This document shows positions 1 through 32,317 of a stretch of DNA of 32,317 nt, one piece after another. The translations under genes were made by a program, and so were the position numbers. Source of the stretch: Lysobacteraceae bacterium. Its GTDB lineage: Bacteria; Pseudomonadota; Gammaproteobacteria; Xanthomonadales; Rhodanobacteraceae. Position 1 is the stretch's first letter, and each line of letters opens with the position of its first letter. The DNA lies in NCBI GenBank assembly GCA_018969845.1, contig JAGWXP010000007.1:1-32317 (forward strand), written 5' to 3'. The notes beneath the pieces are model-generated. The model worked only from the letters and a program-made list of their open reading frames with translations. It made no database searches and was not told the origin of the DNA.

Positions 1-132
1 GCCATGCCGCGGACGCAGCATCAGGCCGAAATTGCCGTAGGCGCCGGAGAGAATCGGCGCCAGCGCCGACATCTCGCGCGCGAGCACCACTTGCATCGGC
101 GCGCTTGAGTACAAACTGGCGGCGTCTCCCAT
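1..132 (-). CDS. Putative SAM-dependent methyltransferase, N-terminal fragment
   Basis: An open frame of 44 codons begins at an ATG at 132 and runs off the left edge of the window, so only the N-terminus is visible. The peptide has a short leader (MGDAASLYSSAPMQ) and then a segment LAREMSALAPILSGAYGNFG. This resembles the start of class I SAM-methyltransferases that lie next to gloB, rnhA and mltD in many gammaproteobacteria. No SAM-binding motif falls inside the window, so the assignment rests on that resemblance and on the divergent mltD neighbour. An internal ATG 12 codons further in is an alternative start. It could equally be another protein of unknown function. Confidence 0.45.
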   Translation of the reverse strand, partial: MGDAASLYSSAPMQVVLAREMSALAPILSGAYGNFGLMLRPRHG

Positions 133-285
133 CAACGGCTCGTTAGCTGCGGACGAGCCGCGATTGTGCGCGAAATGACGGCAACGGGTAAACCGGCATG
201 TTGCGCCGCACGATGCCGGATAACGGCTGCTTACCCGATCGCTGCTATAGTGCGCGCCCGTTTTTGTCCGGGGAGGGGTATGCGG

Positions 286-1737
286 ATGAAGCGCGTCGAT
301 ACGTCCAACCGCGGCGTCCACCGGGTTTGCCGGCGGGCGCGCGACTGGCGCATGGCGGTATTGGGCGGCAGTTGCACGACCCTGGGTGCAGCATGCCTGC
401 TCCTCGCCGCGTGCAGCACCGCGCCGCGCAAACCGCAGATTGCCGCGCAGACATCGGAACAAGCAACAGCCCCGGTCCGCGTCGTATCCCGACCAGCGCC
501 ATCTGCCGCCCCCGCACCCGCGGTCGAGATTTCGCCGTGGGCGCAGTTGCGCAGCCATTTCACGCTTCCGGATTGCGATTACAACCCGGACGTCTCGCAC
601 CTCGCCCGCTGGTTCAGCGCCGACCCGAGCGGGTTCGCCGAGTCGCTGCGCCAGGCGTTGCCCTTTCTGCTCTACGTCGCCCAGCGTATCGAGGCGCGCG
701 GCATGCCGGGCGAGTTTGCCTTGTTGCCTTACATCGAGAGCAACTACGTGCCGCTGGTTTCGACCGGCGATCGCGCCGCCGGCATCTGGCAGTTGTTGCC
801 GGACACCGCGCGCGAGGCCGGCCTGCGCATCGGCGCCGGTTACGACGGGCGCCTGGATGTCGCCGCTTCCACCGAGGCCGCGCTGGATCTGCTCGAACGT
901 TACTACGATCACTTCGGCGATTGGCGCGTGGTCGACATGGCGTTCAATGCCGGCCCTTACCGCATCGCCAAATTGCTGGGCAATTCCGCAGTACCCGCAA
1001 GCGCGGCAGGGCTGGCCCGCCTGCGCGTCGATGCGCACACGCATCGGCATCTGGCCAAACTGCTGGCCGTCGCCTGCGTCGTGTCCGATCCGTCGCGCTT
1101 CGACGTGAAATTGCCGGAACCCGCGCCGACCGATTTCCTGACCCTCGTTCCCCTGCCGGCGCCGCTGGATCTGCAACTCGCGGCGCGCCTGACGGGGATG
1201 GATGGCGCGCGCCTGCGCCAGCTCAATCCCGGCTACCTGCACGGCCGCATGCCAACAGCCAGTCCTTTGCATCTGCTATTGCCCGAGGCACCGAGCCGGA
1301 CGCTGACTGCCGCACTGCACACGTTGCCGCGGCCGCTGTGGCGCGATTGGCACGAAATCGTCCTGCGCGAGTCCGAAACGCTGGACGTTCTCGCGCAGGC
1401 CCATGGCGTCGATACGGACGTGTTGGCGACAGCCAATTCACTGCCCGCGGATGCGACACTCGCGCCGGGAACGCATCTGCTGCTGCCTGGGCGCGGAGTG
1501 GCCGCTCCGGCGACGGCCACGATCGTGTCGCCAGCGCCGGCGAACGCCGACGTGCACATCGTGCAAGCCGGCGACACGCTCTGGCGCATCGCTCACGCCG
1601 TGCACGTCGAACTGTCCGACCTCCTGCGCTGGAACGATTTGACACGCACTGCCGTCTTGCGGCCCGGTCAGCGCCTGCGTCTGCAACCGCCGGATCGCGG
1701 CGGCGCTTCGGCCACGGCCGCTGCCAACCCCGACTGA
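286..1737 (+). CDS. mltD: Membrane-bound lytic murein transglycosylase D (MltD-like lipoprotein)
   Basis: This protein is predicted to cleave the MurNAc-GlcNAc bond of peptidoglycan while anchored in the outer membrane. The N-terminus carries a lipoprotein signal with lipobox LLLAAC, with the lipidated Cys near residue 43. The SLT domain follows. The catalytic Glu lies in LPYIESNY (E151) and is followed by the family motif AAGIWQLLPDTA. Two C-terminal LysM-type modules follow: a degenerate one at about 360-410 and a clear one at about 425-470 (VQAGDTLWRIA). The start at 286 was chosen because a GGAGG at 272-276 sits 9 nt upstream; ATG 280 is also possible, but its spacing of 3 nt is poor. A TATAGT at 246-251 is a plausible -10, without a convincing -35. 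The 483-aa length is typical of MltD. fabI follows 60 bp downstream. Confidence 0.9.
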   Translation: MKRVDTSNRGVHRVCRRARDWRMAVLGGSCTTLGAACLLLAACSTAPRKPQIAAQTSEQATAPVRVVSRPAPSAAPAPAVEISPWAQLRSHFTLPDCDYNPDVSHLARWFSADPSGFAESLRQALPFLLYVAQRIEARGMPGEFALLPYIESNYVPLVSTGDRAAGIWQLLPDTAREAGLRIGAGYDGRLDVAASTEAALDLLERYYDHFGDWRVVDMAFNAGPYRIAKLLGNSAVPASAAGLARLRVDAHTHRHLAKLLAVACVVSDPSRFDVKLPEPAPTDFLTLVPLPAPLDLQLAARLTGMDGARLRQLNPGYLHGRMPTASPLHLLLPEAPSRTLTAALHTLPRPLWRDWHEIVLRESETLDVLAQAHGVDTDVLATANSLPADATLAPGTHLLLPGRGVAAPATATIVSPAPANADVHIVQAGDTLWRIAHAVHVELSDLLRWNDLTRTAVLRPGQRLRLQPPDRGGASATAAANPD

Positions 1738-1763
1738 CGCGGACCGGCGCGGTCGGCTAGAAT
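1734..1763 (+). promoter_or_regulatory. Candidate sigma70 promoter of fabI
   Basis: CTGACG at 1734-1739 (4 of 6 to TTGACA) and TAGAAT at 1758-1763 (5 of 6 to TATAAT) are separated by 18 bp. The -35 overlaps the mltD stop codon. Initiation near 1770 would give a leader of about 28 nt before the fabI ATG. The call is by eye only. Confidence 0.4.
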
Positions 1764-1797
1764 CCGCGTCTGTTTCGGCCATTCAATGGAATCGACC

Positions 1798-2580
1798 ATG
1801 GGATTTCTGCAGGGCAAGCGCGCGCTCGTTACCGGCATCATCAGCCAGCGTTCCATCGCCTGGGGCATCGCCAATGCCATGCACCGCGAAGGCGCGCAAC
1901 TCGCGTTCACCTATGTCAACGACAAGCTCAAGGGCCGCGTCGACGAAGCGGCGAAGACGTTCGCCTCGGACATCGTCCTGCCCTGCGACGTCACCAGCGA
2001 TGAGCAGATCGAGCGAGTGTTCGCCGACCTCGGCAAGCGCTGGGACGGACTGGACATCCTGATCCACTCCATCGGCTTCGCTCCGGGCGAGGCGCTGACT
2101 GGCGGATTCCTCGATGGCCTCACACGCGAGAATTACAGGATCGCGCACGATATTTCGGCGTACAGCCTGCCGGCCATGGCCAAGGCGGCGCGGCCACTGA
2201 TGAAGGGTCGCAACGGGGCTATCCTGACCCTGACGTATCTCGGCGCCGAACGCGCGCTGGCCAACTACAACGTGATGGGGCTGGCCAAGGCCAGTCTCGA
2301 AGCCGGCGTGCGTTATCTCGCCTATAACCTCGGCCCCGAAGGCACGCGTGTGAATGCAATCTCGGCCGGACCGATCAAAACGCTCGCCGCGGCCGGGATC
2401 GCCGATTTCCGCAAGATGCTCGACCACGTCGAACAGAATGCGCCACTGCGCCGCAGCGTGAGCATCGACGAGGTCGGCAACGCCGCCGCATTCCTGTGCT
2501 CGGATCTGGCTTCCGGCATCACCGGCGAAGTCACCTATGTCGACGCCGGATACAACATTCTCGGCATGACCGGATTGTAA
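1798..2580 (+). CDS. fabI: Enoyl-[acyl-carrier-protein] reductase FabI (NADH)
   Basis: FabI carries out the last reduction of each fatty-acid elongation cycle, turning trans-2-enoyl-ACP into acyl-ACP in the cytoplasm. The protein is an atypical short-chain dehydrogenase. It has the N-terminal cofactor loop [16 protein letters not shown] and the active-site run [19 protein letters not shown], giving Tyr147, Tyr157 and Lys164 (E. coli Tyr146, Tyr156, Lys163). The FabI signature IGFAPG is also present. I took the start at 1798 rather than the in-frame ATG at 1786 because [13 protein letters not shown] aligns with the E. coli N-terminus (MGFLSGKRILVTG). The resulting 260 aa matches the usual 262. 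The gene ends 17 bp from the stop of the convergent ppiD. Confidence 0.96.
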
Positions 2581-2597
2581 GTCGCGCTGTCGTCCAG

Positions 2598-4508
2598 CTA
2601 CGGTAGTCTGTTCTCGGCAATCTCTATCTTCGCCGCCTTGCGCAGGCTGTCGACAAAGCCGCGCACGGCTTCGTAGCCCAGTCCCTGGCGCAACTGGTTC
2701 AGCGCCGCCTCGCGCGTGCGCGCATCGAGTTTGGACGGATCGCCGTCCTTGACCGCATCGAGCTGGAACAGCGCATACACATCGCCGTTCAGCGCGACCA
2801 TGCCCGGCTCGGTTTTCCCGGCCGCCAGCGGCGGCAGGGCGAATACCGCGTCGATCAGGGGTTTTTCCAGATTCGCGGCATTGCGGCCGATGCCTTTTTC
2901 CTCGACCGGCACCAGTTTCAGGTCGGCCGCGACCTTGTCCAGCGCCTCGCCTTTCTGCAGACGCGCGAACAGGGTATCCGCACGTTCCTTCGCCGCTTTG
3001 GCGATCTGCTGCTCGGCGAGAATGGCACGGATCTGCTCGCGAACGTCATCCAGCGGTTTGGGCTCTGGTTTGACGTGCTGATCCACATGCACGACCACGA
3101 TGTGATCGGTGCCGAGCTCGATCGGGTCGGAGGTATTTCCTTCCGCCAGCACATTGTTGGAAAACGCTGCCTTGACCACAGCCGGGTTCGCGGCGATGCC
3201 GGTGCCGCCGTTGCGCGTGAACAATTCGGTCTTCTGCACGCTCAAGCCCAGCGCCTTGGCCGCCGGTGCCAGCGAGGTCGGATCCTGGTAGATCGCGTCG
3301 GTGAGCTTGCCGGAAATATCGCTGTACTGATGCTCGCGCTGTTCGTCGAGATATTTCTTCGCCAGTTCGCTCTTGACCTCATCGAAGCTGCGCACTGCCT
3401 GCGGATGCACGTCGCGCAACCAGATGATGTGATAACCGTCCTCGGACTTTACCGGATCGGAAACCTCGCCCTTCTTCAGCGCGAACAACGCGGCTTCGAA
3501 CGCGGGATCGGTCACGCCCTTTTCCAGCCAGCCCAGATCGCCGCCCTGCGCCTTGGAGCCCAGATCGTCCGAATCGGCCTTGGCCAGCGCGGAGAAATCC
3601 TTGCCGGCCTTGAGTTGCTTCTCGATAGCTTCGGCCTTGGCCAGCGCGGCCCTCTGCGCAGCCGCGTCGGCGTTCTTGCCAACCGCAATGAGGATATGCG
3701 AGGCCTCGCGCTGTTCCGGACTGACGAATTTGGATTTCTGCTCGTCGTACATCTGCTTCAACGTGGCATCGTCGGGCTTGGCATCCGACTGCATCTTCGA
3801 AGCATCCAGCTCGACATAGTCCAGCGAGACTTTTTCCGGCGTCATGAAATCGTTGCCGTGCGCCTTGTAATACGCGGAGATGTCGGCATCGGCGATCGGC
3901 TGATCGGCATCGGGTTTGGGCAGTTTCACAAACCAGAAGTCGCGGGTCTGGTCGCGCAGGCGCAGGTATTCGTCAACGTCTGCCGCGCTGACCAGACTGG
4001 ACAACGCGATCTGGCCGGTGAGCTGGCGCAGGGCGATGTCCTGGCTCACGTTCTGCTCGAATTCCTGCGGCGACTTGCGCTGCGCGGCGAGCAGCAGGCG
4101 GTACTGATCGGCGCTGAACTTGCCGTCGACCTGGAACGCGGGGATGCCCATGATTTCCTCGCGCACCGCGCTCACCGGCACTACGGCGCCGAGTTGATCG
4201 TTGGCCTGCAGCAACAGTTGCTCGTTGATCAACTGATCGAGTAATTCACGCTTGCGCTCCGGGCTGTCAAAGGCCTGCGCGTCGAACTGCGCGCCCATCA
4301 TGCGCTGCATCTGCGCGCGATAGTTGTTGTAGCGGTCGCGGAATTCGTCCTGGGAAATCTCGTGGCCGTTGACCTTGGCGACGTAGGTCTCGCTGCGCGG
4401 ATTGAAATACTGCTGGATGCCGAAGAATCCGCCGAAGACGACGCCGATGATGCCGAGGACGACCTTGACGAATGGGCCGGAGAATCTTTCGTGGAGAGTG
4501 CGAGCCAT
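2598..4508 (-). CDS. ppiD: Periplasmic folding chaperone PpiD (SurA-N / parvulin domains)
   Basis: PpiD is an inner-membrane-anchored chaperone that receives newly exported proteins at the Sec translocon. The protein (636 aa; E. coli 623) has a cytoplasmic tail, one transmembrane helix at about residues 13-33 (VVLGIIGVVFGGFFGI) and a SurA-N-like helical region at about 40-200. A parvulin-type domain lies at about 264-368 (ASHILIAVG, then GGDLGWLEKG and GYHIIWL), followed by a second chaperone-like half. Its place downstream of lon and hupB reproduces the E. coli lon-hupB-ppiD order, here with two tRNAs inserted. No good Shine-Dalgarno is visible before the ATG at 4508. A tRNA terminator lies only 18 bp upstream of the start, so a local promoter or readthrough is needed. 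The prolyl isomerase activity of the parvulin domain is not certain, since in E. coli PpiD it is inactive. Confidence 0.93.
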   Translation of the reverse strand: MARTLHERFSGPFVKVVLGIIGVVFGGFFGIQQYFNPRSETYVAKVNGHEISQDEFRDRYNNYRAQMQRMMGAQFDAQAFDSPERKRELLDQLINEQLLLQANDQLGAVVPVSAVREEIMGIPAFQVDGKFSADQYRLLLAAQRKSPQEFEQNVSQDIALRQLTGQIALSSLVSAADVDEYLRLRDQTRDFWFVKLPKPDADQPIADADISAYYKAHGNDFMTPEKVSLDYVELDASKMQSDAKPDDATLKQMYDEQKSKFVSPEQREASHILIAVGKNADAAAQRAALAKAEAIEKQLKAGKDFSALAKADSDDLGSKAQGGDLGWLEKGVTDPAFEAALFALKKGEVSDPVKSEDGYHIIWLRDVHPQAVRSFDEVKSELAKKYLDEQREHQYSDISGKLTDAIYQDPTSLAPAAKALGLSVQKTELFTRNGGTGIAANPAVVKAAFSNNVLAEGNTSDPIELGTDHIVVVHVDQHVKPEPKPLDDVREQIRAILAEQQIAKAAKERADTLFARLQKGEALDKVAADLKLVPVEEKGIGRNAANLEKPLIDAVFALPPLAAGKTEPGMVALNGDVYALFQLDAVKDGDPSKLDARTREAALNQLRQGLGYEAVRGFVDSLRKAAKIEIAENRLP

Positions 4509-4525
4509 GAGCGATACCGTGAGGG

Positions 4526-4554
4526 CAAAATAAAGGGCGCCCTTTGGCGCCCTT
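4526..4554 (-). terminator. Rho-independent terminator after tRNA-Asp
   Basis: On the minus strand a perfect 9-bp stem AAGGGCGCC / GGCGCCCTT (4533-4554) with a 4-nt loop is followed by TTATTTTG. It lies 10 bp past the tRNA-Asp 3' end and 18 bp before the ppiD start, so it should end the hupB/tRNA transcript ahead of ppiD. Confidence 0.8.
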
Positions 4555-4564
4555 CGTGAAAACG

Positions 4565-4641
4565 TGGCGGAGTGGACGGGACTCGAACCCGCGACCCCCG
4601 GCGTGACAGGCCGGTATTCTAACCAGCTGAACTACCACTCC
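4565..4641 (-). tRNA. tRNA-Asp (anticodon GTC)
   Basis: The minus strand folds as a cloverleaf of 77 nt including an encoded CCA. The acceptor pair is GGAGTGG/CCACTCC with discriminator G. The anticodon arm is GGCCTGTCACGCC, giving anticodon GTC, and the T arm is CGGGTTCGAGTCCCG. It is the second tRNA of a pair 69 nt apart, between hupB and ppiD. Confidence 0.97.
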
Positions 4642-4710
4642 GCGTTGTTTCCGGAAATCCGGCGGCCTACCGCTACCGGATTCCCTGCGGAATGATCCGC
4701 ATCGAGGCAC

Positions 4711-4785
4711 TGGTGGGTGCTGAGGGGTTCGAACCCCCGACCCTCGCCTTGTAAGGGCGACGCTCTACCGCTGAGCTAAGCACCC
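4711..4785 (-). tRNA. tRNA-Val (anticodon TAC)
   Basis: A minus-strand cloverleaf of 75 nt including CCA. The acceptor is GGGTGCT/AGCACCC with discriminator A, the anticodon loop CTTACAA gives TAC, and the T arm is GGGGGTTCGAACCCC. It starts 27 nt after the hupB stop codon. No convincing promoter is seen in that gap, so it is probably co-transcribed with hupB and released by processing. Confidence 0.96.
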
Positions 4786-4812
4786 CTACAAATACCTTTC
4801 GGGCTAAGCCGC

Positions 4813-5085
4813 TTAGTTTATGGCATCCTTGAGCGCTTTGCCAGCCTTGAACGACGGATTCTTCGAGGCCTTGATCTTGATCTGCTGGCCGGTGCGCGGA
4901 TTGCGGCCGGTACGCGCGGCACGCTTGCGCACAACGAAAGTACCGAAGCCGACGAGCGCAATGGTGTCGCCCTTCTTCAGCGCCTTCTTCACGACTTCGA
5001 TCACGGCCTCGACCGCCTTGCCGCCCTCGACCTTGGTCAGACCTGCGTGATCGGACACAGCACTAATAAATTCAGCTTTATTCAT
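4813..5085 (-). CDS. hupB: DNA-binding protein HU-beta
   Basis: HU is a small nucleoid-associated protein that bends and constrains DNA without sequence specificity. The 90-aa product has the classic HU fold sequence: MNKAEFISAVSDHAGLT at the N-terminus, GFGTF in the centre, and the DNA-binding arm RTGRNPRTGQQIKIKASKNP with the intercalating Pro. A GGGAGA lies 6-7 nt upstream of the ATG. The gene sits between lon and the two tRNAs, in the lon-hupB-ppiD order known from E. coli. The 5' leader from the predicted promoter is long, about 134 nt, which leaves room for post-transcriptional control. Confidence 0.97.
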   Translation of the reverse strand: MNKAEFISAVSDHAGLTKVEGGKAVEAVIEVVKKALKKGDTIALVGFGTFVVRKRAARTGRNPRTGQQIKIKASKNPSFKAGKALKDAIN

Positions 5086-5225
5086 TTATTTCTCCCGAGC
5101 GGATTCTGATGGCCGCAACGTGTGATGTCTGCGCGACCGAACGTTGATCCGCCTCCGGATGCCAACGCACGCATCGCTTCCCCGCGACCTCCCGGACTCG
5201 TGGTCTCCCGGATCGCGGCGCAGAC

Positions 5226-5254
5226 TTTATACCAGCGCCCGCGAACGTGCGCAA
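5226..5254 (-). promoter_or_regulatory. Sigma70 promoter of hupB
   Basis: On the minus strand TTGCGC (-35) and TATAAA (-10) are separated by exactly 17 bp, and the -10 is preceded by TGG. Initiation near 5219 gives a leader of about 134 nt. This is the best promoter-like sequence in the 283-bp gap between lon and hupB. Confidence 0.65.
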
Positions 5255-5368
5255 CACAAGCCGCCATGCGGATTTAAGCGACTCCGCAAAACTCGGCAAA
5301 AGGCGGCCAGCCGGAGAAAAACCGCTTGACAGCCGGGTAAGAAAATTGCATGAACGCGCGGCGCGTGC

Positions 5369-7825
<2,457 letters not shown>

Positions 7826-7945
7826 TGCGATTCCTGTCGGTGGGATGACGCGACGCCTCACGGGCAGCGTGAGCGCACGCGTATGTTTCGTCAAGTGACG
7901 ACGTTACGACAGGATTTCAAGATGCCGTGATGCGGCCAGGCGGGC

Positions 7946-9205
7946 TCAGGATTTTGGAACGCGCGCGGCAACGGCATCGTCGGCGAGATCCGCAGAATCC
8001 GCAGCGGAATCCCGAGCAGTGCGGTGCGCGATGGTGCGCGGCCTCTCGTGACGGGCATGCGCCGCGAACAATGTTCCCGGCGGCGGCGTGGCTTCGAAAT
8101 AATCGCGCATGCCGTCGAGAATCGCGACCGCCAGTTTCTGCCGCTGCGCGGGATTCTTCAGACGTTTTTCCTCGGCCGGATTGGTGATGAACGCAGTCTC
8201 CACCAGGATCGACGGCACGTCCGGCGAACGCAGCACGACGAAGTTGGCTTTTTCCACATAGCCGCGATGCGTCGGGCCAATTCGCGCCAGAGCGTGCAAC
8301 ACGCGCCGGGCCACTGCATCGCTCGCCTCGGCGGTTGCGCCTTGCGACAGATCCAGCAGCACCGCCGCAAGCGTGTTGTCCTTGTCCTCGAGTTTGACGC
8401 CGCCTACCAGATCAGCGCGGTTCTCGCGGTCGGCGAGCCAGCGCGCCGCCTCGTTGGTGGCGCCGCGCGGCGAGAGCACCCACACCGACGAACCGCGTGC
8501 GTCGCCGCTGGCGTAAGCGTCGGCGTGGATGGAGACGAACAGATCCGCTTTGGCCTCGCGCGCCTTCTGGTAACGTTCCTGCAGTGAGATGAAGTAATCG
8601 CCATCGCGCGTAAGCACCGCGTGCATGCCGGGCTGCTTGTCGACGAGTTTGGCCAGATCGCGCGCGACCGCGAGCGTGATGTCCTTTTCGTGCGTGCCGC
8701 CGGCGCCGGTGGCGCCCGGATCCACGCCGCCGTGGCCGGCATCGATGGCAATGATCACATCGCGCGGTCTGGCCGCCAGCGCGGCCATGCTCTTGACCGG
8801 CGCGTCGTGATCGCGTGTGTACAAATCCACGACGAGTCGGTACGCGCCGGATTTGCCGTACGCCTGCACGACGGTCTTCGGCTGTACCGCCGCGGTCAGG
8901 TCCAGCACGATACGCGCGCCGTCCTTGCCGTGCCGGCCGGTGCGTACGCCCTTGAGCACGCCCGTGGCGGCGGGTGCGACGAAACCGCCTGCCACCGTAG
9001 CGTCGCCGACGTCGATCACGAGACGGTCGGGATTGGCGATCTCGAAGAGTTTGTAGTCCGGCCGTGCGGACAGAATGAACCCGACGCGCAGATGATCGCC
9101 GCTTTGGCTGGCTCGAACCGAACGGATTTCCGCCGCCCACGCCGGCGCGACCAGCATTGCCGCGCAGGCAACAAACCATCGAATCCGGGCCGTTACTCCC
9201 CTCAT
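7946..9205 (-). CDS. amiC: N-acetylmuramoyl-L-alanine amidase AmiC-type (AMIN + Amidase_3)
   Basis: This periplasmic zinc amidase removes stem peptides from septal peptidoglycan so that daughter cells separate. A signal peptide ends near AWAAE (residues 1-24). It is followed by an AMIN localisation domain (about 25-130) and an Amidase_3 catalytic domain (about 150-370). The zinc and catalytic residues are visible: His158 in IDAGHGG, Glu173 in GTHEKD, His227 in SIHADA and Glu336 in ILVETAF. There is no C-terminal LysM, unlike many AmiB proteins, and the last 45 residues look disordered. It follows nnr and tsaE as amiB does in E. coli, but mutL is absent downstream and lon follows instead. amiB would be an equally acceptable symbol. 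Confidence 0.92.
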   Translation of the reverse strand: MRGVTARIRWFVACAAMLVAPAWAAEIRSVRASQSGDHLRVGFILSARPDYKLFEIANPDRLVIDVGDATVAGGFVAPAATGVLKGVRTGRHGKDGARIVLDLTAAVQPKTVVQAYGKSGAYRLVVDLYTRDHDAPVKSMAALAARPRDVIIAIDAGHGGVDPGATGAGGTHEKDITLAVARDLAKLVDKQPGMHAVLTRDGDYFISLQERYQKAREAKADLFVSIHADAYASGDARGSSVWVLSPRGATNEAARWLADRENRADLVGGVKLEDKDNTLAAVLLDLSQGATAEASDAVARRVLHALARIGPTHRGYVEKANFVVLRSPDVPSILVETAFITNPAEEKRLKNPAQRQKLAVAILDGMRDYFEATPPPGTLFAAHARHERPRTIAHRTARDSAADSADLADDAVAARVPKS

Positions 9206-9293
9206 GCGGCGTATTCAAACGCAAAACCACCGCCAATTTCAAGTACTTTATCTTTATGAATCTTAATATTGCAGGAGAAATCTATCTTGAAAA
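9206..9293 (-). promoter_or_regulatory. AT-rich spacer upstream of amiC with a sigma54-like match
   Basis: This 88-bp gap between tsaE and amiC is conspicuously AT-rich compared with its surroundings. On the minus strand TTGGC (9232-9236) and TTGC (9221-9224) give the GG-N10-GC spacing of sigma54 promoters, about 12 bp before a start that would leave only a few nucleotides of leader. The -24/-12 flanks do not match well. A real but weak promoter of any class is possible. Confidence 0.25.
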
Positions 9294-9797
9294 TCAGGAA
9301 TGCTGGCTAACTTGCTGTCCTGCCGTTTCGGCAACCGTCGATGACAATCCCGCCAGCCATCTGGCTCCGCGATCGCCATAGGCCGTCACACGAGCGTCGC
9401 GGCCGGCCTTCGCGTAGGACAACTGTACTGCGAGATCCGGCGCAGGAATGGCCCCGATTCCGCGTTCGGGCCATTCGATCAGCCACAGCACTGGGCCGTC
9501 AGCCAGATCGCGCAATCCCAACCACTCCAGTTCTTCGGCTGCGGCAATCCGGTAAAGATCCAGATGCTGCACCGTCAGTCCGGGCAGCGCGTACGTTTCG
9601 ATCAGGGTGTAGGTCGGACTCTTGACCCGCTCGCCGGCACCCAGAGCGCGCAACAAGGCACGCGCGAACGTGGTCTTGCCCGCCCCGAGCGGGCCGGCCA
9701 GATGGATGCTGCCGCCTTCGCGCACGCGCGACGCGAGCGCGCGCGCCAGCAGGGCGAGCACATCCTCGTCGATTCCGTACAAGGCAATGTCATTCAT
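9294..9797 (-). CDS. tsaE: tRNA threonylcarbamoyladenosine biosynthesis ATPase TsaE
   Basis: TsaE is the ATPase that works with TsaB-TsaD to place threonylcarbamoyl on A37 of ANN-decoding tRNAs. The 167-aa product shows a Walker A GPLGAGKTT at residues 35-43, then SPTYTLIETY and the conserved LDLYRI and WPERG motifs. The ATG at 9797 lies inside the end of nnr (8-nt overlap), which points to translational coupling. The start gives MNDIALYG, in line with family length (E. coli 153). The C-terminal end after about residue 150 is a variable tail. Confidence 0.94.
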   Translation of the reverse strand: MNDIALYGIDEDVLALLARALASRVREGGSIHLAGPLGAGKTTFARALLRALGAGERVKSPTYTLIETYALPGLTVQHLDLYRIAAAEELEWLGLRDLADGPVLWLIEWPERGIGAIPAPDLAVQLSYAKAGRDARVTAYGDRGARWLAGLSSTVAETAGQQVSQHS

Positions 9798-11265
9798 CGG
9801 CCAACCGATTGCGCAGGCGGCGCAAATGTGCAAACAGATCGTGCGCCAGCGTGCCGGCCTCGCCGTCGCGCGCGGCGGCGTCGCCGGCCTGTGCGTGCAA
9901 GGCCACGCCAAACCGCGCGGCGCGCCAGGCATTCAGGCCCTGCGCCATGAGTCCGGCGATGACGCCGGTGAGCACATCGCCCATGCCCCCCGAAGCCATG
10001 CCCGGATTGCCCCATGGACACACCGCCAGCTTGCCTTGTTCGCTCGCGATCAGCGTGCCCGCACCTTTGAGAACGACCACGCAGCGATGGCGCGCCGCAA
10101 GTTCGCGCGCCGCGGCGAAACGGTCGCGTGCGATGCTTTGCGTGTGGCAACCGAGCAAGCGTGCTGCCTCGCCGGGATGCGGCGTGATCACGCTATCCAA
10201 CGGCAGCGTCATCGTGTGCGCGGCGAGCAGATTCAATGCATCGGCATCCACCACGGCAGACTTGCCAGATTGCAGAGCCGCGCGCCACAGCGCTTCGCTC
10301 CATGGCGAGCCGCCGAGTCCGGGCCCGAGTGCGAGTACACGCGCGCGATCGAGCAACGGCGACATTGCGCCGACATCCGCCGTTGCGTGTGCCATCACCT
10401 CAGGCCGCGCGGCATTGATTGCGGCAATGTTTTCCGGGCGCGTCGCCGCACTGACCAATCCGGCGCCGACGCGCAGGGCCGCTTCGGAACACAAACGGAT
10501 TGCGCCGCCCATGCCGGCATCGCCGCCGATCGCCAGCACGTGACCGAAGTCGCCCTTGTGCGCGGTGCGCGAGCGCGGCGGCAGCCACGCCGCCATCCGC
10601 CGCGCATCCAGCAGGCGCGCATCGAACGGTGCATCGGCGAACGCCTCTTCGGGCAGGCCGAGCCGATCCAGCACCAGGGTGCCGCAATGATCCAGCGCCG
10701 CGCCGGTCGCCAGTCCGCGCTTGCGCGCGATGAAACTCACGGTGACCTGGGCGCGCACGGCAACACCCTGGACCGCGCCGGTGTCGGCATCGATGCCGGA
10801 CGGCACATCCAATGCGAGCACCGGCTTGCCGGTCGCATTCAGGTGGCGGATCGTCCGCGCAACGGTGCCTTCCACCGGACGCGTCAGACCGATACCGAAA
10901 ATCGCATCGGCGTAGACTTCGGCCGCCGGCAGGCCGTGATCGGCGGTGAAGATTTCGCCACCACCGTCACGCCAGGCAGCGCGCGCGCTCTGCGCATCCC
11001 CGCCCACCGGCTCGGCCAGCGCCAGCACGATGGTCGGCAAACCCACCGCACGCGCCTGGCAGGCCAACAGATAGCCGTCGCCGCCGTTGTTGCCCGCGCC
11101 ACACAACACCGCCAGACGCTGCGCACGCGGCCAGCGCGCACATAACACGCGCCAAGCCGCCGCGGCAGCGCGCTGCATCAGATCGAAGCCGGCGATGCCC
11201 TGTTCCTCGATCGCCCGGCGATCCAGTTCGCGCACCTGCGCGGCGGTATACAAACGCGTACTCAT
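9790..11265 (-). CDS. nnr: Bifunctional NAD(P)H-hydrate epimerase / ADP-dependent dehydratase
   Basis: Nnr repairs hydrated NADH and NADPH. The N-terminal YjeF_N domain (about 1-215) epimerises R- to S-NAD(P)HX, and shows the loop GAGNNGGDGYLLA. The C-terminal ribokinase-like domain (about 225-490) dehydrates S-NAD(P)HX using ADP, and shows GPGLG and the signature GMASGGMGDVLTG. The length of 491 aa is close to the E. coli protein (515). The N-terminus LYTAAQVRELDRRAIEE fits the family, supporting the ATG at 11265. No Shine-Dalgarno precedes it. It leads a queG-divergent nnr-tsaE-amiC operon, as in E. coli. Confidence 0.95.
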   Translation of the reverse strand: MSTRLYTAAQVRELDRRAIEEQGIAGFDLMQRAAAAAWRVLCARWPRAQRLAVLCGAGNNGGDGYLLACQARAVGLPTIVLALAEPVGGDAQSARAAWRDGGGEIFTADHGLPAAEVYADAIFGIGLTRPVEGTVARTIRHLNATGKPVLALDVPSGIDADTGAVQGVAVRAQVTVSFIARKRGLATGAALDHCGTLVLDRLGLPEEAFADAPFDARLLDARRMAAWLPPRSRTAHKGDFGHVLAIGGDAGMGGAIRLCSEAALRVGAGLVSAATRPENIAAINAARPEVMAHATADVGAMSPLLDRARVLALGPGLGGSPWSEALWRAALQSGKSAVVDADALNLLAAHTMTLPLDSVITPHPGEAARLLGCHTQSIARDRFAAARELAARHRCVVVLKGAGTLIASEQGKLAVCPWGNPGMASGGMGDVLTGVIAGLMAQGLNAWRAARFGVALHAQAGDAAARDGEAGTLAHDLFAHLRRLRNRLADE

Positions 11266-11273
11266 TCGCGAAG

Positions 11274-11281
11274 TTTATACT
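11274..11281. promoter_or_regulatory. Shared bidirectional -10 element between nnr and queG
   Basis: The core TTTATACT reads as TATACT (11276-11281) on the plus strand and as TATAAA (11274-11279) on the minus strand. Each lies about 7 bp before a position at or within 2 nt of a start codon (queG 11289, nnr 11265). No -35 is convincing on either strand. Confidence 0.45.
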
Positions 11282-11288
11282 TTGTCGA

Positions 11289-12362
11289 ATGGACTCGCCC
11301 GACTACGCCGAACTCGCTGCCGCCATCAAACGCTGGGGCGTCGAGTTGGGATTCCAACAGATCGGCATCGCCACAACCGATCTGGGCGCCGACGAGACGC
11401 ATCTGCTCAACTGGCTGGACGCCGGTCGCCACGGCGAGATGGATTACATGGCGCGGCACGGCATCAAGCGCAGCCGGCCAGCGGAGCTTCACGGCGGCAC
11501 AGTGCGCGTGATTTCCGCGCGCCTGGACTACGACCCGCCCGGTGCGCGCGCGGCATGGGACGTACTCGCTGATTCGTCGCTCGGCTATGTTTCGCGCTAC
11601 GCGCTTGGCCGCGATTACCACCGGCTCGTGCGCATGCGCCTGCAGAAGCTTGCCGACCGCATCGCCGCAGAAATCGGATCATTTGGCTATCGCGCGTTTG
11701 CCGATTCGGCACCGGTGCTGGAAAAGGCGCTGGCGTGCAATTCGGGCTTGGGCTGGATCGGCAAGCACAGCGTGTTGATCAACCGCGACGCCGGTTCGTG
11801 GTTTTTCCTCGGCGAGTTGTATACCGACCTGCCGTTGCCAGCTGACAAGCCGGCCACCGACCACTGCGGCACCTGCACGCGCTGCATCGAGGTCTGCCCG
11901 ACGCGGGCCATCGTCGGCCCGCGGCAACTGGATGCACGGCGTTGCATTTCCTACCTGACCATCGAGCTGAAAGGATCGATTCCCGAGGATCTGCGTGCGC
12001 CGATGGGCAATCGCATCTTCGGCTGCGACGACTGCCAGCTGGTGTGTCCCTGGAACAAGTTCGCGAAGAAAAGCGTCGAGCCGGATTTTGCCGTGCGCCA
12101 CGGTTTGGACGGCGCCGCGCTGGTCGATTTGTTCGGCTGGAGCGAAACGGAATTCCTCGCCCGCACCGTAGGCTCCGCAATCCGCCGCATCGGCCACGAA
12201 CGATGGCTGCGCAACATCGCCGTAGCGCTGGGCAACGCGCCGCGAAGCTCTGCCATCAACGATGCGTTGCAATCACGCGCCGATCATCCGTCCGTACTGG
12301 TGCGCGAACACGTGGCGTGGGCATTGCGACAGCAGAACGCTACGCCGCCTGTTTCGGGATAG
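11289..12362 (+). CDS. queG: Epoxyqueuosine reductase QueG
   Basis: QueG reduces epoxyqueuosine to queuosine in the anticodon loop of GUN tRNAs, using cobalamin and two [4Fe-4S] clusters. The 357-aa product has the N-terminal cobalamin-binding half ([12 protein letters not shown], then MDYMARH) and two cluster motifs: C193xxC196xxC199xxxC203 ([13 protein letters not shown]) and C246DDC249QLVC253PWNKF. The C-terminal HEAT-like tail is short. The ATG at 11289 gives the family N-terminus but has no Shine-Dalgarno and is only 8 bp past a candidate -10, so the mRNA may be leaderless. It diverges from nnr as in E. coli. Its 3' end overlaps that of the convergent panD by 23 bp. Confidence 0.95.
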
Positions 12363-12720
12363 AGTTCTTGGTGTGGCTCATGCGGTTCTGCGCATCGACA
12401 TAGACCAGGGTCGGCTTGAAGTGCGCGGCTTCGGCTTCGCTCAACTGAGCATAGGCGCAAATGATGATGATGTCGCCCGGTGACGCGCGGTGCGCGGCGG
12501 CACCATTGACCGAGATAACGCCGGAGCCTTCGTCCGCGCGAATGGCATAGGTAACGAAACGCTGGCCGTTGTTGACGTTGTAGATGTGGATCTGCTCGTA
12601 CTCGCGAATCCCCGAGGCATCCAGCAACAGCCCGTCGATAGCACATGAGCCTTCGTAATGCAGCTCGGCATGGGTGACGCTGGCGCGGTGGATCTTGGCT
12701 TTGAGCAGACTCAGGTGCAT
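12340..12720 (-). CDS. panD: Aspartate 1-decarboxylase proenzyme PanD
   Basis: PanD makes beta-alanine from L-aspartate for pantothenate synthesis and uses a pyruvoyl group generated by self-cleavage. The start at 12720 places the processing site YEGSC at Gly24-Ser25, exactly the E. coli numbering; an in-frame ATG two codons upstream is less likely. Other family features seen are [13 protein letters not shown], Lys9, HIYNVNNG (Asn-rich strand) and [12 protein letters not shown]. The protein is 126 aa. It lies downstream of panC on the same strand, but a strong terminator separates them, so it probably has its own promoter. Its 3' end overlaps queG by 23 bp. PanZ-type maturation dependence cannot be judged here. 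Confidence 0.96.
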
Positions 12721-12746
12721 GGCCATCTCGCGGTCAACTATGTGTC

Positions 12747-12755
12747 ATTTTAGCA
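12747..12755 (-). promoter_or_regulatory. Candidate extended -10 promoter of panD
   Basis: On the minus strand TGC-TAAAAT (TGn plus a 5-of-6 -10 hexamer) lies about 27 bp before the panD ATG, implying a leader of about 20 nt. No good -35 is visible, which fits an extended -10 promoter. It lies downstream of the panC terminator, where a panD promoter would be required. Confidence 0.4.
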
Positions 12756-12848
12756 ACATCGCAGCCTCTTTCTGCGGCGACGCACAAATTATCCGCGCCG
12801 CACGCCTAATCGGCAAGACTTGCCTTCGACCACACGTGACACAAGGGC

Positions 12849-12878
12849 AAAAAAAACCCTCGCTTGTGCAGCGAGGGT
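12849..12878 (-). terminator. Rho-independent terminator after panC
   Basis: On the minus strand CCCTCGC / GCGAGGG (12857-12877) forms a perfect 7-bp stem, extended by an A-T pair, with a 7-nt loop. It is followed by eight T residues. It should end the pcnB-folK-panB-panC transcript before panD. The plus strand does not carry a T-tract on the other side. Confidence 0.85.
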
Positions 12879-12995
12879 AGAATTATCGGAGTGACGATTA
12901 CCAGAACGATGCCGCCCTGCTAGCCTGGGGCAACGCGCGAACGTTGCAAAAATCCCGATGGCAGTGGTGATAATACCACAGAAGGCGTGGAAAAG

Positions 12996-13844
12996 CTATG
13001 GGCCCATAAGCAGATTGTCGATCAGCCGCGCGCGGCCCAGACGCGTGGCGATCAGCGCGATCAACCCGCTGTGCTCCGCCGGATCGGGCAAGGTCAAATC
13101 AGAGGCGCGTCTGATCACCGCATAATCCGGAACCGAACCTGCCGCTTCCAGCGCTGCGCGAGCATCCGCTTCAATGACCTTGTGCGATCTCCCGGCATGC
13201 AATTGCTCACTCATAGCGCACAACGTTCGATATATGACGGCAGCCCGATCGCGTTCCTCACTACTCAGATATTGATTGCGCGAACTCATCGCCAAACCAT
13301 TCGCTTCGCGTCGCGTCGGCGCGGCAAGAATTCTGATCGGCAGGCACAGATCCTCGGTCATTCGCCGAATCACCAGCAGTTGCTGATAGTCTTTCTGGCC
13401 AAACACGGCGACATCGGGTTGGACGAGATTGAACAATTTCGTTACCACGGTGGCGACGCCGGCGAAATGTCCTGGCCGCAATTCGCCTTCGAGGATTTCG
13501 GTGATTCCCGGAACCTCGACGCGTACGCTTGCCGCGGCGCCGAACGGATACATTGCATCGACGGCGGGCACGAACAGCGCATCGCAACCATGCGCGGCAA
13601 GACCTGCCTGATCTTGCGCCAGCGTGCGCGGGTAGCTCGCGAAATCCTCACTCGGGCCGAACTGGGTGGGATTGACGAACACGCTGGCAATGATTTTGTC
13701 GGCATGCGCGCGCGCGAGTTCGACCAGTGAAAAATGCCCAGCGTGCAGATTGCCCATGGTCGGCACGAAGCCGATACGCGCGCCGGCGCGGCGCCACGCC
13801 GACACGCGCGCGCCCAGATCGGCGGCGGCGTGGAACGTATCCAT
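12996..13844 (-). CDS. panC: Pantothenate synthetase (pantoate-beta-alanine ligase) PanC
   Basis: PanC condenses pantoate with beta-alanine using ATP, through a pantoyl-adenylate. The 282-aa product has the nucleotidyltransferase HxGH-type motif VPTMGNLHAGH, the pantoate site VNPTQFGPSEDF, the run VFGQKDYQQL and the KMSKS-like loop SSRNQYLS. Its ATG shares one base with the panB stop (ATGA arrangement), so translation is probably coupled. A strong terminator lies about 120 bp downstream. Between them are two small inverted repeats without a T-tract, which I do not interpret. Confidence 0.96.
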   Translation of the reverse strand: MDTFHAAADLGARVSAWRRAGARIGFVPTMGNLHAGHFSLVELARAHADKIIASVFVNPTQFGPSEDFASYPRTLAQDQAGLAAHGCDALFVPAVDAMYPFGAAASVRVEVPGITEILEGELRPGHFAGVATVVTKLFNLVQPDVAVFGQKDYQQLLVIRRMTEDLCLPIRILAAPTRREANGLAMSSRNQYLSSEERDRAAVIYRTLCAMSEQLHAGRSHKVIEADARAALEAAGSVPDYAVIRRASDLTLPDPAEHSGLIALIATRLGRARLIDNLLMGP

Positions 13845-14668
13845 CAGAACGCGTGTTCGGCGGCAGGGAACGAGCTGTTGCGTACCGCTTCGGCGTAGGC
13901 ACGTATGGCATCGCCGATCGAACCGCGGCCGGCGAGAAAATCCTTGGAGAACTTCGGCCGCTTGCCCGGCGTGATGCCGAGCATGTCGTACAGTACCAGC
14001 ACCTGGCCGTCACAATCAGCGCCGGCGCCGATGCCGACCGTGGGAATCGGAATCTCCAGTGTGATGCGTTTGGCCAACGCCGCGGGTACGCATTCGAGCA
14101 CGAGCAAATCGGCGCCGGCATCCGCGACCGCGCGCGCATCGGCCACGAGCTGTGCGGCGGCGTCCCTGGACTTGCCCTGCACGCGGTAACCGCCGAGCTT
14201 GTGCACCGATTGCGGGGTCAGACCCAGATGCGCACAGACTGGCATCGCGTGCCGCGCGAGCGCACCGATAACATCGAGCACGTAGCCCGCGCCTTCGAGC
14301 TTGACCATCGCCGCGCCGCCCTCGGCGAGCAGACGGCCGGCGTTGCGCAGAGCCGTGTCCGCGTCGCGGAAACTCATGAACGGCATGTCGGCGATCAGCA
14401 GTGCGCTCTCCACGCCGCGCGCGACAGCAGCGGTATGGTACACCATGTCGTCCACGCTGACCGGCAAGGTGCTGGCGTGCCCTTGCACAACCATGCCCAG
14501 CGAATCGCCTACCAGTACGGCATCCACGCCGGCAGTGTCGCATTGCGCGGCAAAACTGGCGTCGTAGGCAGTCAGCATCACGATCTTCTCGCCCTTCGCC
14601 TTGATCGCGTGCAGTTGCGGCACGGTGATCGCGGGACGCGTGGCGGAGGATTTGCTATTGGCGTACAT
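13844..14668 (-). CDS. panB: 3-methyl-2-oxobutanoate hydroxymethyltransferase PanB
   Basis: PanB makes ketopantoate from alpha-ketoisovalerate and 5,10-methylene-THF, the first committed step to pantothenate. The 274-aa (beta/alpha)8 protein shows [40 protein letters not shown] and the late motif [14 protein letters not shown], all family landmarks including the metal-binding Asp residues. A GGAG sits about 8 nt upstream of the ATG. It follows folK by 24 nt and is coupled to panC. The clustering of folate (folK) and pantothenate genes fits its folate cofactor, though the grouping is common and may only reflect shared transcription. Confidence 0.96.
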
Positions 14669-14692
14669 GGCGATCTCCGCGAACAGGAACTT

Positions 14693-15196
14693 CTATTCTG
14701 CCACGCGCGCATCCACAACAAATGGCGCGCAGGCCGAGGCGTCGATACGCGCGAGCAGATCGGCAACGCGGCCATGGCCGGGAATGTCAAGATCCGGCGC
14801 GATTTCCGCCAGCGGCACGAGCACAAACGCACGCTCGTGCAGGTGCGGATGCGGTACGCGCAAACCGGGCTCGTCAATGCAGCAATCGCCATAGAGGAGA
14901 ATATCCAGATCAAGCACGCGCGGGCCCCAGCGCGCGCCCTCGCGCTCACGGCCGGCACGACGCTCGATCGCCAGCAATTGGCCAAGCAGTTCGCGTGGCT
15001 CCAGACCGGTGTCGAGGCGCGCCACCGCGTTGACGAATGTCGGTTGATCGGTGCGGCCCCATGGCATGCTGCGATACGGGCGCGAACGCGCGGCCAAGCG
15101 CGTCCGCGGCAGCTGCGCAAGCGCACGCAGACCCGTCTCGACCTGCGCGGGCGGATCGGCAAGGTTGCTGCCGAGGCCGATGTATACTTTTTCCAT
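14693..15196 (-). CDS. folK: 2-amino-4-hydroxy-6-hydroxymethyldihydropteridine pyrophosphokinase FolK
   Basis: FolK transfers pyrophosphate from ATP to hydroxymethyl-dihydropterin in folate synthesis. The 167-aa product has the family start VYIGLGSNLADP, the substrate loop YRSMPWGRTDQPTFVNAVA and the signature RWGPRVLDLDILLYGD, followed by VPHPHLHERAFVLVPL. Length is close to E. coli (159). It begins 6 nt after the pcnB stop codon, matching the pcnB-folK pair of E. coli, and panB follows after 24 nt. Confidence 0.95.
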   Translation of the reverse strand: MEKVYIGLGSNLADPPAQVETGLRALAQLPRTRLAARSRPYRSMPWGRTDQPTFVNAVARLDTGLEPRELLGQLLAIERRAGREREGARWGPRVLDLDILLYGDCCIDEPGLRVPHPHLHERAFVLVPLAEIAPDLDIPGHGRVADLLARIDASACAPFVVDARVAE

Positions 15197-15202
15197 TGTG
15201 GA

Positions 15203-16552
15203 TTACGACGGGTCCGCGCCGGTTTGCACGGACGGCTTGCGCCGGCGCCGACGGCGTTTCTTGGCGCCATCACCGGACGGCGAGCTGACGGCGGTATCCG
15301 GCGCAGCGGAAAGTCCGGCGGCCAGTGCCTCATGCGGCATCTGCTGCGCATGGGTCCACCAGCGGCCGAGTTCTGCGATCGCCTCGCCCTCGGCCGCGCG
15401 CAGGAGGAGGAAATCATAGGCACCGCGGAAACGCGGATGCGCGAGCAGGCGGAATACACGTTTCTTCTGCCGGTCGGCCAAGCGCGGCTGCAGCATCCAG
15501 ATTTCCTGCATGATCTGGCCGAAGCGGCGCGGGATTGCGACGTGTTTGGCCTGCTCGGCGATGACCTGATGGCCAACGCGCTGCCAGGCCAGGTTCGGTT
15601 CGAGGCCACGCGCGATCTCGCGTTCGGCCTGCGCGCACACGGCACCCCAGAGCAGGACGGCGAACAGAAACGCCGGCGTCACCGATTTACCCTCGGACAC
15701 GCGCGCATCGGTGCCGGCAAGACCGGCCTCGACGATGGCGCGAAACGATTCGCCGCCGCGGAACGCGAGCGCGCGCGCCGTGAGCGGGAATACCGCGCCC
15801 AGCAATCCGGATTGTTCCAGCGCGTGGAAGCTCTTCAGGCCGCTGCCGGCGAGGAACATCTTCAGGGTTTCGTCGAACAGGCGCGCCGGCGGCGCGTGCG
15901 CGAGCAGTTCACCGAGTTCGGCGAACGGCGCGCGCGCCTCGGCTGCGATCGAGAAATCCAGCTTCGCCGACAACCGCACGGCACGCAGCATGCGCACCGG
16001 ATCCTCGCGGTAGCGCTGCTGTGGATCGCCGATCAGGCGCAGCACGCGACGCTGCACATCGGCGAAGCCGCCAACGTAATCGCGCACCGAAAAATCGGCG
16101 ATGTCGTAATACAGCGCATTGACGGTGAAATCGCGGCGCTGCGCGTCTTCCTCGATCGTGCCCCAGACGTTGTCGCGCACGATGCGGCCATCGACCAGGT
16201 GGCGGTCGCCGTCGCTGTCGTCTCCGCCATTGCCACGGAAGGTGGCGACTTCGACGATTTCCTGCCCGAACACGACATGGGCGAGGCGGAAGCGTCGTCC
16301 GATCAGACGGCAATTGCGAAACAGGCGGCGCACGTCTTCGGGCGTCGCGTCGGTGGCGACGTCGAAATCCTTGGGTCGGCCGCCGATCAGCAGGTCGCGT
16401 ACCGCGCCGCCCACCAGGTAGGCCGCGTAACCGGCTTCGTTCAGGCGATACAGCACGCGCAGCGCGCCGCTGGAAATCTGTTTGCGCGAGATGTTGTGGG
16501 CGTCGCGCGGAATGATGCGCAGCGCGGCGGAAGTCGAATCGGATAGGTTCAT
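15203..16552 (-). CDS. pcnB: Poly(A) polymerase I PcnB
   Basis: PcnB adds 3' poly(A) tails that mark RNA for degradation. The nucleotidyltransferase head has YLVGGAVRDLLIGGRPKDFDVATD, with the Gly-Gly motif and the metal-binding DxD. RNA-binding helical domains follow, and the C-terminus has a run of basic residues (KKRRRRRRK) typical of PcnB rather than CCA-adding enzymes. The open frame continues upstream into the tRNA-Glu gene, so the start is placed at 16552 (MNLSDSTSAALRII), giving 449 aa (E. coli 465). A small inverted repeat (CCCGC-GTGC-GCGGG) lies in the leader. It heads the pcnB-folK-panB-panC run. Confidence 0.94.
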   Translation of the reverse strand: MNLSDSTSAALRIIPRDAHNISRKQISSGALRVLYRLNEAGYAAYLVGGAVRDLLIGGRPKDFDVATDATPEDVRRLFRNCRLIGRRFRLAHVVFGQEIVEVATFRGNGGDDSDGDRHLVDGRIVRDNVWGTIEEDAQRRDFTVNALYYDIADFSVRDYVGGFADVQRRVLRLIGDPQQRYREDPVRMLRAVRLSAKLDFSIAAEARAPFAELGELLAHAPPARLFDETLKMFLAGSGLKSFHALEQSGLLGAVFPLTARALAFRGGESFRAIVEAGLAGTDARVSEGKSVTPAFLFAVLLWGAVCAQAEREIARGLEPNLAWQRVGHQVIAEQAKHVAIPRRFGQIMQEIWMLQPRLADRQKKRVFRLLAHPRFRGAYDFLLLRAAEGEAIAELGRWWTHAQQMPHEALAAGLSAAPDTAVSSPSGDGAKKRRRRRRKPSVQTGADPS

Positions 16553-16591
16553 TGAATGGTCTTGATGTGCGCTTCCCGCGCACGCGGGGAA

Positions 16592-16621
16592 TTGTCCCAC
16601 GTCGGCCCGGCCCGGTATACT
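16592..16621 (+). promoter_or_regulatory. Promoter of tRNA-Glu
   Basis: TTGTCC (-35, 16592-16597) and TATACT (-10, 16616-16621) are 18 bp apart. Initiation near 16628 is 6 nt before the mature tRNA 5' end, a usual distance for tRNA genes. Confidence 0.55.
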
Positions 16622-16633
16622 AACGACTTCCAT

Positions 16634-16709
16634 GCTCCCTTCGTCTAGAGGCCTAGGACGGGGCCCTCTCAAGGCCTAAACAGGGGTTCGAATCCCCTAG
16701 GGAGCGCCA
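16634..16709 (+). tRNA. tRNA-Glu (anticodon CTC)
   Basis: A 76-nt cloverleaf with encoded CCA. The acceptor is GCTCCCT/AGGGAGC with discriminator G, the anticodon stem GGGCC/GGCCT has one G-T pair, and the loop CTCTCAA gives anticodon CTC. The T arm is AGGGGTTCGAATCCCCT. It reads only GAG codons, an extra isoacceptor beside the usual TTC species, which is plausible in a GC-rich genome. It diverges from pcnB. Confidence 0.95.
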
Positions 16710-16833
16710 AATCTTTTGCCTGAATCTGCTGCGCTTGGCATTTTGGGCGCGTACGGTGCAATCCAAAAGTTTCCGAACTTTGCCACGCTTCCGGACAGCA
16801 AAACCGAAAACCGGACATTTCAAAAACAAGCCT

Positions 16834-17157
16834 ATGCCCTTCGTCGTCGTCGAAAACTGCATCAAGTGCAAATACACCGATTGCGTGGAAGTATGTCCGG
16901 TCGATTGCTTCCACGAAGGGCCGAATTTCCTCGTGATCGATCCGGAGGAATGCATCGATTGCACGCTGTGCGAGCCAGAGTGCCCGGCGAACGCGATTTT
17001 TCCGGAGGACGACGTGCCCGCAGGGCAGGAGCACTTCATCCAGCTCAACGCGGAACTCGCGCGAATCTGGCCGGTGCTGACCGAACGCAAGGACGCGCCG
17101 CCCGACGCCAAGCAATGGGATGGCAAGACGGGCAAACTGCCCTTGCTGCAGCGTTGA
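16834..17157 (+). CDS. fdxA: 7Fe ferredoxin FdxA
   Basis: This is a small cytoplasmic electron carrier with one [3Fe-4S] and one [4Fe-4S] cluster. The 107-aa product begins [17 protein letters not shown], the standard start of this family, so I place the start at 16834 although the frame is open further upstream. The Cys motifs are [18 protein letters not shown] (first half, with the insertion typical of 7Fe proteins) and [16 protein letters not shown]. The C-terminal tail of about 45 residues ([13 protein letters not shown]) is also typical. The redox partner is not evident from the neighbours. The stop codon is 1 bp from the stop of the convergent bamC. Confidence 0.94.
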
Positions 17158-17158
17158 G

Positions 17159-17776
17159 TCAGGACAAGCGTTGGCGCAGGATTTCAAGCACGCGCTGCGC
17201 GGCTTCTTCCGGTCCGTTCACTTCCACGCGCGCGCCATCGCCGTCGGCGCTGACCGTCACCGTGAGATTGCCGCTGACCGGACCGCTATCGGCATTGGCG
17301 GGTTTGGAACCGCCGCCGAACGGATGCAGGATACGCGTGTACCAATGATGTTCAACCGGCGCGGCTACCGGTTGAGCCGGCGCTCGCAGACCGGATACTT
17401 CGACTGTGTACGTATGCGCTGTGGCGTCACGCGCGCTGATCGTGCCCGCCTGCGAGCGTTCCAGGGCCAGACCCACGCGCTGCCACGCATGATCGACGTT
17501 GTCCGCGATATGCAGATTGCCGCCGCCGATCATGCCAGCCGGAGGCGCGCTGCCGACGCTGCCGGCGGACGCTGACGCGGCCGGCGAACCGGACTGCGGA
17601 ATGGCCATTTCGTCGGAGGATACCGGCGTATCCAGATCCGGCGGCACTTCCAGCGGCGCGGTCTGCTTCGCCTTCGCATAATAACTGTCATTGTGGCGGA
17701 ACCAGCTGCAGCCGCCGAGCAGGCCGGCGGCGGCGATCAGGGAAATGGCCCAGCGATAGGAGAGAGTGCGGTTCAC
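17159..17776 (-). CDS. bamC: Outer-membrane lipoprotein BamC-like (NlpB family)
   Basis: This is a predicted lipoprotein of the BAM complex, which inserts beta-barrel proteins into the outer membrane. It has a signal peptide with lipobox LLGGC (lipidated Cys23), then a proline-rich linker with the motif LEVPPDLDTP, the segment by which BamC contacts BamD. A single helix-grip-like domain follows (LHIADNVDHAWQRVGLALER, then YTVEVSG), and a C-terminal stretch ends in EEAAQRVLEILRQRL. At 205 aa it is shorter than E. coli BamC (344), consistent with the reduced forms seen outside enterobacteria. It follows dapA by 35 nt, the same order as dapA-nlpB in E. coli. Sequence similarity is weak, so context carries much of the call. 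Confidence 0.78.
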   Translation of the reverse strand: MNRTLSYRWAISLIAAAGLLGGCSWFRHNDSYYAKAKQTAPLEVPPDLDTPVSSDEMAIPQSGSPAASASAGSVGSAPPAGMIGGGNLHIADNVDHAWQRVGLALERSQAGTISARDATAHTYTVEVSGLRAPAQPVAAPVEHHWYTRILHPFGGGSKPANADSGPVSGNLTVTVSADGDGARVEVNGPEEAAQRVLEILRQRLS

Positions 17777-17811
17777 GGCTGATCCTGTTCGATTTGCTTG
17801 AATTGCGCAGC

Positions 17812-18720
17812 TTACGCGACGCCGCTGTGCCGCGGCTGAACCGCGGCCAAGCCCAAGGCGCCGAGGACTTGCCGCGCACGCTCATGGTACACGGGACTGA
17901 ACCCCGTCAGCGGCAGTCGTGGTTCGGGCAAGCCCAAACCGAGTTCGTGCAGGCACCATTTTACCGGAATCGGGTTAGGTTCGGCGCCAAGCAGCGCATA
18001 AAGTTCGGTGAGCTTCTTGTCCAAATCCCGCGCGCGCGCGACATTGCCGGTCAAGGCTGCTTCGCAAAGCGCTGCCATGGCCGCCGGCGCGACATTGGCG
18101 GCGACCGAAATCACGCCATCGGCACCGCCGAGCATGGCCTGCGCGCAAGTGCCGTCGTCGCCGCTGAGTACGGCGAAATCCGGACGCTTGAGTGCAACAA
18201 TGGCCGCGATCCGCTCGCCATCCGCGCGCGCTTCCTTCAGACCCACGATGCGTTCGTGTCCTGCCAGACGCGCGGCGGTTTCCGGCAGCATGTCGCAACC
18301 GGTGCGCGATGGCACGTTGTAGAGCACGACCGGAAGTCCGGCTTCGTCGGCGATCGCGGAAAAATGCCGGAACAATCCTTCCTGGGTCGGCCGCACGTAA
18401 TACGGCGTCACGACCAGGGCGGCATCGGCGCCGATCGCCTGAGCGCGGCGCGAAGCCACGATGGTTTTGCGCGTATTCGCCGTTCCGGTTCCGGCCAGCA
18501 CCGGCACGCGCCCGGCAACCCGCTCGAGCGCGAACGCGAGTGCACGATCGAATTCGGCCTCGCTCAAGGCGTGCGCTTCGCCGGTGGAACCGGCCACCAC
18601 GAGCGCCCGCGTTCCGCCGGCAAGCTGATAGTCGATCAGCGCGCCGAATGCTGCCAGATCGAGCGCGTCGCCGCGGAACGGCGTGGCCAGCGCACAAATG
18701 CTGCCGACGAGTTTTTTCAA
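17812..18720 (-). CDS. dapA: 4-hydroxy-tetrahydrodipicolinate synthase DapA
   Basis: DapA condenses pyruvate with aspartate semialdehyde, the branch point to lysine and meso-diaminopimelate for peptidoglycan. The 302-aa barrel has the Schiff-base Lys162 (VGLKEA), Tyr134 and the substrate Arg139 in YNVPSRTGCD, and Tyr108 in TPYYV. The loop usually written GTTGE reads GSTGEA here, so the proton-relay Thr is a Ser (Ser45), as in N-acetylneuraminate lyases. The retained Arg139 and the bamC/gcvR context still favour DapA. No ATG fits the N-terminus KKLVGSICALATPF; I place a TTG start at 18720, without a clear Shine-Dalgarno. Expression probably starts at the promoter described at 18750-18785. Confidence 0.9.
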   Translation of the reverse strand: MKKLVGSICALATPFRGDALDLAAFGALIDYQLAGGTRALVVAGSTGEAHALSEAEFDRALAFALERVAGRVPVLAGTGTANTRKTIVASRRAQAIGADAALVVTPYYVRPTQEGLFRHFSAIADEAGLPVVLYNVPSRTGCDMLPETAARLAGHERIVGLKEARADGERIAAIVALKRPDFAVLSGDDGTCAQAMLGGADGVISVAANVAPAAMAALCEAALTGNVARARDLDKKLTELYALLGAEPNPIPVKWCLHELGLGLPEPRLPLTGFSPVYHERARQVLGALGLAAVQPRHSGVA

Positions 18721-18749
18721 GCGAGGACTCTGAATTGCGTGGGCTGGCG

Positions 18750-18785
18750 ATGTTACTTGCCACCCGGGGATGCGGCAAGTATTCT
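18750..18785. promoter_or_regulatory. Interlocked divergent promoters of dapA (-) and gcvR (+)
   Basis: Plus strand: TTGCCA (18757-18762), 17 bp, TATTCT (18780-18785). Minus strand: TTGCCG (18773-18778), 17 bp, TAACAT (18750-18755). The two -35 hexamers lie in a perfect inverted repeat ACTTGCC-N12-GGCAAGT (18755-18780). Predicted leaders are about 23 nt to the dapA TTG and 22 nt to the gcvR ATG. The promoters fully overlap face to face, so polymerase binding at one should exclude the other. Confidence 0.6.
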
Positions 18786-18813
18786 CGCAGGCGACGCCGG
18801 CATTCCCTTCGAC

Positions 18814-19401
18814 ATGCGCAAGATTCCGGAAGTAGCTGCACCCATCGATTCTGCTCCGCGTCCGGCCGCGAACGAAAACTATCTTTTGATCAACGCCTTC
18901 GCGCCCGCCGCGCGGCCGCCGTTCCTCGCCGTCGCCAAACGCGTCGCCGATGCCGGCTGCAATATCGCCGAAACGCGCGTGACCGCGCTCGGCACCGAAA
19001 TCGGTGTGCTCGTGCTCGCGCAGGGATCGTGGGACGCCATCGCCAAGCTCGAAACTGCGCTGACGCGGTTCGAGCGCGACGAGGAATTGCGCCTGACGCA
19101 TTTCCGCACCGGGCCCAAGCCGGCGCAAACCAACTTGCTGCCATACTTGGTCGAGGTCGTTGCCGCGGACAAGCCCGGAATCCTTCTTCAGCTCGCCGAA
19201 TTCTTTCAGGAACACGGCATCAGCGTGGAGCAATTGCAGTCGATGCGCTACCGCGCGATGCAGACCGGCGCCGACATGTTCTCGGCGCAGATCACCATCG
19301 GCATTCCGGCGAACACCCACATCGCCGCGCTGCGCGACGATTTCCTCGAGTTCTGCGACGGCCAGAATCTCGATGCGATCATGGATCCGGTGAAATTCTG
19401 A
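18814..19401 (+). CDS. gcvR: GcvR-like ACT-domain regulator (glycine cleavage system repressor family)
   Basis: The 195-aa product has two ACT domains. The first spans about 20-95 (NENYLLINAFAPAARPPFLAVAKRVADAGCNI). The second spans about 110-190 (YLVEVVAADKPGILLQLAEFFQEHGISVEQLQS). This is the layout of GcvR, which binds glycine and restrains GcvA activation of the glycine cleavage operon by protein contact rather than by DNA binding. Whether it does so here is inferred. The gene diverges from dapA and is followed by bcp with a shared base (TGATG), reproducing the E. coli dapA / gcvR-bcp block. No gcvA is in the window. Confidence 0.87.
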   Translation: MRKIPEVAAPIDSAPRPAANENYLLINAFAPAARPPFLAVAKRVADAGCNIAETRVTALGTEIGVLVLAQGSWDAIAKLETALTRFERDEELRLTHFRTGPKPAQTNLLPYLVEVVAADKPGILLQLAEFFQEHGISVEQLQSMRYRAMQTGADMFSAQITIGIPANTHIAALRDDFLEFCDGQNLDAIMDPVKF

Positions 19402-19865
19402 TGGTCGCCGTCGGCAAGGCCGTCCCCGACTTGCGCGGCGCGAGCACCGCCGGCGAAATCCGCCTGCGCGAACTGCGTGGACGTTCCGTCATCGTGTATT
19501 TCTACCCCAAAGACGCGACCCCGGGCTGCACGCGCGAAGCGCAGGATTTTCGCGATCTCGCAAAAGCCTTCGCCAAATGCCACGCGATCGTTCTCGGCGT
19601 GTCGCGCGATTCGCTGACGTCACACGACAAGTTCCGCGAAAAACAGCAGCTCGGCTTTGCGCTGGTTTCCGACCCGGACGAAACGTGGTGCCGCGCATTC
19701 GACGTGATTCACGAAAAAGTCCTGTACGGACGACGTTTCATGGGTGTCGTGCGCAGTACCTTTCTGATCGGCGCGGACGGGAAATTGCTGCGCGAATGGC
19801 GTGGCGTGAAGGTACCGGGTCATGCGCGAGCCGTACTCGATGCGGTCCAGGCCGCCTGCGCGTGA
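19401..19865 (+). CDS. bcp: Thioredoxin-dependent thiol peroxidase Bcp/PrxQ
   Basis: Bcp is a cytoplasmic peroxiredoxin reducing hydrogen peroxide and organic peroxides. The 154-aa product has the peroxidatic Cys43 in YPKDATPGCTREA and the family motif VVRSTFLIGADG. The usual resolving Cys five residues later (as in PGCTTEAC) is replaced by Gln48. The alternative resolving position used in Xanthomonas Bcp, in the helix before KQ, is Arg79. The remaining Cys60 and Cys97 are not classical resolving residues, so the enzyme may act as a 1-Cys peroxiredoxin. The ATG overlaps the gcvR stop by one base, so translation is probably coupled. Confidence 0.92.
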   Translation: MVAVGKAVPDLRGASTAGEIRLRELRGRSVIVYFYPKDATPGCTREAQDFRDLAKAFAKCHAIVLGVSRDSLTSHDKFREKQQLGFALVSDPDETWCRAFDVIHEKVLYGRRFMGVVRSTFLIGADGKLLREWRGVKVPGHARAVLDAVQAACA

Positions 19866-19938
19866 ACGCCTGCCGCTTTCCCGATTCCGCATTCCGCACG
19901 CCGTTTTTCCACGCTAAATTCCACAGGGTGATCACCGC

Positions 19939-21339
19939 ATGACCAAAGGCAAGCGCATCTACGTCCTCGACACCAACGTGCTGATGCACGATCCGACCGC
20001 GCTGTTCCGCTTCGAAGAACACGACGTATTCCTGCCGATGACGGTGCTCGAAGAACTCGATGCGGCCAAGAAAGGCACCTCCGAGGTTTCGCGCAACGCG
20101 CGCCAGGTCAGTCGCTTCATCAACGAGCTGATCGAACGCAACCGCAAGCAGCCCATCGATCAGGGCCTGGAACTGAAACTGCCGCAGGGTTTGCAACTCG
20201 ACCGCAAGGCGCAAGCCGGGCGGCTGTACTTCCAGACCCGCGACTTCGACTCGAACGGCGCCAACGGCAAGCGCAAGACCCTGCCGGACAATCTGATCCT
20301 GGCGTCGATCGTCGCCTTGCACGAGCACAAGCCGGATACGCCGGTGGTGCTGGTGTCCAAGGACATCAACCTGCGCATCAAGGCATCGATCTACGGCGTA
20401 CCGGCCGAAGACTATGAAAACGACCGCGCGCTGGACGATTTCAGCCTGCTCTTCGCCGGACACAGCGAGTTGCCCAAGGACTTCTGGGAGCGCCACTCCG
20501 GTTTGCGCTCCTGGTCCGAGCGCGGCAACACCTTCTACGAGGTCAAGCAACGCAAGGGCGAGGACTGGCATCCGCACCAGTTCCTGTATTTGCCGGGCGA
20601 CGACGACGTCGAACTGCGCGTGTTGCAGGTGGCCGACGGCAAGGCGCGATTGCAAATCGTCGACGATTACCGCAACGGCGCGCACACGGTCTGGGGCGTC
20701 GCCGCACGCAACCGCGAGCAGAATTTCGCGCTCAACGCGTTGATGGATCCGGATGTCGACTTCGTTACCCTGCTGGGTACGGCAGGCACCGGCAAGACTC
20801 TGCTCGCGCTCGCCGCGGGCCTGGCGCAGACGATGGACCAGCAGCGCTATCGCGAGATCATCATGACCCGCGCGACCGTTTCCGTTGGCGAGGACATCGG
20901 TTTCCTGCCCGGCACTGAGGAAGAGAAGATGACGCCGTGGATGGGCGCGCTCACCGACAACCTCGAAGTGCTGGCCACGCCGCAAGAAGGCGGCGGCTGG
21001 GGCCGTCAGGCGACGAACGATCTGCTCGCTTCGCGCATCAAGATCCGCTCGCTCAATTTCATGCGCGGACGCACCTTCCTCAACCGCTACGTGATCATCG
21101 ACGAGGCGCAGAATCTCACGCCCAAGCAAATGAAGACCTTGCTTACCCGAGCCGGACCCGGCAGCAAGATGGTATGTCTTGGCAATGTCGAGCAGATCGA
21201 CACGCCGTACCTGACCGAAACGACTTCCGGTTTGACTTACGCCGTGGATCGCTTCAAGGACTGGCCGCATTCGGCGCATGTGACGCTGCGCCGTGGCGAG
21301 CGCTCGCGCCTGGCGGACTACGCTTCGGAGATGTTGTAA
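19939..21339 (+). CDS. PIN-PhoH family ATPase / ribonuclease (PhoH2-type)
   Basis: The 466-aa protein fuses an N-terminal PIN ribonuclease domain to a C-terminal PhoH ATPase. The PIN domain spans about 1-150 (IYVLDTNVLMHDP, LEELDAAKKG, then VLVSKDINLRIKA supplying further acidic residues). The PhoH domain spans about 250-466, with Walker A GTAGTGKTLLALA and Walker B YVIIDEAQNLTPKQMK. Mycobacterial PhoH2 proteins of this layout act as RNA helicase-nucleases; a role in RNA turnover is inferred here. An AGGGTG lies about 9 nt before the ATG. It follows bcp by 73 bp. Its stop codon lies 21 bp before the long palindrome at 21361. Confidence 0.93.
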   Translation: MTKGKRIYVLDTNVLMHDPTALFRFEEHDVFLPMTVLEELDAAKKGTSEVSRNARQVSRFINELIERNRKQPIDQGLELKLPQGLQLDRKAQAGRLYFQTRDFDSNGANGKRKTLPDNLILASIVALHEHKPDTPVVLVSKDINLRIKASIYGVPAEDYENDRALDDFSLLFAGHSELPKDFWERHSGLRSWSERGNTFYEVKQRKGEDWHPHQFLYLPGDDDVELRVLQVADGKARLQIVDDYRNGAHTVWGVAARNREQNFALNALMDPDVDFVTLLGTAGTGKTLLALAAGLAQTMDQQRYREIIMTRATVSVGEDIGFLPGTEEEKMTPWMGALTDNLEVLATPQEGGGWGRQATNDLLASRIKIRSLNFMRGRTFLNRYVIIDEAQNLTPKQMKTLLTRAGPGSKMVCLGNVEQIDTPYLTETTSGLTYAVDRFKDWPHSAHVTLRRGERSRLADYASEML

Positions 21340-21360
21340 GTATCCGCTACGTGCATCAGT

Positions 21361-21503
21361 CGGGAACTGCTGAAAGCGTCACGAGCGAAGGCAGGTTGCG
21401 CGAACACGGCGCGCAGCAACGGAGTGTACGTGCAGAGTACATGAGGATTGCGAGCACCGGATTCGCGCAAGATGCCAAGCGCAGTAGCTTTCAGAAGTTC
21501 CCG
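21361..21503. repeat. 143-bp imperfect palindrome between convergent genes
   Basis: The outer arms CGGGAACTGCTGAAAGC (21361-21377) and, reversed, CGGGAACTTCTGAAAGC (21487-21503) match at 16 of 17 positions. Inside them TTGCGCGAA (21396-21404) pairs with 21462-21470, and TGTAC (21425-21429) with GTACA (21437-21441) around a 7-nt loop. The whole element could form one long interrupted hairpin. It fills the gap between the PhoH-like gene and the FadL-like gene and ends exactly at the latter's stop codon. It may be a dispersed intergenic repeat or a bidirectional terminator. No second copy was seen in this window. Confidence 0.75.
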
Positions 21504-22703
21504 TCAGAAGCGGGTAGTCCAGAGAGCCTGATACTCGATCTGCCCGCCGTTGCTCGGCGTTCGCAGACTGTTGCTGGTCGGCAGGCCCAGCACGAATTCC
21601 GACGGCGCGTAGGAAGCCGCCACACGCAGACTGGATGCCGCACCGAAAACTCGCGCAAAGCCGAATTCGACATTGTGCGAGGCGAGATAGGGTTCCAGTG
21701 CGGTCTGCAGCAGCGGCGATGTCGGCAGAGGCTGCTCGCGGGTCGTGTAATGCAGCGACCACACGCCATTGCCCGGATCGCGCCAGCTGAAGCCCGCTGA
21801 ATACACATCCAGGTTCTGCCAGGCGAAAGCCGGCGAAATCGAACTGCCGAGCAGAACCAGGAACCGGGTCGGCAACGCGGCGCTGGTGAATGGCGCGATG
21901 CCGCTGTACATCACGCGCTCGGCGCCGATATCGGCTTTCAAATCGGGCGTCAGCGCAAATCCGAGACCCACGTTGGCACTGGCGGGTATGTCGAAGCTGC
22001 CGGGCTCGGAATACACTCCGCGGTAATTGTTGAACGCATCCATGTTCACGCGCGATTGCACGCCCACCTGCCAGCTCACGCGCTCGCTCAAGCGGCTGTC
22101 GAAATCCGCGCGCAAGCCGGCGCCATACGAACCGGGATACTTGTCCGCAATGGAAAAACCCGTCTGCTCCGACTGCAGAGGCACGTTGTCGATTCCAAGC
22201 CCCAGTCCGGCGAAGCGCTGGTAAGCGAAAATCGCCGATACGCTCAGCGCAGAGGCATTGCCCCAGCGTTGCGCATACGAAGGTGCCAACAGATAACGTT
22301 TCAGACCCGGCGTGTAATCGCGCAGCAGGCTCGATTGATCGGCGGGCACGAACAACGGCGTATCCGCCGCCTTGGTCTTGAGGAAGATTACCGACAGCGG
22401 CGAAACCTCGCGCGCGCCGCCGAAATGCGAGACCAACGGCGCAATGCGCCCGATGCCGCGGTCAAACAGGCTCGGCGCCTGCGGCGAGACGCCCCCGCTA
22501 TCCGCCCAATCGAAGCCGCGGGTCAAATCCGCGAGCGCATAGTCGCGCCACGCGTCGAGTATACTCGTGGACTGCGCGTACGCAGCCAGCGCGGAGACAT
22601 CTGCATGCAGGCGCTCGGCCGCAGCGGCAAAAGAAAGCGGGAGCGTCAGGACGAGCCCGACTGCTCCCGCAAGATTTTTTGCCTTCGCTGTTGACCGACG
22701 CAT
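21504..22703 (-). CDS. Putative FadL/OmpP1-like outer-membrane beta-barrel protein
   Basis: The 399-aa product has a signal peptide (MRRSTAKAK, hydrophobic LAGAVGLVLTLPLSFAAAA, cleavage near residue 29). After that come many alternating hydrophobic strands and a C-terminal aromatic (TTRF), as expected for an outer-membrane barrel. The late part has the pattern of FadL/OmpP1 transporters of hydrophobic compounds: VYSAGFSWRDPGNGVWSLHY followed by REQPLPTSPLL. The N-terminal plug motif of FadL is not recognisable, so the ligand is unknown. An upstream in-frame ATG at 22802 would put extra residues before the signal peptide and is rejected. A TATGAT at 22840-22845 (minus) is a possible -10, giving a leader of about 130 nt. 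Confidence 0.6.
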   Translation of the reverse strand: MRRSTAKAKNLAGAVGLVLTLPLSFAAAAERLHADVSALAAYAQSTSILDAWRDYALADLTRGFDWADSGGVSPQAPSLFDRGIGRIAPLVSHFGGAREVSPLSVIFLKTKAADTPLFVPADQSSLLRDYTPGLKRYLLAPSYAQRWGNASALSVSAIFAYQRFAGLGLGIDNVPLQSEQTGFSIADKYPGSYGAGLRADFDSRLSERVSWQVGVQSRVNMDAFNNYRGVYSEPGSFDIPASANVGLGFALTPDLKADIGAERVMYSGIAPFTSAALPTRFLVLLGSSISPAFAWQNLDVYSAGFSWRDPGNGVWSLHYTTREQPLPTSPLLQTALEPYLASHNVEFGFARVFGAASSLRVAASYAPSEFVLGLPTSNSLRTPSNGGQIEYQALWTTRF

Positions 22704-22753
22704 AGCCCTGGATGCGTTAGGAGTGGTTGTCTCCGAGGCCAGTTTGGCAAAAA

Positions 22754-22836
22754 TGCAACAACGCGTCAAGCCCGTCGGGAGGCCTTGAACCGAGGTTTTC
22801 ACGGGCTTTTTTTACCGCAGGCGGTATTTTGTTGCA
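22754..22836. promoter_or_regulatory. Structured intergenic leader with three-way-junction potential
   Basis: An 8-bp closing helix TGCAACAA (22754-22761) / TTGTTGCA (22829-22836) encloses two hairpins. The first is AAGCCCGT / ACGGGCTT (22768-22808), followed on the plus strand by a run of T ending at 22813. The second is TACCG-CAGG-CGGTA (22813-22826), followed by TTTT. It ends 15 nt before the thiD ATG. On the plus strand it could be a thiD leader or attenuator; the same fold is possible in the minus-strand leader of the FadL-like gene. No TPP riboswitch core is visible. Confidence 0.4.
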
Positions 22837-22851
22837 AAAATCATACGGTCG

Positions 22852-23637
22852 ATGCCCAAATCTTCCATACCCCAGAGCGTACTGACCATTGCCGGATCGG
22901 ATTGCAGCGGCGGGGCGGGCGTTGCAGCCGACCTGAAAACCTTCGCCGCCTTCGGCGTGCATGGATTGACTGCCATCACCGCGGTGACGTCGCAAACCGC
23001 GCGGCGAGTGCAGGCGATTCACCGCATTCCTGCCGCGCAGGTCAGGGCGCAAATCGAAGCGGCCTTCGTGGATTTCCGCGTCGATGCCATCAAGATCGGC
23101 ATGCTCGGCTCCGCGCCGATCGCACGCGCGGTCGCGGCGGCCCTGTGCGCCGCGGCGCCGCGTCATATCGTGCTCGATCCCGTACTCGCATCCAGCAGCG
23201 GCACCGTGCTGCTATCCAAAACCGGATTGCGCGTCTTGCGCGAAGAGCTTGTGCCACTCGCCACGCTGTTGACACCGAACCTTCCCGAAGCGGAAATCCT
23301 GCTCGGCAGACGCATCCGGGATCGGGCCCGCGCCGCGCAGGATTTGCGCGCGCTTGGCCCGCGCGCGATCCTGCTCAAAGGCGGCCATGCGCGCGGGCGC
23401 GAAGTATGCGACGTGCTCTGCGATGCGCGCGGCGTCCTGGAATTCCGCCATCCACGGCTGCCGATCCGCGCACGCGGCACGGGCTGCGTGCTGGCATCGG
23501 CGATCGCCGCCGGATTGGCGCGGGGGCTCACATTGCGCGCGGCCACGACCGACGCCCAGGCCTTTCTGCAACACGCTCTGGCCGCGAGTTTTCCGATCGC
23601 CGGGGGATCCGTTCGCATCCTTTCGATGAATCCCTGA
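22852..23637 (+). CDS. thiD: Hydroxymethylpyrimidine/phosphomethylpyrimidine kinase ThiD
   Basis: ThiD phosphorylates HMP and then HMP-P for thiamine synthesis. The 261-aa ribokinase-like protein has [18 protein letters not shown] near the N-terminus, [36 protein letters not shown], and the catalytic-loop region [20 protein letters not shown]. The gene stands alone, without other thi genes nearby. The Shine-Dalgarno is poor. The foldable segment at 22754-22836 lies directly upstream, so control through that leader is possible but unproven. It is followed after 44 bp by the small secreted protein gene. Confidence 0.94.
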
Positions 23638-23681
23638 GATCCACGGGTTATCATTATCGGCCCTGCCTTTCGAGCCGCGTC

Positions 23682-23981
23682 ATGAAACCCGCAATTGCGC
23701 TTGCCTGTCTTGGCCTGCTGGCCGCATTCACCGCGTTCGCCGATACACCGATGGTGCCAGAACCGCTGGCACCCTTGGCCCAGCCGAAATCAGGCCGTGC
23801 GCCGTTGTACAAACCGGCCGCCAAACTGCGTCTGCCCGCTCCAACCATTACAGTCACGCGCCTGGTGCGCCAAGCGGACGGCAGCCTGCGCATGCAATGC
23901 GACCAGGAGCCGAACCCGCGCGCAAAGATCGCGCTGCCACCGAACCGGGTCGCCACTCCGAACGCGCAGGTGCAACAATGA
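23682..23981 (+). CDS. Small secreted protein of unknown function, coupled to the metalloprotease gene
   Basis: The 99-aa product has a clear signal peptide (MKPAIALACLGLLAAFTAFA, cleavage before DTP), leaving about 79 residues. The mature part is rich in proline and basic residues, with one Cys in the segment RQADGSLRMQCDQEPNPRAK. No known domain is recognisable. The stop codon overlaps the start of the following protease gene in ATGA form (23978-23981), so the two are almost certainly one translational unit. The product may accompany the protease through export, for example as chaperone, inhibitor or partner. That is an inference from linkage only. Confidence 0.72.
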   Translation: MKPAIALACLGLLAAFTAFADTPMVPEPLAPLAQPKSGRAPLYKPAAKLRLPAPTITVTRLVRQADGSLRMQCDQEPNPRAKIALPPNRVATPNAQVQQ

Positions 23982-26476
23982 TTCGTCGTCTCGCGACAAT
24001 CGCCGCTGCACTGGCCCTGTCTCAGGCGGTGTGGGCGGATGTCGGCCTGCAATCAGGCGCGGCCAACAACCTGCCCGCCCTACCCGCCGGCAACTATTTC
24101 TCGAATTACTACATCGATGTTCCGGCCGGCGCGCAGCAACTTGCAGTCAACCTCAACGCCAGCGGCGGCGACGTGGATCTGTTCGTGCGCTTCGGTTCGC
24201 CGTTCCCGGTGCAGAACACGAGCGTCAGCTACCCGACCGTCAGCTACGACCTGCTCAGCCGCTACGGCCAATACCACTCGGGAAGCTCCACGTCGAACGA
24301 ATCCGTGCTGATCCTGCCATCCGACAAAGTGCCGTTGCAGACCGGGCGCTGGTATATCGCATTGATCAACGGCGGTAGCTCAACCGCAAACGGTACACTG
24401 ACTGCGAGCTATTCGTCGACTGTGCCAGTCGGCGATATCGCACTGGATTTCAACAGCAGTTACGTCGATCCGAAGGATGCCAAGAACAATTGCGACATCA
24501 GCTTCTGGACCGACTCGACACCGGCCACGCCGATCGGCGGCAACAACGGTACAACCCTGGGCCAGCAGCGTCAGAATGCGTTGGCCTATGCCGCGAACGA
24601 ACTGGTCGCCCAACTCGGTATTCCGACCACGGTCACCGTGCAGGCCTGCGGCGCACATCTGGGCGGCGACAACAACTCGGCCACGCTGGCGCATGCCGGC
24701 GCGACGTCCTTCTTCTACGACGAACCACACTATCCGTCGCCATCGTTGCCGAAAAAATACACCTGGTACCCCTCGACGGTCGCCACGCGCCTGAACGGCT
24801 CCAGCCTGTGCGGATTCGCCGGCGGCGCCTGCGACACCCTGAGCAACGACGAAATCCAGGCCGTGTTCAACATGGACGTCGGTACCGCGAGCGTGCTCAA
24901 TGGCCAGAAGTTCTATCTGGGTTTCGACCCGAACCAGAAGCCGGCGGGCCAGATCGATTTCATCCACATCGCCATGCACGAGATGACGCACGGTCTTGGT
25001 TTTCTCGGCTTGGTCAATACCGATTCGACGCAGGGCCCGCTGGGAGCCAAAGCCGGTTTGACTGTCAACGGCAGCTCCGCCTCCATCGACTACACCAACC
25101 TGACCGACGGTCCGTTCGACGACATCTTCGACGACAGCGTTTCCATCGTTGCCAATGCCGGCACGACCTATACGCCATTTGCCGGTTACGAAGTGAATGG
25201 CGCCAACGATGCCGCCCGCGCGGCGGCGATGGTGTCCGGTGGCACGACAACCTCGGGGGGGGATTACGTGCCCGGTCTGTACGGCACGACCAACTGTGGC
25301 GTTTACAGTGGCCCATGCACCGGTCTGCGCTGGTCCGATGCCGGGGCGGCAAATTCATCCGTCAACCAAAACGTCGGACGCGCCGCACCGGCGGATTTCC
25401 CGAGCCTGTACGCGCCCTGCGACAAGTCCAAGACCAGCACCTGCGCCGAGCAGAACGGATCGACCCTGTCGCACACGGTGCAGGCCGGAGACATGATGAA
25501 CGCGTACGATTCCGGAACGAATCTGCGCAACATGGGCCTGGCCGTGCCCATGCTCGGACCGATCGGCTGGTCCAATGCCGCCGCGCCGATGCCGACGTGG
25601 GGCCAGCCGATACCCAGCAACTGGTACGACGTCTCGCATTCCGGCCACGGGTTTGATTTTCAACTCGGCTATCACGATGCCATCAATGGCGACGTATATG
25701 TCCTGACGTTTTATAGCTATGCTGCGGACGGCGCTCCCGAGTGGTACCAAGCAGTCGGCCATTTGGTCGATGGCGTGTTTCTTCCCGCCATCCAGAGTGC
25801 CAACGGCAGCACCTTGTTGCGCGTGAAGTACGCCTCGAATGCGCCCGGACAACTCGGCGCGACAGCCGACACGTCCTATTACGGCAGCGTCGTCGTCGAT
25901 TTCAACCAAGCGGCAAACTCGCCGGTCTGCCGCAACGTCGACCGCAGCCAGGCGCCGCAACTGGCGGTGATGTACTGGGTGATCGGCACCGATGCGACCA
26001 ATACCGCCAACGACCAAAGCGCGTCGTGGTGCATGCAGCCGATCGTCCCGCTGGCATCGCATGCCACTCCCGATTACAACGGCCACTGGTACGCCGGTTC
26101 CGCCGATTCCGGCTGGGGTTTTGAATTGCTCGATGTGAATGTAGGCAGCGCATCGCCAGCGGTATTTGTCTACATGTACTACCCCGGACCGAACAATCAG
26201 CCGACGTGGGCTGCCGCATCGGGCACCCTGGTCAACAACAGCGCAACCATGCAGGTCGTGCAAATCGCCAACGGTTATTGCCGTACCTGCACGCCGCCGG
26301 CCGGCGGCGTGCAGCCGGGTCCTTCCATTGGCAGCATGCGATTGACGCTGAATCCGATTACGGCAGGACAACAACCGACCGGGATCGCGACCTTCCAACT
26401 CGCCTATCCGGGTGGTGGCGCCTTTACACGCAACAATGTGCCGATCCAGATGCTCTCGGTTCCAACCGGACGTTAG
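23978..26476 (+). CDS. Secreted zinc metalloprotease with PPC domain and duplicated C-terminal module
   Basis: The 832-aa product starts with a signal peptide (cleavage near VWA-D21). A bacterial pre-peptidase (PPC) beta-domain follows at about 39-137 (GDVDLFVRFG, GRWYIALING). The central catalytic region has the zinc motif HEMTHGLGF (His334, Glu335, His338). At the metzincin third-ligand position (HExxHxxGxxH/D) there is Gly344 instead of His or Asp, so the third ligand must come from elsewhere. The C-terminus holds two related modules, from Trp549 (NWYDVSHSGHGFDFQL) and from Trp704 (HWYAGSADSGWGFELL). Each continues with a run of Tyr-rich strands and a PxW..A.G.LV motif. The protein is probably secreted or on the cell surface. 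Substrate and processing are unknown. Confidence 0.85.
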   Translation: MIRRLATIAAALALSQAVWADVGLQSGAANNLPALPAGNYFSNYYIDVPAGAQQLAVNLNASGGDVDLFVRFGSPFPVQNTSVSYPTVSYDLLSRYGQYHSGSSTSNESVLILPSDKVPLQTGRWYIALINGGSSTANGTLTASYSSTVPVGDIALDFNSSYVDPKDAKNNCDISFWTDSTPATPIGGNNGTTLGQQRQNALAYAANELVAQLGIPTTVTVQACGAHLGGDNNSATLAHAGATSFFYDEPHYPSPSLPKKYTWYPSTVATRLNGSSLCGFAGGACDTLSNDEIQAVFNMDVGTASVLNGQKFYLGFDPNQKPAGQIDFIHIAMHEMTHGLGFLGLVNTDSTQGPLGAKAGLTVNGSSASIDYTNLTDGPFDDIFDDSVSIVANAGTTYTPFAGYEVNGANDAARAAAMVSGGTTTSGGDYVPGLYGTTNCGVYSGPCTGLRWSDAGAANSSVNQNVGRAAPADFPSLYAPCDKSKTSTCAEQNGSTLSHTVQAGDMMNAYDSGTNLRNMGLAVPMLGPIGWSNAAAPMPTWGQPIPSNWYDVSHSGHGFDFQLGYHDAINGDVYVLTFYSYAADGAPEWYQAVGHLVDGVFLPAIQSANGSTLLRVKYASNAPGQLGATADTSYYGSVVVDFNQAANSPVCRNVDRSQAPQLAVMYWVIGTDATNTANDQSASWCMQPIVPLASHATPDYNGHWYAGSADSGWGFELLDVNVGSASPAVFVYMYYPGPNNQPTWAAASGTLVNNSATMQVVQIANGYCRTCTPPAGGVQPGPSIGSMRLTLNPITAGQQPTGIATFQLAYPGGGAFTRNNVPIQMLSVPTGR

Positions 26477-26501
26477 ACAGGACCGGCCTCACCGGTCATG
26501 C

Positions 26502-26536
26502 ACAACGGCCGCGCCACGCGGCCGTTGTAGTTTTTT
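26502..26536 (+). terminator. Strong rho-independent terminator after the metalloprotease gene
   Basis: A perfect 12-bp stem (ACAACGGCCGCG / CGCGGCCGTTGT, 26502-26528) with a 3-nt loop is followed by AG and six T residues. It lies 25 bp after the protease stop codon. A smaller GACCGG / CCGGTC inverted repeat lies just before it. Confidence 0.92.
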
Positions 26537-26595
26537 GCTTAACGAAAGTCTATGCTGCAAAGCCGACAGCGTTTCCACCCTTTACGGAGGAGCCC

Positions 26596-27192
26596 ATGCT
26601 GGTGGAAGTCAGACCCAGCAACGACATCCATAGCACCCGCGTCCTGTCGCTGGATTCCAGCGGCCGCATCCTGGACTGGATGAGTTGGCAGGACGCGGTA
26701 TGCCTGTACGTGCGCGATGCCGTGGCCTGGACGCTCGGCGATGCGTGCCTGACCGTGCATGGCGGCACCAACCGCGACAGCGGCCTGCAAAGCACGATCG
26801 ACCTGCATCCCATCGTCGCCAGCCGAGGTCATGCGCGTGCGGGCCTGATCGAACCTGCACCCGCCCTCACCAATGCCGCGCTGTTCGCACGCGACCGCAT
26901 GTTGTGCCTGTATTGCGGCGATCATTTTTCGCGCGGTGAACTCACCCGCGATCATGTCGTGCCGTTGTCCAAGGGCGGCCTGGACGTCTGGGAAAACGTT
27001 GTCAGTGCTTGCATCTGCTGCAACGTGCGCAAGGGCTGTCACACGCCGCAGCAGGCCGGCATGCCGCTGCTCGCCGTGCCGTACCGGCCGAGCTGGGTCG
27101 AGCATCTGATCCTTTCCAACCGCAACATCCTCGCCGACCAGATGGAATTCCTGGTGCATCATTTGCCGAAGAACCGGCGTCACCTGGCGTAG
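26596..27192 (+). CDS. HNH endonuclease family protein
   Basis: The 198-aa protein has a C-terminal HNH nuclease motif: the zinc-knuckle CLYCGDHF, the metal-binding LTRDHVVPLSKGG, the Asn in DVWENVVSAC, and a second Cys pair in CICCNVRKG. The N-terminal 100 residues (RVLSLDSSGRILDWMSWQDAV) are typical of a widespread single-gene proteobacterial HNH family of unknown role. A GGAGG 5 nt before the ATG at 26596 fixes the start, although the frame is open further upstream. TATGCT at 26551-26556 may be its -10. It stands between a terminator and the channel gene, with no methylase or toxin partner nearby, so a restriction role is not supported. Confidence 0.88.
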   Translation: MLVEVRPSNDIHSTRVLSLDSSGRILDWMSWQDAVCLYVRDAVAWTLGDACLTVHGGTNRDSGLQSTIDLHPIVASRGHARAGLIEPAPALTNAALFARDRMLCLYCGDHFSRGELTRDHVVPLSKGGLDVWENVVSACICCNVRKGCHTPQQAGMPLLAVPYRPSWVEHLILSNRNILADQMEFLVHHLPKNRRHLA

Positions 27193-27209
27193 CAAAACCT
27201 CGGCGCGCA

Positions 27210-27238
27210 TTGTCCGAATTGGCGTTCGGCGCTATGCT
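27210..27238 (+). promoter_or_regulatory. Candidate promoter of the ClC channel gene
   Basis: TTGTCC (27210-27215) and TATGCT (27233-27238) are exactly 17 bp apart. The start would be near 27245, giving a leader of about 24 nt. The -35 is the same hexamer as that proposed for tRNA-Glu. Confidence 0.5.
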
Positions 27239-27268
27239 GCGCCGCACTAAACAATCCTCCCGACTTCG

Positions 27269-29173
27269 ATGACTGTTCCGCATCCGGATCAGCCGGATAG
27301 TAGCGGCACGGCGCTAGGCCGCATGCCGGTTTCGCCCGCTCTCACCGACACACTGATCGACGCGAAAATTCCGCGCAAGACGGCTCTGGTCGACAAGCGC
27401 GTGGTGTTGATCTCGACGATTTCCGTCCTGCTCGCTGTGGCCGCCGCTTTCGTCGCGCAAATTCTGTCTGCCCTGATCGGACTGATCACCAATCTCAGCT
27501 TCTACGGTACCTGGTCGCCTGCTTTTTCGTCACCAGCCGGCAATCAATTGGGATTGTGGGTGATCGCGATTCCCGTGATCGGCGGCATCGTTGTCGGCGC
27601 CATGGCGCGCTGGGGATCGGCCGCCATCCGCGGCCACGGCATACCGGAGGCGATGGAGCAGGTACTGCTCAACGAATCGAAGATCCCGCCCCGCATCACC
27701 TTTTTGAAGCCGGTTTCGTCGGCGATCGCGATCGGTACTGGCGGTCCATTCGGTGCTGAGGGCCCGATCATCGCCACCGGCGGCGCGCTCGGTTCGCTGG
27801 TCGGCCAAATCATGCGCGTGACCGCGACCGAGCGAAAAATCTTGCTCGCCGCCGGTGCCGCGTCCGGCATGGCCGCGGTGTTCGGCTCGCCGGTGTCGGC
27901 AGTGATTCTCGCTGTCGAATTGCTGCTGTTCGAGTTGCGACCGCGCTCGCTGATCCCGGTCGCGCTCGCCACCACCACAGCGGCCAGCATCCGCTACGCG
28001 CTGGTCGGTTCGCATGCCGTATTCGCGATGCCATCGAATGTTGTCACGCCCAGCGGCGGCGCGCTCGCGTTCTATATCGTGCTCGGCGCCCTGCTCGGTG
28101 CGGTCAGCGTGGGTGTGACCTGGCTGGTGTACGCGATCGAGGACGGATTCGACCACCTGCCGGTGCACTGGATGTGGTGGCCGGCGCTCGGCGGCATTGC
28201 CGTTGGCGTCGTGGGCTATTTCGCGCCGCTCACGCTCGGCGTCGGCTATACCAATATCGAACGGATCGTCTCCGGCAATTTTACCGCGCAGGCGCTGATG
28301 TTCCTGTGCGTGATGAAATTCCTGTCGTGGTCGATCGCACTCGGCAGCGGCACCTCGGGTGGCACCCTCGCGCCGCTGTTCACCATCGGCGGCGCCTTCG
28401 GCGGCATCGCCGGTTATGCCACATTGTCGCTTTTTCCACATTTTGGCATCGATCCGCGCATTGCCGGCCTGGTCGGTATGGCCGCGATGTTCGCGGGCGC
28501 CTCGCGTGCCCTGCTCACTTCGGTGGTGTTCGCGTTTGAGACCACACTGCAGCCGGCGAGCATCCTGCCTCTGCTCGGCGGCTGCGCGGCGGCGTACCTC
28601 GTATCCAGCCTGACCATGCGCGACACAATCATGACCGCCAAGATCGCGCGCCGCGGCGTGCGCGTGCCAACCGAATACGCAGCCGATTACCTGGATCAGG
28701 TGCTGGTGCGCGACAGCGCCGCACGCAACGTGATGACCCTGAAGACCTCGGATGAACTCGGCGAGATCCGCCGCTGGCTCGCTTGCGGCGATCCCCACGC
28801 ACAGTTCCTCGGCTACCCGGTGCTGGACGATGCCGGCAACGCGCGCGGTATCATCACACGCCGCGAACTGCTCGATCCCGCCCACGCCGAACTGACGCGC
28901 ATAGGCGATCTGCTCATACGGCCGCCGATCGTGGTCTACGAGGATCATTCGCTGCGTGAAGCCGCCGACCACATGGTCGAACACAACGTCGGCAGCGTGA
29001 TCGTGGTGACGCGCGACGCACCAACCAAGATCACCGGCGTGCTCACGCGCGGCGACCTTGTCACTGCGCATTCGCGGCGTCTAAAGGAGACACGCGACGC
29101 CGACCGCCACATCCGCATCCGCCAGACGATCCGCAAGACCCTGCGCCGGCACGGCCCCGATGCGAAGCTGTGA
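27269..29173 (+). CDS. ClC-family chloride channel/transporter with C-terminal CBS pair
   Basis: The 634-aa membrane protein has the ClC core (about 45-460). The anion-path motifs are present: [10 protein letters not shown] (120-129), [14 protein letters not shown] with the gating Glu164, the region [18 protein letters not shown] with the candidate internal proton-path Glu217, and [19 protein letters not shown]. The central Ser of GSGIP in E. coli ClcA is His123 here. Two CBS domains follow (about 488-540 and 550-612; [14 protein letters not shown] and [14 protein letters not shown]), probably sensing adenine nucleotides. It could be a chloride channel or a proton antiporter; Glu164 and Glu217 favour exchange, but this is not decided by sequence alone. 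No good Shine-Dalgarno precedes the ATG; ATG 27323 is an alternative. Confidence 0.9.
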
Positions 29174-29208
29174 AACGCCACGGCACCGCCACACCCGTGC
29201 CGCAATCC

Positions 29209-29237
29209 TTGCCCAGACTCGCCGCGTGGCAGAGAAT
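29209..29237 (+). promoter_or_regulatory. Candidate promoter of dxs placing +1 at its ATG
   Basis: TTGCCC (29209-29214) and GAGAAT (29232-29237) are 17 bp apart. Initiation 7 bp after the -10 coincides with the dxs ATG at 29244. No Shine-Dalgarno lies in between. The gene may therefore be transcribed without a leader from here, besides any readthrough from upstream. Confidence 0.4.
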
Positions 29238-29243
29238 ACAAAG

Positions 29244-31163
29244 ATGATTGACACTTCGCGCTATCCGCGCCTCGCCCGCATCGATTCGCCCACCGACCTG
29301 CGCAAGCTCGCCGAAAGCGAACTGTCGCAAGTCGCGCGCGAACTGCGCGAGTACCTGATCGAGCAGGTCGCCGGCAGCGGCGGCCACTTCGGCGCGGGCC
29401 TGGGCGTGGTCGAACTGACCGTCGCCCTGCATTATCTCTACGACACGCCGCGCGACCGCCTGGTCTGGGACGTGGGTCATCAGTGCTATCCGCACAAGAT
29501 CCTCACCGGCCGCCGCGACCGCATCCACACGATCAAGCAAGCGGGCGGTCTGGCGCCGTTTCCGAAGCGCGACGAGAGCGAGTACGACGCCTTCGGCGTG
29601 GGCCATTCATCCACCTCGATCTCGGCCGCACTCGGCATGGCCATCGCCGCGCAACGGTCTGCGCAGCAAAATGGAAACGCAAGCGATGCGCGCAAGATCG
29701 TGGCCATCATCGGCGACGGCGGCCTCACCGGCGGCATGGCCTACGAGGCGCTGCACCACGGCGGCGACGTCGATCCGGACATGCTGGTGATCCTCAACGA
29801 CAACCAGATGTCGATCAGCGAAAATGTCGGCGCGCTGCCAAAGATGCTCGCGCGCCTGATGACGAGCCGGCGCCTGAACGCGTTGCGCGAAGGCGCCAAG
29901 CGCCGCCTGCGCCGCGATGGCCTGCTGTGGCGCTTCCTCAAGCGCTGGGAAGAGCACCTCAAGGGCATGTTCGTGCCGAGCACGCTGTTCGAGGAATTCA
30001 ATTTCCACTATTTCGGACCTATCGACGGCCACGATCTGCCGCAACTGCTGCATTCGCTGAAGACGCTGAAGAACCTGAAGGGCCCGCAGCTTCTGCACAT
30101 CATCACCACCAAGGGTAAGGGCTATGCTCCGGCGGAAGCTGCGCAAATCGAATATCACGCGGTCGGCCCGTTCGATCCCGGGAAAGGCGTGACGAAAAAA
30201 GCCGCCGGCAAGCAGAGCTACACCGACGTTTTCGGCGACTGGTTGTGCGACATGGCCGCGACAAACGAACGTCTGCTTGCGATCACGCCGGCGATGCGCG
30301 AGGGTTCCGGCCTGGTGCGCTTCGCCAAGGAATATCCGCAGCGCTACTTTGACGTCGGCATCGCCGAACAGCACGCGGTCACGCTCGCCGCCGGCATGGC
30401 TTGCGAGGGCGCGAAACCAGTGATCGCGATTTATTCGACGTTTCTGCAACGCGGCTACGATCAATTGATACACGACGTCGCTCTGCAAAACCTCGACGTC
30501 ACCTTCGCCATCGATCGCGCCGGCGTGGTCGGACCGGACGGCGCCACGCATGCCGGCAGTTTTGACCTGACCTATCTGCGCTGCATCCCGAATATGGTTG
30601 TTGCTGTGCCATCCGACGAGAACGAATGCCGACTGCTGCTGAGCACGGCGTTCGAGCACGAAGGTCCCGCCGCGGTGCGTTATCCGCGCGGAACGGGAAC
30701 CGGCGCAAAAATCGAAACGGAATTGAAGACGCTGCCCATCGGCCGCGCGGAAATTCGCCGGCGCGGCGCGGGCATCGCCATCCTCGCCTTCGGCAGTCCA
30801 CTCGCCACCGCACTCGAAGCCGGTGGGGAACTCGGCACGAGCGTCGTCAACATGCGCTTCGTCAAGCCGCTGGACGAGACGCTGATCCTGGAACTGGCGT
30901 GCACACACACGGCGCTGGTCACGGTTGAGGACAACGCCATCACCGGCGGCGCCGGCAGCGCGGTCGCGGAACTGCTGGCATCGAAAAACATCCAGACCCC
31001 GCTGCTGCAACTGGGACTTCCGGATGTCTTCCTCGAACACGCCAGCCGCGAGCGACTGCTTGCCGAAGCCGGCATCGACGCGGCGGGAATCCGCAAGGCG
31101 GTGCTTGCGCGCTGGCCACAATCGGCGGCGAGGCCGCCAGTGGAAATCAGAAACGTGATTTGA
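29244..31163 (+). CDS. dxs: 1-deoxy-D-xylulose-5-phosphate synthase Dxs
   Basis: Dxs condenses pyruvate and glyceraldehyde-3-phosphate using thiamine diphosphate. The product feeds isoprenoid synthesis and also thiamine and pyridoxal synthesis. The 639-aa product has the substrate His in [14 protein letters not shown] and the ThDP/Mg motif [14 protein letters not shown] (from Gly157) with NDNQMSIS. The catalytic Glu375 lies in [10 protein letters not shown], followed by [15 protein letters not shown]. The start at 29244 ([16 protein letters not shown]) matches the family; an in-frame ATG at 29160 adds 28 residues that are not Dxs-like and overlaps the channel gene. The 3' end overlaps the convergent prmC by 17 bp. 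Confidence 0.96.
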
Positions 31164-31992
31164 CGCCGCCGCTCACGCGCTCGCGGCCTTCCAAATCGCG
31201 TGCGGTTGAAATTTCCACAAATCCACTTTCTTCGAACAGACTGCGCACGGCAGTACCTTGATCGAAACCGTGTTCAAGCAACAACCAGCCGCCGGATTCC
31301 AGATGTGTTGGCGCATCGCGCACGATGATGCGGATCGCGTCAAGACCATCGGCACCGGACGCCAGCGCCGCGTGTGGTTCGAAGCGCAGATCGTTTTGCC
31401 GAAGATGCGGATCGCTTGCGGCGATGTAGGGCGGGTTCGAGACGATCAGGTTGAAGCGACGCGTAGCCAAAGCCGCACACCAGTCGCCTTGCGCGAATTC
31501 CACGTTGCGCAGCCCGAGCCGCTGGGCGTTGCCACGCGCCACGTCCAGTGCCGCGGCACTCGCATCCGTCGCCAGCACTCGCGCCCGCGCTCGCGCGGTC
31601 GCGATGGACAACGCGATCGCGCCGGAGCCGGTGCCAAGGTCAGCAATGTCAACTTTTTCGCTTTGTGGAATATGCCGCAACGCCAGATCGACCAGCAACT
31701 CGGTCTCCGGACGCGGAATCAACACATCGGGCGTAACCGCCAGATCGAGCGCGTGAAAACCGCGATGGCCGACGATGTAGGCGACCGGCTCCCCCGCCGC
31801 CCGGCGCGAGACGCAGCAGCGCGCCTGTCCGGCCAGCGCCGGCGCGACCGCATCGTCGCGATGCGCGATCAGCCAGGCGCGGTCGACGCCCAACGCATGT
31901 CCGAGCAGCAATTCCGCCTCGCCGCGCCCCTCGTCGCCGGACAGTGCAGCCTGCGCCTCGGCAAGCAGGCTGCATACCGTCTCGCCAGTCAC
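31147..31992 (-). CDS. prmC: Peptide chain release factor N5-glutamine methyltransferase PrmC
   Basis: PrmC methylates the Gln of the GGQ motif in release factors 1 and 2. The 281-aa product has an N-terminal helical domain ([17 protein letters not shown], then [24 protein letters not shown]) and a SAM-binding domain with [16 protein letters not shown] and the hallmark [13 protein letters not shown] place a GTG start at 31992, where it overlaps the stop of the upstream gene in GTGA form; this gives a length close to E. coli (277). An ATG at 32076 would add a basic, non-PrmC extension lying inside the upstream gene. The usual prfA neighbour is not present in the window. Confidence 0.92.
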
Positions 31993-32317
31993 GAAGCGTC
32001 TGCCGGCTTTTCCTTCGCGGCGTCTTCGACAACAACCGGTTTCGGCGTATTGCGCCAGTAACCCCCGCGCGTCCACGCCGCGAACGCATCACGCAGCCAG
32101 CCGATCAGCGCATTCGCCAGCCACAGCGCCCAGGCCAGCATCAGCACTTTGTATACCCACAGCGGTACGCTGATCGCGCTCGCTTGTGGCAGCGCATCGG
32201 CGCTGCGGTCGGCGAACCACTGCAGCGCCTGCGCGCTCGAAGCGTTGCCAGTCACGTGCATGTCGGGCGCGCCGAGCAGGCCTTGCGGCACAGCCGAGAT
32301 CAGGCTGGCCAGCGCGA
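31989..32317 (-). CDS. Membrane protein of unknown function, C-terminal part
   Basis: The frame is open to the right edge of the window, so only the last 108 residues are seen; a GTG at 32291 is in frame, but the reading continues upstream (LASLISAVPQGLLG). The fragment has a soluble stretch (MHVTGNASSAQALQWFADR), then one strongly hydrophobic helix (VPLWVYKVLMLAWALWLANAL) followed by a basic-aromatic segment (WTRGGYWRNTPKP) and a charged tail. This suggests a single C-terminal membrane anchor with a cytoplasmic end. I do not recognise the family. It overlaps the prmC start by 4 nt and is probably in the same transcript. Confidence 0.6.
   Translation of the reverse strand, partial: ALASLISAVPQGLLGAPDMHVTGNASSAQALQWFADRSADALPQASAISVPLWVYKVLMLAWALWLANALIGWLRDAFAAWTRGGYWRNTPKPVVVEDAAKEKPADAS

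Follow-up and report, generated by a model that had tools for sequence, protein, structure and literature searches.

What does a small exported protein do when its gene overlaps the start of a gene for a large exported metalloprotease? This question is raised by a locus within the window, that is, the whole stretch of 32,317 nucleotides of Lysobacteraceae DNA that was analysed here (Table 1). The initial annotation described an ATGA overlap between a 99-aa exported protein without any recognisable domain and an 832-aa exported metalloprotease, with a terminator closing the unit. The ORF coordinates confirm the overlap, searches of Pfam and NCBIfam at E <= 1 give nothing for the small protein (the partner), and the terminator is found as a terminator-like stem of 12 pairs at 26502-26528 with a T tract (fold z -5.43). 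It was also proposed that the small protein is a dedicated inhibitor, export chaperone or processing partner made at fixed stoichiometry. Our analysis supports this proposal, and the likeliest of the three roles, judging from the sequences, is that of a pro-peptide-type inhibitor with its Cys as putative zinc ligand.

Table 1. Positions of the partner and protease genes, their domains and conserved elements in the window.
Feature	Position	Strand	Details or evidence
Small exported partner protein, 99 aa	23682..23981	+	ATG 23682, TGA 23979-23981
Partner signal peptide, about residues 1-20	23682-23741	+	by eye
Partner conserved core, residues 54-79 (PTITVTRLVRQADGSLRMQCDQEPNP)	23841..23918	+	alignment; profile match to short-form partners
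Cys73 codon (G+6), proposed zinc ligand	23898..23900	+	residue conservation
ATGA stop/start overlap, translational coupling	23978..23981	+	recurs in related loci
Exported metalloprotease, 832 aa	23978..26476	+	ATG 23978, stop ends 26476
Protease signal peptide, about residues 1-20		+	by eye
N-terminal PPC-like beta domain, residues 26-147	24053..24418	+	PF04151 below cut-off, Tk-SP 3afg match
Catalytic domain, residues 148-545, leishmanolysin-like predicted fold	24419..25612	+	model vs 1LML
HEMTHGLGF, residues 334-342: first two zinc His and catalytic Glu	24977..25003	+	invariance
H499 (putative third zinc ligand) to M507 (putative Met-turn)	25472..25498	+	invariance
First C-terminal beta barrel, avidin-like, residues 542-691	25601..26050	+	Shwanavidin Z 8.7
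Second C-terminal beta barrel, avidin-like, residues 692-827	26051..26458	+	8t0b, afifavidin matches
Rho-independent terminator with T tract	26502..26538	+	stem prediction

We observed that the small gene evolves under purifying selection (window compared to locus L055: dN 0.212, dS 0.894). Furthermore, the 4-base overlap was found again in all 18 readable loci of the window's family. Across the order, 52 distinct long-form loci have an adjacent partner, and 42 of these show the overlap, with L121 being less sure because it depends on a TTG start. From the dN/dS estimate and the conservation of the coupling, we reject a spurious ORF that overlaps by chance.

The pairing of the partner with the long-form protease is close to obligate. 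We could test 54 distinct long-form proteases, and the small gene lies immediately upstream of 52 of them. In one locus the partner lies upstream of a fused two-protease gene (L125/G176), and one long-form protease has no partner (L086). We also searched 398 genomes of the order with a profile of the small protein, counting matches with E < 1e-6 as strong. The initial annotation named homologues found mostly without the protease as the case against it, and we observed the opposite: all 37 strong matches come from genomes that have a long-form protease. Of these matches, 36 are located upstream of the protease on the same contig; in genome G211 the two genes are found on different contigs, each close to a contig end. 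The search gave 52 weaker matches (E 1.4e-4 to 0.01), and 12 of them were inspected. Two are true partners (G161, G177) and one belongs with a short-form protease (G393), whereas nine are unrelated proteins, for example of the spore-coat-U-like type. Six candidates for protease-less homologues (L015, L018, L019, L020, L022 and L023) were rejected as weak matches in which the core is missing. None of the loci that were read encodes partner and protease as one natural fusion.

The protease is predicted to have a metzincin fold that resembles leishmanolysin. The full-length model has a pLDDT of 86.6 and a pTM of 0.88, and the model of the catalytic domain alone has values of 87.6 and 0.90. With the second-look aligner only, the catalytic model is nearest to leishmanolysin 1LML (Z 13.6, rmsd 3.5, 206 aligned), followed by karilysin and MMPs (Z 8-9); Foldseek detected no significant match for it in the PDB (best E 2.2). 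The contiguous HExxHxxGxxH is absent, and the window sequence reads HEMTHGLGFLG. Residues H334, E335 and H338 are invariant in 71/71 sequences, which is partly by construction because the rows were picked by a pattern that contains HExxH. In the sequence alignment, the distal H499 (putative zinc ligand) and M507 (putative Met-turn) are both invariant in 42/42 long forms. The likeness to leishmanolysin (peptidase M8) and to NF038122 metallo_LGF consists of HExxHGxGF, a distal His and Met with these putative roles, and the predicted fold. The protease differs from them in its additional PPC-like and two avidin-like domains, and none of 42 members matches Pfam M8 at E <= 0.1. Its score against NF038122 is 26.8 bits, which is under the curated cut-off of 80 bits, and no solved relative was found by sequence at E <= 1.

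Regarding the additional domains, the N-terminal domain matches PF04151 below the cut-off (E 3.7e-4), 21 of 42 relatives match this family at E <= 0.1, and its residues match residues 422-517 of Tk-SP 3afg with Z 11.8. The second C-terminal barrel is similar to 8t0b, a domain of unknown function (Z 10.7), and to afifavidin (Z 8.5). We saw no pro-segment in the protease, and in the short-form proteases the catalytic domain starts straight after the signal peptide (all signal peptides were assigned by eye).

The partners are nearly unalignable outside a C-terminal element, G-x5-C. In alignment A1, the core has four invariant residues (G67, C73, P77 and N78), whereas across the order, in 44 partner sequences, only M1, G67 and C73 are invariant. 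The conserved-looking core with one Cys that was noted at the outset is indeed conserved, although in partners far from the window it is reduced to the skeleton G-x5-C. The PNP tail is largely limited to the window's family; an MMP-like C-x3-PN occurs in 18/18 genomes of the family, yet it is lost across most of the order and was rejected as the defining motif. From its sequence pattern, ..xxDGxLxhxC, the element is probably a strand-turn-strand, for which we use the name hairpin. Each mature small protein contains exactly one Cys (44/44). Only four solved chains were detected as relatives of the partner by sequence, at E 0.22 or worse.

The residue six positions after the Gly (G+6) suggests what the lone Cys might do. 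We built a search model from residues 50-71 only, so that the G+6 column was omitted, and applied it to 90 partners. At E <= 0.05, the model matches 69 of them without gaps, including partners of short-form proteases, and the G+6 residue is Cys in 48, His in 18 and Glu in three, with no other residue among the 69. The column with the next-highest content of Cys, His, Asp and Glu is G-1, the Asp of the turn (84%). In a quick tree, the G+6 residue was exchanged at least seven times; related partners are not independent observations. On the side of the protease, the number of Cys after residue 30 is 8, 10 or 12 and thus even in 42/42, and the pairs 481/489 and 768/771 disappear jointly; therefore, none seems to be spare for a mixed disulfide with the partner. 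Since His and Glu can substitute for a zinc ligand but not for a disulfide Cys, we favour the role of a zinc ligand. The even number of protease Cys and the exchange of Cys to His or Glu disfavour a disulfide-linked heterodimer. A homodimer formed through the Cys is disfavoured by the Cys counts together with the same exchange, the counts alone being insufficient.

On balance, we favour the interpretation that the two genes encode a split zymogen, in which the small protein would act as a pro-peptide in trans. The protease would be a leishmanolysin-like metzincin whose own pro-segment is absent. Both proteins would be exported and meet 1:1 in the periplasm, where the conserved C-terminal element of the partner would occupy the active-site cleft and Cys73, or in relatives the His, Glu or perhaps Asp at its position, would bind the catalytic zinc at its open coordination site. 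In this state, the enzyme would be folded but silent until it is outside the cell, and the partner may be shed or degraded after secretion.

Pro-segments that block the zinc of metzincins are textbook knowledge; to our knowledge, they are always located on the enzyme's own chain. Stand-alone propeptide-like inhibitors exist for serine and cysteine peptidases (MEROPS I9 and I29). These resemble the proposed split zymogen in that the pro-peptide function comes from a separate gene, but they act on another peptidase class and have no metal ligand. Within the metzincin clan, pro-segments block the zinc through Cys or Asp, with ligand swaps between related families (Cys in MMPs and mirolysin, Asp in karilysin; PMC6949598). 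The pro-segments with a cysteine or aspartate switch (pro-MMPs, promirolysin, proastacin and prokarilysin) likewise place a short conserved stretch with a single Cys (or Asp) before the catalytic domain (PMC6949598, PMC9848320). However, those are N-terminal parts of the same chain, whereas the window element is encoded by a separate overlapping ORF, and partners of the window type carry His and Glu besides Cys. The sequence shared with the MMP switch is only a loose likeness (C-x3-PNP in the window, PRCGxPD in MMPs).

The small protein might instead be a potempin-like inhibitor that blocks the cleft and protects the producer's periplasm, with the G+6 residue being structural and not a zinc ligand. 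The gene order fits: for the potempins and KLIKK proteases of Tannerella forsythia, PMC7296668 places the genes of the small exported lipoprotein inhibitors directly before their protease genes, and the small gene here has the same position. Several distant partners (L087, L191, L195, L197 and L198) have lipobox-like signal peptides as judged by eye, and these lipoprotein-like partners are compatible with a retained inhibitor as well as with a pro-peptide. Potempins are lipoproteins, whereas inspection by eye revealed no convincing lipobox in the window protein. Furthermore, a folded inhibitor domain is not obvious in the partners, and a PDB search with the partner profile did not bring up any potempin chain. 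A structural role would also leave the restriction of G+6 to Cys, His and Glu in the model matches unexplained. We thus regard a potempin-like inhibitor as unlikely.

A zinc-delivery or folding chaperone (or a steric foldase) without lasting inhibition, in which Cys, His or Glu together with nearby His, Asp or Glu would carry the zinc, appears rather improbable. It would account for the zinc-ligand type of the G+6 residue in 69/69 model matches and for the His-rich tails that follow the Cys in several partners (L079, L132 and L123), and coupled translation would suit an early delivery of zinc. However, the mature partner of the window, with one Cys and no His, offers few ligands for a solo carrier, and we know of no dedicated zinc carrier that metzincins need.

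Beyond what was initially annotated, a coupled partner also accompanies shorter relatives of the protease. These short forms contain neither the N-terminal PPC nor the C-terminal barrels, and their partners include ones with His, Glu, Asp or Cys at the proposed ligand position. As a control, we took 20 proteins that share only the C-terminal domain and are without the LGF core. Looking for G-x5-C or a 4-base overlap only, we found no convincing partner upstream of them; ORFs were flagged in four of the 20 (L150, L152, L157 and L159), all of which looked spurious on inspection by eye. Two of these proteins (L140 and L159) bear another HExxH motif. The control disfavours binding of the partner to the C-terminal avidin-like domain. 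As short forms are partnered and no convincing partner was seen for proteins with the C-terminal domain alone, the catalytic domain appears to be the shared client. The same two observations make it very doubtful that the partner serves as an adaptor or pilot in secretion, guiding the protease to the type II secretion system without contact to the active site, even though the T2SS secretin GspD is present in the genome and both proteins appear to be exported.

The short forms that were examined are a subset (11 among the matches listed, 4, 13, 20 from a longer list, and 2). A recognisable element is missing in seven of 47 short-form partners (L085, L087, L088, L089, L191, L198 and L201), which suggests that the ligand is dispensable in some branches of the wider family. 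One short form has no partner (L256), and no convincing partner was found for proteases above the NF038122 cut-off in the six loci read (L214-L219; L220, L221 and L235 were left out).

We see an even chance that leishmanolysin-like bacterial proteases with a zinc switch in trans are widespread, with the ligand swapped several times among Cys, His and Glu (perhaps Asp), and that post-PEP-CTERM-1 (NF047450) is the wider switch family. If this is true, it would be the zinc safety catch of human matrix metalloproteinases placed on a separate protein, and the trans version would show how latency can be split from the enzyme. It would also assign a function to post-PEP-CTERM-1, a domain that NCBI names by context only, as well as to numerous small hypothetical proteins in Lysobacterales. 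Ligand strength and release could then be compared across naturally occurring Cys, His and Glu switches. In a literature search of open-licence papers, we recognised no paper on this protease/partner pair and found none for 'post-PEP-CTERM'. NF047450 proteins have a DPxTGxLxxP part that the window protein does not have, and a comparison of the window protein to this family gave nothing at E <= 0.1 (family cut-off 28 bits). The aligned short-form partners match NF047450 in 21/21 cases at E <= 0.1 (best 6.2e-21), and the profiles of long-form and short-form partners match each other over 31 columns (probability 93.7%, E 1.9e-7). Among the long-form partners, 10 of 44 match NF047450 weakly, the best at 6.6e-4.

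The small protein encoded upstream of the exported metalloprotease (hereafter the partner) and the protease form a real, near-obligate pair. In the window, the end of the small ORF overlaps the protease start by ATGA, and a strong terminator lies downstream of the protease gene. The partner has no Pfam or NCBIfam match and is single-copy in the whole genome.

Features of the window around the gene pair
Feature	Position	Strand	Basis
thiD-like kinase (HMP/HMP-P kinase)	22852-23637	+	
Small ORF, 99 aa, N-terminal signal peptide	23682-23981	+	signal peptide judged by eye
Exported metalloprotease, 832 aa	23978-26476	+	ORF
Two tandem avidin-like beta barrels, protease C-terminus	25601-26458	+	predicted structure comparison
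HNH endonuclease-like protein	26596-27192	+	sub-threshold similarity to HNH region of Cas9d/IscB models

Within the family Rhodanobacteraceae, the partner was found in 22 of 147 genomes (E <= 0.01) and a protease match in 43. In all 18 family genomes with a readable head of the long-form protease (that with a PPC-like domain and C-terminal barrels), including the window's own, the stop codon of a small ORF overlaps the start codon of the protease, as ATGA or GTGA. The small ORF of G008 is absent from the search matches and was recognised through this overlap; G111, which has only a C-terminal protease fragment at a contig end, is not counted. Across the order Xanthomonadales, 398 genomes, named contigs and further regions yielded 56 distinct long forms, of which 54 were testable, leaving out L136 (cut at the contig start) and L125 (the N-terminal part of a protease fusion). 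A partner lies directly upstream in 52 of these 54, with a four-base NTGA overlap in 42 of the 52; the partners of L054 and L204 are truncated by the contig end. Of the other two, the fused gene of L125/G176 has its partner farther upstream, beyond another ORF, and L086 has no partner. Furthermore, the pairing proposed in the initial annotation holds when homologues of the partner are the starting point, and the pattern that would have refuted it, homologues mostly occurring apart from the protease, is not seen: all 37 strong profile matches (E < 1e-6, 398 genomes) come from genomes with a long form, and 36 lie upstream of it on the same contig. Among the weaker matches, 12 of 52 were inspected; three are true partners and most of those inspected are unrelated. 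For the small gene, dN is lower than dS in 8/8 pairwise comparisons (ratio about 0.17 to 0.77; window versus L055, 0.212/0.894).

Short-form LGF proteases have neither the PPC domain nor the C-terminal barrels; an exported partner of 89-178 aa is encoded upstream of these as well, and the two genes often overlap by ATGA. It is present in 47 of 50 loci examined, which are part of all short forms found and include two with an unreadable protease (L202, L242). A profile comparison joins long-form and short-form partners over 31 columns (probability 93.7%, E 1.9e-7), aligning Cys73 of the former with a His. All 21 aligned short-form partners match NF047450 (post-PEP-CTERM-1). This family occurs in 5/215 genomes of the class Gammaproteobacteria, four over its cut-off, each time directly upstream of an LGF protease match; in G470, the HExxH pattern was not found at the locus. 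Outside the order, five partners (L087, L191, L195, L197, L198) look like lipoproteins, with what by eye is a lipobox closing the signal peptide, which suggests that they may be kept in the cell envelope.

The long-form protease consists of a signal peptide, a PPC-like domain, the catalytic domain and two avidin-like barrels. In the window protease, the PPC match is weak and the NF038122 (metallo_LGF) match around HEMTHGLGF is sub-threshold. Protease matches at E <= 1e-30 occur in 15/369 class genomes, at full length only in the two from the window's family; outside the order, only the catalytic part was seen. For the catalytic-domain model (pLDDT 87.6, pTM 0.90, 71 rows), the top structural alignment is with leishmanolysin 1LML (Z 13.6, rmsd 3.5, 206 residues), followed by karilysin and MMPs (Z 8-9). 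Since Foldseek alone gave no significant match for the model and no solved-structure sequence matches the protease, the fold assignment derives from a predicted model and one aligner. A leishmanolysin-like fold is backed by a distal His499 and by Met507, both invariant in 42/42 long forms, which are reminiscent of leishmanolysin with its distal third zinc ligand and its Met-turn. Other residues occupy these columns in eleven family short forms and in L203, L222 and L229, short forms from other orders or classes; because the family short forms, at least, have an insertion there, presumably a PA-like domain by its pattern, the alignment does not decide their equivalents. No pro-segment is visible in the protease chain, as the PPC domain (or short-form signal peptide) runs directly into the catalytic domain. 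The C-terminal region, possibly a binding tail, also closes many further proteins in the order that look exported (L140-L159, frames of about 560-1500 aa).

Order-wide, 44 aligned partners share only M1, G67 and C73, and each mature partner has exactly one Cys (44/44). The long-form proteases always have an even number of Cys after residue 30, namely 8 (19 proteases), 10 (14) or 12 (9). Such a lone thiol beside an evenly Cys-paired enzyme is unusual for an exported pair. We searched 90 partners (52 long, 38 short) with a model of residues 50-71, which excludes the sixth position after the conserved Gly (G+6, C73 in the window). In the 69 partners with an ungapped match covering the Gly (E <= 0.05), G+6 is Cys in 48, His in 18 and Glu in 3. 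The share of C, H, D or E is 30% at G+5, 29% at G+7 and 61% at G+8; the nearest rival column is the turn Asp (G-1) with 84%. Among the 21 uncounted partners (5 long, 16 short), the long ones have, by eye, C (L121, L126, L204) or H (L205, L206). In total, 38 of 47 short-form partners have C, H, D or E at G+6 (22 by model, 16 by eye), two are ambiguous (L196, L200), and an additional one (L270) has H. A quick tree built from 79 catalytic domains requires at least seven changes of the residue, with by-eye labels included and 17 forks open; partner and residue counts are inflated by related sequences, and no more than a handful of the changes are independent according to the tree. Most residues at G+2 and G+4 are hydrophobic; in a strand, G+6 would thus lie on the same face, and the sequence suggests a hairpin.

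Zinc binding is a property common to Cys, His, Glu and Asp. Related metzincins differ in the zinc ligand of their on-chain pro-segments, which is Cys in MMPs and mirolysin and Asp in astacins and karilysin (PMC6949598, PMC9848320). The simplest account is that the partner acts as a pro-peptide supplied in trans by a separate gene, which would also explain the coupled translation, the absent pro-segment and why solitary partners are rare. We infer that it would bind, inhibit and be released, the release likely following type II secretion, for which the genome encodes a GspD secretin. Ligand exchange would resemble that of the metzincin pro-segments, but these are on the enzyme's own chain, whereas here the switch appears to be encoded in trans. 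By gene layout, the nearest described arrangement comes from Tannerella: in its potempin-KLIKK pair, the inhibitor gene is directly 5' of the protease gene (PMC7296668). A T6SS of Stenotrophomonas offers a similar pairing, in which a karilysin-like effector is matched by an immunity protein that resembles potempins and bears a signal peptide (PMC13340143). A role of the partner in zinc delivery fits the G+6 residues almost as well as a pro-peptide in trans; however, the window's own partner is poor in ligands, which makes this role less likely. The initial observation is confirmed and its interpretation supported and made more specific: among the roles initially proposed for the small protein (dedicated inhibitor, export chaperone or processing partner), a putative inhibitor of the pro-peptide type is now the likeliest. 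Some loci count against this reading: proteases without a partner exist (the long form L086, one of the 54 testable loci, and the short form L256), and six loci read for proteases of NF038122 proper gave no convincing partner. Seven of the 47 short-form partners (L085, L087, L088, L089, L191, L198, L201) have no recognisable G+6 element; either inhibition works in another way in these distant partners, or an account based on a zinc ligand is too narrow.

Lastly, we note some features of individual loci. In G176 (L125/L209), a short-form and a long-form LGF protease are joined in a single frame of 1231 aa, the short form first; two partner-like ORFs, each with G-x5-C, lie in tandem upstream, a partner being separated from the fused gene by one other ORF. 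In a Dokdonella MAG (G099, L042/L068), the protease frame stops early (677 aa) and what remains of the C-terminal region follows in another open frame, reflecting a frameshift or sequencing error. The neighbourhood upstream of the pair seems partly conserved, as frames resembling the thiD-like kinase just 5' of it were also seen by eye in L057, L067, L071, L074, L127 and L209. The HNH endonuclease-like gene immediately follows the terminator in the window.
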